From Verrucomicrobiales bacterium (GTDB lineage Bacteria > Verrucomicrobiota > Verrucomicrobiia > Verrucomicrobiales > DEV007): a stretch of 64,000 nucleotides of DNA. The stretch is from the NCBI GenBank assembly GCA_028047635.1, contig JAOFXR010000011.1, positions 1 to 64,000 on the forward strand. Direction: 5' to 3'. Positions 1 through 64,000 of this stretch are shown piece by piece. The translations under genes and the position numbers were made by a program. Position 1 is the first letter of the stretch. Every line of letters starts with the position of its first letter. A model generated the notes under the pieces. The model made no database searches. It was not told where the DNA came from and saw nothing but the letters and a program-made list of their open reading frames with translations.

Positions 1-1437
1 GAGTCGACGGAGCCGGATCCGGAGAAGCGACTCGTTGCTGCGGTCAGAGTTTCGCTACCGAAGATTTCGGGAACCTACGGAATTGTAGCGATGCATGAAG
101 AAGCGCCTGGATTTCTCGTGGGAGTTCGGTTCGGCAGCCCTCTCGTGGTGGGTCTCGGAAAAGGAGAAAATTTCGTCGCCTCTGATGTCGGAGCGATTGT
201 TTCGCACACGGCTGATGCCATCTATCTTCAGGATCGCGACCTCGTTTGCCTTAAGGCTGATGATTTCACGGTGGAGAACGTCGACGGCGATGCGGCTAAC
301 TACGAAGTGAGCAAAGTTGAGTATACAGCCGAAGAAGCTGAGATGGGGGAATACCCTCACTACATGCTTAAAGAGATTTTTGAGCAGCCTTCTTCGATTC
401 AAAATGCTTTTCGTGGGCGTTTGGTTGATGAAGAAGCGTCTGCTATTCTCGGCGGACTGCAGTTGACGCCGCGCGAGCTTCGTGACGTGGATCGCATCGT
501 ATTGTGTGGTTGTGGAACCGCTTCCCACGCAGCGATGGTCGGCGAGTATTTGATTGAGCATCTTTCGCGAATTCCCACTGAGGTGGAAACGGCGAGTGAG
601 TTCCGATACCGAAATCCACCTCTCGATAAGAACACGCTTGTCTTTGTCTTAAGTCAGAGCGGTGAAACCATCGATACGCTCGCAGCGATGCGGGAAGGTC
701 AGCGAAAAGGACATCGGGTTTTGGGGATTGTGAACACGGTTGGTTCGACAATTGCCCGTGAGTCCGACGGCGGCAGCTATCTTCACTCCGGCCCGGAAAT
801 CGGAGTCGCGGCAACCAAGTCTTTCACGTCTCAAGTTACGGTGCTTACGCTTTTGGCTATTCTGTTAGGGCGAATGCGTCATCTCTCGGTGGATTACGGA
901 AATCGACTTCTACGTGACCTGCGCGAAATTCCAGCCAAAGTCGAAAAGATACTCCAGCAGACCGAGTACATTAAGAGTATCGCGGAAAAATACATCGATG
1001 TACCGGGAATGCTGTTTCTCGGACGACAGTTTAATTATCCAACAGCGCTGGAAGCCGCGCTGAAAATGAAAGAAATTTCTTACATTTTCGCGAGCGGACA
1101 TGCCGCTGCGGAATTGAAGCACGGAATCATCGCGCTGGTCAGTGAGGAGGTTCCAAGCGTGTTCATTATGCCGAAAGATTCGGTTTATGAGAAAAATGTG
1201 AGCACACTGGAGGAAGTGAAAGCGAGGAGGGGGCCTGTTATCGCCATCACAACAGAAGGCTCAACTGAGCTGGAAAGAATCGCCGATGATGTGATTTATA
1301 TTCCCGAGACAGCAGAATGCCTCACTCCGCTTTTGACCATTATTCCTCTGCAGCTCTTGAGCTATCATTTCGCAGTAGCGAGGGGATGTGATGTCGATAA
1401 GCCTCGTAACCTCGCGAAAAGCGTCACCGTTGAGTAA
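1..1437 (+). CDS. glmS: Glutamine-fructose-6-phosphate aminotransferase, C-terminal part (5' end outside window)
   Basis: Makes glucosamine-6-phosphate from fructose-6-phosphate and glutamine, the first step toward UDP-GlcNAc and peptidoglycan. The reading frame is open from base 1, and the ATG at 91 is internal: upstream codons already read GTYGIVAMHEE, the end of the glutaminase domain. PLVVGLGKGENFVASD closes the N-terminal domain. Two SIS sugar-isomerase domains follow: the first from about base 500 (LCGCGTASH, then SQSGETIDT near 655), the second from about base 1010. The C-terminus PRNLAKSVTVE is the family's usual end, contributing active-site lysine. The catalytic N-terminal Cys lies upstream of the window. 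Family assignment is certain from the sequence. Confidence 0.97.
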   Translation, partial: ESTEPDPEKRLVAAVRVSLPKISGTYGIVAMHEEAPGFLVGVRFGSPLVVGLGKGENFVASDVGAIVSHTADAIYLQDRDLVCLKADDFTVENVDGDAANYEVSKVEYTAEEAEMGEYPHYMLKEIFEQPSSIQNAFRGRLVDEEASAILGGLQLTPRELRDVDRIVLCGCGTASHAAMVGEYLIEHLSRIPTEVETASEFRYRNPPLDKNTLVFVLSQSGETIDTLAAMREGQRKGHRVLGIVNTVGSTIARESDGGSYLHSGPEIGVAATKSFTSQVTVLTLLAILLGRMRHLSVDYGNRLLRDLREIPAKVEKILQQTEYIKSIAEKYIDVPGMLFLGRQFNYPTALEAALKMKEISYIFASGHAAAELKHGIIALVSEEVPSVFIMPKDSVYEKNVSTLEEVKARRGPVIAITTEGSTELERIADDVIYIPETAECLTPLLTIIPLQLLSYHFAVARGCDVDKPRNLAKSVTVE

Positions 1438-1499
1438 TGATTTTAGAGCTGGAAATAGAGCCTGTATCATTGAAACTTCGAGTGAATTGAAAGACCAGC

Positions 1500-1973
1500 A
1501 TGAGAGAAGAAGAAGACGAGATCTCGACTGACACCGCACAGGGCACACCGATTCGACAGATAGCGGTATTCTTGCCGAATCGTCCCGGGGCATTCGTTGC
1601 GATCCTCGACTTGATGAAGCGCAATCAGGTCGTCGTTTTAGGGCTTTCAGTTCAGGATTCCATCGATAACACAGTGATACGGCTGATCGTTAATGATCAG
1701 GATACCGTGGAGACGTTGTTTATGGAGAAAGGGATCCCTTTCAATTCAACTGAACTCGTAGTCGTGGAGCTGAAAGAAGGCCCGGAGCAGATGCCCGACT
1801 GCCTTCGCCGTTTGTTAGAAGCGGAAACGAACATTCACTTTATTTATCCCTTGCTGACTCAGCCCAATCACTCGGCTGCTCTTGCGCTTTGTGTCGAAGA
1901 TAACGACTTTGGGAATGCGGTTCTTTCGCAAGCGGGATATAAAGTGCTTCGGCAGGAAGATCTCAGTCGTTAA
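1500..1973 (+). CDS. Tandem ACT-domain protein
   Basis: 157 aa. After a short acidic N-terminus, an ACT domain starts at IRQIAVFLPNRPGAF (about residues 18-85), and a second ACT-like half follows (about 92-152, FIYPLLTQPNHSAALALCVED). ACT domains bind amino acids or similar small ligands and usually regulate metabolic enzymes. No catalytic domain is attached, so this is probably a stand-alone ligand sensor. It lies 62 bases after glmS on the same strand and may be cotranscribed with it. Similar double-ACT proteins are often labelled acetolactate synthase small-subunit-like, but no ilvB is present here. The ligand cannot be read from the sequence. Confidence 0.85.
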   Translation: MREEEDEISTDTAQGTPIRQIAVFLPNRPGAFVAILDLMKRNQVVVLGLSVQDSIDNTVIRLIVNDQDTVETLFMEKGIPFNSTELVVVELKEGPEQMPDCLRRLLEAETNIHFIYPLLTQPNHSAALALCVEDNDFGNAVLSQAGYKVLRQEDLSR

Positions 1974-1991
1974 ACGGCGGGCGGGAGAAAT

Positions 1992-2792
1992 TTAAGTAGC
2001 GGCCTGTCGAAAAAGTGTTTCGACGACGTTCCTGACATACTGCTCGTCTGAGAGTCCAATCGTTATGTCTTCGGGGAATTCTGCCATCTCACGAAAGTAA
2101 TTGGCGAGTTCTTCAAACAATTGCAGGCGGGCTTTAGGCTCTAACTCGTTGCGACGAACGACCGCATCAAGAGCGATGCGGGCTTCGTCAGGAGTGACTT
2201 GCTGTCGAAGCCGACTTTCCAGATGAGGTTTTGCAGCAAAAGAATTTTCGTCCCTCTCCATTAGTTCGGAGAACTGGGGGGCTATTGACCTCGTCTCACG
2301 GATCACGAGCGTGCCGGCGGCAATGTCGCCAATACGCTGACATCGTTTAGTAAGGAGGCATGAGGTTCCACCCAGGAGGTAAAAATTGGAGGGCAGAATA
2401 TCCAGAAGTCGGAAGAGGTTTCGGATGATGACTTGCTTCAATCCCAGGGAGAGGCCGCGCTCATCGATGACCCGCAATTTCATGAGTCGTTTCCCCAAGG
2501 TCTGTCCGGACCAGAGCCACTCCGTAATAATGCCGTAGAAAATGGCGAGCGCGAACTGCGCGACAATCATGAAGCCGTTTCCGAAATCGGAGAGGATATC
2601 GCCTAAAACAGGAACCCCTGAAGCGGCAATACTTAGAAACCCCACTACCTGACTGATCAGCATCGTAAGCGCGAAGATGACGGCGAAATCGACAGCCAGA
2701 GCGAGGCACCGGCTTATCGGGCTCGCAATGGGAATCGTGAAGGAGACGCCTTCCGGTGTCTGAATGGTGAGAACTGTGGTCCGGCCGATCAT
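1992..2792 (-). CDS. RDD family membrane protein
   Basis: 266 aa from the ATG at 2792, chosen because it overlaps the stop of the upstream SpoIIM-like gene as ATGA; an upstream in-frame ATG at 2879 would lie deep inside that gene. The RDD signature is visible: Arg28 and Asp35 in the first membrane segment (SRCLALAVDFAVIF) and a later Asp in LRVIDERG. Hydrophobic segments lie near residues 29-52 and 75-100. About 80 charged C-terminal residues follow (VTPDEARIALDAVVRRNELEP), probably cytoplasmic. RDD proteins are small membrane proteins of mostly unknown role. In related bacteria RDD and SpoIIM genes sit beside MoxR/DUF58/BatA genes, which are absent here. Confidence 0.85.
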   Translation of the reverse strand: MIGRTTVLTIQTPEGVSFTIPIASPISRCLALAVDFAVIFALTMLISQVVGFLSIAASGVPVLGDILSDFGNGFMIVAQFALAIFYGIITEWLWSGQTLGKRLMKLRVIDERGLSLGLKQVIIRNLFRLLDILPSNFYLLGGTSCLLTKRCQRIGDIAAGTLVIRETRSIAPQFSELMERDENSFAAKPHLESRLRQQVTPDEARIALDAVVRRNELEPKARLQLFEELANYFREMAEFPEDITIGLSDEQYVRNVVETLFRQAAT

Positions 2793-3793
2793 GAGGAGAG
2801 TTCCGGTTTGCGACGTCCTGAGAAAGTGAGAAATAGAATCAACCCAAGTAGCTGAATCGCACCGAACCCAATTTTCCACGGATAGAATAAAGGATCGTGA
2901 TATTGCGAAAGAAAGGATTCGATGATTCCCGCCCAGACCAGCATGAGCGCAGCTCCTCCCATGAGGGTGATGAGATCTCCCCTGATGCGGGCGAATCGAG
3001 CACGCAGTTTCAGGTTTGTCCTCCAGCCGAACATGGTATGCGCGATAATAAATCCGGCTTGTCCCCCGATGAAGATGGCGGGCAGTTCAATCGAGCCATG
3101 AGGCAAAAGCCAGGCCGTTAGAAAGGTTCCCTGCCCATCGGAGATGTAGTCGAACATGACGATGCCAATGAGGGTGCCGTTATAGAACAAAAGGATGAGA
3201 GTGAATATTCCCCAGAGAAAGCCGACAACCATCGTCATGATCGTCACTTTCGTATTGTGAGTCATGAGCTGGGCCGAAAACTGATGCCTTCCCTGAAAGG
3301 CATCGAAGTCCTGCTTTTCCTCGCGGGCGACCCGTTTGGACGGTTTTTCGTTGAGGTGGCTGAACTGGGGCGGAATGAAATCTGATTTCAGCTCATAATT
3401 GTAATTTAAGGCGGTGGCTCCAAAGCCGGCGCCAATCCAGAAAGTTCCAATCGAGAGGGCGAATGCAATCCAGTGCCGGCGAAACGTAGAGGGAAAATTT
3501 CGGGTGAGCCATTGCCAGGGACGAAACCGGATCTTCTCGCCACCATCCTCATGCAGTCGGCTGTAAGCGTGGGCGACCAGGTTTTCGAGAAACTGGGAGG
3601 TTTCTGCTTCGCCAGCGAACGTTTTCATTTTCACCAGATCCGCTGAGGTTCTCTGGTAAAGGTAAAAGAGCCGCTTCGCTTGTTCGAGCGTGAGCTTGTA
3701 GTCGCTATTTTCGTCCTGAAGTCGGAGCAGCTCGGTGAGCTCATCCCAAAAAGGGCGCTCCTTAGCTACAAATTTGTCGAGGTCGAGAATCAC
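2789..3793 (-). CDS. SpoIIM/DUF95-type integral membrane protein
   Basis: 334 aa. A soluble N-terminal region (1-105) opens with DLDKFVAKERPFWDELTELL, the usual start of this DUF95 (stage II sporulation protein M-like) family. Several membrane segments follow near residues 110-130, 185-235, 250-275 and 290-330. The core motif NGTLIGIV followed by LLPHGSIELPAIFIGGQAG is typical. It is translationally coupled to the downstream RDD gene by a 4-base overlap. Despite the name there is no reason to infer sporulation: the family is widespread in non-sporulating bacteria and its function is not well defined. A transport or membrane-remodelling role is only a guess. Confidence 0.88.
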   Translation of the reverse strand: MILDLDKFVAKERPFWDELTELLRLQDENSDYKLTLEQAKRLFYLYQRTSADLVKMKTFAGEAETSQFLENLVAHAYSRLHEDGGEKIRFRPWQWLTRNFPSTFRRHWIAFALSIGTFWIGAGFGATALNYNYELKSDFIPPQFSHLNEKPSKRVAREEKQDFDAFQGRHQFSAQLMTHNTKVTIMTMVVGFLWGIFTLILLFYNGTLIGIVMFDYISDGQGTFLTAWLLPHGSIELPAIFIGGQAGFIIAHTMFGWRTNLKLRARFARIRGDLITLMGGAALMLVWAGIIESFLSQYHDPLFYPWKIGFGAIQLLGLILFLTFSGRRKPELSS

Positions 3794-3969
3794 GCGGAAA
3801 GTATTGTCGTTATCTCAGGCAAAGGCAACACGGATGCGTGCCAAATTGCTGGATCGAGTCAGGGCTTGATTGGCAATTGTTGAGAAACTTTGCCTTCTCC
3901 ACGGGGTTGACTAAAGCGGCAAAAAGCTGGCAAGGTTTAACCTGTCCTTCAGTTCCGACCCATCCCAAG

Positions 3970-5649
3970 ATGTCATTAATCCCTCTTCTAACCCGTGTTT
4001 CTATCAACAGTGGATGCACCGATGCTCCCAAGTGCGAAGCGATTCTCGCTGAAGCGGCCGCAAATCACTCTTCATTAGTGGATGCGGTCTTCGATGCCGG
4101 GCTTGTCGATGAGGAGTCGTTCGCCAAAAGTCTCGCCAAAGAGGCGGGGCTTGAGTTCCTTGCCAAGTCGGAGTTAGACCTTTCCACTGCGTTGCATCGG
4201 CGTTTTCCCGCCAAGGTGGCACTCAAGCATTGTTTGCTTCCCGCCCGGATTGACGAGGATGAAATTTGTCTGATGACATACGATCCCTTCAATCTCGAGG
4301 CCCGTCAGGCGGTAGGTCGTGAGATTCAGAAAACGGTTACCTGGGTCGTAAGTACTCGCTTCCGTATTATGGAAGGGCTGCGCCAGGGCTACGGTGTCGG
4401 TGCTGAACAATTCGATGAACTGATTGAAGGTCGTGATCCGAATGCGCGCGACGACGATGAACAGGAGGTCACGCAGCTCGACGAAGAGGAAGAGGAAGCT
4501 TCGGTCATGAATTTTGTGAATCAGATCTTTCGCGAAGCGCTTCGCGAAAGGGCGACCGATATTCACATTGAGCCTCTTGAGAAAAATTTGCGCATCCGTT
4601 ACCGCGTCGACGGGGCGCTGCAGGAAGTGGCGGTTCCTCCTGACATTCGGGCATTACAGGCTTCGTTGGTTTCCCGTCTCAAGATCATGGCTCAGCTCGA
4701 TATTGCCGAGCGTCGTCTTCCGCAGGATGGAAGAATCAATCTTGAATTGGATGGCTCGCCTGTTGATGTTCGTGTCGCGACCATCCCATCGGTGAACGGG
4801 GAAAGCGTTGCTCTGCGTTTGTTAACGCGGCAGAATTTTGATATTGCGATGTTAGGGCTGGATGCAGCAACGCGAAAGACGATTGAGGGCCTCCTCAAGC
4901 AGCCAAACGGAATTATTCTGGTGACGGGGCCGACGGGCTCCGGAAAATCGACAACGCTCTATACCTTTCTGAAGCAACTTAACACGAAGGATACCCGCAT
5001 TGTCACGGTGGAGGACCCGGTTGAGAACCGTCTTGATGGCGTGATTCAAATCGCGATGAAGCCCGAGATCGGCCTGACTTTTGCGACCGGGCTTCGGGCC
5101 ATTCTTCGTGGTGATCCCAACATCATTATGGTGGGGGAGATGCGTGATTTGGAAACGACAGAGATCGCGATCCGCGGAGCTCTGACCGGTCACCTCGTGT
5201 TCAGCACTTTGCACACCAACGACGCTGTCTCCGGGATTACCCGATTACTCGACATGGGGATCGAGCCGTTTTTGATCGCCTCATCTGTGCGTGGATTTTT
5301 GGCGCAACGCCTCGTTCGGCGCTTGTGCGAGGACTGCAAACGACCTGCGGCGCTCGATAATCAGGAGCTTGATGAAATTGGCTTTCCTGAGTCAATGCGT
5401 TCAGGCGTGCATGAAGCGGTGGGATGTCGTTCCTGTCGGGACACTGGTTACAAAGGTCGAATGGCCATCGTTGAGATCTGTCTCATCACGCCGGCAATGT
5501 CAGAGCTAATCACCTCGAATGCCTCCTACGCCGTTTTGAAACAGGCAGCCCTCGACGGTGGAATGGTGACGCTTCAGAATTACGGCTGGAGCAAAGTGGC
5601 TTCAGGCGAAACGACGATCGAAGAAGTGATGAGCAACGTGGAGCATTAA
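3970..5649 (+). CDS. GspE/PilB-type secretion or pilus assembly ATPase
   Basis: 559 aa from the ATG at 3970; the open frame reaches back to 3838, but the extra 44 residues do not resemble the family. Order: an N-terminal MshEN-like domain (about 1-150), a linker rich in Asp/Glu (EEEEEA near 178), then the ATPase domain. Walker A GPTGSGKST is near residue 320, and the Walker B/Asp-box region reads IIMVGEMRDLETTE, followed by LVFSTLHTNDA. A zinc-binding tetracysteine is present (CEDC near 452, CRSC near 486). The enzyme powers pseudopilus or type IV pilus assembly at the inner membrane. No other T2SS or pilus genes lie nearby, so pilB versus gspE cannot be decided. Confidence 0.93.
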   Translation: MSLIPLLTRVSINSGCTDAPKCEAILAEAAANHSSLVDAVFDAGLVDEESFAKSLAKEAGLEFLAKSELDLSTALHRRFPAKVALKHCLLPARIDEDEICLMTYDPFNLEARQAVGREIQKTVTWVVSTRFRIMEGLRQGYGVGAEQFDELIEGRDPNARDDDEQEVTQLDEEEEEASVMNFVNQIFREALRERATDIHIEPLEKNLRIRYRVDGALQEVAVPPDIRALQASLVSRLKIMAQLDIAERRLPQDGRINLELDGSPVDVRVATIPSVNGESVALRLLTRQNFDIAMLGLDAATRKTIEGLLKQPNGIILVTGPTGSGKSTTLYTFLKQLNTKDTRIVTVEDPVENRLDGVIQIAMKPEIGLTFATGLRAILRGDPNIIMVGEMRDLETTEIAIRGALTGHLVFSTLHTNDAVSGITRLLDMGIEPFLIASSVRGFLAQRLVRRLCEDCKRPAALDNQELDEIGFPESMRSGVHEAVGCRSCRDTGYKGRMAIVEICLITPAMSELITSNASYAVLKQAALDGGMVTLQNYGWSKVASGETTIEEVMSNVEH

Positions 5650-5815
5650 AGCGTGGCCCAATGCTGCTTCCGTTAGGCATATCGTTGGCCTTCTTCGCAG
5701 GGGATTGACAACGGGCTTCAAACTATTCAAACTGAAAGGGAGGAAGCAATAAGCTGGTCGGGTTCACTTCAGAGAGGCATCGTCAGCGGATGATTAATAC
5801 GCCCTTCTGCCAGTT

Positions 5816-6055
5816 ATGAAAAGTTCACCCAAGAATGTGGAAGACAACTTCTGGACCTGCAATATTGATCGGCGTGGTCGACTGATACGGGCGCTAATAG
5901 GGTTTTCGTGCCTGGGGGTAGCGGCTTACCTATGGTGGGGAAAAGAAAGCGTATTCTGGTCCCTCGGCGTTCTCGTCTGCGGTTTACTGGTGCTCTTCGA
6001 GAGCATACGCGGGTGGTGTGTCGCGAGGGCATTCGGCTTGAGCACCCCATTCTAA
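5816..6055 (+). CDS. Small two-TM protein, DUF2892-like
   Basis: 79 aa. The sequence NIDRRGRLIRALIGFSCLG begins a first membrane segment, followed by a short WWGKES turn and a second segment (VFWSLGVLVCGLLVLFESI). The Asn-Asp-Arg-Arg start, the Gly in the first helix and the length fit the DUF2892 (YgaP-like inner membrane) family. It ends in CVARAFGLSTPF, close to the WCP-rich end of relatives. It stands alone between the PilB-type gene and the convergent PQQ protein. Function unknown. Confidence 0.7.
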   Translation: MKSSPKNVEDNFWTCNIDRRGRLIRALIGFSCLGVAAYLWWGKESVFWSLGVLVCGLLVLFESIRGWCVARAFGLSTPF

Positions 6056-6102
6056 GCGCCCATATTCGTCGCGCGCCGTTGGTTGACTGCGAGCAGCCTC
6101 CT

Positions 6103-7326
6103 CTACTTTCCGAGCTTCCAGAGGTGCTTGTCGCTTCTCACGTAAATCGCACCGTCGCTGAGTGAAGGGGTTCCGAGAATGGTTTCACTGAGCTCATATT
6201 CACTGGTGACTTTCTTATCCTCGGCTGACGAGGGGTCAATCACCTGGACGACTCCGGTTTCGCTGACGACATAAATGAGTCCATTGGCTCCAGCGACAGG
6301 GCTGGCGCTGAAAGGGCCTGTGAGGCGGCTGCGCCAAAGGCGTTCACCCGTTTGGCGGTCGGCACAGCTGAGGACTCCTGCACCATTGATGGTGTAGACA
6401 TTTTCTCCTATTACGATGGGGCTGGCGGTCCCTGGGCGCTGGGCCGACTCGTTCCACAGTTCGACCGGGGCGCTGCCGTCGGTCGTCGCACTGATCGCGG
6501 TGAGCCCATTCGAGGGGGTGTAGAGTTTGTCCCCGGCAGCAGCACCAGAGGGAATCGTCGCGGCTCCTTTTTCGTAGTTGAAGACCGAAGAGCCAGTCGC
6601 AGGAAGAAGGCCGAGAATGCCTTTGCTGGATTGCAGTGCGACGACTTCCTGATCACCGATTTTGAGTAGAGTCGGAGAGGTCCAATTCGCTGCCTTGGGG
6701 CGATCCATTTTCCATTTGTTCGTTCCATCAGTGAGATCAAAACCGGCGGCAAAAGATTCAGAATCGTTTTCGATCTGAGCGATCAGGGTGTTCTCTGAAA
6801 TGATGAGCGATGAGGCCATTCCGAGACTGTTGGACGCATTCGGGTAATCAAGGGTGAGGCCGCGCATCCATTTGAGATTGCCGTTGAGGTCAACACAGAT
6901 GAGGTCATTGGATGAATAGAGGGCGTAGATTCTTTCTCCATCGCTGGCCGGTGTGGGAGCGGCGACACAGGTTTTGTTGTTTGTCATCGTCCGTCCCGTT
7001 GCCCAGAAACGTCGTTCCCACATCGGAGCGCCGTCGGCGGCGTTGAAGCACAGAATGTGAAGTTGGTTTTGGTCGGGACCGCTCGCGGCGGTGACGAAGA
7101 CTTTCTCTCCGACAATGATTGCGCTGCCGAGACCGCGGCCGGGAAGGGGGGCTTTCCAGGCGACCTGCGCTTCTCCCAGTTCAGCCGGCGTATTGGCAAT
7201 GTTCTCGGCGTAGCCGGAGCCTTGGGGGCCGCGGAAATTTAACCAATCCGCTTTCGCTGACGAAACGGAAAACACAAATGCGAACACCACGAGGCTCGCG
7301 ATATTAAAGTTCTTTATTCCTCTCAT
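6103..7326 (-). CDS. Secreted PQQ-like beta-propeller protein
   Basis: 407 aa. A signal peptide (about 1-26, ending SSAKA) precedes DWLNFRGPQGSGYA, a motif found at the start of many exported propeller proteins of Planctomycetota and Verrucomicrobiota. PQQ-type blades recur: WKAPLPGRGLGSAIIVGEKVF, GERIYALYSSNDLICVD, NVYTINGAGVLSCADRQTGE, and GLIYVVSETGVVQVID near the C-terminus. The fold resembles BamB and PQQ dehydrogenases, but no quinoprotein active-site ligands are evident, so a binding or scaffold role is more likely than an enzyme. It is the last gene of a minus-strand cluster, starting 3 bases after the stop of the HEAT-like gene, which suggests coupled translation. Confidence 0.86.
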   Translation of the reverse strand: MRGIKNFNIASLVVFAFVFSVSSAKADWLNFRGPQGSGYAENIANTPAELGEAQVAWKAPLPGRGLGSAIIVGEKVFVTAASGPDQNQLHILCFNAADGAPMWERRFWATGRTMTNNKTCVAAPTPASDGERIYALYSSNDLICVDLNGNLKWMRGLTLDYPNASNSLGMASSLIISENTLIAQIENDSESFAAGFDLTDGTNKWKMDRPKAANWTSPTLLKIGDQEVVALQSSKGILGLLPATGSSVFNYEKGAATIPSGAAAGDKLYTPSNGLTAISATTDGSAPVELWNESAQRPGTASPIVIGENVYTINGAGVLSCADRQTGERLWRSRLTGPFSASPVAGANGLIYVVSETGVVQVIDPSSAEDKKVTSEYELSETILGTPSLSDGAIYVRSDKHLWKLGK

Positions 7327-7329
7327 ACT

Positions 7330-8550
7330 TTACTCCTTTGCTTTTTCTTCGCTTTCCTTTTCAGCGCCGCGTCTTCTTGTTTTTACCTCCGGCTTGGGAG
7401 TTGGTTTGCGATCCGTTGCAAGAATCGCGGTGCCGGTGCTGTCGCATAGGCGGAGCTGAAACTGCCACTCGACGGTCCAGGTTTGTTCCTGTTCGTTTTG
7501 GCAGGCTTTGACGAGAAGAGTGTTTTTACCCTTCTTCAGTTTTACAGGGAGTATGTATTGGTCGATCCGAGCTCCACGATGATATTCGTCGCGGCCGAAA
7601 ACGAGTTCTCCGTTGAGCCAAATCTTCCAGGCATTTTTACAACCGAGTCGAATTTCTACGTCGCGCGCTTCTTCTGAATTATACTCCGTATAGGCATAGC
7701 CAATGACCTCTTTCAGCGGCGAAAAGGGAGTGTTGAAATCAACCATGCCGTAGTCGTCAGCGGTGGCATATTCCTGCCACTTCACTTTCTTGGAGCCTTT
7801 CCCGTCGTAGGCGGTTTCGAAATTGATTTCTTTCTCCGGAGGATAGGCAGTGTCGAATCCCTTTCGCTCAGTGTTATCAAATGGCGCAATGAGATGCCAG
7901 TGACTCAGAAATCCAAAGTGCTTCGGAAGGTCGATGGTTTGCTCAAGATCTTTCCGTAGCAATTTTGCGATCTCGTCTATTTGTTTGATATCACGGGCCG
8001 CAGAGAGCGCATTGTTGAGGGTAGCGAGGCTGGCGTCAATTTTCCCGTCTTTGAGCTCACTTTCTCCCTGTGCGATCAGCTGTGCCACGGCGAGTCGGCG
8101 AAGCACCGGACTGGGATCGTCGAGCATCGCGGGAATCAGCGAGGCGGCTTCATCGGTGTCGGCCCGGTTAAGGAGATCGTAGGCGAGATCCCGTGCCTTC
8201 ATATCATGTTCACGATCATTGAAAAACTCTATCAAGGCTACCGCGTCGACTGCTGATTCGGACTGAGTCTCCCTGGCAAAGATCGCTTCAGCAGCCGATC
8301 TCATCCAGTTTCGGGTTAGTGGCCCCGTTCCGCTCATTGCTTCGAGAATGGGAACGATTGCTTCACCGCCATGTTTGGTCAGGGCTTTCCATGCAACGGC
8401 GGCTTCGGCATTACCTTCTCCTTCCGGGCCGACTTGCTTAAGCGCAGTGAGCAGAGGATTGAGAGTAGCGTTTTCGCCTCTTACCGAATTCATGGAGAGG
8501 CTGATACAGGCGAGTAGACTGAATGCGATAAAAATGCGGATGCGTTTCAT
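7330..8550 (-). CDS. Secreted HEAT-repeat-like protein with C-terminal galactose-binding-like domain
   Basis: 406 aa. A signal peptide (1-25, CISLSMNSVRG) is followed by alpha-helical repeats resembling HEAT/armadillo (about 30-200: EAIVPILEAM, VALIEFFNDREHDMKARDLAYDLL, LIPAMLDDPSPVLRRLAVAQL). The C-terminal half is beta-rich, with WKIWLNGELVFGRDEYHRG and LKKGKNTLLVKACQ. This pattern matches sugar-binding jelly-roll domains common in secreted proteins of this group. The tail is Lys/Glu-rich. It lies between the GT4 synthase and the PQQ-propeller gene in one apparent operon. The two visible domains suggest an envelope scaffold or ligand-binding protein; no catalytic motif is seen. Confidence 0.75.
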   Translation of the reverse strand: MKRIRIFIAFSLLACISLSMNSVRGENATLNPLLTALKQVGPEGEGNAEAAVAWKALTKHGGEAIVPILEAMSGTGPLTRNWMRSAAEAIFARETQSESAVDAVALIEFFNDREHDMKARDLAYDLLNRADTDEAASLIPAMLDDPSPVLRRLAVAQLIAQGESELKDGKIDASLATLNNALSAARDIKQIDEIAKLLRKDLEQTIDLPKHFGFLSHWHLIAPFDNTERKGFDTAYPPEKEINFETAYDGKGSKKVKWQEYATADDYGMVDFNTPFSPLKEVIGYAYTEYNSEEARDVEIRLGCKNAWKIWLNGELVFGRDEYHRGARIDQYILPVKLKKGKNTLLVKACQNEQEQTWTVEWQFQLRLCDSTGTAILATDRKPTPKPEVKTRRRGAEKESEEKAKE

Positions 8551-8570
8551 GACGATAAAGAAAGGGAGGC

Positions 8571-9776
8571 CTATTTAGAAATAGCGTGATAAAGCTCGAG
8601 GGTTTCCTTTGCGATTTCCGCCCAGCTGAAAGTTTCGAGAACGCGTTCTCTACCTGCTTTACCCATTTTTTCACAGAGGGCAGGATTGCTAATCAGTTCA
8701 TTGATTCCCGAGGCTAGGTCTCTGGCAAATGTTTCAGGATCGGTTGCTTCAAAAGGGGATTCGGTCTGCTGTTCCAGTGGAACCAGTAACCCGGTCTCAC
8801 CCGGGATGATGATTTCTTTCATCCCACCGACTTCGGAGGCGACGACCGGAGTCTCGCAGGCCATGGCTTCGAGATTGATAATGCCGAAAGGTTCGTAAAT
8901 GGAGGGCGTGCAGAAAACGCTCGCGTGGCTGTAAAGATTGATCTTTTCATCCGCGGGAAGCATTTCGCGAATCCATACGATATTGCCATCATAGTCGTTC
9001 TGAACTGCCTCGATCGCCTCTTTCATTTCGGCGGCAATTTCCGGAGTGTCAGGAGCCCCTGCGCACAGAACTATCTGAGTGCCCGGTGTGAGATGTCGAA
9101 TCGCATTCACGAGATGAATGATTCCTTTCTGGCGGGTGATCCTTCCGACAAAGAGAACGTAGGGGACATCAGGATCGATATTCAGTTTTTCCAGCACCGC
9201 TCGGTTCGGTGTAGGCTGATACTCATCAGGATCAATTCCGTTGTAGATGACCGGCACTTTCTCCTCGGGTACGTCGAAATGGTTGAGAATGTCGATTTTG
9301 GTTTCCTTGGAAACAGCGATGACACGATCTGACATTTCGATGGCAGTTTTTTCGAGCCACGAAGTGAAATCATAACTACCGCCGAGTTGCTCACGCTTCC
9401 AAGGGCGAAGCGGCTCAAGAGAGTGCACCGTCAGCGCCATCGGGAGGCCGTAGTTCAGGTGTGCGAGAATACCGCCGAAATGCGAATACCAAGTGTGCAA
9501 GTGGATAACGTCTGCGTCGATATTTTGCGTGTTAAAGTCGAGGCACTTCTGGAGGGCTGAAAAAACCGATTGGAGTGGCTTGGGTGCCGAATAAGTCGAG
9601 GTGTCGACGGAAGCCCCATAAACCTGCGGGTTTTCATCGGTAACGTGCTGGTCGCCAAAGCAACGGACTTCAACATCACAAAGTTTCGCTAATTCCCGTG
9701 AAAGGTACTGAACGTGAATTCCGGCGCCTCCGTAAATATGAGGAGGGAATTCGTTGGTAAGGAGAAGCGGCTTCAT
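8571..9776 (-). CDS. GT4 glycosyltransferase, GlgM/corynebacterial-type glycogen synthase
   Basis: 401 aa from the ATG at 9776 (MKPLLLTNEFPPHIYGGAG); the 17-residue upstream extension is not family-like. It has a GT-B fold. The N-terminal domain carries the glycine-rich start and HLHTWYSHFGG. The C-terminal domain carries LFVGRITRQKG and the donor-binding E-x7-E region EPFGIINLEAM near residue 294. Overall pattern and length match the actinobacterial-type glycogen synthases that use ADP-glucose to build alpha-glucan or maltose-1-phosphate (GlgA/GlgM of GT4, not GT5). No glgB, glgC or glgE lies in the window. It is downstream of the beta-CASP nuclease by 19 bases, likely cotranscribed. Confidence 0.88.
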   Translation of the reverse strand: MKPLLLTNEFPPHIYGGAGIHVQYLSRELAKLCDVEVRCFGDQHVTDENPQVYGASVDTSTYSAPKPLQSVFSALQKCLDFNTQNIDADVIHLHTWYSHFGGILAHLNYGLPMALTVHSLEPLRPWKREQLGGSYDFTSWLEKTAIEMSDRVIAVSKETKIDILNHFDVPEEKVPVIYNGIDPDEYQPTPNRAVLEKLNIDPDVPYVLFVGRITRQKGIIHLVNAIRHLTPGTQIVLCAGAPDTPEIAAEMKEAIEAVQNDYDGNIVWIREMLPADEKINLYSHASVFCTPSIYEPFGIINLEAMACETPVVASEVGGMKEIIIPGETGLLVPLEQQTESPFEATDPETFARDLASGINELISNPALCEKMGKAGRERVLETFSWAEIAKETLELYHAISK

Positions 9777-9795
9777 CGTAGCTTTGGAAAGGAGA

Positions 9796-11190
9796 TCAGA
9801 GTTCCACTGTGTTTCTCCATTCTGCAACCTCTACCGTTCCGCTTGTGTGCCTTTCTGCGAGTTTGTCGCGCAGCACTTCTGATTGCTCCGGTTCTCCATG
9901 GACGAGGAAGACGCGTTCCTTCTTTCCGCCCATTTCGTCGAAATACTCAAGGAGTTCGCTTTGATCGGCATGCCCGCTGAAGGAGTCGAGGATTTGCACC
10001 TCCGCGTTTACTGTAAACGAGTCGCCGAGAATATTGACCTTTTTATGAGCATTGCGAAGTTTCCAGCCAAGCGTGTTTTGGGCGCAGTAGCCGACGAATA
10101 AAATCGTATTTTTGGGATCTTCGATTCCGTTTCGGAGGTGATGGAGGATTCGTCCCGCTTCGCACATGCCCGAGGCAGAGATAATAATCGACGGTTCGTT
10201 GACCTCGTTGAGTGCTTTTGACGCGGAGACCTTTCGCACCATTGTCAAATTCTCGAACCCGAAGGGATTCCGTTTTTCAAAGAGGAAGTCGTAGACCTCG
10301 CTGTTAAAACACTCCGGGTGTATTCGGAATATCTCGGTGGCGTTCACCGCGAGCGGGCTGTCGACGAAGATCGGAACCGGCGGAATGTCTCCTTTTTCGG
10401 TTAGTTCGTGAAGCACATAGATGAGCTGTTGGGTCCGCTCGACGGCAAAGGCAGGAATGATAATCTTCCCTTTTCGTTCCAGTGCTTTATTGATGATGTC
10501 TTTAATCAGGTGATTGGCCTGAGTGGGGAGCTCGTGCCCACGATTCCCATAGGTGCTTTCCATGATGACATAGTCCACGTCTTTCGCTGGTTCTGGATCA
10601 CGAAGAAGATCGTTGTCACCGCGGCCGACATCACCGGAAAAGAGAAGCCGTTTCGTTTCACCGTTCTCCTCGATGTCGAGGATGACCTGGGCTGAGCCAA
10701 GAATGTGACCCGCATCGATAAAAGTAAGCCGGATGCCATTGGCAATGGGAATTGACCGGTCATAGCCGATGTTCACGAACTGACGTACACATTCCTCAGC
10801 GTCTTGCACTGAGTAGATCGGATCAAGAGGGGGGAGGTCTTTTTTGGCGCGACGCTTATTGAGCCATTTCATGTCCTGCGTCTGGATTCGTGCTGAATCA
10901 GTGAGCATGATCTGACAAAGATCCCGCGTCGCGAAAGTGGAATAGATGTTTCCTTTGAAGCCGTTCTTCGTGAGGTTCGGCAAATTTCCACTGTGATCGA
11001 TATGAGCGTGGGAGAGAACGACCGCATCAACCGACTCAGGTTCGAAGAAGAAATTCCGATTCCTGTCGATTGAGTCGTCACGACGGCCCTGGTAAAGCCC
11101 GCAATCCAGCAAAATTCTTGAGCCGTTCGCTTCAATCAGGTGCTGCGAGCCGGTGGTGGTCTGGGCTGCGCCACAGAAAGTAATTTTCAT
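9796..11190 (-). CDS. MBL-fold/beta-CASP RNA metallo-hydrolase
   Basis: 464 aa. The zinc-binding motif SHAHIDHSG sits near residues 59-67, DAGHILGSA and FSGDVGRGD give later ligands, and the beta-CASP region begins around DYVIMESTYGNR. The C-terminal part has the SGHADQSEL motif and ends with VFLVHGEPEQ, the usual beta-CASP motif C. This is the CPSF-73/Ysh1-like bacterial family of endo- or exonucleases acting on RNA. The length is typical. It begins the minus-strand cluster running to the PQQ protein. The substrate is not predictable; it is not RNase J, which has a different C-terminal domain. Confidence 0.93.
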   Translation of the reverse strand: MKITFCGAAQTTTGSQHLIEANGSRILLDCGLYQGRRDDSIDRNRNFFFEPESVDAVVLSHAHIDHSGNLPNLTKNGFKGNIYSTFATRDLCQIMLTDSARIQTQDMKWLNKRRAKKDLPPLDPIYSVQDAEECVRQFVNIGYDRSIPIANGIRLTFIDAGHILGSAQVILDIEENGETKRLLFSGDVGRGDNDLLRDPEPAKDVDYVIMESTYGNRGHELPTQANHLIKDIINKALERKGKIIIPAFAVERTQQLIYVLHELTEKGDIPPVPIFVDSPLAVNATEIFRIHPECFNSEVYDFLFEKRNPFGFENLTMVRKVSASKALNEVNEPSIIISASGMCEAGRILHHLRNGIEDPKNTILFVGYCAQNTLGWKLRNAHKKVNILGDSFTVNAEVQILDSFSGHADQSELLEYFDEMGGKKERVFLVHGEPEQSEVLRDKLAERHTSGTVEVAEWRNTVEL

Positions 11191-11265
11191 GCGGTGGTTT
11201 TATCGAATTCGTAGGGGAGGGGCAAGCACCTTTGGAATCTATAAATCGCATTCTTTAGTGGGAAA

Positions 11266-11371
11266 GTGAGCTAATTTTGTAATTATCGTAAAATATTTCA
11301 ATTAAGTTTAAAAATTAGTTAAGAAATATTAAATTTAAGCTTGTGTAGAATATAAATTTGTAATAAGTTCT
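11266..11371 (+). promoter_or_regulatory. AT-rich upstream region of the LysM gene
   Basis: About 105 bases between the divergent beta-CASP gene and the LysM gene are far more AT-rich than the surroundings, with runs such as AAATATTTCAATTAAG and AAGAAATATTAAATTTAAG. TATAAT-like hexamers (TAGAAT, TATAAA) lie near 11346-11354. This probably holds the promoter with an UP-like element. No Shine-Dalgarno sequence precedes the ATG at 11376. Confidence 0.5.
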
Positions 11372-11375
11372 CCTC

Positions 11376-12335
11376 ATGAATCGGATTACGACCTGCCTCA
11401 CTGCTTTCACAGCTTCTGCTGTGCTTCTCCACACTGCGCAATCAGCAGATGTTACTGTTGAGAGTCTGGACTCTCGGATGGCTACCATTGAGAACCGTCT
11501 CAATTCCATCGAAGTCGCCCTCCAAGGTAAAAGCGGCGAATACAAATACAGCGATCAAGCGACGCTCGACGCAACTAATTCCGGCAATACAATCAACCTG
11601 AGCACTAACTCAGGAAACACGTATGTAATTCAGGATGGCGACACACTGGGTTCGATTGCACGCAAGCACGGTGTTGAGCGTTCAACGCTTCTTTCTTCGA
11701 ATCGTCTCAGCGAAGGGCAGCCTATTTATATCGGTGAAACGCTCGTTGTTCCCGGTGAAGCTCCTAAAGCTGCCCCCGAAACGGATAACAGCAAGGTGGC
11801 TGAGGCTCCCAAGCCTGCTCCAGCCAAAAAGGATGCCGTCGTAGTGGGTGAGACCAAGAAGTCGACACCGAAGTCAACTCCTGAGAAGTCAGAGTCTAAC
11901 GTGCATATCGTTGCCAAAGGTGACACTCTCATGGGCATCTCCCGTCAGTATAAGGCGGACTTGAGCAGCCTCAAGGCGGCGAACGGCTTGCGCACTGACG
12001 TGATTGGCTTAGGACAGAAAATCACGATTCCTGCTGCCACCAAGGTTGCAACGAAGACTTCTGCTCCGAAGAAGAGTGAGACCCAGAGTAAGCAAGAGGC
12101 TCAGTATGAGTATGAGAACCCTCTTCTCAGCAAAGGCGAAACCTACGGCTACTACACTGTGAACAAAGGGGATAACCTCTATGCCCTTGCCCGGGATTTC
12201 TTCACGAGCATGGCTGAACTTCAGCGAGTGAATCGCCTCGGTGCTAAGACACTTATTTTCCCAGGTAACGAGCTCATCGTTCCTACTTCGAAATACAACG
12301 CCTACCACCAGAATGGTGAGGTCGCCCAGCGCTAG
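11376..12335 (+). CDS. Secreted protein with three LysM domains
   Basis: 319 aa. A signal peptide (1-23, ending AQSA) precedes a short coiled coil (about 27-50, VESLDSRMATIENRLNSIEVAL). Three LysM peptidoglycan-binding domains follow at about 82-127 (YVIQDGDTLGSIARKHGV), 176-219 (HIVAKGDTLMGISRQYKA) and 259-304 (YTVNKGDNLYALARDFF). They are separated by Lys/Pro/Ala-rich linkers, and the C-terminus is short. No catalytic domain is present, so it probably anchors to or organises the cell wall rather than cutting it. It is monocistronic: an AT-rich promoter tract lies in front and a strong terminator behind. Confidence 0.92.
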   Translation: MNRITTCLTAFTASAVLLHTAQSADVTVESLDSRMATIENRLNSIEVALQGKSGEYKYSDQATLDATNSGNTINLSTNSGNTYVIQDGDTLGSIARKHGVERSTLLSSNRLSEGQPIYIGETLVVPGEAPKAAPETDNSKVAEAPKPAPAKKDAVVVGETKKSTPKSTPEKSESNVHIVAKGDTLMGISRQYKADLSSLKAANGLRTDVIGLGQKITIPAATKVATKTSAPKKSETQSKQEAQYEYENPLLSKGETYGYYTVNKGDNLYALARDFFTSMAELQRVNRLGAKTLIFPGNELIVPTSKYNAYHQNGEVAQR

Positions 12336-12404
12336 TATTCCGATATCCGAATTTGTCTCCGATACGATTCCCGAGATTGTTGAAAAGACATAGTTGAGTG
12401 GTCA

Positions 12405-12436
12405 AAAGCCCGATCCCGCAGGGGGTCGGGCTTTTT
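12405..12436 (+). terminator. Rho-independent terminator after the LysM gene
   Basis: The stem AAGCCCGATCCC pairs with GGGGTCGGGCTT across a short GCA loop, with one G-T pair. A T-run follows directly. It is 70 bases past the LysM stop codon. Confidence 0.85.
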
Positions 12437-12449
12437 CTCATACCTGGCT

Positions 12450-12640
12450 CGAGTCTACGGGGCTTTCTGCGTAAACATCACTCTCCGAGTGATGAACAGA
12501 GCCTATCCGTTCTTCGGTAGGAGTTGCGTGATCGTTCAGCCGAAGACGTGAGTCTGTGGGGCTTCTCTCGGAGATAGAAGCCTACGTATTCCTCACTCTC
12601 CGAGTGATGGTCATAGCCAATCGGTTCTTCGGGGATGGCG
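12450..12640. repeat. Two degenerate copies of a TCC-loop hairpin repeat
   Basis: This stretch of the 349-base gap between the LysM gene and the next gene holds two related units, each with a near-perfect inverted repeat around the loop TCC: ATCACTC-TCC-GAGTGAT at 12477-12493 and TCACTC-TCC-GAGTGA at 12593-12607. Each unit also shares GAGTCTRYGGGGCTT before the hairpin and CGGTTCTTCGG-like sequence after it (CCGTTCTTCGG in the first copy). A third, weaker hairpin (CTTCTCTCGGAGATAGAAG) lies between them. No ORF is apparent. A related copy sits near 37471. Confidence 0.6.
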
Positions 12641-12684
12641 GTTTCGATCGAGTCTGCTTTTAACTGACAGGGCGTGGAGATCTT

Positions 12685-13923
12685 TTACTCCTCAGTCTTC
12701 GTGGTCTTGAGTCGAAAACGTTTCAGCGGATGCTCAGGAATCGCGTCTTCCCCACTCTCGCTTTTGGCGGGGCCATCTGAGAGTGGTGGAACTGAACTAA
12801 CTGCTGCTCCTACCATGACCTTCGTGCCTTCGGCAGGTTCCTTCGTTACTTCTTCAGGGGGAGGGGGCGGTGGAGGGATCTTCACAATGATCTGAACCTC
12901 ACCGCTATCAACAGCGGAAGAAGACGCCTGTATTTCGGTGGAAACGCCGGGGAGATTGACTCCAGTCTCGGACAGTAGACGTTTCAGTTCGTCTGCCCTT
13001 TTCTCGCAAACATAATCATTGTAGGCGCCGGAGCCTCCTGAGGCTTTGATTGGCTTCAGGATAATATTGAGCCCGTTTAGTTCCGGAGAGGCGAGTGCTT
13101 TAGCGATCGCAGCGATAGCGGCCTCCTGATTGGCCTGAAGGAGAAACGCATTTCTCGAAAAACGGATTGAGCCCACCGCTTGATAGGTCGGTTGCGGCGT
13201 GGTTGCCTGTGCTTCGAGCGCTTCAAAAACCTGATCCGCATCAAATGTTCCCTCTTTTCCTCCGAGGGGCATAGCAATCAGCGGTTGCGCAACGAGAGGC
13301 GCCTTCTTTTTCCCTTCGAGGCGGTCGAGATCACTCAGCATCACGAGGGTGGAAAACCATTTTTCAAGTGGCAGTCCGGGCGCCTCAAACATCTCGGCTG
13401 CTGAAGGATGATACTCAAAATCCAGTAACTGTGCTTCTCCATCTGCGGAAGAAAGCGATACTTTGAGTTCAGGGAGATCGCTAGAAGGGACGATACAAAT
13501 GCGATTGATGAAGCGGCGCCCTGCCATGAGAGACTGAATCCGAATGCGCATCGCCGTAATCGTAACGATGCTGTCGGTGACTCCTCCTATCAGCAGATAG
13601 TCGGGACGTATCTCGATGCGGCCCTCATGCGTGGAGATGCCCAATTCGGACAGGGCGCTCTTGAGATCGCTCACATTAGGCATTTCAACCTCTGAATCAA
13701 TTTTGAGCCCCCTATTGATGATAGCGAGATCCGGACGCACCGATCGGACTGCATGGGCGAGTTGCTGACCGGTTTCTTCAGAATCAATGACTCCTGAAAA
13801 AGACACATTCCGATCGGTAAATCGAACTTCGAGAAAATTCTCTGCCTGCACCCGCAAAACCGATGCCATTCCGATGAGGAAAAGCAGGGTTAGATAGAGG
13901 GAGGTAGGAAGTAAGGCTCTCAT
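12685..13923 (-). CDS. Exported protein with BON-like and OmpA-like regions
   Basis: 412 aa with a signal peptide (about 1-27, ending RVQA). Residues 30-125 read like paired BON-type repeats (VSFSGVIDSEETGQQL, PDYLLIGGVTDSIVTIT). This architecture recalls OmpATb/ArfA, where BON-like repeats precede an OmpA domain. A later segment, about 250-330 (IRFSRNAFLLQANQEAAIAA, then EKRADELKRLLSETG), resembles an OmpA C-terminal peptidoglycan-binding domain, although the usual TD-x10-LS-xx-RA signature is only partly kept (CEKRADELKRLL). A proline run (PPPPPPP) and a charged tail follow. Probably envelope-associated. The homology is my reading of the pattern and a profile search is needed to confirm it. 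Confidence 0.6.
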   Translation of the reverse strand: MRALLPTSLYLTLLFLIGMASVLRVQAENFLEVRFTDRNVSFSGVIDSEETGQQLAHAVRSVRPDLAIINRGLKIDSEVEMPNVSDLKSALSELGISTHEGRIEIRPDYLLIGGVTDSIVTITAMRIRIQSLMAGRRFINRICIVPSSDLPELKVSLSSADGEAQLLDFEYHPSAAEMFEAPGLPLEKWFSTLVMLSDLDRLEGKKKAPLVAQPLIAMPLGGKEGTFDADQVFEALEAQATTPQPTYQAVGSIRFSRNAFLLQANQEAAIAAIAKALASPELNGLNIILKPIKASGGSGAYNDYVCEKRADELKRLLSETGVNLPGVSTEIQASSSAVDSGEVQIIVKIPPPPPPPEEVTKEPAEGTKVMVGAAVSSVPPLSDGPAKSESGEDAIPEHPLKRFRLKTTKTEE

Positions 13924-14036
13924 GAAGAGTCTTCTGGTATGGCGGAGGGTGAGAGGAGGTAGGTTTCTGAGGTATCAGCTATCGTTTTAAATACGACGTG
14001 AAGGGGCATCATGCCTCTTTCGGTGGCATGACTCAA

Positions 14037-14102
14037 CACAGTTATGACTCTGATTTAACAGGGGCGAGTCACATTGTTAACAGGGTTAAGTCGAGCGTTC
14101 AA
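14037..14102. repeat. 22-bp tandem repeat, about three units
   Basis: Units start at 14037, 14059 and 14081, each exactly 22 bases. Unit 2 begins CAGGGGCGAGTC and unit 3 CAGGGTTAAGTC; units 1 and 2 end in TTAA and unit 3 in TCAA. Unit 1 is degenerate (CACAGTTATGACTC). The same repeat occurs at 29071 and 45552. It lies just upstream of the decayed TPR-AAA+ gene. Confidence 0.7.
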
Positions 14103-14223
14103 TAGCGATGGGGTAGGTCTTGAATCCTGTTTCGAAGAGTCGTTGACGCGGCATAACCGTTTTGCTTCCCTGCTTGCTTGTAGCGGGGCTTTCGGTTTTG
14201 TTTGCGTAACTCCCTCCATACGA

Positions 14224-15403
14224 ATGGCTGATATCGAATCCCTCAAGCAAGCGCTCGCCGTTTCCCGGGACAATGTTCCCCTTCTCCTCATGCTGGGGGA
14301 AGCCCACATGGATGCCTTTTCTCTCGAAGACGCTCAAGGGATTTTTGAGCAGGTTCTCGCGATTGAGCCTGCGAATCCCATGGCGCGATTGCAATCCGCT
14401 CAACTACTTGATTTAAGGGGCCGCAGCTCCGAAGCCATCTTGAGGCTGGAGCAGCTCAACGCTGAGCAACCGGTCTTCGCTGCGGGGTGGTTCTTGCGTG
14501 CCTGGTTGGCTTTGAGTGAGGGCGACAGTAAAGGTGCCCGCGAATTTTACGACAAGGCGGTCGCGCTCGATGCTGCTTTGGCGAGCGATGACTTACTCAA
14601 GCGGATCCGCGAGGCAGGCGGGAGGCGAGAGCAGGCACCTCCTTCGAATCCGGAGCCGCAGCGTGGCGGATCCAATCAGGCGGGCGCTTTTTTTTGACTC
14701 TGCTTTTGACGAGGATGAATTTGATGAGGATTCTCTTACGGATGCCGCCGCGGAACTTGAACTCGAATTTGAGCAGCGCCCTAGTTCCGATTTTAATCAA
14801 GTCGGCGGGATGGAAAGCGTGAAAGAGGACATTCGCATGAAGATTCTCTACCCCATGGAGAACAAGGAATTGTTCGAAGCTTACGGCAAAAAAGCGGATG
14901 GGGGAGTGCTCCTCTATGGGCCTCCCGGCTGTGGGAAAACGCTCATCAGTCGTGCCACTGCCGGTGAGATTAATGCCCGGTTTATGAGTGTGGGCCTTCA
15001 TCAGATTCTCGATATGTGGATCGGGAAATCGGAGGAGAAACTCCACGAAATTTTCGAACTCGCCCGCCGCTAGGCACCAACGGTTCTCTTTTTCGACGAA
15101 GTGGATGCGCTCGCGGCAGACCGGAAAGACATGCGAACTTCAGCGGGGCGAACTTTGATCAATCAGTTCCTCGCCGAGATGGACAGAGAGTCGGCCGAGA
15201 ATGATGGCGTTCTCGTTCTAGGGGCGACCAATGCACCCTGGCACCTCGATTCTGCTTTTTTACGTCCGGGGCGATTCGATCGACTTATTTTTGTTCCACC
15301 TCCGGATGAGCCTGCCCGTCAGGAGATCGTGAAGATCATTGCCAATGGCAAGCCGGTTACCGGACTGGATCCTGCAGCGCTCGCGAAACGGGTGAAAGAT
15401 TTT
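14224..15403 (+). pseudogene. Broken TPR-AAA+ ATPase gene (frameshift, in-frame TAG, truncated lid)
   Basis: The intact relative would be a cytosolic ATPase with N-terminal TPRs and one AAA+ domain. Here MADIESLKQALAVSRDNVP (ATG at 14224) starts about four TPR helices pairs, running to a stop at 14695-14697 in an 8-T run. With one T fewer the frame continues into DSAFDEDEFDEDSL and the AAA+ domain: VGGMESVKEDIRMKILYP, Walker A GPPGCGKT near 14923. After FELARR a TAG (15071-15073) interrupts the frame, then APTVLFFDEVDALAADR (Walker B) and LGATNAPWHLDSAFLRPGRFDR continue in frame. The lid stops at LAKRVKDF, where the next gene is fused. Three independent lesions make a pseudogene the best reading. 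Confidence 0.82.
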
Positions 15404-16468
15404 TTGTGTCAGCTTAATCAATCAGGAAAAAAGCAAAAGGCGCTCGAGTCAATTGGTGAAGCGATTCGATTGCGCTCCGATGCCGCTTTCTATCATGCAG
15501 TGAAGTCACTCATTCTCTCTGATTTGCACAAGGGGAAGGAAGCCCTTGTAGTAGCGGATGCGGCGATCAGGCTTGATCCTGAAGATGCTTTCCCGCTCGC
15601 CGCAAAGGCTGCTGCCTATAGTGAGATGGATCAATGGGCCAATGTCGAAGCGTGGAGTCTGAAAGCGCTTCAGATCGATAGCGACCATGCCATGTCGGCT
15701 AATTTGTTAACCCATGCGCTTCGGCTCCAGGGCAAGTCCGATGAGAATGAAATCGCAGTCGAGCAACTTCTTGCTGCATCGCCGGAAGATAGCTTTGCCC
15801 ATGTTAATGCGGGGTGGAGTGCGCTTCAACGAGGTGACTCGAAACAGGCGGAAACGCATTTTCGCGAGGCGCTTAGACTTGAGCCTGAGTCCGGCTCCGC
15901 TCGCGACGGACTGCTTGAGTCATTCCGTGCGCGTTCATGGTTTTATCGAATTTACCTCTCTTACTGCTTTTTTATGCAGCGGTTCACTGGAGGGAAGCAG
16001 TGGGGGATTATTGTCGGAATCTATATTGCTTACCAATTGTTGCAGAGATGGTTGGAAACGGTGAACGAGATGGTCGCGGCAGTATTTGTCATTTTGTGGC
16101 TTGCTTTGGTTCTCTGGGTCTGGCTCGCGCCGGGGATTGGGAATTTCCTCATTTTAATGGATCCGTCTGCTCGTCTTGCCCTGAAGCCCGGTGAAAAATG
16201 GCAAGGTCTCGCGGTTGGTGGGGGACTCGTGCTCGGGGTGTTCGGCACTGCGACCGGGTTTGGGTTGAGCCTTGACCCGCTGCTCTTGGGAGGCATCGGG
16301 CTGATCGCCTCGACGGTGCCGGCGTCTCTCACCTTCGCGAACGATTCCCAAAAAGGCCGAATGATCTTCGGGGTGGTTACGGCTGCCGTTTACGCGATGA
16401 CCCTGGTGGTTGTCATCAAACTTTCGCTGACTCCCGGAGCGACTGAATTAGATCCGGTCACCAAGTAG
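15404..16468 (+). pseudogene. TPR membrane protein remnant fused in frame to the AAA+ remnant
   Basis: From about 15404 the frame switches from AAA+ lid sequence to TPR sequence (LCQLNQSGKKQKALESIGEAIRL). About four TPR-like pairs continue to residue DSFAHVNAGWSALQRGDSKQAETHF. Five hydrophobic segments follow (GIIVGIYIAYQLLQ, VAAVFVILWLALVLWVWL, then three more near 16200-16430), so the product would be an integral membrane protein with cytosolic TPRs. Its own start codon is lost: a deletion seems to have removed the AAA+ lid, the intergenic space and the first residues. Codons are otherwise intact, and it might still be expressed from an internal start such as the ATG at 15101. Confidence 0.65.
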
Positions 16469-16574
16469 CTCGGAGGTCTCGTTTTAATTTCCGCGTTGCT
16501 CTGTACCTGGCTTGGTAACGTCCGCTCCCTCCGGCAGGAAGAAGTGAGTTGAGATCGAACCCTAACCGCGGGCA

Positions 16575-16610
16575 CAAAAAAACGACGAGCCAGTTACGGT
16601 TCGTCGTTCT
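16575..16610 (-). terminator. Terminator of rplS
   Basis: On the minus strand, AACGACGAACC pairs with GGCTCGTCGTT (one G-T pair) and a run of seven T follows. It lies about 30 bases after the rplS stop codon. Confidence 0.85.
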
Positions 16611-16639
16611 TGAAAATTAGTTTCGAGTGCGAGCTAATA

Positions 16640-16993
16640 CTATTTCTTCACTGAACGCTCTTTCACATTTGTAGCGGCCTTGCCGAGACGAGAGCGAAGG
16701 TAGTTGAGCTTGGCGCGGCGAACTTTACCGTGCTTGAGTATTTCAACCTTAGCCACCTTCGGAGAGTGAAGAGCAAATGCACGCTCGACGCCTTCTCCAT
16801 TAGAAATTTTACGGACTGTGAAAGCTTCGTTAACACCGGAACCTCGACGGCCGATGACGAGACCCTTAAAAATCTGGATACGCTCTTTTCCGCCTTCAAC
16901 AACGCGGGAGTGAACATTTACAGTGTCGCCAGGACGGAAATCCGGGACGTCTTCTTTCATCTGTTCGCGTTCGATTTTATCAATCACATTCAT
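16640..16993 (-). CDS. rplS: 50S ribosomal protein L19
   Basis: 117 aa from the ATG at 16993 ([19 protein letters not shown]); the in-frame ATG at 17041 adds a non-family 16-residue leader. Characteristic blocks are [45 protein letters not shown] and [19 protein letters not shown]19 sits at the 30S-50S interface. The usual partners rpsP, rimM and trmD are not next to it in this window: the decayed TPR-AAA+ locus lies downstream and tRNA-Asp diverges upstream. It has its own terminator, so it appears monocistronic. Confidence 0.97.
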
Positions 16994-17098
16994 GGTCTTG
17001 CCTGAGAAAAATGAAGCCGCGAAGATAGGAACTCGCGGCAATGGTAAATGAATAATCGAAAATGATTCGAAAGCAATGATTTTCCCTAATATTTTTTG

Positions 17099-17126
17099 TT
17101 GCGCTCCGCTTGATTAGAGTTAGAAT
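17099..17126 (+). promoter_or_regulatory. Candidate sigma-70 promoter of tRNA-Asp
   Basis: TTGCGC at 17099-17104 and TAGAAT at 17121-17126 are separated by 16 bases, about 53 bases before the mature tRNA 5' end. It fits a stable-RNA promoter position. Confidence 0.5.
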
Positions 17127-17179
17127 CCCGTCCCCTAACCAAACAGGGTGTCCGTCCTGACAGACATCCTTTATACCGT

Positions 17180-17256
<77 letters not shown>

Positions 17257-17275
17257 CTATAAAAAAGCAATCAAC

Positions 17276-17304
17276 GCCCGATCTTTCTGAGATCGGGCTT
17301 TTTT
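17276..17304 (+). terminator. Rho-independent terminator after tRNA-Asp
   Basis: Perfect 9-base stem GCCCGATCT / AGATCGGGC with a TTCTG loop and six T. It also lies 26 bases beyond the stop of the convergent selO gene, so it could serve both strands. Confidence 0.9.
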
Positions 17305-17329
17305 GTGTTTCGATGGGAAAGACCCGAGA

Positions 17330-18790
17330 TCAGGTGCCGCAGAAAGTCGCGCAAACTACCTCCTCGGGACTGGGCGCGACCTCGTAGGGATCGAGGGCAG
17401 AATCTTCGCTAAAAGGATCGGTGAGCGCTTCTGTAAAGCGCTTGAAGGGTTCAAATTCACCTTTCTCCGCGGCTGCAATGGCCTCTTCGACTCGATGATT
17501 CCTGGGAATAATGATGGGATTGTGAGCGCGCATTCGTTCTGAGCGCTCTTTGCTTGCCCCTCCCGTAATTTTCTCCCAGGTGATTAGCCAGTCATCAAGA
17601 TCCTCAACGGAAGTCTTACCTACGCCCGCGAGAAGATCGCTTTTTGTTTCGCCTTCCGCGACACGCGTGAGGTGGCGGAAGAAGAGCGTGAAATCAATCT
17701 CTCTACGGGCAAGCAACTGAAGCGTCAGTGTGGTGAACTGTCCATCGTCGGCCTTGTCCTGTGGAATCCCCAGCTTCGCCGAAAACCCTTCGAAGTGCGC
17801 TTTTTTGAAATCGGCGAGATAGTTTTCGAGAACGGTGTCGATTTGCTCTTTCGCTGTGGCGATATCTTCGGCAATGAAAGGGGCAAGGGTTTCACCGAGG
17901 CGCTCCAGATTCCAATAGCCTATGTTGGGTTGGTTTCCCCAGGCATAGCGCCCATGGCTATCAATCGAGCTGAAGACCTTTTCAGGATGAAAAATGTCCA
18001 TAAATGCACACGGTCCAAAATCGATTGTTTCGCCACTGACGGTCATGTTGTCCGTATTCATTACGCCGTGGATGAAGCCGACCTGCAACCACTTCGCGAT
18101 CAGAGCCGCTTGGGACGAGGCCACGCTTTCAAGGAGAGCCAGGCAGGGATTGGCTGCGTTTGCGGCGTCGGGGTAGTGGCGTTCGATCACAAAGTCAGCG
18201 AGGGTCTTGATGCCATCGAGATCTGATTGGGCAAAGAAATACTGGAAGGTGCCGACTCGAATATGACTGGAGGCGACTCGCGTGAAAACACCTCCGGGGT
18301 GAAATTCCTGCCGGGGCACCCTCTCTCCAGTCGAGATCGCGGCGAGCGCGCGAGTGGTTGGTATCTTCAATCCAAACATGGCCTCACTGACGAGATACTC
18401 ACGAACCACTGATCCGAGAGTGGCGCGGCCGTCACCGCCCCGGGAAAAAGGAGTGCGTCCGGACCCTTTCAGCTGAAGGTCGCGCCTTTTACCCTCGCGG
18501 TCCTTCAGTTCGCCCAGCAGAATGGCACGTCCGTCACCAAGCTGTGGGACGAATCCCCCAAACTGGTGGCCTGCGTAGGCCTGCGCAAGCGGCTCCGCCG
18601 AATCGGGGAGCGTATTTCCTGCCAGCATCGCGACCCCTTCGGGGGAGCGAAGCCACGCGCGGTCCAGCCCCAGGTCTCGTGCAAGCGGTTCGTTGAGCCG
18701 AACCAATGACGGTGCGCTGACCGGCGTTGGCTGCTGGTTGGCAAAGAATCGTTCTGGAAGGCGCGCGTAGGAATTATCGAAGAGAATCAT
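17330..18790 (-). CDS. selO: SelO family protein adenylyltransferase (pseudokinase fold)
   Basis: 486 aa, typical length. The family (YdiU/UPF0061) transfers AMP from ATP to protein Ser/Thr/Tyr in the redox response. Diagnostic blocks are AYAGHQFGGFVPQLGDGRA, LQLKGSGRTPFSRGGDGRA, LVSEAMFGLKIPTTRALA, and the metal- and ATP-binding region GVMNTDNMTVSGETIDFGPCAF. The C-terminus ends EEVVCATFCGT: conserved cysteines but no selenocysteine codon, as in most bacteria. It stands alone and is convergent to tRNA-Asp. Assignment is from motifs seen; the activity is from family knowledge. Confidence 0.95.
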   Translation of the reverse strand: MILFDNSYARLPERFFANQQPTPVSAPSLVRLNEPLARDLGLDRAWLRSPEGVAMLAGNTLPDSAEPLAQAYAGHQFGGFVPQLGDGRAILLGELKDREGKRRDLQLKGSGRTPFSRGGDGRATLGSVVREYLVSEAMFGLKIPTTRALAAISTGERVPRQEFHPGGVFTRVASSHIRVGTFQYFFAQSDLDGIKTLADFVIERHYPDAANAANPCLALLESVASSQAALIAKWLQVGFIHGVMNTDNMTVSGETIDFGPCAFMDIFHPEKVFSSIDSHGRYAWGNQPNIGYWNLERLGETLAPFIAEDIATAKEQIDTVLENYLADFKKAHFEGFSAKLGIPQDKADDGQFTTLTLQLLARREIDFTLFFRHLTRVAEGETKSDLLAGVGKTSVEDLDDWLITWEKITGGASKERSERMRAHNPIIIPRNHRVEEAIAAAEKGEFEPFKRFTEALTDPFSEDSALDPYEVAPSPEEVVCATFCGT

Positions 18791-18866
18791 TTGAGTGCGG
18801 AGGAAACGATGTTCGCAATGGTGTCTGTTACGTTACCGAAACGCGACCTTTGCGGTATTCTTTTAT

Positions 18867-18882
18867 GAGACGGAGAAGTCTC
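18867..18882. repeat. Small hairpin in the 279-base selO-19070 gap
   Basis: GAGAC-GGAGAA-GTCTC. Read on the minus strand the loop contains TCTCC, similar to the TCC-loop repeats at 12.5 and 37.5 kb. A second inverted repeat, GACTCC...GGAGTC, lies near 18990-19013. I see no gene in this gap. Confidence 0.35.
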
Positions 18883-19069
18883 GCTTCTCTTACGACGTTA
18901 GAACGCTGTTTTCGATTCAGCTGTCACTGGTTCTCCTCCGCGTGAAATGCCTGTGTGGATATCCGGTATTGGCAGGCCACCTGCTGAAGTAGACTCCTGT
19001 TCAAAGGGGAGTCACAAGGGGCGAATAGAGTTGATTCGCTGAGCGATAAACCGTTTCATCCTATTACGT

Positions 19070-19387
19070 ATGAGCAATCAGGAGCCTGAGAAAACCCTTC
19101 TCCATCCAGATCCGGATCCGACCGAAGGTAGTTTTCTGAAAAAGCCTAACATTCAGCTAACGGAAGCCCGCTTTGAATTTCTGATCGAAGAGACAGTGGT
19201 TTATTCAAAGGCGCTGATGTCGGAAGTAAGTGATGATAATCTAGTCCAACTCGCTGAAGCTTTATCCGGTCTGAAAGTTGATGTGGATTCAGGCGGGCTG
19301 AGTGATGTCAGGATAAAGACGCGGTTTTCAAATTGGCAGAAACTACGTAATATCGAAGCGGTTCAGGCCTTGCTGAGGAGCGACTAG
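19070..19387 (+). CDS. Hypothetical small protein
   Basis: 105 aa, acidic N-terminus with Asp-Pro repeats (LLHPDPDPTEGSF), then a predicted helical region (LTEARFEFLIEETVVYSKALM). No signal peptide, membrane segment or known motif. Starts at ATG 19070 without an evident Shine-Dalgarno. Codon use looks like that of neighbours and the frame is uninterrupted for its whole length, but the gene is short, so it could be spurious. It is 39 bases upstream of the ceramidase-like gene on the same strand. Confidence 0.5.
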   Translation: MSNQEPEKTLLHPDPDPTEGSFLKKPNIQLTEARFEFLIEETVVYSKALMSEVSDDNLVQLAEALSGLKVDVDSGGLSDVRIKTRFSNWQKLRNIEAVQALLRSD

Positions 19388-19426
19388 CGAGTCACTTGCC
19401 CGGCTTGTTGCTTTGAAGTTTAGAAT

Positions 19427-20800
19427 ATGAGATCGAAGAAACATTTTGGTAAGCTGGGACGATGGGCCGCGAGACTTTCCGCGGGAACCGCAGTTATGTC
19501 GGTCGTATTTGTTTCTGCCGTGTTTCGTCCTGTTGACCGGTCTGATTGGGCAAAAAGTGATTCCTTGATGAGTGCGCGAGAAATAGTGGCAGTGGTTCCG
19601 AGCGAGTTAGCAAAAGCGGATGAATCGAATCTTGAAGCGGGATGGGCTTCGGCTCCGCTTACGGTCAAGGTTGGCGAACCGCTCGCAGGATATGGGGCGA
19701 GGCGTGGTGACTCTTCAACCGGCAAAGGAGAGGTGTTGTGGGCACGTGCGTTGTGCCTTCGTTCGGGTTCGAGCGAAGTGGTATTGGTGACGGCAGACAT
19801 TTTACTCGTTCACGCGGGAGTTTCAGCGGCAGTGGAAAAAGTTTGTTCGGCTCAGGGCATATCGCCTGAGTCTCTCTATTTCACGGCGACGCACACGCAT
19901 TGTGGTCCGGGAGGGTGGGGGCCTAATATCATCGAAGAATCGGTTTGTGGAGAGTTCGACCCCACGAGTGTGGAGCGGATCGCGAGAGATCTCAGCGGCG
20001 TGATTCTTGAAGCCAGAAAACGGGCCTCGCCGGCGGAGTGGTCGTGGATTCGGACTGAGGCACCGGAATTTCTGCGCAATCGAACGGTTGACGGGGGAAC
20101 GATCGACCCGGTGCTCGAGGCAATTGCGGTTCGGCAAAAAGAAGATGGGCAGATCGGCTTGTTCGCTTTTTTCGGTGCTCACGCGACGTGCCTTGGAGCA
20201 GAGCAAATGGCGTATCACGCTGACTACCCCGGTGTGTTTGTTAGAGTAATAGAGGGCGGCGATGTGAACTTCGCCGCATTCGGAGCGGCATCCGTAGGCA
20301 GCCAGTCTCCGGTTGGGCCGGGTGAAAAAGAAGAACGAGCTACCGCGATAGGGACAGGGTTGGCTGAAAAACTGCTTTTCGAACTGGAGACTGCCGAATG
20401 GAAATCAACGATGCATTTAGGCGCTTCGCAGAAATTGATTCCGTTGCCTGAGTTTCAAGTTCGGGTTTCCAGCAATATTCGTGTGGCTGAGTGGATCGCT
20501 AATGGAATCCATCCGACTTCAGCGCCCATTCAATTCGTTCGCCTTGACCAACATCGGCTCGTTGGACTTCCGGTAGAGTTCTCGTCTCTCCTCTCCGCCC
20601 CACTCCGTGCCGAGGCCGCCACGAAGGGACTTCATCTCACTCCCACCGTATTCAATGGCGACTACATCGGCTACGTCCTTCCCCCGGAAATCTACGACAG
20701 CGGTGCCTACGAAACGCAGATGAATTTTCTGGGGCCTGAAGGGGGTGCCTGGTTTTCCGATTTGATCCGTCTCGGGATCGGGATTGATGAGGGGGAATGA
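19427..20800 (+). CDS. Neutral/alkaline ceramidase N-terminal-domain-like exported protein
   Basis: 457 aa. A positively charged start (MRSKKHFGKLGRWAARLSAG) and a hydrophobic stretch form a signal peptide or anchor (about 15-33). The family motif TATHTHCGPGG (near 151-161) supplies metal-ligand histidines, and FGAHATCLG near 245 adds another. In characterised ceramidases this domain cleaves the amide bond of ceramide, but members of the family in Planctomycetota and Verrucomicrobiota are mostly uncharacterised and may act on other amides. At 457 aa the protein lacks the usual C-terminal immunoglobulin-like domain of full-length ceramidases. Convergent with the double hydrolase gene 7 bases downstream. 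Confidence 0.78.
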   Translation: MRSKKHFGKLGRWAARLSAGTAVMSVVFVSAVFRPVDRSDWAKSDSLMSAREIVAVVPSELAKADESNLEAGWASAPLTVKVGEPLAGYGARRGDSSTGKGEVLWARALCLRSGSSEVVLVTADILLVHAGVSAAVEKVCSAQGISPESLYFTATHTHCGPGGWGPNIIEESVCGEFDPTSVERIARDLSGVILEARKRASPAEWSWIRTEAPEFLRNRTVDGGTIDPVLEAIAVRQKEDGQIGLFAFFGAHATCLGAEQMAYHADYPGVFVRVIEGGDVNFAAFGAASVGSQSPVGPGEKEERATAIGTGLAEKLLFELETAEWKSTMHLGASQKLIPLPEFQVRVSSNIRVAEWIANGIHPTSAPIQFVRLDQHRLVGLPVEFSSLLSAPLRAEAATKGLHLTPTVFNGDYIGYVLPPEIYDSGAYETQMNFLGPEGGAWFSDLIRLGIGIDEGE

Positions 20801-20807
20801 ATGGGAT

Positions 20808-23255
20808 TTACTCACCCCTGAGGTGTTTTTCTAAAAATTCAAAAGTCGTTTCGCCGTTGATAGAGTGACCTCCCTGAAAGTATTCGATTTCGGTTTGGTC
20901 GCTGAGTCCGTATTGCGAATAGAGCCAGCGCACTTTTGCGTATTCGTGGGCAACCCACTCGTCAGTGGCTACGCCGTCGTGATGTCCGCGTTCGACGAAG
21001 AAGGGGCGCGGGAAGATAAGGGCAGCCATTTCGGAGTAATCGAAAGTGTTTCCCATGTTCCAATAAGGCATTTCCCACTCGATCGATTTCATGAAGCTAT
21101 TGGGATACTCCGGATCGGCGACTTTTCGGGTCCATTGATTGAAGTCTCCCGAGCAGATCGAAAGGCAATAGTCCGGCAGTAGTGCCGGAATTCGCATCGC
21201 TGATTCACCACCGTAGCTGAGTCCGTAAAATGCGATCTTTTTCTCATCGACGGAATCGATCGTCTTCAGGAAGCGGATGACCTGTTGATGGGACGCGGTG
21301 ATGAAAGAGAACAAGCTGCCGCCGATGAGATTGGCTTTCCGGTCGAGCCATCGGTATTGGTCTTCGCCGCGGTAGAGGTTGTGGGGGGCGAAGGTGATGA
21401 AGCCTTGTTCGGCTAGTTTCGCGGTGAAGTTATTGTAGGCGGTCTTGTCAGCGTCGAGGGTGTCGCGAGGGAGGCCGTTGCGTCCGTGTTGGCAGACGAC
21501 GACGGGTCTTTTTTCGCCGGTGGGGATGCCCTTGGGGATGACGAGGAGCCCCCAGGCTTCGAATTCAGGGTAGACGTCGAGGAGGATGTCCCAAGCGGTC
21601 CATTGGTCAGTTTCGGCGACGAGGCGGGAACGTGGATTGAGGGGCAAAAGCGTTTCGTCGAATTCGCCGATGATTTCATTTTGAAATCGGGTGCGCCATT
21701 TTTCTTGTTGGTTGAAAAGGGCGAGGGGACTGAGGGTGTCGTGAGATTTGTTCGTTGACCATTTCCCTGGACGAAGGGCGGGATCGAGATCGTAGAGAAC
21801 GGTTTCGCGTCGGAGCGCTTCTGATTCGTCGAGAATCTTTTGAATGTGGTCTTCCGTTTGTTTGAAAATGCGTTCGTGACGGTGTGAAGAATCAAAGCCG
21901 CTGCGTTCGTCAAAAAGAAGCGCGAGCGGCGCGACGCGGTCGACTTCGAGGGAGAGCCCAACCGCCTGCAGGAAACCAGCGACAGAGGGGTAGTCTCCGC
22001 GGGCGCCTTTGTTGGCTTCGTTACTGAGAAAATTGGATGGCTGGCTGATTTTGCCAAGATGCCGCGCTGCCTTGCCTAGCTCGTTCGTGACGTCGGCGTA
22101 AATCGGTGTTTCGATGTTGCCTTTTTTAGACTGAAATTCGGGGAAAGTGGTGTGCTCGACGAGAAGGGGGCGGGGGAAGATCATCGCGGCGACGGCGGCA
22201 TCGCTGAACTTGGGAAGGAGCCCGAAGAGATTGTGGTCGATCGGTTCGGACCAGGCGCTCGCTCTCGATTGAAAAGCTCCGCTGACGAAGGCGTGATCAA
22301 ATGTGTCGCTGACGGCGGCGGCATAGAGCGCGGCGCGCCCTCCGCTTCCGTAACCTGCGACAGTGACTTTGGATCCGGGAAACTGACTATGAAAAGCCTC
22401 AGCGGCGGAGAGAGCGATCTGAATTTCGTATCCGATCGGGTGACGACCCATTTGAAAGGCTTGCCGGTAGATCCACTCGCGATGGGTTTGCCGGGACTTA
22501 ATAATGCGGGTGCCGTCCCCGTTTGGGCCTTCGTAGAGCTCACGATTGATGACCCCCGGAATGAGAATTCGAAAGCCAGTGAGTGCGAATCGCAGTCCAA
22601 TCTGTTGAGCAGGCGGGAGCTGCCTGGCTAGGCCGACGATGTCTTCGGGCGTGTCGGCGGCATCCGGCAGCAACACCATGAGGGGAGCGTCGTTGACCTT
22701 TTCAAAATCTCCGAGCGGAATGATGTAGAGGCCTTCTGCTCCGAACCCTTCGAGGACATCCCATCGGACTTGATGGACTTCAAATTCGACCGTTTTCGCC
22801 ACGAGCGAAGACGGGGGCTTTCCATCGAAACCTGGTGCGGAGTCGGAGAAAAATTCAAGACGAGGAGAAACCCTCTCATCGACGATTCCGAGAAGTTGGC
22901 TGAGTTGCTTTCGTTTTTCCGTCAGTTGCCTTTTGTGATCAGGGTTGCCATTGAGAGAGGTGGGATGGGTAGTGGTGCTTGTTTTTATTTCCGCCTCTAC
23001 GAAGGCATGAGCCCCTTCCATAATTCTGCCGGATAAATCCGCGGGGAGATCTTTGAGTGGGGCGGTGCCGGGAAATCGTGCCGAGTCCTGAGAGCAACCT
23101 AAAGCAGGTGCTACAGCGAGTGCTAAGGTGAGCAATGTCATGCAGGCACTCTTGCCTGCATTCAGCGATGGGTTATCAAACGCAGGTAGGAACGCCTGCC
23201 GCAGGAGTGCCTGCGTGACGGAAGAAAGTCTATGCTCTTTGCTATCGTCGCTCAT
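20808..23255 (-). CDS. Exported protein with two alpha/beta-hydrolase domains
   Basis: 815 aa from the ATG at 23255, which overlaps the upstream stop as ATGA. A hydrophobic signal region with a possible lipobox (PALGC) begins only at the internal ATG at 23141, and a hairpin repeat fills the sequence between. Two acetyl-xylan-esterase/dienelactone-hydrolase-like domains follow. The first (about 110-420) has a degenerate nucleophile elbow, AGYGSGGRA, where the usual first Gly is Tyr. The second (about 480-815) has a proper GLSYG elbow, the oxyanion-region HGRNGL and a terminal GGHSING histidine. The second is probably the active esterase. The substrate is unknown; an ester on a polysaccharide is plausible. 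Confidence 0.78.
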   Translation of the reverse strand: MSDDSKEHRLSSVTQALLRQAFLPAFDNPSLNAGKSACMTLLTLALAVAPALGCSQDSARFPGTAPLKDLPADLSGRIMEGAHAFVEAEIKTSTTTHPTSLNGNPDHKRQLTEKRKQLSQLLGIVDERVSPRLEFFSDSAPGFDGKPPSSLVAKTVEFEVHQVRWDVLEGFGAEGLYIIPLGDFEKVNDAPLMVLLPDAADTPEDIVGLARQLPPAQQIGLRFALTGFRILIPGVINRELYEGPNGDGTRIIKSRQTHREWIYRQAFQMGRHPIGYEIQIALSAAEAFHSQFPGSKVTVAGYGSGGRAALYAAAVSDTFDHAFVSGAFQSRASAWSEPIDHNLFGLLPKFSDAAVAAMIFPRPLLVEHTTFPEFQSKKGNIETPIYADVTNELGKAARHLGKISQPSNFLSNEANKGARGDYPSVAGFLQAVGLSLEVDRVAPLALLFDERSGFDSSHRHERIFKQTEDHIQKILDESEALRRETVLYDLDPALRPGKWSTNKSHDTLSPLALFNQQEKWRTRFQNEIIGEFDETLLPLNPRSRLVAETDQWTAWDILLDVYPEFEAWGLLVIPKGIPTGEKRPVVVCQHGRNGLPRDTLDADKTAYNNFTAKLAEQGFITFAPHNLYRGEDQYRWLDRKANLIGGSLFSFITASHQQVIRFLKTIDSVDEKKIAFYGLSYGGESAMRIPALLPDYCLSICSGDFNQWTRKVADPEYPNSFMKSIEWEMPYWNMGNTFDYSEMAALIFPRPFFVERGHHDGVATDEWVAHEYAKVRWLYSQYGLSDQTEIEYFQGGHSINGETTFEFLEKHLRGE
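23141..23219. repeat. Hairpin-rich repeat inside the N-terminal coding region
   Basis: A perfect 8-base stem TGCAGGCA / TGCCTGCA with a CTCT loop at 23141-23160 is followed by GCAGG-AGTG-CCTGC (23201-23214) and a partial CGCAGG...CCTGCC pair. GCAGGCAnnnTGCCTGC elements are usually intergenic. Here the element lies in frame between two possible start codons of the double-hydrolase gene. Confidence 0.65.
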
Positions 23256-24778
23256 TTTGGTTTCGCGGGAGTTGTCGTCGCATCGTCCTTGTCTTTCTTA
23301 CCCAGATCAAGCTGGCTGATTTCGGTGCTGACATCGCCAGTTGCTCTGATCACGAGAACGATTCCGGGATCCGGCGCATCTTCGGGCGAATGACGAGTGA
23401 TGGTGTAGATGTCTGCCAGTTTGATCGTGAGGCCGTCGAGCGAGACATTGATTCCTTCAGGAAGCTTGGCTGACTGAATCGCTTGCTGGACTTCTTCATC
23501 GAGCTTTTCTTTGTAGTCGTTAAGATCGATGCGGAGCTGGCTCTCGATTCCTTTCACGAGCAGTTCCTCTACGAGCCATGCCGCGGTCGAGGTGAGTTGA
23601 TCGCGAGTTTCGACGGTGAGTTCAACATCTGAAAAACCGAGCGTTTGTTTCTCGTAGTCGATGATAGGGCGTGCCTTCATCCAGATTTCTCCGGAAACGC
23701 CCCTGCTGAGCGGTGTTTTCCCGGTTTTGATATTAATCTTCAGGTTCACCAATCCATTTTGACCAACCTGTGCCTCGATCCCTGAAATGGTGATCTTCGT
23801 TCCAAGTCCGGTCTTGATCTCGATGTCTTCGGTTTTGAGAACCTTGTTGAGTTCTTTCATGCTCACGATCAAAGGGACTCTGAGATCGGTGCGGGTGCCG
23901 GGTTCTAGCGGTTGCAGATTGGGAAGTGGAATAGGCGCTGGAGCGGCAGGTTCCCGGTTTGTCAGAAAGGTTTCGGCCTGGATCGCCACGGAAACGCCGA
24001 GAATTTCGGGATTGGAATAATCGATCGGGCTGAGGAAAACAACTCGAGGATCAACGTTGAGCCATACGCTCGGTTCGTCCGAGATGAGTTCGTTGATGTA
24101 GGCTTCCAGCCACAGCTTCTCGACTTCGCCTTTGAGGTCGAATTTTTTCTTAAACGCCGGCGTCAGCTTCGCTGCTTCCTTTTGAACAAAGCCGGAAAGG
24201 CTCGAGCCGAGGAGGTCAGTAACATCAATTTTTCCGAGCCCACCGATATTGAGATTCGCTTTCGAGAGGCTGAGGTGGGGGACCAAATTCGGATTCACTT
24301 TCCAGTCGGGAGCGATTACGGGATTGAGTTTTCCACCAACGACACCGCCCAGTTCGACAGTGCTGTTCAGTGGGATCTGGATAATTTTGGCATCGATCGA
24401 TCCGCTGATGCGGGCCGCTCCTCCGATCGGAGCCCCGAAAGTAAGGCCGTCGCCCTGGTTTTGGAATTGGATTTCGCCTCGTTTCACATCCCACGCATAG
24501 GCTCCGTTTTTGATGCGCTTGTGGATGCTTTTTTGCTCGCTTCCCTGAAGGCGTTCCGGAGCCTGTGAGTTGGCGGCCTCTGAAAGCATCTTGAGCGGGA
24601 TGGCGATCTTGAGTGCAAAAATAGATTTCTCAGGACGAAGAACATCGAATTTTCCGATCGGCTCTCCCGATGGGGGCGAGACGCGGATCATTTTCGGCCC
24701 GATAAATAGGGTCGTAACGGGGATCAGGATAAGCCCTGCGACGAATAGGACTCCAAGAATTAGCAGGATTTTTTTCAT
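23252..24778 (-). CDS. DUF4403-like membrane-anchored protein
   Basis: 508 aa. An N-terminal membrane anchor (about 3-27, ILLILGVLFVAGLILIPV) is followed by a long beta-rich periplasmic region with repeated Leu/Ile-Asn/Asp strands (LNSTVELGGVVGGKLNPVI, LNIGGLGKIDVTDLLGSSL, LNINIKTGKTPLSRG). It includes helical spacers (IESQLRIDLNDYKEKLDEEVQQAI) and a Lys/Asp-rich tail. Length and the pattern of alternating strands fit DUF4403; this assignment is from resemblance only. The related lipid-binding TULIP-type fold is one possibility. It is translationally coupled to the downstream hydrolase (4-base overlap), so the two probably work at the same envelope site. Confidence 0.6.
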   Translation of the reverse strand: MKKILLILGVLFVAGLILIPVTTLFIGPKMIRVSPPSGEPIGKFDVLRPEKSIFALKIAIPLKMLSEAANSQAPERLQGSEQKSIHKRIKNGAYAWDVKRGEIQFQNQGDGLTFGAPIGGAARISGSIDAKIIQIPLNSTVELGGVVGGKLNPVIAPDWKVNPNLVPHLSLSKANLNIGGLGKIDVTDLLGSSLSGFVQKEAAKLTPAFKKKFDLKGEVEKLWLEAYINELISDEPSVWLNVDPRVVFLSPIDYSNPEILGVSVAIQAETFLTNREPAAPAPIPLPNLQPLEPGTRTDLRVPLIVSMKELNKVLKTEDIEIKTGLGTKITISGIEAQVGQNGLVNLKINIKTGKTPLSRGVSGEIWMKARPIIDYEKQTLGFSDVELTVETRDQLTSTAAWLVEELLVKGIESQLRIDLNDYKEKLDEEVQQAIQSAKLPEGINVSLDGLTIKLADIYTITRHSPEDAPDPGIVLVIRATGDVSTEISQLDLGKKDKDDATTTPAKPK

Positions 24779-24881
24779 GAGTTAGGAGGGAGGGGCAAGT
24801 TCAAAAGACAGAAATGACTGGCTTATACATGGATACTTAAACAGGGATACCTAATACCGCCGTTTATTTCAAAGAGTTCTC

Positions 24882-25676
24882 GTGAATATTTCTAGCATGA
24901 TTTCGTCAGCAGACTCGATTACCTGGGGAGCATGCGAGTTGGATAGTCCAGCTCTCAGGCGGCTCCGCTGCGGTCGTTTGCTCGTCGAACTGTGCCGTTC
25001 GCAAGATCAAATCTACCTCGCTTCGAAGACTTTGAGCAAAAAAGAGATCGATGATTTTGACGAGGATGCTCCTATCGAGTGGAATCGCTGGGCCGTTTAT
25101 ACGGGGAATGAAGCGGTGAGAATTCAGCCGGGATTACCTGATTTGCCGATTTTGTTTGAGCCTGCATCCAGTTTTCAGGTGGCTGCGGGGGTCGAGGTGC
25201 GGATTTTAGTTCGTCTTCCTTTGTCGGTCGTGGTGGAAGTGCCGGACGAGATGGACCCGCTTCTCGCGGAGTTCCCGACAGAGAAACTTTCGCATGCCTG
25301 GTTCGGCGAGAATGATCAGGAAGAACTTTGTTATTCGGTTTCGACTTGTGATAGCGCAAGTGATGAGTCGACGGTGATCGCTCCGATTCAGATTCGAAAT
25401 GATTCCAGTGAGACACTCGATGTCTCCCGCTTGTGTCTTCGTGTCGCCGGCTTGTCGATTTTTCGCAGTGAGGGAAAGCTTTGGTCGAACGAGACACTGA
25501 TAAGTTTTCAAGGCGGCATCCAGCCGAGCAAGGTAACGGTCAGAAAAGGGCCTCCCGCTGAAGCTGTGGCGGCCGATTTGATTGCTCCACCGCGAGAGAA
25601 AGAATCCGGGTCGGTGATGAGACTTACCTTCCGGTCCCTTTGTCGGGGGACTTCTGATTTTCTGGAGCGGGATTGA
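24882..25676 (+). CDS. DUF432-like protein
   Basis: 264 aa from GTG 24882, or 259 aa from the in-frame ATG at 24897. The central block VRILVRLPLSVVVEVPDEMDPLLAEFPTEKL and the later IRNDSSETLDVSRLCLRVAGL resemble the DUF432 family. Relatives are often encoded beside mechanosensitive channel genes; none is present here. There is no signal peptide or membrane segment, so it is probably cytoplasmic and beta-rich. It lies 45 bases before nadD on the same strand and might be cotranscribed. Function unknown. Confidence 0.6.
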   Translation: MNISSMISSADSITWGACELDSPALRRLRCGRLLVELCRSQDQIYLASKTLSKKEIDDFDEDAPIEWNRWAVYTGNEAVRIQPGLPDLPILFEPASSFQVAAGVEVRILVRLPLSVVVEVPDEMDPLLAEFPTEKLSHAWFGENDQEELCYSVSTCDSASDESTVIAPIQIRNDSSETLDVSRLCLRVAGLSIFRSEGKLWSNETLISFQGGIQPSKVTVRKGPPAEAVAADLIAPPREKESGSVMRLTFRSLCRGTSDFLERD

Positions 25677-25721
25677 TTTGCTCTAATTGTCATCGTTTCC
25701 TGAATGGAGTAGGCTAGCGTC

Positions 25722-26330
25722 ATGGTGGATGAATCAGAGCAGTTGAATCAAAGGCAGCGAGTTGCCATTCTCGGCGGTTCGTTTGATCCCGTCCACATGG
25801 GGCACCTCGGGATGGCGGCGACTGTGATCGAGCACACGAAGGTTGACCGGGTAATTTTCGTTCCCTGTTTTGTCTCGCCTTTCAAAAGTGGCACGGTCGC
25901 TTCTCCTGCGCAGCGAGCGGAGATGCTGGAGCTGGCGATTCGTGATTCCGGATGGGAGTGGGCAAGTGTTTCCCGATTCGAGATCGAACGCCCCGAACCG
26001 AGTTATTCATGGGAAACGGCAGAGCATTTCACCCGTGCTATGCCGGAGGCTGATTTGCATTGGATCGTGGGGACGGATCAGTGGGAACAGCTCGAGCGAT
26101 GGGCGGAACCGGAAAAGCTGCGATCACTCCTGAAATTTATTGTTCTGACACGCGGAGACGCGGAAGTGCATCCCCGGAGTGGATGGGGTCACGAGACCCT
26201 GCCATTTGAGCACGCTGCTTCTTCGACGAAGATACGGGAGCGTTTTGCAGAGCACGAGGAATGGCTCACACCAGCAGTGCGTGCCTATTGCCACGAGCAG
26301 GGCTTGTATGGCGCGGGTGAGCAGGCGTGA
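25722..26330 (+). CDS. nadD: Nicotinate-nucleotide adenylyltransferase
   Basis: 202 aa. Converts nicotinate mononucleotide and ATP to deamido-NAD in NAD biosynthesis. The nucleotidyltransferase HIGH-type motif is in GGSFDPVHMGHLG (about 15-27), substrate-binding residues in FVPCFVSPFK, the adenine-binding region in WIVGTDQWEQLERW, and the second catalytic motif in SSTKIRERF near the C-terminus. All expected motifs are intact and the length is typical. The N-terminal 11 residues (MVDESEQLNQR) are a small extension. Same strand as the DUF432 gene and convergent with secDF. Confidence 0.95.
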   Translation: MVDESEQLNQRQRVAILGGSFDPVHMGHLGMAATVIEHTKVDRVIFVPCFVSPFKSGTVASPAQRAEMLELAIRDSGWEWASVSRFEIERPEPSYSWETAEHFTRAMPEADLHWIVGTDQWEQLERWAEPEKLRSLLKFIVLTRGDAEVHPRSGWGHETLPFEHAASSTKIRERFAEHEEWLTPAVRAYCHEQGLYGAGEQA

Positions 26331-26349
26331 TTCGGGAGACCCGAATGAT

Positions 26350-26371
26350 CTGCGGCCTCGTGAGGCCGCAG
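26350..26371. repeat. Perfect 22-base palindromic hairpin between nadD and secDF
   Basis: CTGCGGCCTC-GT-GAGGCCGCAG, a 10-base stem, lies between two convergent genes. There is no T-run on either side, so it resembles a REP-like element more than a simple terminator. It is followed by GCTACC, like the hairpin at 31558, which is followed by ACTACC. Confidence 0.6.
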
Positions 26372-26385
26372 CTACCGCTGACAAT

Positions 26386-29028
26386 TTAAGCGCCTGTCTG
26401 TGAAGCACCTGCTGCGTCGATCTTGGACTGCTCGGTGTCAAGGACCTCACGACGGAGGTTGGTTCCAGACTTCCGTGCCCACCAGAGCACGATCGGTGCA
26501 GCGATGAAAATCGAAGAGTAAGTTCCCACGATGACACCAATGATTAGTGTTTCCGCGAAGTTTCTGAGGCCGGGGCCTCCGAAAAGGAAAAGCACCGTGA
26601 CGGTGATCAAGGTTGTCACACTGGTGAGCAAGGTCCGCGCGAGCGTCTTGTTTAGTGCGTAGTTCATGATGTCTTTCACATCTCCACGCTTCGTCGCGAG
26701 ACCTTCACGAACCCGGTCGAAGACGACGATGGTATCGTTGATCGAGTAACCGGCAATGGTAAGGAAAGCACCGACAGTTATGAGTGTGAACTCCTGTCCA
26801 AGAATCGTTGTGATTCCTGCGACGACGATGAGGTCGTGGAACAAGGCGGCAATCGCTCCTAGGGCGAAAGCGAACTCGAAGCGCAGGGTGACATAAATCA
26901 AGATGGCAACAATACCAATAAGGAGTGCGATACCGGAAGAAGTCAGCATGGCCTCACCGACCGCTGAACCGACTGAGCTAATCGTCGTGTCTTTCAGTTC
27001 TACTTTGAGATCTTTCTCAATCTCCGCAAGAATCTGTGGTGCCGTATTGTCAGGCGAACGGACGAGGAAGAATTCTCCCTCCGAGCCAACAGGTTGCTGC
27101 TGCTGAACGAGTGGCTCTCCTCCCAAGTCGAGATCAGCGACGGCATCTTTGATGCCTTGCTTTGAAAGTCCTTCCGTCGACTGAATCGTGATCGAGTCTC
27201 CGCCTTTCAGCTCAACACCGCGTGGGTCCACTGAGGGAACGATGATGAGCGATGCGACCATGGCGATCACTGAAACAACGAGACAGATTTTCCGCTTTCC
27301 GAGAAAGTCGATGATCTTGTCAGGAATCAAATTCATGAAGCTGACTTTCTTGAGAAAGCCGTTTTCTTTTCCAACGCCTGTTGCCCATGTGAAGCAAACG
27401 CGTGTCACGAGAAGTGAGGAGAAGAGAGTCGCGAAAATACCAATGATGAGCGTGATCGCGAAGCCTTTGACGGTTCCTGCAGCGAGCGAGTAGAGAATGA
27501 TCGCGGTGATCAAGGTCGTAATGTTCGCATCGATAATCGCTGAGAAAGCTTTCTCGTAAGCCGTGTCGATTGCGGAGCGAAGGGATTTCCCTTCAGCGAG
27601 TTCTTCACGAAGGCGCTCGTAGATGAGCACGTTCGCATCAATCGCGACACCAATCGTGAGAATGATACCCGCGATGCCAGGAAGGGTCAGAGTGAACTGG
27701 AACAGCGCCATCGTTCCGAAGATAATCGCGATGCTGATACAAAGACCAAGTAGAGCGAGAATACCGGAAAAGCGGTAGTAAATGACGATGAAGAGAAGGG
27801 TGAGACAAAGACCGGCTACACCAGCGAGAATACCTTGTTTTACCGTCGCGGCGCCCATCGTGGGAGAGATGAAGTTTGAGTATTCGATGTTGATCGGATT
27901 CTCGAGGGGATTCTCCAGCGCGGAGGCAAGGTTCTGGGCCTCTTCCTGAGTGAAGCGACCGGTGATCTGGAAATTGTCAGTGAGCGTGCTCTGAATCGTC
28001 GGGGCAGAGAGGATGATGTCATCCATGATGATAGACATCGGCTCTTTGAGGTGCTCGCTGGAGAGGGCACCCATAATTTTTGCACCTTCACTGTCGAGAG
28101 AAACCGAGATGGAGTGTCCGGAGCCGCCATAGATGTAATTGGCGCTCGTGACATACTTACCCTTCATGTCACGCTTGATTTTGACCAATCCGTAGCGTGT
28201 CGGAAGCGGTTCGCCTTCTTCCGTGAATTCCTCTTTGAAAGGGATCGCTTCGTAGCCGGGGATGACCTGAGCACCGCTCTGGACCTGCCCCGCCATGGCG
28301 TTGCTCTGTGGGTGCAGGATTGAAAATTCAAGTCTCGCGACTTTCTCGAGGACCGCTTCGATTTCTTTCAGTTTCTCCTTACCAACACCGGGCATTTGGA
28401 GAAAAATACCGTCCTCACCGGAAGGCGCGAGGATCACCTCACTGGTTCCAAGGTCATTGAGACGCTTGGAAAGCACTTCGATGACCTGCTGCTGAGAGTC
28501 GGCATCGATCGTCTTTTCTGCAGTAGATTCAATTTTGATCTGCATGGAGACACCGCCTTGAAGCTCGATGCCTTTTTCCATTCCCAGTGTGGAGTAAAGC
28601 CACACGCAGAGGGCCGTCACGCCAATCGCGAGGACGGTTCCGATCATGCGTTTCCGCTTCTGGATTTCCGCTGCGAAATAAGTCACGAAAAGGGCGAGAA
28701 GTCCCAATCCCACGAGAAATACGAGATTGGGGGAGACACCAATCGCTGCTGCGTCCTCTGCTGCAGGGGCTTCAGCTACTTCCGAACCGGGAGCCGGAAC
28801 GGTCTCAACTGCCTCCGTTGCTTTATCTGCTGCCTTATCGACGACTTTCTCGGTCGTATCCGTGACTGCCTTTTCAACTTTAGGTGCTGCCGTGCTGGCA
28901 CCGTCCTTGATGATGGGAGCGCTGCCGGTCTGGTCTGGCTTCGTGATGCCGGAAGCAGAATTAGAAGCGGTTGCTTCGACGCTGACTTCAGCTGCGGTGG
29001 TATCGGCCGTGGTTTCTTGATCTGGCAT
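26386..29028 (-). CDS. secDF: Fused protein translocase subunits SecD and SecF
   Basis: 880 aa, one polypeptide carrying both halves. The SecDF complex uses the proton gradient to help pull exported proteins out of SecYEG. An Ala/Thr/Glu-rich N-terminal extension (1-100) precedes the first membrane helix (about 104-122). The SecD part has GIELQGGVSMQIKIE (P1 domain start), the motif IPGYEAIPF, and IGVAIDANVLIYERLREEL. The SecF half starts near residue 576 (GKRKICLVV), with GGDSITIQ and AGYSINDTIVVFDRVRE. The Asp and Arg of both D-x-N/D-V-x-ER-type motifs are kept. The C-terminus lacks obvious extras. It lies in the yajC-tgt export/tRNA cluster, separated from yajC by the 22-bp repeats. Confidence 0.96.
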   Translation of the reverse strand: MPDQETTADTTAAEVSVEATASNSASGITKPDQTGSAPIIKDGASTAAPKVEKAVTDTTEKVVDKAADKATEAVETVPAPGSEVAEAPAAEDAAAIGVSPNLVFLVGLGLLALFVTYFAAEIQKRKRMIGTVLAIGVTALCVWLYSTLGMEKGIELQGGVSMQIKIESTAEKTIDADSQQQVIEVLSKRLNDLGTSEVILAPSGEDGIFLQMPGVGKEKLKEIEAVLEKVARLEFSILHPQSNAMAGQVQSGAQVIPGYEAIPFKEEFTEEGEPLPTRYGLVKIKRDMKGKYVTSANYIYGGSGHSISVSLDSEGAKIMGALSSEHLKEPMSIIMDDIILSAPTIQSTLTDNFQITGRFTQEEAQNLASALENPLENPINIEYSNFISPTMGAATVKQGILAGVAGLCLTLLFIVIYYRFSGILALLGLCISIAIIFGTMALFQFTLTLPGIAGIILTIGVAIDANVLIYERLREELAEGKSLRSAIDTAYEKAFSAIIDANITTLITAIILYSLAAGTVKGFAITLIIGIFATLFSSLLVTRVCFTWATGVGKENGFLKKVSFMNLIPDKIIDFLGKRKICLVVSVIAMVASLIIVPSVDPRGVELKGGDSITIQSTEGLSKQGIKDAVADLDLGGEPLVQQQQPVGSEGEFFLVRSPDNTAPQILAEIEKDLKVELKDTTISSVGSAVGEAMLTSSGIALLIGIVAILIYVTLRFEFAFALGAIAALFHDLIVVAGITTILGQEFTLITVGAFLTIAGYSINDTIVVFDRVREGLATKRGDVKDIMNYALNKTLARTLLTSVTTLITVTVLFLFGGPGLRNFAETLIIGVIVGTYSSIFIAAPIVLWWARKSGTNLRREVLDTEQSKIDAAGASQTGA

Positions 29029-29070
29029 GGGAATCTTTGGGAAAAAGGGATAAACAGGACGGTGTCGAAA

Positions 29071-29158
29071 CAGGGTTAGGTCATTTACCTAACAGGGTTG
29101 AGTCGATGACTAAACAGGGTGAAGCCGTCGACCTAACAGGGTTGAGTAAAGTAACTAA
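29071..29158. repeat. 22-bp tandem repeat, four units
   Basis: Units begin at 29071, 29093, 29115 and 29137, each 22 bases, with a partial fifth at 29159. The consensus start is CAGGGTTGAGTC and each unit ends with TAA or AAA. Unit 1 contains the inverted repeat TTAGGT-CATTT-ACCTAA, and unit 2 the AGTC-GAT-GACT palindrome. The array lies in the 146-base gap between yajC and secDF, within an apparent operon. Confidence 0.85.
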
Positions 29159-29174
29159 CAAGGGTGCTTTGAAA

Positions 29175-29558
29175 TCAGGAATCGGATTCGTCTGACTCCT
29201 CGTCGGATGAATCGTTGTCAATAGCTTTACTATCTTTCGATGCTTTGCCTCCATTGACAGTCGCAATCGCGCTGCGGTCGAATTTAACGCTCAGGCCGTC
29301 TGCAATCTTAACGGATACGGTTTTGTCAGACTTTCCGGAAACGAGTCCGTGCATTCCGCCAATCGTTACGACTTTGTCGCCCACGCGCAAGTTGTCACGC
29401 ATGACAGCGGCTTCTTTCTGTGCCTTCCGCTGTGGGCGAATGAGCACGAAGTAAAAAAGGCCGAACATGATGAGCATGAGCGGGAGCATTCCGAAGGGGC
29501 TTCCAGCAGCGGCAGCTGGTGCAGCGGCTTCGGCGAGTAGATGGGTGATGTTTGTCAT
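29175..29558 (-). CDS. yajC: Preprotein translocase accessory subunit YajC
   Basis: 127 aa. A short N-terminal Ala-rich segment precedes a single membrane helix with the family pattern FGMLPLMLIMFGLFYFVLIRPQRKAQKE (written in part: PLMLIMFGLFYFVLIRPQRK, about 27-46). The cytoplasmic domain then has LRVGDKVVTIGGMHGLVSGK, also diagnostic. The tail is acidic (DNDSSDEESDESDS). YajC joins SecDF at the translocon. It lies 45 bases downstream of tgt and upstream of secDF, the classical tgt-yajC-secD-secF order. Confidence 0.95.
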   Translation of the reverse strand: MTNITHLLAEAAAPAAAAGSPFGMLPLMLIMFGLFYFVLIRPQRKAQKEAAVMRDNLRVGDKVVTIGGMHGLVSGKSDKTVSVKIADGLSVKFDRSAIATVNGGKASKDSKAIDNDSSDEESDESDS

Positions 29559-29603
29559 GGGTAAAAAAATATATAATTAGACGATAAAAGGACCGAATTT
29601 TCC

Positions 29604-30734
29604 TCACCCTTTACCCTTCGCGGTATAGCGGGTGATGAACTCGGTCTTAAAATCACTAAACGTGCCGGTGTCAATAGCATGCCGGACCTGCTTCATCAAG
29701 TGCAGATAGAAGTAGACGTTGTGTAAAGTGAGAAGACGCAATCCGAGGATTTCATCGTTTTTGATGAGATGTCGCAGATATCCGCGGGAAAAGCCCTCGC
29801 AAAGTGGGTGTGTTTCGCCGGGAGCGGCGAGAGGGATCTGGCTTTTTTTCCACTGAGCGTTCTTCAGGTTGATGGTCCCATCGACGGTATAAGCGGTGCC
29901 GTTTCGAGCGACCCGGGTCGGTAAAACGCAGTCAAACATGTCGATTCCGCGGGAAATCAGTTCGAGAAGCTGGTCTGGCTGACCCAGTCCCATAGCATAG
30001 CGGGGCTTGTTTTCGGGTAGCACCGGAGCTGCGACGTCAGCCGCTTTATACATTTCCGGAACAGGCTCTCCGACGGAGAGTCCTCCGATGGCGTAGCCGT
30101 CAAAATCGAGCCCGACGAGGTCGCGAGCCGCTTTTTCGCGCAGCTCGGCATAGCAGCTGCCCTGAACGATGCCGAAATAATGTTGGCCGGGAGGACGGTT
30201 TGCTTCGATCCACTCGCGAGCGCGAATCGCCCAGCGCTGGGTGAGATCGAGCGAGTTCGCCGCATAGTCCCGTTCGCAGGGGTAGGGCGGGCATTCGTCG
30301 AGGATCATGCAGATATCGCTACCGATGGAGCGCTGAATCTCGAGGACTGATTCCGGAGTCAGCATGTGTTTGCTACCGTCAATATGACTTTGAAAACGAA
30401 CGCCTTCTTCGGTGATCTTGCGAAGCTTTGCGAGAGAGAACACCTGGTAGCCACCTGAATCGGTGAGAATCGGACGGTCCCACTGCATGAAATTATGAAG
30501 TCCACCGAACTCGTCAAGAACGTCTGTTCCGGGGCGAAGATTGAGATGGTAAGTGTTCCCGAGGATGATTCGGCAATCGAGCGACGGGTCAGTGAGTTCA
30601 GTCGAATGGACTGATTTCACGGTTCCGCGGGTTCCCACCGGCATAAAAGTGGGCGTTTCGACCTCTCCATGAGCGAGCACCATGCGACCGCGTCGGGCAG
30701 CTGTGTGGGTGTCGGTTTTGAGAAGAGTGAACAT
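29604..30734 (-). CDS. tgt: tRNA-guanine transglycosylase with altered zinc ligands
   Basis: 376 aa. Exchanges guanine-34 for the queuosine precursor preQ1 in tRNAs with GUN anticodons, such as the tRNA-Asp encoded in this window. Catalytic regions are intact: ILTDSGGYQVFSL with the first Asp, VRFQSHIDGS, and FDCVLPTRVARNGTA with the second Asp. The zinc site normally reads C-x-C-x2-C with a distal His. Here the equivalent stretch is ETHPLCEGFSRGYLRHL, so two Cys appear replaced by Glu and His while the third Cys and the distal His (TLHN) are kept. This variant could still bind metal. First gene of the tgt-yajC-secDF operon. Confidence 0.95.
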   Translation of the reverse strand: MFTLLKTDTHTAARRGRMVLAHGEVETPTFMPVGTRGTVKSVHSTELTDPSLDCRIILGNTYHLNLRPGTDVLDEFGGLHNFMQWDRPILTDSGGYQVFSLAKLRKITEEGVRFQSHIDGSKHMLTPESVLEIQRSIGSDICMILDECPPYPCERDYAANSLDLTQRWAIRAREWIEANRPPGQHYFGIVQGSCYAELREKAARDLVGLDFDGYAIGGLSVGEPVPEMYKAADVAAPVLPENKPRYAMGLGQPDQLLELISRGIDMFDCVLPTRVARNGTAYTVDGTINLKNAQWKKSQIPLAAPGETHPLCEGFSRGYLRHLIKNDEILGLRLLTLHNVYFYLHLMKQVRHAIDTGTFSDFKTEFITRYTAKGKG

Positions 30735-30823
30735 CTTTTAAAAGGTCCGGATTTTCGCGGGCGGAACAGATAAGCGATTTTTAGAAAAATTCCAGTCGGA
30801 GAGGCGGGTATGGGTGGGCGATG

Positions 30824-30851
30824 TTGAAAGTATGGATCGAGTATGTATAAT
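30824..30851 (+). promoter_or_regulatory. Strong sigma-70-like promoter of the VapBC module
   Basis: TTGAAA at 30824-30829 and a perfect TATAAT at 30846-30851 are separated by 16 bases. Transcription would start about 30858, at or next to the ATG at 30859, so the mRNA may be leaderless. No Shine-Dalgarno is seen. Confidence 0.7.
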
Positions 30852-30858
30852 GTATGCT

Positions 30859-31128
30859 ATGAAGATGACATTCAACATTGATGAAGACCTTCTGGAGCGG
30901 GTCATGGATATCACCGAATCGGCGACGAAGACCGATGCAATTCATTATGCTCTTCGAGAAGTGGATCGCAGGGCGCGGCTGATTGAGGTCTTAAAAGAAG
31001 GCAGCGGCATGACACCAGATGAACTGAAAGACTGCTTTGATCCGGCTTCAGACCCAATGCGATTTCGTGTGGTTGCCGAAGAGGATGTCTCGTGGGGCGA
31101 TCCTAAATCAAAGAAAGAATCGAAATGA
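30859..31128 (+). CDS. VapB-type antitoxin
   Basis: 89 aa from the ATG at 30859 (MKMTFNIDEDLLERVMDITESA); alternative in-frame starts lie at 30850 and 30814, but the first of these overlaps the -10 box and the longer one precedes the promoter. The N-terminus fits a DUF2191/ribbon-helix-helix VapB: TFNIDEDLLERVM then TKTDAIHYALREVDRRARL. The C-terminal part (DELKDCFDPASDP...VSWGDPKSKK) would wrap the toxin. It overlaps the PIN toxin gene as ATGA. In related systems the antitoxin represses the shared promoter. Probably mobile in origin. Confidence 0.82.
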   Translation: MKMTFNIDEDLLERVMDITESATKTDAIHYALREVDRRARLIEVLKEGSGMTPDELKDCFDPASDPMRFRVVAEEDVSWGDPKSKKESK

Positions 31129-31517
31129 GTCGCCCTGTCCTAGTCGATAGTAGTTGGTATATTACCTATTTTCGCCAGAGCAAAGATCCTCTTCCTGCTC
31201 TTGCTTTCATTGCCGAAACTCGCGACGTGGCAACCTGTGGGATCGTCAAAGCAGAAGTCGGTAGGGGGTTGAAATCCCCGGAAAAACTAGCACGATACGA
31301 ACGTGCCTGGGAGGTGATGCTCTGCGTCGATTCGGTATACGATCGGTGGGAGGAGACCTTGAAGCTTGTCTGGCAGTTAGATCGAAAAGGCGTCATACTT
31401 CCTGTCCAGGATGTCCACATAGCTGCCTGTGCGATCCACCTGGGTGCCGTCATACTGACTTATGATAAGCATTTCAAAAAAATCCCCGGCCTGGATTCGA
31501 CCGATGTCATTTATTGA
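31125..31517 (+). CDS. VapC-type PIN-domain ribonuclease toxin
   Basis: 130 aa. PIN-domain acidic residues are present: Asp8 in VLVDSSWYI, the Glu in VKAEVGRGL, Asp in VQDVHIAACAI and Asp in ILTYDKHFKKI. Together they can bind the catalytic metals. VapC toxins cleave tRNA or rRNA when freed from VapB. The start codon overlaps the antitoxin stop (ATGA), giving coupled translation. All expected acids are intact, so it is likely active. It is convergent with ppc, with a perfect hairpin between. Confidence 0.9.
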   Translation: MSRPVLVDSSWYITYFRQSKDPLPALAFIAETRDVATCGIVKAEVGRGLKSPEKLARYERAWEVMLCVDSVYDRWEETLKLVWQLDRKGVILPVQDVHIAACAIHLGAVILTYDKHFKKIPGLDSTDVIY

Positions 31518-31557
31518 GATGGCATTCTCACTTTTAAACGATGAACTCTCTGAAGTC

Positions 31558-31577
31558 TGTCGGCAGGGATGCCGACA
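31558..31577. repeat. Perfect hairpin between vapC and ppc
   Basis: TGTCGGCA-GGGA-TGCCGACA, 8-base stem with a GGGA loop, at the convergent gap. The sequence resembles short interspersed palindromes of this group and is followed by ACTACC, like the element at 26350. It may also act as a bidirectional transcription barrier, though no T-run is present. Confidence 0.6.
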
Positions 31578-31598
31578 CAACTACCTAAGGCGTTCTCA

Positions 31599-34319
31599 TT
31601 AACCCGTCGTCCGCAGGCCACTCGCGATCGCGCTGATCGAAAAGATCAGGTCTTTGGTGAGATCGTCGTCTGTTTTTCTCCATTCGCGTAGCAGCTCGAC
31701 TTGTTGCTCGTGCAGAATTCGAAGCGGTCGCTCCCGGATGATCAAGGTTTTCGAGTAACGAGGACGGCGCTCTTCGATAGATCGTGGGAAAAGTTGAGAA
31801 AGGTGCTCTGCGGTGGCGTTCATCTCGGCTTCGATCTTGGTCATGAATTGTTCACGGACTTCTTCATTCTCGACGAGCGATGCGTAAAGCCTCATCAGTT
31901 CGAGATTGGTGCTCATGAGATTCGTCTCGACGCCGGTGAAGACAAAGCGTGCAAGAGTGGACTGACTGATCGTTTCAACAAGCCGGGCGTAGTCATCCGG
32001 TGCTTCATTTTCCAATTTTGCCAATGCTGAGCCAACGCCATACCAGCCAGGTAAATAAAAGCGTGCCTGAGTCCAGCTGAAGACCCACGGGATCGCTCTG
32101 AGGTCGTCCAGTGAAGCAGTGCCGGTTCGACGAGAAGGTCGCGATCCCATGCGGGTCTGCTCCAGTGCATCGATCGGCGTGGCCTGACGGTAGAATTCAA
32201 TGAAGCCTTCGGTTTCCAGCAGCTCGCGGTAGGCATCCTTGCTCCACTCGGCGAGATTTGGCATCAATTCGATACCGGGATCTATTGTCGTGTCGGGCTT
32301 TAAATGACGCGTCGTCGAATGGGCGACACAGGCTTGAAGACTCTCCAAGTGATAGACAGCGTTGTCTGAGTAGGCGTATTTTTTGGCAATCGTTTCACCT
32401 TGCTCGGTCATGCGAAAATCTCCGCTCAGTGAACCGTGTGGCAGGGCGCGCATGAACCAGTTTGTAGGGCCTGCTCCGCGGCTGATTGTGCCACCTCGGC
32501 CGTGGAAGTAGCGAATGCTGACGCCATGTTTTTTACCAATGTCAGTAATGGCAGCCTGTCCTGCGTGAAGTGCCCATTGGCTCGCGAGAATCCCCGCGTC
32601 TTTGTTACTGTCGCTGTATCCCAGCATGACTTGTTGAGACGGTGACTCGGCATTCGTTGACGCAACGAAACTCGCTTTTGTAACCGGATGGCTCAAGTAA
32701 GCATCGAGGATGGCGGCGCCGCCGTTGAGATCGTCTAGTGTCTCTAACAAAGGCACCACTTGGAGCGGGCAGACACGTTCGCCATTGGTGGCGACAACGA
32801 GCCCTGCTTCACGGGCAAAAAGGTGAACGACGAGCAGATCGGAGAGCTGACGGGTCATGCTGACAATGATGGAGCCAAGGCCACCTGAATTTATCTTCCG
32901 GTAATTAAGGAGGACACTGAAGCAGTCCCGAACGGCGTCCGCTTCCGGTCCTGCTTTCTGGTCGATATGAAGAAAGGGCCTCGGGGAGGCTAGCTCATGC
33001 GTGAGAAATTCGACCCGCTTGGCCTCCGGCCAGTTCGCAAAATTAGCGCCGTCCTCGATCTCAGCAGCTTCAAGAAGTTGTGAAGCCGCTTTGTCGTGAA
33101 ATTCGCTGTTCTGCCGAATATCGAGTTCGGCGAGGTGAAAGCCAAAGACCTCCAATTTTCTCAAAAGGGGAGCTACAAAGCGCTCTGCGAGGCGGTTGGC
33201 ACCGATCGCAACGAGTGAATCACTCATTAGTTCAAGATCACTGCGAAATGCTTCAATTGGCGTCTCGGGAAACTGACGCAGTTGGGCGCGGAGGAGATAC
33301 CCTATGGCACGCCACGGTTCGTCAGTATTCCGATCGCGGATGTAAATCCCTTCATCTCCGAGCAAGGTGACCAGCTCGGCGATACGAACGTCGAGAGGAC
33401 TCGGGATGTCGTGCGCAGGGGATGAGACTGTGAGATGAAAAGCGGCATCCGCTAATTCCCGGGAGTAAAGTTTCAGCGCCTGACGTTTCAGTTCCGCGAG
33501 TGTCTGCCGGGTTACGTCGGCAGTGACACCGGGGTGACCGTCGCGATCACCGCCAATCCAAAGACCAAATCGTAATTGCGGCCCACTTCCCGCGTCGGCA
33601 AGCGTCTGTGGATCAAAGCCTGCGTCTTTCCATGCCCAGTCGAGGTGCCCGTGTACGCGCTCGACTGCTTTTGGGAAAACTTCCCTGAGATAGAAAAGTG
33701 CATTACGAAGCTCGCGTTCGACCGTGGGCCGTTCGACATGAATTTCTCCCGTCGTCCAAAGGGCTTCGAGGGCGGCGAGCATGCTTTCCCGTGCGCGCTC
33801 ATGTTCCTGCCGGGTGAATGACGGATCTTCGAGGCGGGAAAGCTGTTGGTAAAGGTCGCGGTGGCGTTCGCGAACGCTGGGCCTTTTCGCTTCAGTCGGG
33901 TGCGCGGTGAAAACGGGTTCAACGCGGACGGCCTGTATTGCTTCCGCGATTTCATTTTCGCTGAACCCGCCCTTTTTGAGTGAGGCGAGGCAGTGAGGCC
34001 AGAGGCCTTTCTCCGCAGTGGAACCGAGGAGCTTTTCGCGCTTGCGCCGCGTATCGAGAGCGACTTGCTCTTCAATCATATCGAGGAGCTGGAATGCGAT
34101 CGAGTAGACCTGAGCTGTATCGCCTGCATCGGAAAGGGGAGGTGCATTTTCCGAACCCGTCAGCCAGGGCAGCGCGGCCGCCATTCCGGGTTTCGCGGTC
34201 GATTCCATGACTTCCTGGAGACAGGAAATGATTTCGTCGATTTCAGTCTCAAGCGACTCGAGACCAGTGTCGATTAATTCGCGAGCGGATGAGTGAGTGT
34301 CGGGATTCGGGGATGCCAT
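31599..34319 (-). CDS. ppc: Phosphoenolpyruvate carboxylase
   Basis: 906 aa, typical length. Fixes bicarbonate on phosphoenolpyruvate to give oxaloacetate, refilling the TCA cycle. Catalytic motifs are intact: VFTAHPTEAKRPSV with the essential His near residue 140, GGDRDGHPG, LDIRQNSEFHD, GYSDSNKDAGILAS, and FHGRGGTISRGAGPT. The C-terminus ends SISAIASGLRTTG; the usual NTG end of the family is close to this. Monocistronic, bounded by a hairpin downstream and 125 bases of non-coding sequence upstream to proA. Confidence 0.96.
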   Translation of the reverse strand: MASPNPDTHSSARELIDTGLESLETEIDEIISCLQEVMESTAKPGMAAALPWLTGSENAPPLSDAGDTAQVYSIAFQLLDMIEEQVALDTRRKREKLLGSTAEKGLWPHCLASLKKGGFSENEIAEAIQAVRVEPVFTAHPTEAKRPSVRERHRDLYQQLSRLEDPSFTRQEHERARESMLAALEALWTTGEIHVERPTVERELRNALFYLREVFPKAVERVHGHLDWAWKDAGFDPQTLADAGSGPQLRFGLWIGGDRDGHPGVTADVTRQTLAELKRQALKLYSRELADAAFHLTVSSPAHDIPSPLDVRIAELVTLLGDEGIYIRDRNTDEPWRAIGYLLRAQLRQFPETPIEAFRSDLELMSDSLVAIGANRLAERFVAPLLRKLEVFGFHLAELDIRQNSEFHDKAASQLLEAAEIEDGANFANWPEAKRVEFLTHELASPRPFLHIDQKAGPEADAVRDCFSVLLNYRKINSGGLGSIIVSMTRQLSDLLVVHLFAREAGLVVATNGERVCPLQVVPLLETLDDLNGGAAILDAYLSHPVTKASFVASTNAESPSQQVMLGYSDSNKDAGILASQWALHAGQAAITDIGKKHGVSIRYFHGRGGTISRGAGPTNWFMRALPHGSLSGDFRMTEQGETIAKKYAYSDNAVYHLESLQACVAHSTTRHLKPDTTIDPGIELMPNLAEWSKDAYRELLETEGFIEFYRQATPIDALEQTRMGSRPSRRTGTASLDDLRAIPWVFSWTQARFYLPGWYGVGSALAKLENEAPDDYARLVETISQSTLARFVFTGVETNLMSTNLELMRLYASLVENEEVREQFMTKIEAEMNATAEHLSQLFPRSIEERRPRYSKTLIIRERPLRILHEQQVELLREWRKTDDDLTKDLIFSISAIASGLRTTG

Positions 34320-34444
34320 GAGGTTTTGAAACTACGCAGCAGGAGCTGCAGCGGTCAAACGACGTCTGAAGCGAAATTTGCGCCAACTAGCTCAGAAATC
34401 GCACCCCGGGAAATTCGGCAGGTGACTTTGCCCGGAGGCAATAT

Positions 34445-35713
34445 CTATCGGACCTGTCCCCGCCCGACGACGAGATACTTGTAGCTGCATAACTCCTCGA
34501 GAGCCATGGGTCCGCGAGCGTGGAGCTTGTCGGTGCTGATCCCGATTTCTGCACCGAAGCCGAACTCGCCGCCATCAGCGAATCGTGTCGAGGTATTCCA
34601 AAACACGCAGGCACTGTCAATTTCGAGCTGAAACTGCTCCGCTGCGGCTTCGTTTTCGGTGACGATGCTATCAGTGTGATGCGAGCCGTAATGATTGATG
34701 TGAGCCATCGCCGCATCGAGGTTGTCGACCACTTTGACGGCGAGAATGTAGTCGAGATACTCCGTCGTCCAGTCCGCCTCTGAAACCGAAACAATCCCTT
34801 CGACACCGGCTAGTTTGATGAATTCATCATCGCCACGAAGCTCGACATTTTTGGCCGAAAGTGACTGAGCAATTTGGGGAGCAAATTCGGCGGCGATATC
34901 GCGGTGAATTAGCAAAGTCTCCAACGCATTGCAGACCGAAGGTTTGTGGCATTTTGAGTTGATTGTAATCGCCTCAGCCATGTCGAGATCGGCGTCTTTG
35001 TCGACGAAGACGTGGCAGATGCCGTCATAGTGTTTGATCACCGGCATGCGGGCCATGCCCACGACCGCTTCGATGAGGCTCGCTCCGCCGCGTGGAATAA
35101 TGAGATCGAGGTAGGTGTCCATCTCGCAGAGGTATTGAACGCTTTCGCGGTCGGTAAACGGAATGAGCTGGACGCTGTGGTCGGGAAGTCCAGCGGTTGC
35201 GCCGCCAACCTGAAGTGCTTCGGCGATGGCGCGGTTCGAATGAATTGCTTCTTTTCCGCCTCGAAGGATCGTGGCGTTTCCGGTTTTAAAACAAAGCACC
35301 GCAGCGTCGGCGGTGACGTTAGGGCGGCTTTCGTAAATGATTCCAATGACGCCGATGGGAGTGCGCTTTTTCTTGAATTCGAGTCCGTTAGGTCTCGTCC
35401 ACTCTTTGAGGATCTCTCCGGTGGGATTATGCAGCTCGGCGACTTCGCGAATGCCGTCGGCCATCACTTTGATGCGATCTCGATCGAGGCGAAGCCTGTC
35501 TTTCATCGCCTCGGTGAGCCCGAGTTCGTCTGCGGCGGCGAGATCTTTTTCGTTGGCGAGAATGATCTCCGCTTCCCTGGCCATGACTGAGTCGGCCATC
35601 GCGAGAAGGATTTGATTCTTCTCTTCGGTTGAGAGCTTGGTGAGAGCATGAGCCGCTGCGCGAGCCTGCTTGCCCATTTGCCATACCTGGTCGCGAATTT
35701 CTTCAGAAGTCAT
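34445..35713 (-). CDS. proA: Gamma-glutamyl phosphate reductase
   Basis: 422 aa. Reduces gamma-glutamyl phosphate with NADPH to glutamate semialdehyde in proline biosynthesis. An aldehyde dehydrogenase fold with PIGVIGIIYESRPNVTADAA, and the catalytic Cys in KPSVCNALETLL (about residue 262), then FGFGAEIGISTDKLHARGPM near the C-terminus. Same strand as proB, but the two are separated by 660 bases that hold a DUF433/DUF5615 pair. Some dependence on proB transcription reading through is likely, as no terminator is evident between them. Confidence 0.96.
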   Translation of the reverse strand: MTSEEIRDQVWQMGKQARAAAHALTKLSTEEKNQILLAMADSVMAREAEIILANEKDLAAADELGLTEAMKDRLRLDRDRIKVMADGIREVAELHNPTGEILKEWTRPNGLEFKKKRTPIGVIGIIYESRPNVTADAAVLCFKTGNATILRGGKEAIHSNRAIAEALQVGGATAGLPDHSVQLIPFTDRESVQYLCEMDTYLDLIIPRGGASLIEAVVGMARMPVIKHYDGICHVFVDKDADLDMAEAITINSKCHKPSVCNALETLLIHRDIAAEFAPQIAQSLSAKNVELRGDDEFIKLAGVEGIVSVSEADWTTEYLDYILAVKVVDNLDAAMAHINHYGSHHTDSIVTENEAAAEQFQLEIDSACVFWNTSTRFADGGEFGFGAEIGISTDKLHARGPMALEELCSYKYLVVGRGQVR

Positions 35714-35792
35714 AGTCGTAAGATAAAGAAAATATTGAACGGGAGATTCTGGTGAAACTGCCCGTTAAGTGGGGACTCTTTGCCCAATTTGA

Positions 35793-36104
35793 TTAAATCT
35801 CAAGGTATTCGCCTGGATTTGCTTCGTTCACTAAATCTGCGATTTCCTTAACTCTTCTTTGGAGTTGTGGCCACGATGAATTCAGTAAAACAATGATTCC
35901 GATTTTTCGCTCATCTAAATTCTGTTGGTAGCAAAGGTTTCGATCGGTGGTAATCAAAAAATCGTAGCCGTTTGATTCAGCGGCAGCAATTAATTCGCCA
36001 TTCTCGAGAGCCGACCAATTGGGCTCGGATGCGGTGTCAACGGTATGATGATGCAAATGACGGCGCAGTGGAACAGGAGTGCCTTGATCAGACAGCAACT
36101 TCAT
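35793..36104 (-). CDS. DUF5615 PIN-like toxin candidate
   Basis: 103 aa from the ATG at 36104 (MKLLSDQGTPVPLRRHL), which overlaps the stop of the upstream DUF433 gene as ATGA. The motifs match the DUF5615/COG4634 family: DQGTPVPLRRHL, NGELIAAAESNGYDFLITTDRNLCYQQNL, and IIVLLNSSWPQL. Asp residues in SDQG and TTDRN are in the positions of PIN-like catalytic acids. It is probably a ribonuclease toxin neutralised by the DUF433 protein. The pair sits between proB and proA. The toxin role is inference from the family pairing. Confidence 0.82.
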   Translation of the reverse strand: MKLLSDQGTPVPLRRHLHHHTVDTASEPNWSALENGELIAAAESNGYDFLITTDRNLCYQQNLDERKIGIIVLLNSSWPQLQRRVKEIADLVNEANPGEYLEI

Positions 36105-36322
36105 GCCGCTTGCGGCTCTAATGTCGATGCAGTGAAGAGAAGAACTGCTTTCAGCTGTTCCCGAGTGACTCCGGGAAACCATTCGAGAAAGTCATCGATA
36201 CTGGCGCCGTCATTCATGTTCTCGAAAAAGGTGGCTACAGGAAGTCGGGTTCCTTTAAAGATCAACGCACCGCTCATCTTGTTCGGGTTTCTTTCCACTG
36301 CAGAGCATTCTAACCAGTCCAT
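36101..36322 (-). CDS. DUF433 antitoxin candidate
   Basis: 73 aa. IFKGTRLPVATFFENMNDGASIDDFLEWFPGVTREQ (in part: KGTRLPVATFFENM and FLEWFPGVTREQLKAVL) is the DUF433 (COG2442) pattern, a small winged-helix-like DNA-binding protein. It is coupled to the DUF5615 gene by a 4-base overlap. It probably represses its own promoter in the 51-base gap after proB or is cotranscribed from proB. DUF433/DUF5615 pairs are a recognised predicted toxin-antitoxin group. Confidence 0.85.
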   Translation of the reverse strand: MDWLECSAVERNPNKMSGALIFKGTRLPVATFFENMNDGASIDDFLEWFPGVTREQLKAVLLFTASTLEPQAA

Positions 36323-36373
36323 GAAACAGGGTAACCGATCTGGTTTCGAGGATCAACCGTGTTTCTCGGCCAG

Positions 36374-37144
36374 CTATTGAGGAGCGAAGCGGGTGCAAAG
36401 GCCTTCTCCATTGACGAGCTCAGTCAGTTGCTCGGGGCGAATGCCGCTGGCGATGACGGTTTCGATGCCGCTTTCGACGGCTTGCTGAACAGCTCTCAAT
36501 TTACTCCCCATTCCACCGACCGAGAGCGCTCCTTTTTCGTCGCGGGCAAGATCGAGAACCGATTCGACGTCGGATACCTCGGGAATTAGCTGATTATCCG
36601 CATCGAGGAGTCCGTCTACGCTCGTTAGGAGAACTAGCAGATCCGCTTTGATGAGTCTTGCGACGATGGAGGAAAGGGTGTCGTTGTCTCCGACTTTCAG
36701 CTCGAAAACGGAGACGGAGTCGTTTTCATTCACAATCGGAATGACCTGTCGGTGGGGAATTATCGCGTTGAGTGTCGCGAGAACGTTGGCGCTCCGGGTC
36801 TCATCGTTGAGGTCCTCATGTGTGACGAGGAGTTGAGCGATTTTGAGCCCGTGATTGCCAAAATGCCCTTCGTAGAGATGCATGAGTCGGGCCTGGCCGG
36901 CGGCGGCGCATGCCTGAAGCATGTCGGTTGCCTCGGGACGTGCGGCGAGCCCAAAGGTGGACATTCCCGCTCCAACGGCTCCTGAAGTCACCATGACGAC
37001 TTCGTGTCCGGCGTGGTTTAAATCGGCCATCGCCTGGGAGAGACGGGCAATCATCGCATGATGAATCTCAGCTCCGTCGCCTCTCGTGAGGACGCCGGTT
37101 CCAATTTTGATGACGACTCTTTTGCCTGTGAATTGCTCTTCCAT
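36374..37144 (-). CDS. proB: Glutamate 5-kinase, short form without PUA domain
   Basis: 256 aa. Phosphorylates glutamate on the gamma-carboxyl, first step of proline synthesis. The amino acid kinase fold is complete: VVIKIGTGVLTRG, VTSGAVGAGMSTFG, PIVNENDSVSVFELKVGDNDTLS, and a GGMGSKLRAVQQAVESG region. It ends at the kinase domain; the C-terminal PUA domain of the 367-aa E. coli enzyme is missing, as in several other bacteria. The kinase domain alone normally suffices for activity and feedback by proline. It is upstream of proA but separated by a toxin-antitoxin pair. Confidence 0.96.
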   Translation of the reverse strand: MEEQFTGKRVVIKIGTGVLTRGDGAEIHHAMIARLSQAMADLNHAGHEVVMVTSGAVGAGMSTFGLAARPEATDMLQACAAAGQARLMHLYEGHFGNHGLKIAQLLVTHEDLNDETRSANVLATLNAIIPHRQVIPIVNENDSVSVFELKVGDNDTLSSIVARLIKADLLVLLTSVDGLLDADNQLIPEVSDVESVLDLARDEKGALSVGGMGSKLRAVQQAVESGIETVIASGIRPEQLTELVNGEGLCTRFAPQ

Positions 37145-37278
37145 TGACGCTGAATCCCGGTGCGGGCGCTCGCGCGGACGTTATCGCCATGGCCTTGGAG
37201 TGTAAAGTAGCAGTTTGAGTCTCCTAATCTGCGGTTAGCGCTTGCCAATTCCGGTGAGTCACCCCATCTTAGCGCCCC

Positions 37279-37318
37279 TTGGATTGGGGAGCGCTTGTTC
37301 CAGTTCCTCCCAATCCAA
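37279..37318 (+). promoter_or_regulatory. Hairpin immediately upstream of tRNA-Arg
   Basis: TTGGATTGGG (37279-37288) pairs perfectly with CCCAATCCAA (37309-37318), 2 bases before the tRNA 5' end. A competing hairpin can form from AGCGC (37271-37275) and GCGCT (37291-37295) with CCC/GGG continuing it. The two cannot coexist. It may affect tRNA processing or transcription; function unknown. Confidence 0.45.
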
Positions 37319-37320
37319 AC

Positions 37321-37392
37321 GCACCCATAGTAAAACGGATATTACATCGGTTTCCGGAACCGAAAGTCCAGGTTCGATTCCTGGTGGGTGTA
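37321..37392 (+). tRNA. tRNA-Arg (anticodon CCG)
   Basis: Acceptor GCACCCA pairs with TGGGTGT (one G-T at the first pair), discriminator A. The D-stem is GTAA/TTAC. The anticodon stem TCGGT/ACCGA carries loop TTCCGGA with anticodon CCG. The T-stem is CCAGG/CCTGG with TTCGATT. No CCA is encoded, unlike the tRNA-Asp of this window. 72 bases; a weak TTTTCGC-GCA-GCGAAAA hairpin follows at 37394-37410. Confidence 0.92.
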
Positions 37393-37452
37393 TTTTTCGC
37401 GCAGCGAAAACCCCTTCATCTTTTTCTTACTCCTAATCTTAATCTAATCCGC

Positions 37453-37556
37453 AGGGAGTGATAGTAGCCGTCTCTCTCCGAGAGATGAAGCGGAGGCTCC
37501 CGCTGATTGAATTTAAGACAGCGTTTCTGAAAATCTCTCGAAGCGAGATTGCCACT
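37453..37556. repeat. TCC-loop hairpin repeat, third copy
   Basis: TCTCTC-TCC-GAGAGA at 37471-37485 is followed by TGAAGCGGAGGCTCCCG. Compared with the copies at 12477 and 12593 (ATCACTC-TCC-GAGTGAT and TCACTC-TCC-GAGTGA), the stem bases changed on both sides together while the loop TCC stayed. Another small hairpin, TCTCG-AAG-CGAGA, lies near 37535. This is the rest of the 417-base gap holding tRNA-Arg; no ORF is apparent. Confidence 0.6.
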
Positions 37557-37561
37557 GTGGT

Positions 37562-38274
37562 CTATTCCAACCCGTCGAGTGCTTTGATGATGTCGCGTGG
37601 CTCGGCCCGTTTGGTGTATTCTTCGTCAAGAAATGAGTAAATAATTTTACCTGTCTGGTCGATCACGTACGTCGCCGCGATAGGGAGTTCGTTGCTTGCG
37701 CTGTCCACTCCGTTGTAGTCGGCCATGCTGAAAAACTTGCTGTAGTGACCGGCGACCTCATCGGTCAGTTTGAAAACCAATCCATATTGTTCTGCCACTT
37801 TTAGGTTCAGATCGGTAAGCATGGGAAACTTGAGTTCGTTTTCTCTTTCGTAGAAAGTGATTTGTCAGGAAGTTCCGGAGAGACAGCAATGAGCTGCGCT
37901 CCCAATTCCTCGATCTGGGGAAGGATTCGCTGATAGGCGGCGAGCTGAATGTTGCAATAAGGGCACCAACCACCACGATACCAGGTGAGAACGACAGGAC
38001 CTTTTTTGAGTTCCTCTGACAATGTCAGGGTTCCGCCTTTCGATTCGGTGAGTGTGAAATTAGGAGCTTCGTCTCCCTTTTTATTTGAGCCTGCAACGAC
38101 CTTGGCTTTCCTGATCGCTTCAATTCCGGCTGCATAATCGGCGAGCTTTGCGGGGTCCGCATTTTTCCGCCCCGCGGTTTTCTTCGCATCGATTTCTTCC
38201 TGAAGAGTAGGGACTTCCGCGAGAAGGGGAGTGAGCGACAGCGCGATAATGAGCAGGGTGGAGATAAATTCCAT
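37562..38274 (-). pseudogene. Exported peroxiredoxin (AhpC/TSA) with a frameshift
   Basis: The first segment (38274 to about 37845) starts with a signal peptide (MEFISTLLIIALSLTPLLA), then a helix-rich linker and the thioredoxin-fold core WYRGGWCPYCNIQLAAYQ with the peroxidatic and CxxC cysteines. It continues through AVSPELPDKSLSTKEK and then leaves the frame. The second segment (37562-37822) continues with LTDLNLKVAEQYGLVFKL and ends DIIKALDGLE. Joining them needs one extra A in a run of four As (expected five) near 37848. One base deleted in a homopolymer is the simplest explanation. It could be a sequencing error, a real mutation or, least likely, programmed slippage. If uncorrected, the product lacks the C-terminal half of the fold. 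Confidence 0.75.
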
Positions 38275-38304
38275 TGATCCTAAGACGATTCGAACGCGGA
38301 GAAA

Positions 38305-41100
38305 TTACGGGAAATACCGTTTTAAATACGAGCCGGTAAGTGAAGCCTTGTTGCCTGCAATGGCAACGGGACTGCCGAGGGCGACGGCTTTACCGCCGTG
38401 CTCGCCTCCGCCGGGGCCCATGTCGATGATCCAGTCGGCACATTTGATCACGTCAAGATTGTGCTCGATAACGATAAGCGTGTTGCCTTGATCCCTGAGT
38501 CGGTAGAAAACTTCGAGTAAGGTCGCGATGTCAGCGAAATGGAGACCGGTGGTGGGTTCGTCGAGGAGGTAGAGCGTTTTTCCTGTCGCCGTTTTTCCGA
38601 GTTCTGCCGCCAGCTTGATGCGCTGCGCTTCTCCACCGGAAAGGGTGGTCGCGGATTGTCCCAGGCGAACGTAGCCAAGTCCGACATCGCGGAGTGCTTT
38701 CAGTTGCTGACTGATCTTCGGAATTTTTTGAAAGAAAAGGAGCGCTTCTTCCACCGTCATCTCGAGGACGTCAGCGATGCTTTTTCCCCGAAACGTGATG
38801 TCGAGCGTCTCGCGGTTGTAACGACGACCATTGCAGGATTCGCACTTCACGTAAACGTCGCTGAGAAAGTGCATGTCGATTTTGATCATGCCGTCGCCCT
38901 GGCAGCTTTCACATCGGCCACCAGTGACATTGAAGCTAAAGCGGCCTGCCGCGTAGCCGCGAGTTCGTGATGCGGGCAGCTGAGAGAAGAGATCGCGGAT
39001 TGGGCCGAAGACGCCGATGTAGGTAGCGGGATTGGAACGCGGGCTGCGACCGATCGGTGTCTGGTCGATGACGATCGCTTTGTCGATGTGCTCGAATCCT
39101 TCGATCGCGTCGTGGTCACCCGGTTTGTCTTTGCTGTTGTGAAGGTGTCGAAAAATAGCGCGCCTCAAAATCGTATCGACGAGGGTGGATTTCCCGCTGC
39201 CTGACACACCACTCACGCAGATGAAATTTCCGAGAGGAAAGCTCACGTCAATATCCTTGAGATTATTCTCTCTTGCCCCGCGAATCGTGATTTCGTGCGT
39301 CTCTGATTCGAAGGCGGTAGGTGTCGGGATTTCAATCTCTTTCCGTCCGGATAAAAAAGCACCGGTGACCGAGTTGGGATCAGCGATGACTTCCTCCGGC
39401 GTTCCCTGAGAAAGAAGTTCGCCTCCGCGCTCGCCCGCTTCAGGTCCGATGTCGAGGAGGTGGTCAGCGGAGCGGATCGTGTCTTCATCGTGTTCGACGA
39501 CGATGACGGAGTTTCCCAGATCACGAAGATCCTTCAGCGTTGCAATGAGCTTTTCATTATCTGCCTGGTGCAGGCCGATACTCGGTTCATCGAGCACATA
39601 AAGAACGCCAGCTAATCCTGCCCCCAGCTGGGTCGCGAGTCGAATGCGCTGGCTCTCCCCGCCGGAAAGCGTTCCGCTCTGACGATTGAGGCTCAGGTAG
39701 CCGAGGCCGACGGTATTCAGAAATTTCAGGCGCTTCGTGACTTCGATGAGCACCTCACGCGCATAGGTTGCCTGGACCTTGGTAAGCTCGACTCCTTCGA
39801 TCCACTCGATCGCTCTTGAGATGCTCAGGCCGGTGAAGCCCTCGATCGAAAGCGGCTCGGTGGCGTGGTTCATCGTCACGGATAGAATCTCGTCCTTCAG
39901 CCTTTTGCCCTCGCAATTCTGACACGGGCGCGATGACATGAATCGCCGGACGTTCCGCTTCGTCATCTCGCTCTTGCTGGTTTGAAGGAGCCGCGAAGCC
40001 TGAGTCGATAGACCTTCGAATGTGTCATCCCCGTAAAGAAGGGCCCGTTTGAATTCCTGTGGCAGCGTGGAGATCGGTTCGTCGAGATCGGCCTGGTAGA
40101 CTTTTGCTAAATCTTCGATCGCGCGCTGATGAAATCCTTTCCGCTTTTTTGAGCCAGTCCACCAGGTCTTGATCGCTCCATCGCGAATCGATTTTTCCGG
40201 ATCGGGAACCATCAACTCACCGTCAGGCACGAGCTGAGAGCCCAGGCCATGACAAGTGGGGCAGGCTCCGAAATGACTGTTGAAGGAAAAGTGCTTCGGG
40301 GTGAGCCGGGGAAGAGAGAAGCCGGTTTCGGGATTGGTGAAATTAAAAGTGAAGTCGTGTTGTTCGTAGTCCTCTGAATCAGGAATCTGAACGAGTGCCG
40401 AAACATGATTCTCCGAGATCTTCTGCGCCATCTCGAGTGAGTCGGCAAGGCGGCTGCGGATGTCCTCGCGAATCACGAGGCGATCAATCATGATTTCAAT
40501 GGCCTTCGCTTTCTTCTTGGGAGGCACTTCTTCAATCTCGAAGAGTTCGCCATCGAGTCGGGTTCGGAGAAAGCCCTGCACTTTGTAGCGCTCTAAAACA
40601 TCATGGAGCTTTTCCTTTTTCTCCAGTTTCACCGGGGCAACGAGAATGATGCGGGTGCGCTCGGGGTAGGCAGTGAGCACTTCGACGATGTCTTTAACGG
40701 TGTGGCGGACGAGAGGCACGCCGGTCTCGGGATCGTGAGGTTGGCCGAGTGCCGCGTAGAGTATTCGCAGGTAATCGTAAATTTCCGTTGCTGTCGCAAT
40801 CGTTGAGCGCGGGTTGGGTTTCGATGATCGTTGTTCGATCGCAATCGCCGGGGTGAGTCCTTCGATGAAATCGACGTCCGGTTTTTCGAGCTGATCGAGA
40901 AACTGCCGCGCATAAGCCGAGAGCGATTCGACGTAGCGACGCTGTCCCTCCGCGTAGAGAGTATCAAAGGCGAGTGACGATTTGCCCGAGCCGGAAACTC
41001 CCGTAATGACCACGAACTGATTTCGCGGGATTTCAAGAGTGAGGTTCTTCAGATTGTGCTGACGGGCACCCTGAATTTTGATCAATGCATTTTCGCCCAT
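38305..41100 (-). CDS. uvrA: Excinuclease ABC subunit A
   Basis: 931 aa. Damage-recognition ATPase of nucleotide excision repair. Two ABC modules: Walker A near 34-43 (TGVSGSGKSS) and near 632 (SGVSGSGKST); signature LSGGESQRIRLATQ in the first and LSGGEAQRIKLAAEL in the second. UvrB-binding and DNA-binding insertions include GEGQRRYVESLSAYARQF-like sequence (here YAEGQRRYVESLSAYARQF). Zinc modules are visible: CPTCHGLG with CQNCEGKR, and CESCQGDG with CESCNGRR. All expected parts are present. Monocistronic, divergent from the C39-like gene. Confidence 0.97.
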   Translation of the reverse strand: MGENALIKIQGARQHNLKNLTLEIPRNQFVVITGVSGSGKSSLAFDTLYAEGQRRYVESLSAYARQFLDQLEKPDVDFIEGLTPAIAIEQRSSKPNPRSTIATATEIYDYLRILYAALGQPHDPETGVPLVRHTVKDIVEVLTAYPERTRIILVAPVKLEKKEKLHDVLERYKVQGFLRTRLDGELFEIEEVPPKKKAKAIEIMIDRLVIREDIRSRLADSLEMAQKISENHVSALVQIPDSEDYEQHDFTFNFTNPETGFSLPRLTPKHFSFNSHFGACPTCHGLGSQLVPDGELMVPDPEKSIRDGAIKTWWTGSKKRKGFHQRAIEDLAKVYQADLDEPISTLPQEFKRALLYGDDTFEGLSTQASRLLQTSKSEMTKRNVRRFMSSRPCQNCEGKRLKDEILSVTMNHATEPLSIEGFTGLSISRAIEWIEGVELTKVQATYAREVLIEVTKRLKFLNTVGLGYLSLNRQSGTLSGGESQRIRLATQLGAGLAGVLYVLDEPSIGLHQADNEKLIATLKDLRDLGNSVIVVEHDEDTIRSADHLLDIGPEAGERGGELLSQGTPEEVIADPNSVTGAFLSGRKEIEIPTPTAFESETHEITIRGARENNLKDIDVSFPLGNFICVSGVSGSGKSTLVDTILRRAIFRHLHNSKDKPGDHDAIEGFEHIDKAIVIDQTPIGRSPRSNPATYIGVFGPIRDLFSQLPASRTRGYAAGRFSFNVTGGRCESCQGDGMIKIDMHFLSDVYVKCESCNGRRYNRETLDITFRGKSIADVLEMTVEEALLFFQKIPKISQQLKALRDVGLGYVRLGQSATTLSGGEAQRIKLAAELGKTATGKTLYLLDEPTTGLHFADIATLLEVFYRLRDQGNTLIVIEHNLDVIKCADWIIDMGPGGGEHGGKAVALGSPVAIAGNKASLTGSYLKRYFP

Positions 41101-41168
41101 GTAGTGGATAGAGACTAGCTGTCAAAAGTCTGTTCGCAAAAAAGGAATTCTGATATATTTCTCAGATC

Positions 41169-42452
41169 ATGATGATTCGAAGTATCTTAATCTTTCTTCT
41201 CATGGGATCACCACTGCTGGTCTCGGCGATTCCCAATACGTTCTTCGGGAATGGAAATGTGATTCCTATTATTCCGGCGATGCCGCGTTTTAATGCGGAG
41301 ATGACTGAGGAATTTTTCGAAAAGGAAAACTGGGTCGACTGGGAGGCGGACACGTTTTCCGGTCCGTGGGAACAGGATCCATCGCTCGGTGATACGAGAA
41401 TTTTCCGAATGGCGGCGAGTCCTAATGTATTCGGCGAAATACCTATGGCCGTTTATGCCTACGGAGAGGGGAGTGAGCTTCGTGAGCTTGTGATTCATTT
41501 TCTGGATGCGGGGCGATACTTTGGTTACCAATACGGCGGCGAGGCGGATCGTGAAGCGAGGGCAGAAGGTCGTCAGCGGCGTCAGGAATTTAACAAGCAT
41601 TACAAGCACCTCGCGAAGACGATCTCAGGGCGTCTTGAGGACGGTTGCGGGCGGGGTTTTGAAGGATCTCTGGGAAAGAGTTCTCACTTGCGTGTTGGGT
41701 TTACCGATTATGAGTGGGAGGATTTCGTTCTACGTTTTATCACGAGAGAGGATTTTTCGGTTTCGCTTCATATCATGAGGAAATCGGCGGTGCCGCGTTC
41801 TCTGGTTGATCAGGCCATCTTGCGGATGAACGATCGGGACAAGGACGACCTCTTTGAATCGAGAGTGACCCAGACAGAGATTGGCGATTTGCAGATCACG
41901 GGCGTGCCGATGTTTACGCAGGGGAATACGCCCTTTTGCGGAATTCATACGCTCGCGATGGCGGGGCACTATTATGGATTGCGCATCTCACCCGAAGCGC
42001 TTGCGGCCGGGGCTGAATTTAAAAATACAGGCAGTGCCAAAGGGAGCGATTTAATCGGTCTTTACCGGTCGACGGCCGACGAAGTAGGGCTTCGCGCAAG
42101 CGTGGCACCGGATTTCAAAATGGACCGGGTCGCTCGCTCGCTTAAAGAAGGTCGTCCTTTGATTGTGTGGCGTCGCGTCTCTGAGGAGCGGGAGAAAGCA
42201 CACGCTGCCAATCAGCTCGCCTGGAACAGCGATCATCATTTCTCCCTGCCAGCGCCCACTTCGGGAGAACTTGAATCATACCCTGACAAAGGCGAAAAGG
42301 GAACGCCTTCGCATGCCTCGATTGTGACCGGATTCAACGAGGAACGCGGCGAAGTGATTTATACCGAGCCCTGGGGGAATGAGACTCGGGCCCGGCGAAT
42401 GCGGGTCGAGGAAATGGAAGCCACTGCCTACGCGGTGTTTTCGTTTAAATAG
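41169..42452 (+). CDS. Exported protein with C-terminal C39-like cysteine peptidase domain
   Basis: 427 aa. Signal peptide (about 1-19, LIFLLMGSPLLVSA). Residues 20-235 form an unrecognised N-terminal region. The C-terminal domain (about 236-427) has a Cys/His pair: Cys in TPFCGIHTLAMAGHYYG (near 257) and His in GTPSHASIVTGFNEERGEVIYTEPWG (near 382). This layout matches C39-like papain-fold domains, which in transporters cleave GG leader peptides, but here there is no ABC transporter. The domain is attached to a secreted protein, so peptide cleavage outside the cytoplasm is more likely. Start at the first of two adjacent ATGs. Divergent from uvrA. Confidence 0.72.
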   Translation: MMIRSILIFLLMGSPLLVSAIPNTFFGNGNVIPIIPAMPRFNAEMTEEFFEKENWVDWEADTFSGPWEQDPSLGDTRIFRMAASPNVFGEIPMAVYAYGEGSELRELVIHFLDAGRYFGYQYGGEADREARAEGRQRRQEFNKHYKHLAKTISGRLEDGCGRGFEGSLGKSSHLRVGFTDYEWEDFVLRFITREDFSVSLHIMRKSAVPRSLVDQAILRMNDRDKDDLFESRVTQTEIGDLQITGVPMFTQGNTPFCGIHTLAMAGHYYGLRISPEALAAGAEFKNTGSAKGSDLIGLYRSTADEVGLRASVAPDFKMDRVARSLKEGRPLIVWRRVSEEREKAHAANQLAWNSDHHFSLPAPTSGELESYPDKGEKGTPSHASIVTGFNEERGEVIYTEPWGNETRARRMRVEEMEATAYAVFSFK

Positions 42453-42544
42453 AAAAATGCAATTGGGCTGAAGATTTTCTTTCTATTCAGCGTATCGAAG
42501 GAGGATTGGACTGTATTAGCGTCACCTTGTTCTGCATTCGATTT

Positions 42545-43363
42545 ATGAAAACCCGAATTCGTCGACTTATTCCTTTTTTCGCAGTGGCGGCTCTGGTGCT
42601 TGTTCTCGTGTTATTGAGCAAAAATACGCTCATGTCGAAAAAGGTAATTGCCCATTTTTTGATGCCGTCAGGGTTGATTTGGATGGTTCTCTTTGCGGCA
42701 ATATTTTGGCCGAACATAGCGAAGAAACTGCGATTCGTATTTGGTTTTCTGTGGGTTGCGTTTGCCCTCGTGGGAAGCCCTTATGCAGGCAACGTACTTT
42801 TGCGTATTCTTGAAAAGCCGCTTTATGATCGGGAGGAAGTGACCGAGCCGCTTGATGCCCTCATTGTCCTCGGCGGCGGGACGAGCAAATCGCCGGGAGG
42901 TCGGCCCTCAATGGGTGCGCGTGGGGATCGGTTGCTACGTCCTGCGGCATTGTTTCACGAGGGGCGGGTGAAAGCGCTCATAACCACGGGACGGAGTATT
43001 ACCGAGGTCGGAGAGGACCGACTTCTTTCGCGCGAGACCTCTGAAATTTGGCAGTCGATTGGAATACCAGTGGAGGCTATTTTTGAACTGGATCGTCCCC
43101 GCAACACGGCTGAAGAATTGGCGGAAGTGGCACAACTTCTCAAAGAGCATTCCGACTGGAAACGCGTTGGGATTTGCAGTTCCGCTTCACATCTCCCAAG
43201 AGCGCTGAAGGAAGCTCGCAAACAGGGGCTGACTTTAATTCCCGTGCCGAGTGACTTTCGCTCCGTCCCACTGCAATTCGCGTCCCATTATCTGATCCCG
43301 CAGGGGAGAGGATTCCGCGATGTTCAAACGGCATGCTGGGAGTTTTTGGGGCGTTTAGTGTGA
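42545..43363 (+). CDS. ElyC/SanA/YdcF (DUF218) family membrane protein
   Basis: 272 aa from the ATG at 42545 (MKTRIRRLIPFFAVAALVL); the open frame extends upstream to 42506 but those residues are not family-like. Two to three N-terminal membrane segments (about 8-30, 35-55 and 60-80) precede the DUF218 domain: LDALIVLGGGTSKSPGGRPS near 103, GRVKALITTGRS, RETSEIWQSIGIPVEAIF, NTAEEL and VGICSSASHLPRALKEA. ElyC affects peptidoglycan precursor use at low temperature in E. coli. The exact role here is unknown. Confidence 0.85.
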   Translation: MKTRIRRLIPFFAVAALVLVLVLLSKNTLMSKKVIAHFLMPSGLIWMVLFAAIFWPNIAKKLRFVFGFLWVAFALVGSPYAGNVLLRILEKPLYDREEVTEPLDALIVLGGGTSKSPGGRPSMGARGDRLLRPAALFHEGRVKALITTGRSITEVGEDRLLSRETSEIWQSIGIPVEAIFELDRPRNTAEELAEVAQLLKEHSDWKRVGICSSASHLPRALKEARKQGLTLIPVPSDFRSVPLQFASHYLIPQGRGFRDVQTACWEFLGRLV

Positions 43364-43446
43364 GACTTTAGTTTTTCGCTGCCGTTTTGATTCCAAATTT
43401 ATGGTTTTTGGGCTATGTTCTGACGCTGAGAGACTGAGATCGATTG

Positions 43447-44355
43447 ATGGAGAAAAGAACGGAAAAGAAATGGAAGACCTTGAGGACTTTGGCTGCGGAA
43501 GACGTGCAGCTAGAGAATGAGGACGTGCCCATTGCTTTATCGGTTCCGGTTGCAGAGGATCCGGTCATCTCTGAAGCAGAGTTGGAGGAACCTGTTCACG
43601 ACGATCGTGTTCACGACGAACCGGTCGTTGAGGCATTAGCGGGCGATGAGCCGGTGGAATTGCCACAGGAAGATACGACTCGAATTCGAGTGTCACTCGT
43701 TCCTCCGAAGAAAATCGCAGAGCCTTCCACCTCGATCAGTGAAGATCGTGATTGGATTGCTCCTGAACCTGAGATTCTCGACGAAGAAGGCTCTGAGGAG
43801 GATATGCCTGAAGAGATTATATCCGGGGACGATGAGAGTGTGGTCGCTGTTTTCGAAGAGCTTGAAAGACCCGAACATTTTTTTGCGACCGCCATTTCAT
43901 TGGGGCCTGAGCCTACTCTTGAATCGAATGGGGAAGTGGCAAATCAGAGCAATAAGGTCCTTGTCGCGCATGGCGTCACTTCGACTTCGCGGTTGATTCG
44001 TGAGACGCTTGAGAATTTTACGGAGGCGGAAGTGGAAACCACTTCTGACCCGATTCGTGCTTTTGAGTTGGCTTTGCAGAAGCCTTTCCGCCGGTTCTTT
44101 TTTGCGATGCAGGTCGGTGAGTTGAGTGGTGCGATGCTGTATGAGCTGATTTCAAAGGCGTATGCGAACGGAAGTGCGACAAGAACGCTGGCTCCCGGTG
44201 TCGTTTTTATTCGGGAAAAATCAGATCCGCAACTGCCCGCTGAGCTGGCTCGTGATGCCCGGATAAAAGGTTCAATCAGCAAGCCGATTCGGATCGAGAG
44301 ACTTCTCAAATCCGTGGAGGATATCTTCGAAGTGCGGGACCCGACCGTGAAGTGA
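43447..44355 (+). CDS. Acidic protein with degenerate response-regulator receiver domain
   Basis: 302 aa from the ATG at 43447 (a TTG in frame lies just before). Residues 1-165 are very acidic, low-complexity and Glu/Asp/Val/Pro-rich, likely disordered. The C-terminal 125 residues look like a CheY-like receiver: KVLVAHGVTSTSRLIRETLENF (a start with the usual acidic pair replaced), the region of the phosphorylated Asp reads RRFFFAMQVGELSG without Asp, and the conserved Lys is kept in ISKPIRIERLLKSV. So it is a pseudo-receiver that probably binds a partner rather than accepting phosphate. There is no DNA-binding or kinase domain and no two-component neighbour. Confidence 0.65.
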   Translation: MEKRTEKKWKTLRTLAAEDVQLENEDVPIALSVPVAEDPVISEAELEEPVHDDRVHDEPVVEALAGDEPVELPQEDTTRIRVSLVPPKKIAEPSTSISEDRDWIAPEPEILDEEGSEEDMPEEIISGDDESVVAVFEELERPEHFFATAISLGPEPTLESNGEVANQSNKVLVAHGVTSTSRLIRETLENFTEAEVETTSDPIRAFELALQKPFRRFFFAMQVGELSGAMLYELISKAYANGSATRTLAPGVVFIREKSDPQLPAELARDARIKGSISKPIRIERLLKSVEDIFEVRDPTVK

Positions 44356-44622
44356 TCAGTGACGACGGAGTTTGGAAAAAACGATTTCCGATCCACTTGC
44401 TTTGGTGTGATAAACGAACTCCATCAGTTCACCAAGTCGACCGGTGGGAAAGCCCCCTCCTTTCTCCAGAAACCAGTGCAGGTATTCATAGGGAAGGGTG
44501 TGAATGAATCGATTCTGATAGCGGCCGAAGGGCATTCGATAGAGTTCGAGGTCAGCGAGGTTCTCCGCCAACTCCTGCCTCATCACCGCCCCGAGGTCGA
44601 TCTCTTCTCCACGATCACTCAT
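44356..44622 (-). CDS. DUF3820-like small protein
   Basis: 88 aa from the ATG at 44622 (MSDRGEEIDLGAVMRQEL), chosen because longer starts would lie inside the MGMT-like gene in another frame. MPFGRYQNRFIHTLPYEYLHWFLEKG and GELMEFVY are the DUF3820 pattern, in which a short MPFGKYKG-like motif is followed by a Leu-Pro-x-x-Tyr-Leu core. Relatives are annotated as putative virulence-regulated factors but have no proven role. The gene overlaps the 3' end of the upstream MGMT-like gene by 8 bases. Confidence 0.75.
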   Translation of the reverse strand: MSDRGEEIDLGAVMRQELAENLADLELYRMPFGRYQNRFIHTLPYEYLHWFLEKGGGFPTGRLGELMEFVYHTKASGSEIVFSKLRRH

Positions 44623-44950
44623 CGAATCGGTAGCAGCATTCTTCAGGTATTTTTCCTTCGGAAGAAAAGGTGACACCTTCCGCTTCGAGGAGACGACGTT
44701 TTCTTTCGATGGGCTCACCGGCCTTGGTTCCGGCAAATCCTCCGATCGCGAGATCGCTGCTCACGACGCGGTGACAGGGCGTCTCGGGAGCAAAGGGATT
44801 TCGGCGAAGTGCCTGGCCGATCGCCCGCGGAGATCGGCAGCCAATATATAGCCCGAGCAGTCCGTAAGTCGTCACCTTTCCCCTCGGAATGAGATGAAGG
44901 GCATCGAAGACCTTTCGCTCAAATTCGGTGGGTGGACGGTGGGTTTCCAT
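44615..44950 (-). CDS. MGMT-family (O6-alkylguanine DNA alkyltransferase-like) protein
   Basis: 111 aa, the size of the stand-alone C-terminal methyltransferase domain. The Cys-containing PCHRV motif is present (FAPETPCHRVVSS), with GKVTTYGLLGLYIG and RAIGQALRRNP before it and GGFAGTKAGEPIERKRRLLEAEG after it. The nucleophilic Cys is kept, so it could repair alkylated guanine. Atl1-like proteins share the fold but replace this Cys, so the Cys argues for a true alkyltransferase. It overlaps the DUF3820 gene by 8 bases, an operon of two. Confidence 0.9.
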   Translation of the reverse strand: METHRPPTEFERKVFDALHLIPRGKVTTYGLLGLYIGCRSPRAIGQALRRNPFAPETPCHRVVSSDLAIGGFAGTKAGEPIERKRRLLEAEGVTFSSEGKIPEECCYRFDE

Positions 44951-45049
44951 GGCTGTCTGAGCATAGCGAATGGGAAGAGCGGGCGCAACTGCGGGATGTG
45001 GCTTTGAAAATGCTCTGCTTAAATAATGGAAATGATTCGTCTCTGTTTT

Positions 45050-45520
45050 ATGAAAACTAATATTCTCATTCTCTGCGCAGCCTCCGTTTTGCTGTCTTCC
45101 TGTGGAAACAGTTACAACACTGCATTTCCGGCTCCCACTGGTGAGGAAAAATACGCAGACATCATTCCGGCGGAAATCGGAGGCGAGGCAGTGAGTTCCG
45201 AGAAGCTTGAATTAGAGGACGGTGTTTATCACGGTTCTCGTTTCCCTTTTGGGGAGGTGGCTTCAATAATTATGGTTCAATGTGCAAATCAGGAAGCTAT
45301 CGATGCCTGTTTTAAAGAGACAGTGGTTCCTCAATTGGAGGAAGGTTACAGCAGCAAAGCCAGCGGAAAATTCAACGGGATGTGAAGTGCGCGTGCCAGC
45401 GGAAGTGCCGGGCACATTCAAGCATGGCAAAACGGCGCTTACGGTTTTGTGATTGAGTCAAAATCGGACGAACTCTTCGACAAGATTGTTAAAAAATTTC
45501 CCTATATCGCGAAGAAGTAA
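45050..45520 (+). pseudogene. Small lipoprotein with in-frame TGA
   Basis: From the ATG at 45050 (MKTNILILCAASVLLSSCG) a signal peptide ends in a lipobox LSSC, so the product is lipid-anchored. The frame reads to GKFNGM and then TGA (45383-45385). Beyond it, the same frame continues for 44 codons with convincing protein sequence (SGSAGHIQAWQNGAYGFVIE, then ELFDKIVKKFPYIAKK) to TAA at 45518-45520. A single nonsense change seems to have cut the gene. No selenocysteine context is evident. Function unknown. The truncated product could still be made. Confidence 0.65.
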
Positions 45521-45551
45521 TCGGACTCGCCTATGCATCGGCGCGACCGAA

Positions 45552-45595
45552 CAGGGTTGACTCATTGGCTTAACCCTGTTGAGTCATAGACATGA
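45552..45595. repeat. 22-bp tandem repeat, two units, with perfect 9-bp inverted repeat
   Basis: Units at 45552 and 45574. In the second the first bases read CCCTG, the reverse complement of CAGGG, producing AACAGGGTT ... AACCCTGTT across 13 bases and a GACTC...GAGTC pair. The last bases overlap the start codon of the next gene. Confidence 0.7.
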
Positions 45596-45849
45596 ATCAA
45601 GGCGGACTGAACGAAGGGCAATTGACTGAATTAATCGAGATGCTGGAGCGGCGCTTGACGGTGATTGGTGATGCCGAAATGCGTGAATCTGATCCTGACA
45701 GGCAGCTGAAGGAACTGCAATCAGTCTCTGAAGCCATCATGGTATTTCATCAAGAGCACGAGGGGGCGATGCACAATCGGCTCAATCACTTTCTCGAAAA
45801 CTGTAGCTTCGACAAGGCGATCGCCTGGGCGCAGGAGACGAGAGGATAA
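45592..45849 (+). CDS. Hypothetical small helical protein
   Basis: 85 aa, mostly alpha-helical by composition (LTELIEMLERRLTVIGD, LKELQSVSEAIMVFHQEHEG). No membrane segment, signal or known motif. The ATG overlaps the end of a 22-bp repeat, and no Shine-Dalgarno is seen. It is close to another reading of short coding-like sequence but independent of the lipoprotein upstream. It could be a small regulatory protein. It could also be spurious, though amphipathic heptads argue for real coding. Confidence 0.55.
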   Translation: MNQGGLNEGQLTELIEMLERRLTVIGDAEMRESDPDRQLKELQSVSEAIMVFHQEHEGAMHNRLNHFLENCSFDKAIAWAQETRG

Positions 45850-45888
45850 GTAAAAAACTTGCGTTTTTGCCCTTCCTCACGATCAAAT

Positions 45889-45904
45889 TATCTCAATTGA
45901 GGTA
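45889..45904. promoter_or_regulatory. Near-perfect 16-base palindrome
   Basis: CTCAATTGAG (45892-45901) is a perfect 10-base palindrome, extended with one mismatch-tolerant pair on each side. It lies between the 85-aa gene and the 292-aa gene and could be an operator for either; no regulator is linked. Confidence 0.35.
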
Positions 45905-46029
45905 ATAGTTTTTCGTTTATCCTTCCTAGTCGGTAATGGCTCGGTTGCATGGAGGAGAACTGCCTGGGTTAGGGGCACTCATGTGATGAGGATACAGGAT
46001 CACTTGATATTGAAATCGGGAAGAATGAC

Positions 46030-46908
46030 GTGCAGATCACTGAGGTCATACTGAATTCTGACCGCGAGAGGATTGTTCAGAGTGAAAGCTATTCTTTCGA
46101 CAAGCTCGATGAGCCCGGTTTTGACGGGCTTCGAGATGCAGAGGTAGTCGATTCAAGTTCAAACAAGATTACTCTCGAGAGCATTACCATTAACACAGGG
46201 AAAACGACGATTGTCGTTGATAACGTAAATGTACTGGAGGTGAGTGTTTCGAATATTAATTTTCCTGATGAAGTTGACAGTGGTGATGTGAAAATCATCG
46301 AGGGAGGGGAGGTGAAAAAAGATCTATCCAACTACAATTCCCAAGGGAATAACAGAGACTTGGCAAAAGCCTTAGAAAAGACGCTGAGCTCAAAAGATCT
46401 CATAGATTATATCGACTATTCCTCGGGCAGCAAGTCAGCACTTACTCCTTCTAATCACGATTTCGATGTCTCTTTTTCGCCGCTTCGAAACAGTGATTTC
46501 CTCGTCGTAATGGAGCGTTACGGAAACAGCACTTTTGATCTCCGCCCCTTGGATTCGAGTGGTCAGGTTCCGGAGGGTGGAAACCGACTGACGTTTAAAG
46601 AATACAGCTGGAATACCGGTCATGTCCCATCGGACACCGGTAATCAGCCATTCTTTTTCTCCGTGATTAGCATTGAAAAATTTGGAGTCGACACCGATGC
46701 CAATTCGATAGCCGGATTTCGAGTGAACAACGACGGTGGCGCTGACTTTAAGTTTTTCACAATCAGCGATGAATCATTCGAAGAGCGTGAGGTGAACTAC
46801 TCCGGTGTATTCCAGGCAATAACAGCTCCGCCGGAGAATTTGCTCAACTGGTTTTCTGCGAGTGACCTGGCTTCGCGCGAGGTCACCGGATCAATAACCG
46901 CTGACTAG
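46030..46908 (+). CDS. Uncharacterised protein with many short beta strands, start uncertain
   Basis: 292 aa from GTG at 46030. The same frame is open back to a TAG at 45970-45972 with sequence that reads like protein (GSLDIEIGKNDV), so the true N-terminus may be upstream or missing. No signal peptide is present from either start. The body is rich in Val/Ile/Asp/Ser and looks beta-sheet-like (ITLESITINTGKTTIVVDNVNVLEVS); the C-terminal part has aromatic patches (NQPFFFSVISIEKFG). No known domain recognised. It might be a fragment of a larger exported protein. It ends 4 bases past the convergent DUF1501 stop region. Confidence 0.5.
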   Translation: MQITEVILNSDRERIVQSESYSFDKLDEPGFDGLRDAEVVDSSSNKITLESITINTGKTTIVVDNVNVLEVSVSNINFPDEVDSGDVKIIEGGEVKKDLSNYNSQGNNRDLAKALEKTLSSKDLIDYIDYSSGSKSALTPSNHDFDVSFSPLRNSDFLVVMERYGNSTFDLRPLDSSGQVPEGGNRLTFKEYSWNTGHVPSDTGNQPFFFSVISIEKFGVDTDANSIAGFRVNNDGGADFKFFTISDESFEEREVNYSGVFQAITAPPENLLNWFSASDLASREVTGSITAD

Positions 46909-48332
46909 GCTTTAAAAAGCTTTCGATTCACGTGGCCTTCATTGAGATCGACTCGTTCAGGGCGACCTTTGTGCATGTAAACCACTTCGGTGTGGTCGAG
47001 CCCTAACAAACCCATTGTCGTCGCGTGGATGTCGTGGACGTGCATTTTGTCTTCGACGGCATAGAGCCCGAGTTCGTCGGTCGCTCCAATCGTTTGTCCA
47101 CCTTTGACGCCGCCGCCAGCCATCCACATCGTGAACCCGGTGGGGTTGTGATCACGGCCATCGCCTTTTTCGCTCATGGGGGTGCGGCCAAATTCACCGC
47201 CCCAGATGATGAGGGTTTCGTCGAGGAGGCCACGTTGTTTGAGATCCTGGATGAGCCCGGTTATGGGGACATCCACGTTGTTACAGAGACGGCTGTGGTT
47301 TTCCTCCATTTTGGAATGACTGTCCCACTTGCTTCCGGCTCCGTGATAGAGCTGGATGAATCGGACGCCGCGTTCAACGAGTCTCCGGGCCATGAGGCAT
47401 TGCTTGCCGTAGGTTTGCGTCTCCTTTTGGTCGATACCGTAGAGTTGCTTGATGTGTTCGGGCTCGCTTTCAAGATCAATTGCCTCAGGGGCTTTGGCCT
47501 GCATGTTAAAGGCGAGCTCGTAGCTTCGAATGCGGGCGTCGAGGTCACTGTTGGATTCCCGTGAATCGTAGTGCTTTTGATTGAGCTTTCCGAGAAAATC
47601 GAGTTTCTTGCGCTGCCGTTGATCGGTGACCCCTGATGGGTTGTTGAGATTTTTGATAGGCTCGTCTCCGGTGTCGAAAAGGTTTCCCTGATGGACGGCG
47701 GGAATGAATCCGGAACCCCATGTGCGGGCACCATTCACGACCATTGCGTTCGAGTCTTTGATCACGACAAAGCCCGGGAGATTTTCGTTCTCAGTTCCGA
47801 TGCCGTAAGAGACCCACGAGCCCAACGAAGGTCGTCCTCCAAAAACGGAGCCCGTGTTCATCTGGCAGACTCCGCCCGCGTGGTTGATGCCGTCTGATTG
47901 GCAGGACCGAATCACGCAGAGGTCATCCGCAATTTTGGAGTGATTAGGGAGCCAGTCGGAAATCCAGAGGCCGCTCTCGCCGTGCTGCGCCCACTCGCGT
48001 TTACTTTCGAGGAGGTTGGAGCCGGCTTCTCCCATCGCGGTGACGGGTTTTTCAAAACTGTCGGGAAGCGGCTGGCCTGCCAGTTTATTGAGAAGTGGCT
48101 TTGGATCAAAAAGATCGAGGTGGCTTGGGCCTCCCTCCATAAACAACCAAATGACGTGTTTGGCTTGCCCAAGGCGATGAGGGATTTTCGCTGCGACGGG
48201 GTTTGGCGCTGAGTTGCCGGCGAGTAGGTTCTCGCCAGTCAGGGCGGAAAGCGCGACGGAGCCAAATCCAGCTCCGGCGCGGTTTAAGAATTCGCGTCGG
48301 CTTGTGGGGCGATCAATTCGGTTACAGGACAT
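46905..48332 (-). CDS. DUF1501 family protein with Tat signal
   Basis: 475 aa. A twin-arginine signal is visible near the N-terminus (TSRREFLNRAGAGFGS), indicating folded export to the periplasm. The DUF1501 domain has the alkaline-phosphatase-superfamily-like blocks AKHVIWLFMEGGPSHLDLFDPK, GVCQMNTGSVFGGRPSLGSW, WGGEFGRTPMSEKGDGRDHNP and HDIHATTMGLLGLDH. It is the partner always found beside PSD1 cytochromes in Planctomycetota and Verrucomicrobiota. Function is not established; a metal-dependent sulfatase/phosphatase-like hydrolase is suspected. It follows the PSD1 gene by 155 bases on the same strand, part of the sigma-FecR operon. Confidence 0.93.
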   Translation of the reverse strand: MSCNRIDRPTSRREFLNRAGAGFGSVALSALTGENLLAGNSAPNPVAAKIPHRLGQAKHVIWLFMEGGPSHLDLFDPKPLLNKLAGQPLPDSFEKPVTAMGEAGSNLLESKREWAQHGESGLWISDWLPNHSKIADDLCVIRSCQSDGINHAGGVCQMNTGSVFGGRPSLGSWVSYGIGTENENLPGFVVIKDSNAMVVNGARTWGSGFIPAVHQGNLFDTGDEPIKNLNNPSGVTDQRQRKKLDFLGKLNQKHYDSRESNSDLDARIRSYELAFNMQAKAPEAIDLESEPEHIKQLYGIDQKETQTYGKQCLMARRLVERGVRFIQLYHGAGSKWDSHSKMEENHSRLCNNVDVPITGLIQDLKQRGLLDETLIIWGGEFGRTPMSEKGDGRDHNPTGFTMWMAGGGVKGGQTIGATDELGLYAVEDKMHVHDIHATTMGLLGLDHTEVVYMHKGRPERVDLNEGHVNRKLFKA

Positions 48333-48352
48333 GGTCGTTGCCGCTGCGCGGC

Positions 48353-48380
48353 GTAAAAAGTGAAAGGTAAAAAGTGAAAG
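48353..48380. repeat. 14-bp tandem duplication upstream of the DUF1501 gene
   Basis: GTAAAAAGTGAAAG occurs twice in direct tandem. It lies 20 bases in front of the DUF1501 start codon on the minus strand, in the 155-base gap after the PSD1 gene. It could be a replication slip or a site for a regulator. Confidence 0.6.
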
Positions 48381-48487
48381 GTCGGGGCTTCTGCTAGTTT
48401 TCGCTGAGTCCCTTGGGCTCGGTGCGGGTGGTCTTTGGCGGATGGACGGGCTTTGCGAGGTCGTGGCCCTCGCCTACAGGAGCGAGC

Positions 48488-51400
48488 CTAGTGCTGGTAG
48501 AGGAATTCGTTGGAGTTGAGGAGGGCGTGACAGAAATCGGATACGACTTTGAACAGTTCGGGTGGATAGGCGCTTGGCGCTGGTGTCGTGACGTTTTTAA
48601 TCCAGGCGGTTTGTGGTGCAGGGAGATCACCGGTTAGCGTATTAAATTTCCAGTCGATAAGAGGCTTCGTCCCGGTGGAATGGGTAAAGGGCGTGATGAT
48701 ATTCGGAGAAGCTCCTGACCGTATTGCGAGGCGTCCGAGTTGACCGTCCCATTGGTGGCCTTTTTGATCGCGGCCTCCGACGAGGACCTTGGCGGCGGGT
48801 GATTGGTCAAAGCCGCCGACGACTTGATGGATTACGGTTGCTGTTTGCAGTTTCGCCTCAGGGTCAGAGAGATCTTTCAGGTAGAAGGTCACACTTCCTT
48901 TGGTCGGGTCACTGTTCGAAGGCACCGCGGAGATCGAAGCGGCGAGGTAGACGGGCACGCCAACGGGGGCGCGAAGATCCGAAGCGACGACTTCGTAGAT
49001 GCGATTGCCCTGAAAGTCATCACCTACGATTTGAACGATGAGGTTGCGGGGCTCGTAGCCTGACTTTTCGCTGGTCACTCCCAAACACCATCCGGTGTTC
49101 TGCTGGCTTCCTTTCCATTGACCTACAAGAGTGTTCACAGAGGCATCTTTGTAGATAGCGTCGAGGCTCGCAACGGCTTCAATGGTAAAGTGATCGTCTG
49201 GCAATGTCAGGGCGGTGGCCTCGAGTTTCTCGAACCGGCTTCCTGGTTGAAGCCAAAGGGCGCTGCTTCCGAGATCGACTCCGGTTGATTTTGAAAACTT
49301 CTGAGCGACGGGGCGCAATCCGGTTTCGCCGGGATATTTATGAGGGGGGGGCGCAGCTTTCTCAACGGTGCCTTTTTGAGAATTGATAAAGCCGAGCGCG
49401 TCGCTGATTTCATCTGCTCTCGCTTCACGATGATAAGCGATGCGGTAAGCTTCCTTAATCTGATCTGCACCGATCTTTCCGCCGTCGGCGAGGAGTTGTT
49501 TCGCAAATGCCTTCGAGCGGGCGATGACCCATTCCCCGTTGACGAGTAGAAGCGATTGATTCGCCGTTGTTGTTGCGAGGCGAGTCGGCGCCGAGCTGAA
49601 ACCGGAAGGAGCGTCAAAATTACCGATCACCGGATCTTTGGTGTTCCTGATTTTTTTCACATAGACGCTTCGAGCTGGAGTGGTGCCGCTTACGGAAGGG
49701 CCGCCCTCACGATGCGCCATTTCTCCTGAGGCGACGAGCATCGCGTCACGGATCTGGCCGGCGTCTAGTCGGCGGGGCGGGTAGCGCCAAAGGAATCGAT
49801 TCTCGGTGTCGGCAAGGTTCTCAGTCGTAGTTGGTTCACGTCGGGCGGTCTGCTGGTAAGCGGCGCTGTTCATGATCAAACGATGAAGTGGCTTCATTTT
49901 CCAACCTTCCTCAAGGAAGCGCTTCGTGAGCCAGTCGAGTAACTCGGGATGGCTAGGCTCTTCACCGAGCCTACCGAAATCATTCGGAGTGGGAACGAGT
50001 CCTCTTCCGAAATGGTGTTGCCAGATGCGATTAGTAATGACGCGGGTCGAGAGGGGATTCTTCTCGTTTGCGATCCAATTGGCGAGAGCGAGTCGGCGGC
50101 CGGTGGAATCCTTGGTGGGCTGGATCTCAGGCGCAGGTTGGCCGAGTAGAGTGAGGAAGGCGGGCTCGATTACTTCTGTCTCATCCCGTTTTTTGAGGAG
50201 GGTCTCGGCGGGGGAGGTTCCGACATCGACACTCACGAACCCGAGAGGAAGATCGGCGGGTTTGAGCTTATCAAATTTCGCGAGTTCCGCGGTCAGCTTT
50301 GCGTATTGCGCTGCCTTCTTTTCATCCTTGGAGAATTCTTTTTTCCAATCGACTTTATCGACGCTGAGATCGACCTGGCGTTGCACCATTTGTGAGATCT
50401 GCTCCTCGTAGGTGGTTCGTTTTTCTACGGGGATGTTGTAGATTGCTTTCACATCCTCGGGGAATTGTTTCACGACACCTTTGAGGGCGCTTTCCCGTCT
50501 GCTCTTCTTCATCGCGTCGAGCTGAGGCCTTATCTCTGCGGTCGCTGCTTCCCACTCCTTGAGCTGTTTTGAGTGAGCTGCTTTTTCCTCGTCGCTGGCG
50601 AGAACCTGATTCTCGGGCCACCACGTTCCGTTTAAAAATGACTGCATCGCAAAGTAGTCTTTTTGCAGGATAGGATCGAATTTGTGATCATGACATTGAG
50701 CGCACCCAATGCCGATTCCGAGAAGTGCTTCACCGGTGACGTTCGTCATCTCTGTCATGATGAGATCCCACTGCATCTTGGCGTTGCGCTGGTTCCATTC
50801 GTAGACGCCGAGCCGTAGAAAGGCCGTTGCGATGAACTTGTCAGGATCGTTCTCTGCAAATTCGTCGGCGGCGAGTTGTTCCTTTACGAACTGGTCGTAG
50901 GGCTTGTCTTCGTTGAACGAGCGAATCACATAGTCGCGGTAGCGCCATGTTCCGGAGCGGAATCCATCCGCGCGGTAGCCGTCACTCTCGGCATAGCGAA
51001 CGATGTCGAGCCAATGCTGCCCCCAGCGTTCGCCATAGCGGGGACTTGCGAGAAGTTCGTCAATCAGTTCGCCTATTGCCTTGTCCGAGTCAGCCGTGTA
51101 GGCGTTGAGAAAAGAGGTCGTCTGCTCAGCTGTGGGGATCAAGCCGTGGAGATCCAGGTAGAGGCGTCGAACCAATTCTTCCGGCCCTGCCGCTTGAGAG
51201 GGCACAAGACCTGCCTCGTTCAGCTTTCGTAAAATGAAGTGATCAATCTCATTCTTGACCCACTTGTTCTGATCGTCTTTCGACTGAGGAACTTTGACAT
51301 CACGAACTGGCTGGACCGCCCACCATTTTCGATCTTCATCAGTGAAGCCGTTTTGATCGACTTTTGATTTAGTAAGTTGCTCATCAGGCCAGATTGCGCC

Positions 51401-51745
51401 GTGTTCGATCCACTGATCAAGAATGGCTACTTGTGCTTCAGTCAGTTCTTTTTTCGGAGGCATTGCGAAGTCGGGATCATCGCGCCGAACTGCTTCGATG
51501 AGGAGTGACTCCTGTGGTTTGCCGGGAACGATCGCTGGCCCCGTTTCGCCGCCCTTGAGCATTAGGTCAAGATGGTCGAGGCGGAGTCCGCTTTTCGCTT
51601 TGTCAGGGCCATGGCATTCGTAGCATTCCGCAGCGAGAAGGGGACGCACGTGGGTTTCGAAATACTTTATGGCTTCGGTGTCTTTGCTGAAGGCGGGGGA
51701 CGCGCTGAAGGCGACGAAAAGTAGAAATAGACGTAGGCGAATCAT
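48488..51745 (-). CDS. Planctomycete-type cytochrome (PSD1/DUF1549/DUF1553) with LamG-like insertion
   Basis: 1085 aa from the ATG at 51745 (MIRLRLFLLFVAFSASPAFS, signal peptide), overlapping the FecR stop as ATGA. A c-type heme site AECYECHG lies near residue 40, followed by DUF1549 with GCAQCHDHKFDPILQKDYF, then DUF1553 ending in HALLNSNEFLYQH. Between LGFINSQKG and this end sits about 210 residues of beta-rich sequence (WCLGVTSEKSGYEPRNLIVQIV, VTFYLKDLSDPEAKL), which looks like a LamG/concanavalin-like domain. The protein is periplasmic. Such proteins are very abundant in this group but uncharacterised; a redox step on a polymer is suspected. Confidence 0.92.
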   Translation of the reverse strand: MIRLRLFLLFVAFSASPAFSKDTEAIKYFETHVRPLLAAECYECHGPDKAKSGLRLDHLDLMLKGGETGPAIVPGKPQESLLIEAVRRDDPDFAMPPKKELTEAQVAILDQWIEHGAIWPDEQLTKSKVDQNGFTDEDRKWWAVQPVRDVKVPQSKDDQNKWVKNEIDHFILRKLNEAGLVPSQAAGPEELVRRLYLDLHGLIPTAEQTTSFLNAYTADSDKAIGELIDELLASPRYGERWGQHWLDIVRYAESDGYRADGFRSGTWRYRDYVIRSFNEDKPYDQFVKEQLAADEFAENDPDKFIATAFLRLGVYEWNQRNAKMQWDLIMTEMTNVTGEALLGIGIGCAQCHDHKFDPILQKDYFAMQSFLNGTWWPENQVLASDEEKAAHSKQLKEWEAATAEIRPQLDAMKKSRRESALKGVVKQFPEDVKAIYNIPVEKRTTYEEQISQMVQRQVDLSVDKVDWKKEFSKDEKKAAQYAKLTAELAKFDKLKPADLPLGFVSVDVGTSPAETLLKKRDETEVIEPAFLTLLGQPAPEIQPTKDSTGRRLALANWIANEKNPLSTRVITNRIWQHHFGRGLVPTPNDFGRLGEEPSHPELLDWLTKRFLEEGWKMKPLHRLIMNSAAYQQTARREPTTTENLADTENRFLWRYPPRRLDAGQIRDAMLVASGEMAHREGGPSVSGTTPARSVYVKKIRNTKDPVIGNFDAPSGFSSAPTRLATTTANQSLLLVNGEWVIARSKAFAKQLLADGGKIGADQIKEAYRIAYHREARADEISDALGFINSQKGTVEKAAPPPHKYPGETGLRPVAQKFSKSTGVDLGSSALWLQPGSRFEKLEATALTLPDDHFTIEAVASLDAIYKDASVNTLVGQWKGSQQNTGWCLGVTSEKSGYEPRNLIVQIVGDDFQGNRIYEVVASDLRAPVGVPVYLAASISAVPSNSDPTKGSVTFYLKDLSDPEAKLQTATVIHQVVGGFDQSPAAKVLVGGRDQKGHQWDGQLGRLAIRSGASPNIITPFTHSTGTKPLIDWKFNTLTGDLPAPQTAWIKNVTTPAPSAYPPELFKVVSDFCHALLNSNEFLYQH

Positions 51746-53112
51746 TTCTGTGAAGTTTGAATCCAAAGGGTGGGGGCGGGACTGGTGGGGTGCTCTTTCG
51801 AGGCAAAGGCATGAACGAGACCCTGCTTGTCGTTTTCTCCGGTGAGGCGAATGAGAACAAACGTTAGAAGGTTGTCGGAGTGGCTGGCGATAAAGTCGGT
51901 CAGTTTGTCAGATTGCATTTCAACGACTCCGTTGGGTGAGCCTTTTCGTATCGTGAACGTGGCGAGGGATTCATAGGCGAGGGGACTTTCTAAGACGGCA
52001 AAAGGTTCAGACGTTGACCAGTTTACTCCATTTTCCTCCCACTTATCCAGTGCTGCATCGTGTACCCCGTAGAGCACGAATTTGGAGTCTGGAACCAGTG
52101 ACGAAAAACCCAATCCGCTCGATTCAATTTTTAAAGAGAGCCTGGCATCGGTCACCTTGCTCAGGGTTTGTCTCTTCAGATCAAAGCTCAGGGCTGCTTT
52201 TCTTCGGTTCGTATCGGCCAGTGTCGTTTCTTTGACCATGATGAGCGGGTCGGATCCGAATGACTCACTGTGGGTCTTACGAAAGTAAGCGTCTTTGCCG
52301 CGACCGGATTCGGTGGTGATCGCGACCCAGTCGTCGCCGGGAGCGCTAAGTGAGGCGTGGCGAGCTATTTCTCCTACTTGGGCGTTCGCCAATGACGCAT
52401 CTTCTTCCCCAATTCTCATCGATCCGCCCTCGGTGATTAATTGAGTCTCAGGGTTCTCACCTTGATTGACCTCCACCTCGCCCTCAAAGACAAATACGTG
52501 GGCACTTCCCAGATCGGTCGTGGTCACTCCAAAGCGTGTTCCCAGATCGATGACTTCAGTATCTGCCGTGTCGATTGTAAACCCATGTGCCGATTCGGGG
52601 ACATCCGCGACAACGGAACCTTCAATCAGCCGCGCTCGCATCGATGATGCGATATCGAGAGTCGTTGGCGCTTCTAGTGTCACGGTGGCGCCGCTGTCGA
52701 AACGAATCGTGGCCATGCCCTCGGTCAGTGCGAGGCGTCCCGCTCCGAGTTTGGCTCCTTCGGTTGTAGGAAGGTCAGATCCAGACCAGCGGCAGTTTTC
52801 CGCCTCGATCAGAGTCGCTACGGTGGGCTCGCTTTTGTCGAGGCTGATGAGGTAAACGGTGCTTGCGAAGAAAGCAACCGCGGCAGCAGCACTGAGCCAT
52901 CCCGCCATCCGCGGGAATCCGGCTTCAGGTTTTTCCTCGAGGAGTTCCGGCAAGTCTTCGCAGGAAGCAATTAGCTCGGCATGCAACCAGCGCTGCTCGA
53001 CATAGGCGCTTCGTAACTCTGCATCGCCGATGATGGCAGTTTCGAGTCGGCTCATTTCCTCTTCGCTTAGTTGACCGTCAAACGAGCGGTCGATAAAATC
53101 TTTGTCTATCAT
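51742..53112 (-). CDS. FecR-family anti-sigma/sensor protein with carbohydrate-binding-like C-terminus
   Basis: 456 aa from the ATG at 53112, which overlaps the sigma factor stop (ATGA). The N-terminal cytoplasmic part (1-70) holds an anti-sigma-like helical region (DGQLSEEEMSRLETAI). A membrane helix spans about 72-91. The FecR domain (105-225) contains GSVVADVPESAHGFTIDTADTEVIDLGTRFGV (in part: TADTEVIDLGTRFGV). Residues about 280-456 have KAALSFDLKRQTLSKVTDARLSLKI and KWEENGVNWSTS, the pattern of the CBM96/DNRLRE domain. The protein probably senses a ligand outside and frees the sigma factor inside. Confidence 0.9.
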   Translation of the reverse strand: MIDKDFIDRSFDGQLSEEEMSRLETAIIGDAELRSAYVEQRWLHAELIASCEDLPELLEEKPEAGFPRMAGWLSAAAAVAFFASTVYLISLDKSEPTVATLIEAENCRWSGSDLPTTEGAKLGAGRLALTEGMATIRFDSGATVTLEAPTTLDIASSMRARLIEGSVVADVPESAHGFTIDTADTEVIDLGTRFGVTTTDLGSAHVFVFEGEVEVNQGENPETQLITEGGSMRIGEEDASLANAQVGEIARHASLSAPGDDWVAITTESGRGKDAYFRKTHSESFGSDPLIMVKETTLADTNRRKAALSFDLKRQTLSKVTDARLSLKIESSGLGFSSLVPDSKFVLYGVHDAALDKWEENGVNWSTSEPFAVLESPLAYESLATFTIRKGSPNGVVEMQSDKLTDFIASHSDNLLTFVLIRLTGENDKQGLVHAFASKEHPTSPAPTLWIQTSQK

Positions 53113-53651
53113 GAGGTCGAAGGGCTGGTGTGTTGAGAAACGCACTTATTCAATGCTTTTCGAATACGGCTGAGGAGCCGATAGGCGGCTCCTTCTGTGC
53201 GGCCGGTCTTACTTGCAACTTCGGCAATGTCGCAACCCTCATAGTAGCGAAAGAGAATCATTTTCCGTTGGGCTTCCGGTAGTTTTTTGAGGCACGATTT
53301 CAGTGCCTCCGACCTCTCCGTGAGTTGGTCGGACTGGCGGTCAATTTCTTCTGCGATCGCTTCGATGAAAGCAGGGTCGGTTGAGAAAACAGGCTTCCGA
53401 CTTTGTGAACGTCGGTAGTTGAGAATTTGATGGAGCGCAATTTTCCTCGCCCACGCGATGAAATTAGTGCCGGGTTCGAAGTCGGAGAATTTTTTCCACA
53501 TCGTTAGCCGGCTCGCCTGCAGAATATCCTCCGCATCAGAGCGATCATGGACCAGTGAATGAACGTAAGCGGAGAGTGACCGCTCGTTGTTATTCAACAA
53601 CTCTAGGTAGCTCTCCACATTGGAATCTGTTTCCGAATCAGGCATCTTCAT
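53109..53651 (-). CDS. ECF sigma factor, Rhodopirellula/Verrucomicrobium type
   Basis: 180 aa. Region 2: DAEDILQASRLTMWKKFSDFEPGTNFIAWARKIALHQILNYRR (in part: GTNFIAWARKIALHQILN, about 64-82) is the sigma-70 region 2 core. Region 4: LPEAQRKMILFRYYEGCDIAEVASKTGRTEGAAYRLLSRIR (in part: CDIAEVASKTGRTEGAAYRL, about 130-149) is the helix-turn-helix for the -35 element. It lies first in an operon with FecR, PSD1 cytochrome and DUF1501, the usual arrangement in this group. Its promoter may be self-activated; a hairpin lies in the upstream leader. A -35 GGAAC-like box is not evident. Confidence 0.93.
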   Translation of the reverse strand: MKMPDSETDSNVESYLELLNNNERSLSAYVHSLVHDRSDAEDILQASRLTMWKKFSDFEPGTNFIAWARKIALHQILNYRRSQSRKPVFSTDPAFIEAIAEEIDRQSDQLTERSEALKSCLKKLPEAQRKMILFRYYEGCDIAEVASKTGRTEGAAYRLLSRIRKALNKCVSQHTSPSTS

Positions 53652-53660
53652 CAGGGTAAG

Positions 53661-53701
53661 GTCCAGTATTCAAAAAGTTGGACAGAAAAACGAATTTTTC
53701 T
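53661..53701 (-). promoter_or_regulatory. Two hairpins in the leader of the sigma-factor operon
   Basis: AGAAAAA-CGAA-TTTTTCT (53684-53701) is a perfect 7-base stem with a tetraloop. Next to it GTCCA (53661-53665) pairs with TGGAC (53679-53683). Both lie within 50 bases of the start codon of the sigma gene. They could act in translation or as an attenuator; function unproven. Confidence 0.4.
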
Positions 53702-53786
53702 TAAAGAGCAAAATCGAAGGATTGGATGACCTGAGATGGCACGGTCAGTGCTAAATGGTTATCGGCGTAACTGAACACTATTAATC

Positions 53787-54314
53787 ATGAGTATCTCTGC
53801 TGCTTCTGAAACTCGAACTCACTCTGCTCATCTCCAACCGATCCCACCGATCCCACCGGATCCTGAATTACTGGCTGAGTAATCATTAGTGGAGCCGACT
53901 TGCTATCGAGACAGCGAGAAAATAGTAATAGAGTATGGTGGGGCTCCACCGGTCGAGTTCTGTATCAAATCAGGCCGTCCTGCTCAGAAAGTAATTTTAA
54001 CTTCGCTGCGTAACCCTTTTAATCCGACCACGTGGTTCGGAAAGCAGCCGCGAATTGAGGTGGGTCTCTCCCGAAAGTACTATGACAGCCACCTTGTGGC
54101 AGTGGCTCTCACCTGGTCGCTTTTTTCGATTGGCTTGGTGATTCTTGCTTCTGGATTGGCTTCAATAAGCTGGGTTTCCTTCCTCGTGGGATTTTTGGCG
54201 GTTGCTATTTCAAGCGTTTTTCGCGCCTCGTCTCCGGTGATTTCAAAAAACGCAACGGAGGATTATGCCAAGATCGAAGGCGCTTCCGAGAGTTTCTTGA
54301 AGCACTTGTCGTAA
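53787..54314 (+). pseudogene. Two-TM protein with in-frame TAA after 31 codons
   Basis: An ATG at 53787 starts MSISAASETRTHSAHLQPIPP..., a Pro-rich leader with a repeated CCGATCCCA unit, ending in TAA at 53880-53882. The same frame then continues SLVEPTCYRDSEKIVIEYGGAP and on to a stop at 54314. From the GTG at 53889 the second part codes for 141 aa. That part has VEFCIKSGRPAQKV (a Cys-rich motif) and two membrane helices (about 68-90 and 94-115). Proline-rich leader plus the Cys motif look like one family protein, so a nonsense mutation is likely. It could also be two unrelated short frames. Confidence 0.5.
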
Positions 54315-54317
54315 GCG

Positions 54318-55484
54318 TTAGCTCCCTTTTGGGCCGCCGTCGTTTTGTGCTGCTTTTCGTAACTCGCCCGGTGTATTGCCGGTCGCTTTCTTAATGATCT
54401 GGCCCAAATACTCCTGATGCCGAAATCCTGATCGATAGGCGACTTCTGCGAGTGGAATGTCCGTCTGCTCGATGAGACTTGTAGCCCGTTCGATGCGTCT
54501 CGCGAGGATGTGTTCCCGGATCGAAGTTCCGAGCGCTTCACGAAAACGTTTTTGGAAAAGGGTTCTCGAGATGCCGGCTGCCCGGGAAATGGAGTCGTTG
54601 TTAATCGATTCCGCCAAGTGCTCTCGAATAAACTTCAGTCCTTTTGCTACGGTAGGATCATCAATGGCGACACTGCCCGAAGACTCTCTTTCGACCACTT
54701 CGATCGGGGGAACCCGCAAGGGCGTTGGCCCGGGAGGCAGGCCTTGCAGGAGCCGATCCATCATCGCGGCGGCTTCATGACCGACGATGAAGTGTCCGCC
54801 GCGAATACTCGTGAGCGGGGGATCAGCGATTTCACAAAGCGCAGCGTCATTGTCGACTCCGATCACGGCGACTTGTTCCGGGACGGGGATTTCTTCACTG
54901 AGGCAGGCTTCCAGCAATTCGAGGCCCTTCTGGTCACTGCAGACCATAATACCAACTGGCTTGGGAAGGTCGCGGACCCACTCCTGAAGCCGCTGAAATG
55001 AGTTCGTGTCTGTGGTATCCGATCGACGGGGCATCTCAAGAATGGAAAAGCTCTCGCCGGTTTCGCAGGCGTTACGAAAGCCTTCGGCCCGGCGAATCGA
55101 CCAGTTTTCCCCGGCGATACCATAAAAGGCGAAGTGACGAAAGTTTCGTTCGCTGAAGTGAAGTGCGGCCAGTTTTGCGATCGCTTCGTCATCGACGTGG
55201 ACGAGGGGAAACCGGTTTTCACAAACTCCAAGGACATCGATCACCGGAATCTCTAATTCCTTGAGTTTTCTTGAAACTTCATCGCTCTGGATTCGGGCAA
55301 TGATTCCGTCGCCGTCCCAGTTTTCAAGCCAATCCGGAATCATTTCGGAAAGCCCACCTGCGGCATGGAACAGCTGCCATTCGCCGGAATACCGTGCATA
55401 GCGGGCAATTCCTTTCAAAATTTCCCTTCCAGATCCCAGGGAGGTCTCAACGAGTAAACCGATCTTTTTTCGAGCGAGTGCCAT
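54318..55484 (-). CDS. XylR/AraC-type sugar-responsive transcription regulator
   Basis: 388 aa. The N-terminal 275 residues form a periplasmic-binding-like ligand domain (KKIGLLVETSLGSGREILKG start, WLENWDGDGIIARI, VIGVDNDAALCEIADPPLTSI). The C-terminal 105 residues form an AraC-type double helix-turn-helix: SINNDSISRAAGISRTLFQKRFRE and IPLAEVAYRSGFRHQEYLGQIIKKATGNTPGELR (in part: AEVAYRSGFRHQEYL). This is the XylR-like family, which binds a sugar and controls sugar catabolic genes. It is divergent from galK-galM-symporter and likely controls them, so galactose is a candidate ligand; this is inference from position. Confidence 0.92.
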   Translation of the reverse strand: MALARKKIGLLVETSLGSGREILKGIARYARYSGEWQLFHAAGGLSEMIPDWLENWDGDGIIARIQSDEVSRKLKELEIPVIDVLGVCENRFPLVHVDDEAIAKLAALHFSERNFRHFAFYGIAGENWSIRRAEGFRNACETGESFSILEMPRRSDTTDTNSFQRLQEWVRDLPKPVGIMVCSDQKGLELLEACLSEEIPVPEQVAVIGVDNDAALCEIADPPLTSIRGGHFIVGHEAAAMMDRLLQGLPPGPTPLRVPPIEVVERESSGSVAIDDPTVAKGLKFIREHLAESINNDSISRAAGISRTLFQKRFREALGTSIREHILARRIERATSLIEQTDIPLAEVAYRSGFRHQEYLGQIIKKATGNTPGELRKAAQNDGGPKGS

Positions 55485-55501
55485 GTTTTATTCGATCATC
55501 C

Positions 55502-55518
55502 GATTTCTACAGTAAATC
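55502..55518. promoter_or_regulatory. Candidate operator between the regulator and galK
   Basis: GATTT-CTACAGT-AAATC is a 5-base inverted repeat in the 96-base divergent gap. It lies about 20 bases from the regulator start and upstream of the putative galK promoter. Arms are short, so this is only a candidate. Confidence 0.3.
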
Positions 55519-55542
55519 ACCCGTTTTTAAAGCGTCATTGCG

Positions 55543-55570
55543 TTGCCTTTGAGAGGGGAAAGCCGATAAC
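55543..55570 (+). promoter_or_regulatory. Candidate promoter of galK
   Basis: TTGCCT at 55543-55548 and GATAAC at 55565-55570 with 16 bases between. Transcription would start close to the ATG at 55581, leaving almost no leader. Confidence 0.35.
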
Positions 55571-55580
55571 CTTCTCTGAA

Positions 55581-56735
55581 ATGTCTGAGACGAATCATTA
55601 TACCACCTGCTTTCAAATCGCTCCTTCGGTGCGGGTCGGGGCACCGGGACGTATCAATTTAATCGGTGAGCACGTCGATTATTTGGGTGGCTCAGTCATG
55701 CCGATCGCGATTGCCAGGCATCTCACGGTGGATGCGGGGCTTTCGCCGGATGACAAATTTCGAATACTTCCGGTGGGTTTGGGGATCTCCGATCCCGTCG
55801 AGTTTGAGATTGAGGATTGTAAAGCGGGAGCAGATCCCGGGCACTCCTGGCTGAACTATGTGTTCGGAGTTATCTCGGGTTATCGTGGCGCCGGTGTTCA
55901 AGTGCCGGCCTTTCAGGCAGCGATCTCATCAACCCTCCCAACGGGCGCCGGGTTGAGTAGCAGTGCGGCTTTAGAAACGGCAATCGCTCTCGTGATCGAA
56001 GCGCTTACCGGCGTGGAGCAGGATGTTGTGGACCGGGCCCTGATCTGTCAGAAGGCTGAGCACGATTTTGCAGGCGTTCCTTGTGGGATTATGGACCAAC
56101 TCGCAGTGGGCGCGGGGAAGGCAGGGCATGCGCTACTGCTCGATTGTTCTGATCTTTCTTACTCAAATCTTCCCATCCCCGACGGAATCGCGGTGCTGAC
56201 GGCTGATACAGGGGTGAAGCATGCCCTCGGCGACGGTGAATACAGGAAACGGCGTGAAAATTGTGAATCAGCTTTGGGAATTCTTGCCGCCGACTCGTTT
56301 CGAGGGCTGAGTTTGGCTGATATTGAAACTGCAAAGGAGGTGCTTGGCGATCTTCTTTTCCGGCGTGCCCGCCATGCCGTGACCGAAATGGCGAGGGTTG
56401 ACGCATTCGCCAATGCGCTCAAACAGGGCGACATCGCTCCTCTTGGGCGGCTCATGCGTGAAAGCCACGAATCGTTACGCAGTGATTTTGATGTGAGCTG
56501 TGTTGAACTCGACCGCCTCGTCGAAGCAGCTTACGAATTCGGACCGGAACGTGGCCTGATCGGCTCTCGCATGACCGGAGGTGGTTTCGGAGGTTCCACT
56601 GTTTCGCTGGTGGCTGCGGAATCGGCTGACGAGCTGAAAAATCACCTCGAAAAATTCTATCGCGAAAAGTTTGCGCGAGACCTCAATTGTTTTGTAACCT
56701 CGGCTGTAGACGGAGCCGGATTTGATTCTGTCTAA
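55581..56735 (+). CDS. galK: Galactokinase
   Basis: 384 aa. Phosphorylates galactose at C1, first step of the Leloir pathway. The galactokinase signature is GRINLIGEHVDYLGGSVMP (about 22-40). The GHMP ATP-binding motif is LPTGAGLSSSAAL (about 118-130), the catalytic Asp region is CGIMDQLAV, and the C-terminal motif is RMTGGGFGGSTVS. All key residues are intact. It is first in an operon with the aldose epimerase and a sodium/sugar symporter. No galT or galE is present in the window, so the fate of galactose-1-phosphate must be elsewhere. Confidence 0.97.
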   Translation: MSETNHYTTCFQIAPSVRVGAPGRINLIGEHVDYLGGSVMPIAIARHLTVDAGLSPDDKFRILPVGLGISDPVEFEIEDCKAGADPGHSWLNYVFGVISGYRGAGVQVPAFQAAISSTLPTGAGLSSSAALETAIALVIEALTGVEQDVVDRALICQKAEHDFAGVPCGIMDQLAVGAGKAGHALLLDCSDLSYSNLPIPDGIAVLTADTGVKHALGDGEYRKRRENCESALGILAADSFRGLSLADIETAKEVLGDLLFRRARHAVTEMARVDAFANALKQGDIAPLGRLMRESHESLRSDFDVSCVELDRLVEAAYEFGPERGLIGSRMTGGGFGGSTVSLVAAESADELKNHLEKFYREKFARDLNCFVTSAVDGAGFDSV

Positions 56736-56752
56736 CAACCCCCTATTACTGT

Positions 56753-57892
56753 ATGAGAACTTTGTTCCCGCTTATTACCCTGACCGCGATGTGCGCTTTC
56801 CTAACTTCCTGTGGCTCTGAATCCTCTAGTGAATCCGTTTTCGGAAAAATGCCGGATGGGAGAGAGGTGAAACTTTTTACCCTGACGAATGAGGCCGGTA
56901 TGGTCGCGAAGGTGACCGAGTATGGCGCTATTCTCGTTTCGATCACGGCTCCGGATAAAGATGGCGAGTTTGCGGATATCACGCACGGATATGACACGCT
57001 CGAAGGCTGGTTGGGAAACACTTCCTACTTTGGCGCGACGGTGGGACGATTCGGTAACCGCATCGCTCATGGAAAATTCAGCATCGATGGAAAGGAATAC
57101 TCGGTTCCGACGAATAATGATCCAGGTGGCATTCCTTGCGGATTGCACGGTGGGATCAAAGGATTTGATAAGGTGCTTTGGAAGGGAGCCTCTTTCACGG
57201 ATGCCAAAGGTGAGGGCGTAAAGCTCACGTATGTCAGCTCCGATGGTGAGGAAGGATATCCCGGCGAACTGACGGTGGAGGTTACGTACCAGCTGACGGG
57301 TAATAACGAACTGATTTGGGAAGCGAAAGCGACGACAAGTGCTCCGACCGTTTTAAATATCGTTCATCATTCGTATTGGAACCTGAGTGGAGATCCCAAC
57401 ACCTCCATTAACGATCATGAATTGACGCTCTACTCGGATGAATATCTGCCGACCAATGCGGGTTTGATTCCCACCGGGGCAAAGGCAGCGGTTGCGGGCA
57501 CTCCGATGGACTTCACGAAGGCGACTTTGATCGGAGCGCGAGTGGAAGATGAGTTCGATGCTCTTAAGCTTGGCGGGGGATATGATCACGCCTGGGTTCT
57601 CAATGGCACTGCTGCAGGTGATCTCGTTAAAGCGGCGACTTTACGTGATCCTGAAACCGGTCGTGTCATGACCTTGTCAACCAATCAGCCTGCCGTTCAG
57701 TTTTACGGAGGGAATTTCCTCGATGGCACGGCAACGGGAAAAGGGGGCGTTGCCTACCAGCACCGCACTGCCTTGTGCCTCGAGACGGAGAATTTCCCCG
57801 ACGCACCGAATCAGCCTGATTTTCCCGCGGCAGTACTCCGTCCCGGCGAGGTGTATCACCACCAAATGGTTCACGCCTTTTCAGCGGAGTAA
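56753..57892 (+). CDS. galM: Lipoprotein aldose 1-epimerase
   Basis: 379 aa. The N-terminus is a lipoprotein signal (MRTLFPLITLTAMCAFLTSCG, lipobox LTSC), so it is exported and lipid-anchored, unlike the usual cytosolic mutarotase. Catalytic residues are present: LHGGIKGFDKVLW with the first His (about 125), HHSYWNLSG with the second, and the base Glu in LCLETENFPDAPNQPDFP. It interconverts alpha and beta anomers of galactose outside the cytoplasm, supplying the form taken up by the symporter next to it. Starts 17 bases after galK. Confidence 0.95.
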   Translation: MRTLFPLITLTAMCAFLTSCGSESSSESVFGKMPDGREVKLFTLTNEAGMVAKVTEYGAILVSITAPDKDGEFADITHGYDTLEGWLGNTSYFGATVGRFGNRIAHGKFSIDGKEYSVPTNNDPGGIPCGLHGGIKGFDKVLWKGASFTDAKGEGVKLTYVSSDGEEGYPGELTVEVTYQLTGNNELIWEAKATTSAPTVLNIVHHSYWNLSGDPNTSINDHELTLYSDEYLPTNAGLIPTGAKAAVAGTPMDFTKATLIGARVEDEFDALKLGGGYDHAWVLNGTAAGDLVKAATLRDPETGRVMTLSTNQPAVQFYGGNFLDGTATGKGGVAYQHRTALCLETENFPDAPNQPDFPAAVLRPGEVYHHQMVHAFSAE

Positions 57893-57911
57893 TTTTGCCG
57901 TTTAACATCCT

Positions 57912-59540
57912 ATGACTACCATTCTCACATTTGTTCTTTTCACTGCGACCGTTGCCTTTCTCACTTGGTGGATTACACGGGGCAAGGGGACTGACACCGC
58001 GGACGGTTATTTCCTCGCCGGAAGAAGTCTCACTGGCGTTGTTATTGCTGGCTCACTCCTTCTCACCAACCTTTCTACTGAACAGCTGGTCGGACTCAAC
58101 GGAGGTTCTTTTAAAGAGGGCTTATCGGTCATGGCCTGGGAAGTGGTCGCCGGAATTTCGCTGGTGGTGTTGGCGCTATTCTTTCTGCCTCGTTATTTAA
58201 AAAGCGGTATTTCTACGATTCCTCAGTTTTTGGAAGAGCGATACGGCGCAGGAGTAAGGGCGTTAACTACAGCGGTTTTCATCATCGCATACATGTTGAT
58301 CCTGTTGCCCTTCGTTCTATTTAGCGGAGCAAAAGCGCTTTCGGGAATGCTCGATTTGGAGACGAAATTGCAGCTCAGTGAGTCGGGTACGATTTGGTTG
58401 GTGGTTGCTTTCATTGCCATCGTCGGTTCCGCGTATGCTATTTTCGGAGGCCTTCGCGCGGTAGCTGTTTCAGACACGTTTAACGGGCTTGGCCTTCTTA
58501 TTGGAGGCGTCATGATTACCTTCTTTTCGCTTCAGTATGCAGCGGGTGATGGGGGATCTATCTTTGGAGTGTTTGGTGAGATCAAAGAGGCTAACCCCGA
58601 TGCTTTTGTTTCACTCGGAAAGGAAGGTGAGGATGTTTATTGGCCGACTCTGTTTACGGGCGTTCTCCTTCTGAATTTTTTCTACTGGTGCACCAATCAG
58701 CAGATTATTCAGCGAACTTTTGGTGCAAAGAATTTGGCGGAGGGTCAAAAGGGAGTTCTCCTGGCCGCCTTTTTTAAGATCCTGGCGCCAATCATTCTCG
58801 TGGTTCCCGGTATTGTTGCTCTGCACGTTGCTAATCAGAATGGAGCATTCAATTCTCTCATTCTCAATGATGCCGGAGTGCGAGACGATTCCAAGGTTTA
58901 CGGTGCGCTAGTTCGAACGGTGTTGCCGCCTGCCTTTACGGGATTCTTTGCGGCGGTGGTAGTGGGTTCGATTCTCTCGACCTTCAATTCAGTTCTTAAT
59001 TCGAGCGCGACTCTGTTTTCTCTAGGGGTATACAAAAAGGCAATTCATCCCACGGCGACCGCTGGCGAGGTCGTAAAATCGGGGCGCTGGTGCAGTGCTC
59101 TTGTCGCGGTGTGTGCGGCGATTGGTGCTCCTCTTATTTTTATGGGACGTGACGGGATTTTTGCTCATTTTCAGAAACTCAACGGGGTCTACTTTATCCC
59201 GCTCCTCGCGATCATTCTCGTCGGGATGTTCAATAAGCGGGTTGATGGGAAATCAGCAATGATCGCTGCGATTTTAGGTCTTGGGGTGATGCTATGGGGA
59301 ACCTTCTTCAGTGGCGATTTTGTCAGTAATACGTTTTCTTCAGGCTACCACTTCATGGGAGCTGTGTTCCTTGGCCTTGTGATCTTACAACTTGTGCTGG
59401 GAAGCTTCATGAAGCGCAGCGAGCCATACGTTCAGGTGGATGCGAAGGTCGTTGACCTGACTCCGTGGAAGCCAGCGCCACTCGTTGGCGGGATTATGGT
59501 GGTGAGTGTTTTGATTCTGTATCTTCTTCTGAGTAAATAG
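57912..59540 (+). CDS. Sodium:solute symporter (SSS family), galactose-type
   Basis: 542 aa with about 14 hydrophobic segments. It has the SSS pattern: GKGTDTADGYFLAGRSLTG after the first helix, SLLLTNLSTEQLVGLNG (sodium-site region in helix 1), ISTIPQFLEERYG, and GSILSTFNSVLNSSATLFSLGVYK near 350. It carries the sugar into the cytoplasm with sodium. Position after galK and galM argues for galactose, with glucose or other hexoses also possible. It starts 19 bases after the galM stop. Last gene of the gal operon. Confidence 0.93.
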   Translation: MTTILTFVLFTATVAFLTWWITRGKGTDTADGYFLAGRSLTGVVIAGSLLLTNLSTEQLVGLNGGSFKEGLSVMAWEVVAGISLVVLALFFLPRYLKSGISTIPQFLEERYGAGVRALTTAVFIIAYMLILLPFVLFSGAKALSGMLDLETKLQLSESGTIWLVVAFIAIVGSAYAIFGGLRAVAVSDTFNGLGLLIGGVMITFFSLQYAAGDGGSIFGVFGEIKEANPDAFVSLGKEGEDVYWPTLFTGVLLLNFFYWCTNQQIIQRTFGAKNLAEGQKGVLLAAFFKILAPIILVVPGIVALHVANQNGAFNSLILNDAGVRDDSKVYGALVRTVLPPAFTGFFAAVVVGSILSTFNSVLNSSATLFSLGVYKKAIHPTATAGEVVKSGRWCSALVAVCAAIGAPLIFMGRDGIFAHFQKLNGVYFIPLLAIILVGMFNKRVDGKSAMIAAILGLGVMLWGTFFSGDFVSNTFSSGYHFMGAVFLGLVILQLVLGSFMKRSEPYVQVDAKVVDLTPWKPAPLVGGIMVVSVLILYLLLSK

Positions 59541-59600
59541 AACTATGAAATATCAGCGTGGATTAGCGTCCATCAGCGGTTTAGTCTCTGAGAATTAGCG

Positions 59601-60926
59601 ATGAATTTTCTAACAAAGAAATCGATTCCACGACGAACCCTCTTGCGAGGGATGGGCGCTTCGTTGTCGCTTCCTTTGTTGGAAGCGATGATCCCTGCTT
59701 CGACGGCAATAGCGGCGACTCCGGCTAAGGCGGTGAAACGACTTGGCTTTGTCTTCATGCCGATGGGTGCGGACCTGAGTCGATGGACTCCGAAATCAGG
59801 CGAGACGCTTGATGAGCTGTCGCCGATTCTGAAATCGTTAGAGCCGGTTAAAAATCACGTCACAGCATTTTCAAACCTGGAACTGCAGCCCGCTTACCCG
59901 GGGAGCCACGCGACATCCAACTCGGCGTTCCTCAGCGCGGCGAGAGCAAAGCTGACGGAGAGTAATGATTACTATCTCGGGACGACCGTAGATCAGGTAG
60001 CGGCTCGACAAATGGGGCAGGAAACCGCACTGCCATCGCTCGAACTCGCGATGGACATGATGCAGACAGTAGGGCAATGCGACAACGGTTACGCTTGTGT
60101 CTATCAAAACAACCTCTCGTGGTCGTCGCCAACTACTCCCTTGCCGTCAGAAGCGCATCCTCGTCTCGTTTTCGAGAAGCTGTTTGGGGAAGGGGGAACG
60201 AAGGCCGAGCGACAAGCGGCTTTGCGAAAGCGTTCGAGTCTTCTTGATTTTATCAAAGAAGATATGACGAGTTTGAAGCGTGAGTTGGGTGCTTCTGATC
60301 GCGGGCGGGTCGATACTTTTCTCGAGTCAATTCGCGAAGTCGAGCGCCGCATTCAACGGTCCGAGGAAAGCGTCGCTGAAAACCCTCAGTCTGATCTGGA
60401 TCGGCCGGTAGGAGTCCCCGCTTCCTACGCGGAGCATGCACGCTTGATGTTTGATTTGCAGTTATTGGCCTTGCAGGGCGATGTCACGAGGGTGATTTCT
60501 TTTCAGTTGGCCAGGGAGACCAGCAATCGAACTTATCCGGAGACTGGCGTTTCTGATCCTCATCATCCGCTTTCTCATCACGGAAATGATCCGGCCAAGA
60601 TCAAGCGGATGTCGAAGATCAACGCCTTTCACGTTTCGCTGTTCGCGGAGTTCCTTGAAAAGCTTCAGAGCACGGAAGAAGGGGGGCATTCGATCCTTGA
60701 TCAGTCGCTCTTTCTCTATGGCAGTGGAATCGGTAATCCGAATGTTCACGATCATACGAACCTGCCCATCCTATTAGCCGGAGGCGGTGCTTCAGGAATA
60801 AAAGGGAACCGTCACATTCAGTATGAAAAGGCGACACCGCTCGCGAATCTGCATCTGACTCTTCTCGATCGGGCGGGAGTGAAGGTCGACCAATTTGGAG
60901 ACAGCGATGGCCTCGTCACTCTATAG
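59601..60926 (+). CDS. DUF1552 family exported protein
   Basis: 441 aa. A twin-arginine-like start (IPRRTLLRGMGASLSLPLLEAM) indicates Tat export. The DUF1552 domain has RLGFVFMPMGADLSRWTPK, SAFLSAARAKLTE, SLELAMDMMQTVGQCDNGYACVYQNNLSW (in part: CDNGYACVYQNNLSW), and the C-terminal VHDHTNLPILLAGGGASG. These proteins resemble DUF1501 in fold and lie beside DUF1592 cytochromes in most genomes; none is adjacent here, since the gene before it is the symporter. The ankyrin gene overlaps its 3' end. Function unknown. Confidence 0.92.
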   Translation: MNFLTKKSIPRRTLLRGMGASLSLPLLEAMIPASTAIAATPAKAVKRLGFVFMPMGADLSRWTPKSGETLDELSPILKSLEPVKNHVTAFSNLELQPAYPGSHATSNSAFLSAARAKLTESNDYYLGTTVDQVAARQMGQETALPSLELAMDMMQTVGQCDNGYACVYQNNLSWSSPTTPLPSEAHPRLVFEKLFGEGGTKAERQAALRKRSSLLDFIKEDMTSLKRELGASDRGRVDTFLESIREVERRIQRSEESVAENPQSDLDRPVGVPASYAEHARLMFDLQLLALQGDVTRVISFQLARETSNRTYPETGVSDPHHPLSHHGNDPAKIKRMSKINAFHVSLFAEFLEKLQSTEEGGHSILDQSLFLYGSGIGNPNVHDHTNLPILLAGGGASGIKGNRHIQYEKATPLANLHLTLLDRAGVKVDQFGDSDGLVTL

Positions 60927-62316
60927 CCGCTTTGCTCTTGCGGCATTGATTTTCCTCTTTTGCCCGCATGCGTTTTCGGACGCCCCGGTGAGCACTCCGC
61001 TTCTGGATGCCGTTTATGCCGATGATACGGTGACGGCGGTAGATCTGATCGAATCGGGTTCTGATGTCAACGAGGCCAATCGATATGGAATTGTCCCGTT
61101 GATACTGGCTTGCCGGAATGGCAATGGAGATATCGTAAGTGCCTTGCTCAGATACGGAGCGGACCCGGATGCGAAAGGTAGCGGTGGCGAAAGCGCTCTG
61201 ATGATTGCTTCTCGAACGGGTCTACTTGTGCCGGTTCAATTACTGTTGAAAGAAGGAGCTTCGCTTGAAACGACAGAGAGGAAAGGCCAGACAGCATTGA
61301 TGTGGGCCGCGGCAGAGGGGCATGACGAAGTCGTTACTCTTCTTATCGGTTCCACTGCGGATCCTGAGAAGCGGCTCAAGTCAGGGTTTACTGCGATTCA
61401 CTTTGCGGCGAGAAATGGTCATCTTAAAACAGTGGAATGTCTTCTGGATGCCGGTGTTCCGGTTGGTGATGCAATTGCGGTTGATAAAGTGATAGGGAAA
61501 TCACCTCCTAAAGGAACGACCCCTCTGAGGCTTGCGGTGGAGAACGGTCATTTTGACCTTGCTTGTTTTCTAATTGAGCGCGGCGCCGATCCAAACGAAC
61601 AGGCATCAGGTTTTGCTCCTTTGCATGTTCTCACCTGGGTGAGGAAGCCGCATCGTGGAGATGGCGACAATGGCTTGCCGCCTCCGAAAATTCAGAGCGA
61701 ACTGACCAGTCTCGCCTTCGCCAAAAAGATCATCGAAGAGTTCGGTGCCGAAGTGAATCTCAAACTGAAATCAGGATCCGGGGGAGGGAATCGGCTCGGG
61801 ACGCGGGGGGCGAGTCCTTTTCTCCTCGCTGCGCAACGGGCTGATCTTGATTACATGAAATTGCTCGAGTCGCTGGGTGCTGATGTCACGCTCGCCAATG
61901 ACGATAGTACCACTCCTTTTCTCGCTGCATCCGGGGTCGGAAGCAGTGCCCCTGAAGAGGAGGCTGGCAATGAATTAGAGCGACTTGAAGTGTTGCCGTG
62001 GCTGCTGGAGCGAGGGGCGAAGATAAATGCGAAAAACCGTTTTGGTGATACCTCAGTGCATGGCGCCGCCTACAAGAACGTGCCCGGGGTGGTTCAGTTC
62101 CTCGATGAGTCAGGAGCTGATATCACATTGTGGAATACAAAGAATAAGAAGCGATGGACTCCCTTGTTGATCGCTCAGGGATTTCGCCCCGGAAACTTCA
62201 AGCCGTCTCAGGCGACGATCGAAGCGATTGAAAAAATCATGCGAAGTCATGGCGTCACTCCTCCGGCTGCTCCAGTGCGACCGGTAGTCGGGGCACCGAA
62301 AAAATATGTTCCCTGA
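60907..62316 (+). CDS. Exported ankyrin-repeat protein
   Basis: 469 aa from the ATG at 60907; a TTG at 60895 is in frame but the signal peptide (MASSLYSRFALAALIFLFCPHAFS) begins at the ATG. It overlaps the DUF1552 stop by 20 bases. About eight ankyrin repeats are visible: TPLLDAVYADDTVTAVDLIESGSDVNEAN, then GIVPLILACRNGNGDIVSALLRYGADPDAK, and so on (each in part). The C-terminus has GVTPPAAPVRPVVG. Exported ankyrin proteins occur next to DUF1552 genes in this group and may bind the partner protein. The exact function is unknown. Confidence 0.88.
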   Translation: MASSLYSRFALAALIFLFCPHAFSDAPVSTPLLDAVYADDTVTAVDLIESGSDVNEANRYGIVPLILACRNGNGDIVSALLRYGADPDAKGSGGESALMIASRTGLLVPVQLLLKEGASLETTERKGQTALMWAAAEGHDEVVTLLIGSTADPEKRLKSGFTAIHFAARNGHLKTVECLLDAGVPVGDAIAVDKVIGKSPPKGTTPLRLAVENGHFDLACFLIERGADPNEQASGFAPLHVLTWVRKPHRGDGDNGLPPPKIQSELTSLAFAKKIIEEFGAEVNLKLKSGSGGGNRLGTRGASPFLLAAQRADLDYMKLLESLGADVTLANDDSTTPFLAASGVGSSAPEEEAGNELERLEVLPWLLERGAKINAKNRFGDTSVHGAAYKNVPGVVQFLDESGADITLWNTKNKKRWTPLLIAQGFRPGNFKPSQATIEAIEKIMRSHGVTPPAAPVRPVVGAPKKYVP

Positions 62317-62420
62317 GTGAAGTTTCTCTGCGACCGGTTTTAACAAGAGTGCATCCGAATACTCTACTCGAAGGCCTTGCGAACCCTCATGATTATCTGC
62401 ATTCTAGACCTTGTCATTTT

Positions 62421-64000
62421 ATGAAAAGAATTTTCTCTTTCGTCCTTCTTATCTTCCTGATTTTCGTTTCTCAATCTCCTGCCGGAGAAAAAGAGCGCCC
62501 GAATATTCTGTTGTTGTTAGTTGATGATCTCAAGCCTGCTTTGGGTGCTTATGGCGATGCGACCGCGAAGACGCCTCATCTCGATGCGTTGGCTGAGAGA
62601 GGAATGCGATTTGATGCTGCCTACTGCAATCAGGCGGTTTGTGCACCGTCCCGTTTCACCTTGATGCTGGGTTCGCATTCAACTTCGACGGGGCTTTATG
62701 GGCTTGGTAGCAAGTTGCGGGAGGCGATTCCGGATGCGGTGACTTTGCCTCAGTTTTTTGCGAAGCATGGCGGCTATCGGACGGAGTCTTTGGGAAAGAT
62801 TTTTCATATTGGCCACGGGAACAATGGCGATGCTGAGTCATTCAGCGTTCCGCATTTTAAGGAGAAAGTGATTGAGTATGTTGATCCGGCGAGCACACAA
62901 GGAGGTAAGCTGACGCGCGAGGAGGCTTTTTTCACGAACCAGCAACTGGGGAATATCAACGCACTGCCTCGAGGCGCGGCCTACGAATCTCCCGATGTGG
63001 ATGACAATGCGTACGCTGACGGACGTGTTGCTCAGGAAACTCAGAAGCGACTCGCCGCGGCAAAGAAGCGCAGGGAGAAAGATGGAACGCCCTTCCTTAT
63101 CGCGGCGGGATTTGCCCGGCCGCACTTGCCATTTTCAGCTCCGAAGCGCTATTGGGATCTCTATGACCCGGTGAATCTTCCTATGCCCGCGAATGAAGAA
63201 CTCCCCGACGGGTCTCCTAAAGTGGCCGGAAAGCGAGGCGGTGAAATTCGAAATTACTTTCCGGTTCCCGATAAAAAAGACCCCGCTGCTATCTCTGAGG
63301 AGGTGAAGCGAAAGCTCATTCACGGTTACTATGCGAGCACCAGTTATGTCGACGCGCAGATCGGAAAGGTGATGAATTCACTCGATGAACTGGATCTCGC
63401 GGAGAATACGATTGTGGTGTTGTGGGGGGATCATGGGTTTCACCTTGGTGATCTCGGGATCTGGACGAAGCATACGAATTATGAGCAGGCGAATCGGATC
63501 CCATTAATTTTCGTTGCTCCGGGAGTGACCGAGCCCGGATCGTTCACCGGCCAGCTCGCGGAGAGTGTTGATGTTTATCCCACCCTCGCTGAGTTGGCGG
63601 GGTTTCCTGCTCCGAAAGGGCCTCAGCCGATCGATGGCGTCAGCCTTGTTCCCGTGTTGCGTGATTCCGCGGCCCGGGTCCGTGACCATGCTTTTCACGC
63701 GTATCCAAAAGGGGCGATCGGACGGGCGATTCGGACTGAGCGTTATCGATTCGTTGAGTGGAAAGCGGCGGGGGCTCCTTCCGGGGACGCTGAGATCGAA
63801 TTATTCGACTACGAAACGGACCCTTTAGAGAAGAAGAACCTTGTATTGGAAAAACCGGAGGTGGTGAAAGAACTTTTAAGAGTCCTAGCGACTTATCCAG
63901 AGGCAATGGCGAAAGGGGGGGAGTCGAAAGCGAAAGGAAAACCTAGCGCACGTGCTGCGGTGACAAATGACCCGAAGATTGCCAATCAGGCATTGCGAGT
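62421..64000 (+). CDS. Sulfatase, iduronate-2-sulfatase-like (3' end outside window)
   Basis: At least 526 residues; the frame runs off the window end. A signal peptide (about 1-22, IFSFVLLIFLIFVSQSPAG) starts the protein. The alkaline-phosphatase-superfamily motifs are RPNILLLLVDDLK with the metal Asp pair (near 35-36) and the formylglycine signature CAPSR with Cys74. GDHGFHLGDLGIWTKHTNYE and HGYYASTSYVDAQIGKVM complete it. Exported sulfatases of this family cleave sulfate esters from glycans. The absence of an anaerobic or aerobic maturase in the window is not informative. It lies after the ankyrin gene, the likely start of a new unit. Confidence 0.94.
   Translation, partial: MKRIFSFVLLIFLIFVSQSPAGEKERPNILLLLVDDLKPALGAYGDATAKTPHLDALAERGMRFDAAYCNQAVCAPSRFTLMLGSHSTSTGLYGLGSKLREAIPDAVTLPQFFAKHGGYRTESLGKIFHIGHGNNGDAESFSVPHFKEKVIEYVDPASTQGGKLTREEAFFTNQQLGNINALPRGAAYESPDVDDNAYADGRVAQETQKRLAAAKKRREKDGTPFLIAAGFARPHLPFSAPKRYWDLYDPVNLPMPANEELPDGSPKVAGKRGGEIRNYFPVPDKKDPAAISEEVKRKLIHGYYASTSYVDAQIGKVMNSLDELDLAENTIVVLWGDHGFHLGDLGIWTKHTNYEQANRIPLIFVAPGVTEPGSFTGQLAESVDVYPTLAELAGFPAPKGPQPIDGVSLVPVLRDSAARVRDHAFHAYPKGAIGRAIRTERYRFVEWKAAGAPSGDAEIELFDYETDPLEKKNLVLEKPEVVKELLRVLATYPEAMAKGGESKAKGKPSARAAVTNDPKIANQALR

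Follow-up and report, generated by a model that had tools for sequence, protein, structure and literature searches.

The region between yajC and secDF raises the question of why units of exactly 22 bp are repeated there and at two further, distant loci of the window, by which we mean the whole 64,000-nucleotide stretch of Verrucomicrobiales DNA analyzed here. The first-pass annotation had read all three loci as tandem repeats and had proposed either a protein-binding array or a mobile small repeat. We found the exact 22-bp units at all three places, with the limits of the underlying 19-mer sites slightly offset from those first given, and Pfam matches place the second array inside the yajC-secDF operon, as had been claimed. 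The tandem arrangement holds for arrays 1 and 2; array 3 is an inverted rather than a direct pair. The features are:

12685–13923, reverse strand: OmpA-domain gene (Pfam), neighbor of array 1
14030–14092, forward strand: array 1, three 19-mer sites (14030–14048, degenerate; 14052–14070; 14074–14092)
14227–14697, forward strand: TPR gene (Pfam), neighbor of array 1
26386–29028, reverse strand: secDF (Pfam SecD_SecF_C), downstream of array 2 in the operon
29064–29148, forward strand: array 2, four direct 19-mer sites starting at 29064, 29086, 29108 and 29130, in the yajC-secDF intergenic region
29175–29558, reverse strand: yajC (Pfam YajC), upstream of array 2 in the operon
45545–45585, no overall strand: array 3, inverted pair of sites (45545–45563, forward; 45567–45585, reverse)

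The degenerate first unit of array 1 reads AACACAGTT, and the pair in array 3 is spelled AACAGGGTT...AACCCTGTT; a small ORF (45592–45849) begins 6 bp past the end of the latter. In total, the window contains 13 matches to the 14-mer AACAGGGTTGAGTC (at most three mismatches) compared to 4.7 expected, a number reached in none of 100 shuffles. A search of the window against Rfam matched only tRNA families. We agree with the earlier view that no coding frame explains the repeat and that it is not a CRISPR: the 22-bp period leaves no room for spacers, and the arrays are dispersed and hold only one to four units each in the genome of the window (G000) and in its relative G007.

Two further short sequences were observed in the window. 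The blocks CATCATGCCTCTTTCGG and TTGCTTCCCTGCTTGCTTGT...GGCTTTCGGTTTTGTTTG beside array 1 (14005–14030 and 14160–14205) are conserved around L208:7216 in G007, where the remaining intergenic region has diverged, and are possibly promoter elements. Between two divergent genes (24822–24854) lies a 14-bp imperfect repeat, CTTAAACAGGGATA, which shares AACAGGG with the unit, has neither its phase nor its arms, and is probably unrelated to it, or a relic.

Closer inspection showed that the 22-bp unit consists of a near-palindrome of 19 bp, GACYYAAC-AGG-GTTRRGTC, and a spacer of 3 bp. The internal inverted repeats described previously correspond to the palindromic arms of adjacent sites. The 3-bp centre is asymmetric and points either way (AGG or CCT); either orientation of the unit is tolerated with the phase kept. 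Hit-to-hit spacing is almost exclusively 22, 44 or 66 bp, and the estimate of two helical turns per unit was right, the period being 21 bp in one species and 22 bp in the others. Sites are bounded by GACYY...RRGTC or by GAYTS...CARTC, and the third box base showed no clear covariation from unit to unit. Information content is at background immediately beyond the 19-mer at both array ends; therefore, no longer element is attached. Two units per element are usual (44 of 53 elements in G007), and pairs in G007 are convergent (+-) in 24 cases compared to divergent (-+) in 2.

The family extends well beyond the window. In G000 (3.18 Mb, 63% complete), 44 matches to the 13-mer were counted with at most one mismatch, compared to 7 for the reversed control, and relatives likewise show a clear excess, which disposes of a chance occurrence at three loci. 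Of the 34 genomes in the genus, 27 carry a dialect-neutral two-unit pattern, as do 5 of 41 other genomes of the family (reversed controls all 0); outside the family, it was detected in 1 of 214 genomes of the order (control 0). Genomes without arrays include G016, G018, G021, G022 and G038. Four of the five carriers in the family outside the genus belong to a second genus, g12 (G049, G153, G196 and G111), with up to 203 hits, i.e. two-unit arrays, and one to g16. The 63 stretches returned by a scan of genome contigs are all Verrucomicrobiota by title. Since the set is limited to the family and patchy, the sites are dispensable within the order. A phage origin was considered and rejected: IMG/VR yielded 0 matches to the strict two-unit pattern and 3 to a looser one, for which a rough chance estimate is several.

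The spelling of the unit differs between species, with AACAGGGTT, AAGAGGGTT, AACAGGGTACAGTC (757 copies) and AATAGGGTACAATC (268 copies, 21-bp period) as dialects. Exact copies of AACAGGGTTRRGTC number 250 in G009, 95 in G042, 88 in G006, 85 in G007 and 36 in G000; AAGAGGGTTRRGTC outnumbers AACAGGGTTRRGTC in G037, G015, G013, G019 and G017, at low counts; and AAYAGGGTACARTC is present in 757 copies in G043 and 268 in G041. The reversed controls paired with these counts gave 0 to 2 per genome. Overall, exact 14-mers range from 0 to 757 per genome and occur mostly as phased pairs. G041 is the species with the 21-bp period, and all 20 of its loci that were read (L324–L343) are direct arrays; inverted pairs, common in other dialects, are missing there.

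Regarding position relative to genes, a point raised by the first-pass annotation, the elements are mostly intergenic, with an enrichment of about 7-fold in intergenic DNA. With genes taken from simple ORF calls, 33 of 53 elements in G007 are intergenic, whereas intergenic DNA makes up 8.8% of the sequence; in G000 the figures are 14 of 18 and 10.7%, based on stretches partly picked for hits. Intergenic elements lie between co-directional, convergent and divergent genes in 24, 9 and 1 cases in G007 and, in the partly selected stretches, in 10, 0 and 3 cases in G000. They are frequently found just past stop codons, many beginning at most 25 bp from one. Some copies are intragenic, lying in ORFs for the MutL linker, a chromate transporter, DXR, PRA isomerase and cytochrome-type proteins. 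The orientation of elements with respect to flanking genes is approximately random (11 co-oriented, 15 opposed).

We analyzed whether sites are kept in place mainly in one genome pair and at two deeply conserved loci, on which the case for conservation chiefly leans. Contig C49 of G007 is colinear with the window at roughly 75–84% DNA identity (about 79%). All nine testable G000 elements, i.e. those with a sufficiently long orthologous region in the G007 DNA examined, have units at the orthologous place, and the reciprocal test gave the same result for 8 of 8 G007 queries from 7 loci; no whole element was gained or lost in these 9 + 8 comparisons. Array 1, for example, corresponds to a three-unit array at L208:7216. 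Across five loci at which the two genomes have largely the same number of units (L030, window 14030, L005, L220 and L006), 211 of 271 element positions (78%) are identical between G000 and G007, compared to 336 of 671 positions (50%) in the 60-bp flanks. The number of units is less stable, differing between the two genomes at window 29064 (4 in G000, 2 in G007) and at the L025 locus. Enrichment of elements in conserved DNA is weak (7 of 35 non-window G000 elements compared to 54 of 400 random fragments).

The first of the deep loci is the yajC-secD space, which contains units in G000, G007, G044, G002, G045, G005, G046, G043, G012 and G006, those of G043 being spelled in its own dialect; no units were found in this space in other species, e.g. 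G040, G022, G014 and G010. It is the only locus at which elements of G041, G043 and G017 could be paired with the G000 and G007 DNA examined. The second is mutL. Of 26 readable species, 20 have a paired site in the segment linking the MutL domains at a level reached by at most 5 of 100 codon shuffles, and 17 have one at the stricter level of at most 1 of 100. It was found in 18 of 20 species with genome-wide arrays compared to 2 of 6 without (one-sided Fisher P of about 0.013, uncorrected for phylogeny, the species not being independent). The boxes are read in differing frames among species (QQG or NRVQS); thus, conservation does not concern the peptide. The mutL sites of G041 and G043 follow the respective species dialect, while agreement between mutL and the genome in the C/G variant is imperfect (G014 and G045 are discordant).

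The persistence of sites at fixed positions through long spans of evolution suggests a putative reader protein acting genome-wide. We propose, and give about an even chance to, the reading that the arrays are chromosome-wide double-stranded DNA recognition sites for a putative sequence-specific protein. The observations behind it are the usual presence of two sites per element, their exact phasing, the dialects, the kept positions, and a mutL site that is mostly absent where there are no arrays. One dimer of the putative protein would occupy each 19-bp near-palindrome, and adjacent dimers would bind cooperatively on the same face of the helix, because neighboring sites are about two helical turns apart. 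The role may be played out at the scale of the chromosome, in nucleoid organization, in control of segregation or division, or in the marking of self DNA; we favor this over local promoter control because the sites lie after stop codons, between convergent genes and within genes, and rarely between divergent ones (in G007). Between the two possibilities originally raised, we thus favor maintained, putative binding sites over a currently mobile repeat, given the orthologous positions, the slower divergence than in the flanks, the association of the mutL site with arrays, and the strict helical phasing.

The main rival, which we consider unlikely but serious, is a REP-like mobile or selfish palindromic repeat, copied by a putative transposase and tolerated behind stop codons and within protein linkers. 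REPs lie past the ends of ORFs, where the neighboring genes are co-directional or convergent, and commonly form dimers of opposite orientation; some lie inside DNA-repair genes, some families are confined to the core genome, and Opitutus terrae is a REP-rich Verrucomicrobium (PMC3733652). This genomic habit is common to REPs and the present elements; the frequent position behind stop codons and the surplus of inverted pairs also fit REP-like elements. The wide differences in copy number between species and the changes in unit number between G000 and G007 would also be consistent with such an origin. However, the unpaired GTAG or CGTC tetranucleotide of the REP stem end is missing: sites end in RRGTC or CARTC, with near-zero information outside the 19-mer. 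Neither G009, which has the highest AACAGGGTT count, nor G002 has a Y1_Tnp (PF01797) match that would point to a RAYT, both assemblies being incomplete; Y1_Tnp is present in other genomes, unrelated to repeat copy number. The lack of gain or loss between orthologs, the slow divergence of the elements and the persistence of the mutL site across the genus likewise argue against current mobility. A REP-like process may nevertheless have been the route by which sites first spread.

A selected, self-recognizing role in DNA uptake, in which sites would be bound by a putative competence receptor and kept and homogenized by biased uptake and recombination, appears quite improbable to us, although several observations are in line with it. 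Dialects of DNA uptake sequences have been described in Neisseriaceae (PMC3630211), and the present repeat shows species dialects as well: in G043 both the mutL and the yajC-secD units are spelled in dialect, and in G041 the mutL units are. The mutL site itself lies in a permissive linker of a genome-maintenance gene. ComEC was found in 24 of 24 near-complete genomes, but it is also present in G016, which has no arrays, and therefore does not discriminate; its ubiquity permits an uptake role without supporting one. For most Neisseria, reported counts of the 10-mer run from 943 to 3236 in each genome (PMC3630211); copy number here is lower by several-fold or more, in larger genomes. A search of the open-access literature on Verrucomicrobia returned no paper on uptake sequences or on this repeat. 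To our knowledge, uptake sequences described so far do not come in strictly phased paired arrays.

Selection for folding after transcription, as an RNA hairpin or 3'-UTR element that stabilizes or terminates mRNAs, is very improbable. The elements do often lie just past stop codons, and inverted pairs could form a long hairpin. However, stem pairing was observed in 1910 of 2831 cases compared to 1959 expected under independent sides (the set having some direct arrays among its members), the RR and YY positions on the two sides of the spacer change independently of each other, the same phase is kept in direct arrays, and no Rfam match was obtained. Given no excess pairing, independent RR and YY, and nearly random orientation relative to genes, neither RNA nor cruciform folding is supported.

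Scarcely credible, and already contradicted by the dialects, is a scattering of integron-related core sites by an integron integrase. The arms do fit what we take to be the degenerate core-site consensus (RYYYAAC ... GTTRRRY), and 20 of the 34 genus genomes have integron integrases that exceed the TIGR02249 cut-off. However, the G041/G043 dialect (GTACARTC) does not match the core site, and the short integrase loci that we searched contained no attC-like site whose ends match. The units, which are not integron attC sites, have neither L boxes nor cassettes between them, and integrase presence is unrelated to copy number (G012 has many sites and no integrase above cut-off, whereas G001, G008, G010 and G037 have full integrases and few sites). 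The genus as such is integron-rich, with integrase loci such as L124, L125, L126 and L129.

Returning to maintained recognition sites, we tentatively extend this reading to a genome-wide recognition system of the PVC superphylum with species dialects, in which a putative new protein would read phased paired palindromes and sites would decay upon loss of the system; it could represent either an uptake-type self-code outside Neisseriaceae and Pasteurellaceae or a new chromosome organizer. Dispersed short palindromes are usually dismissed as REP clutter; the fixed positions, the strict two-turn phase and the shifting dialects point to a trans-acting reader, and relatives with none, tens or hundreds of copies provide a natural series for finding it. 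A competence receptor as the reader would extend uptake-sequence systems beyond the two classic families; a nucleoid protein in that role would have a target code directly readable from genomes.

Among known systems, the repeat resembles REP/BIME elements in its short palindromic units, hundreds of copies, dimers of opposite orientation, location after stop codons, family-specific variants and occasional intragenic copies, DNA repair genes included. The REP pattern of location is matched by the G007 elements; those of G000 are distributed as given above. It differs in the 19-bp palindrome with an asymmetric 3-bp centre, in the rigid 22- or 21-bp phasing, and in positions and units that are kept at about 79% DNA identity, with dialects at orthologous sites. 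With the DUS of Neisseriaceae and the USS of Pasteurellaceae it shares the dispersed and family-limited distribution, the species dialects, and copies that lie in permissive coding stretches as well as within a genome-maintenance gene; in contrast to these, copies are fewer and the sites are compound, paired over 41 bp and helically phased. Noc, SlmA and MatP are sequence-specific proteins on dispersed palindromic chromosomal sites (NBS, SBS and matS, respectively). Their sites are likewise palindromes scattered over the chromosome, whereas those described here are far more numerous, form tandem phased arrays and come in dialects.
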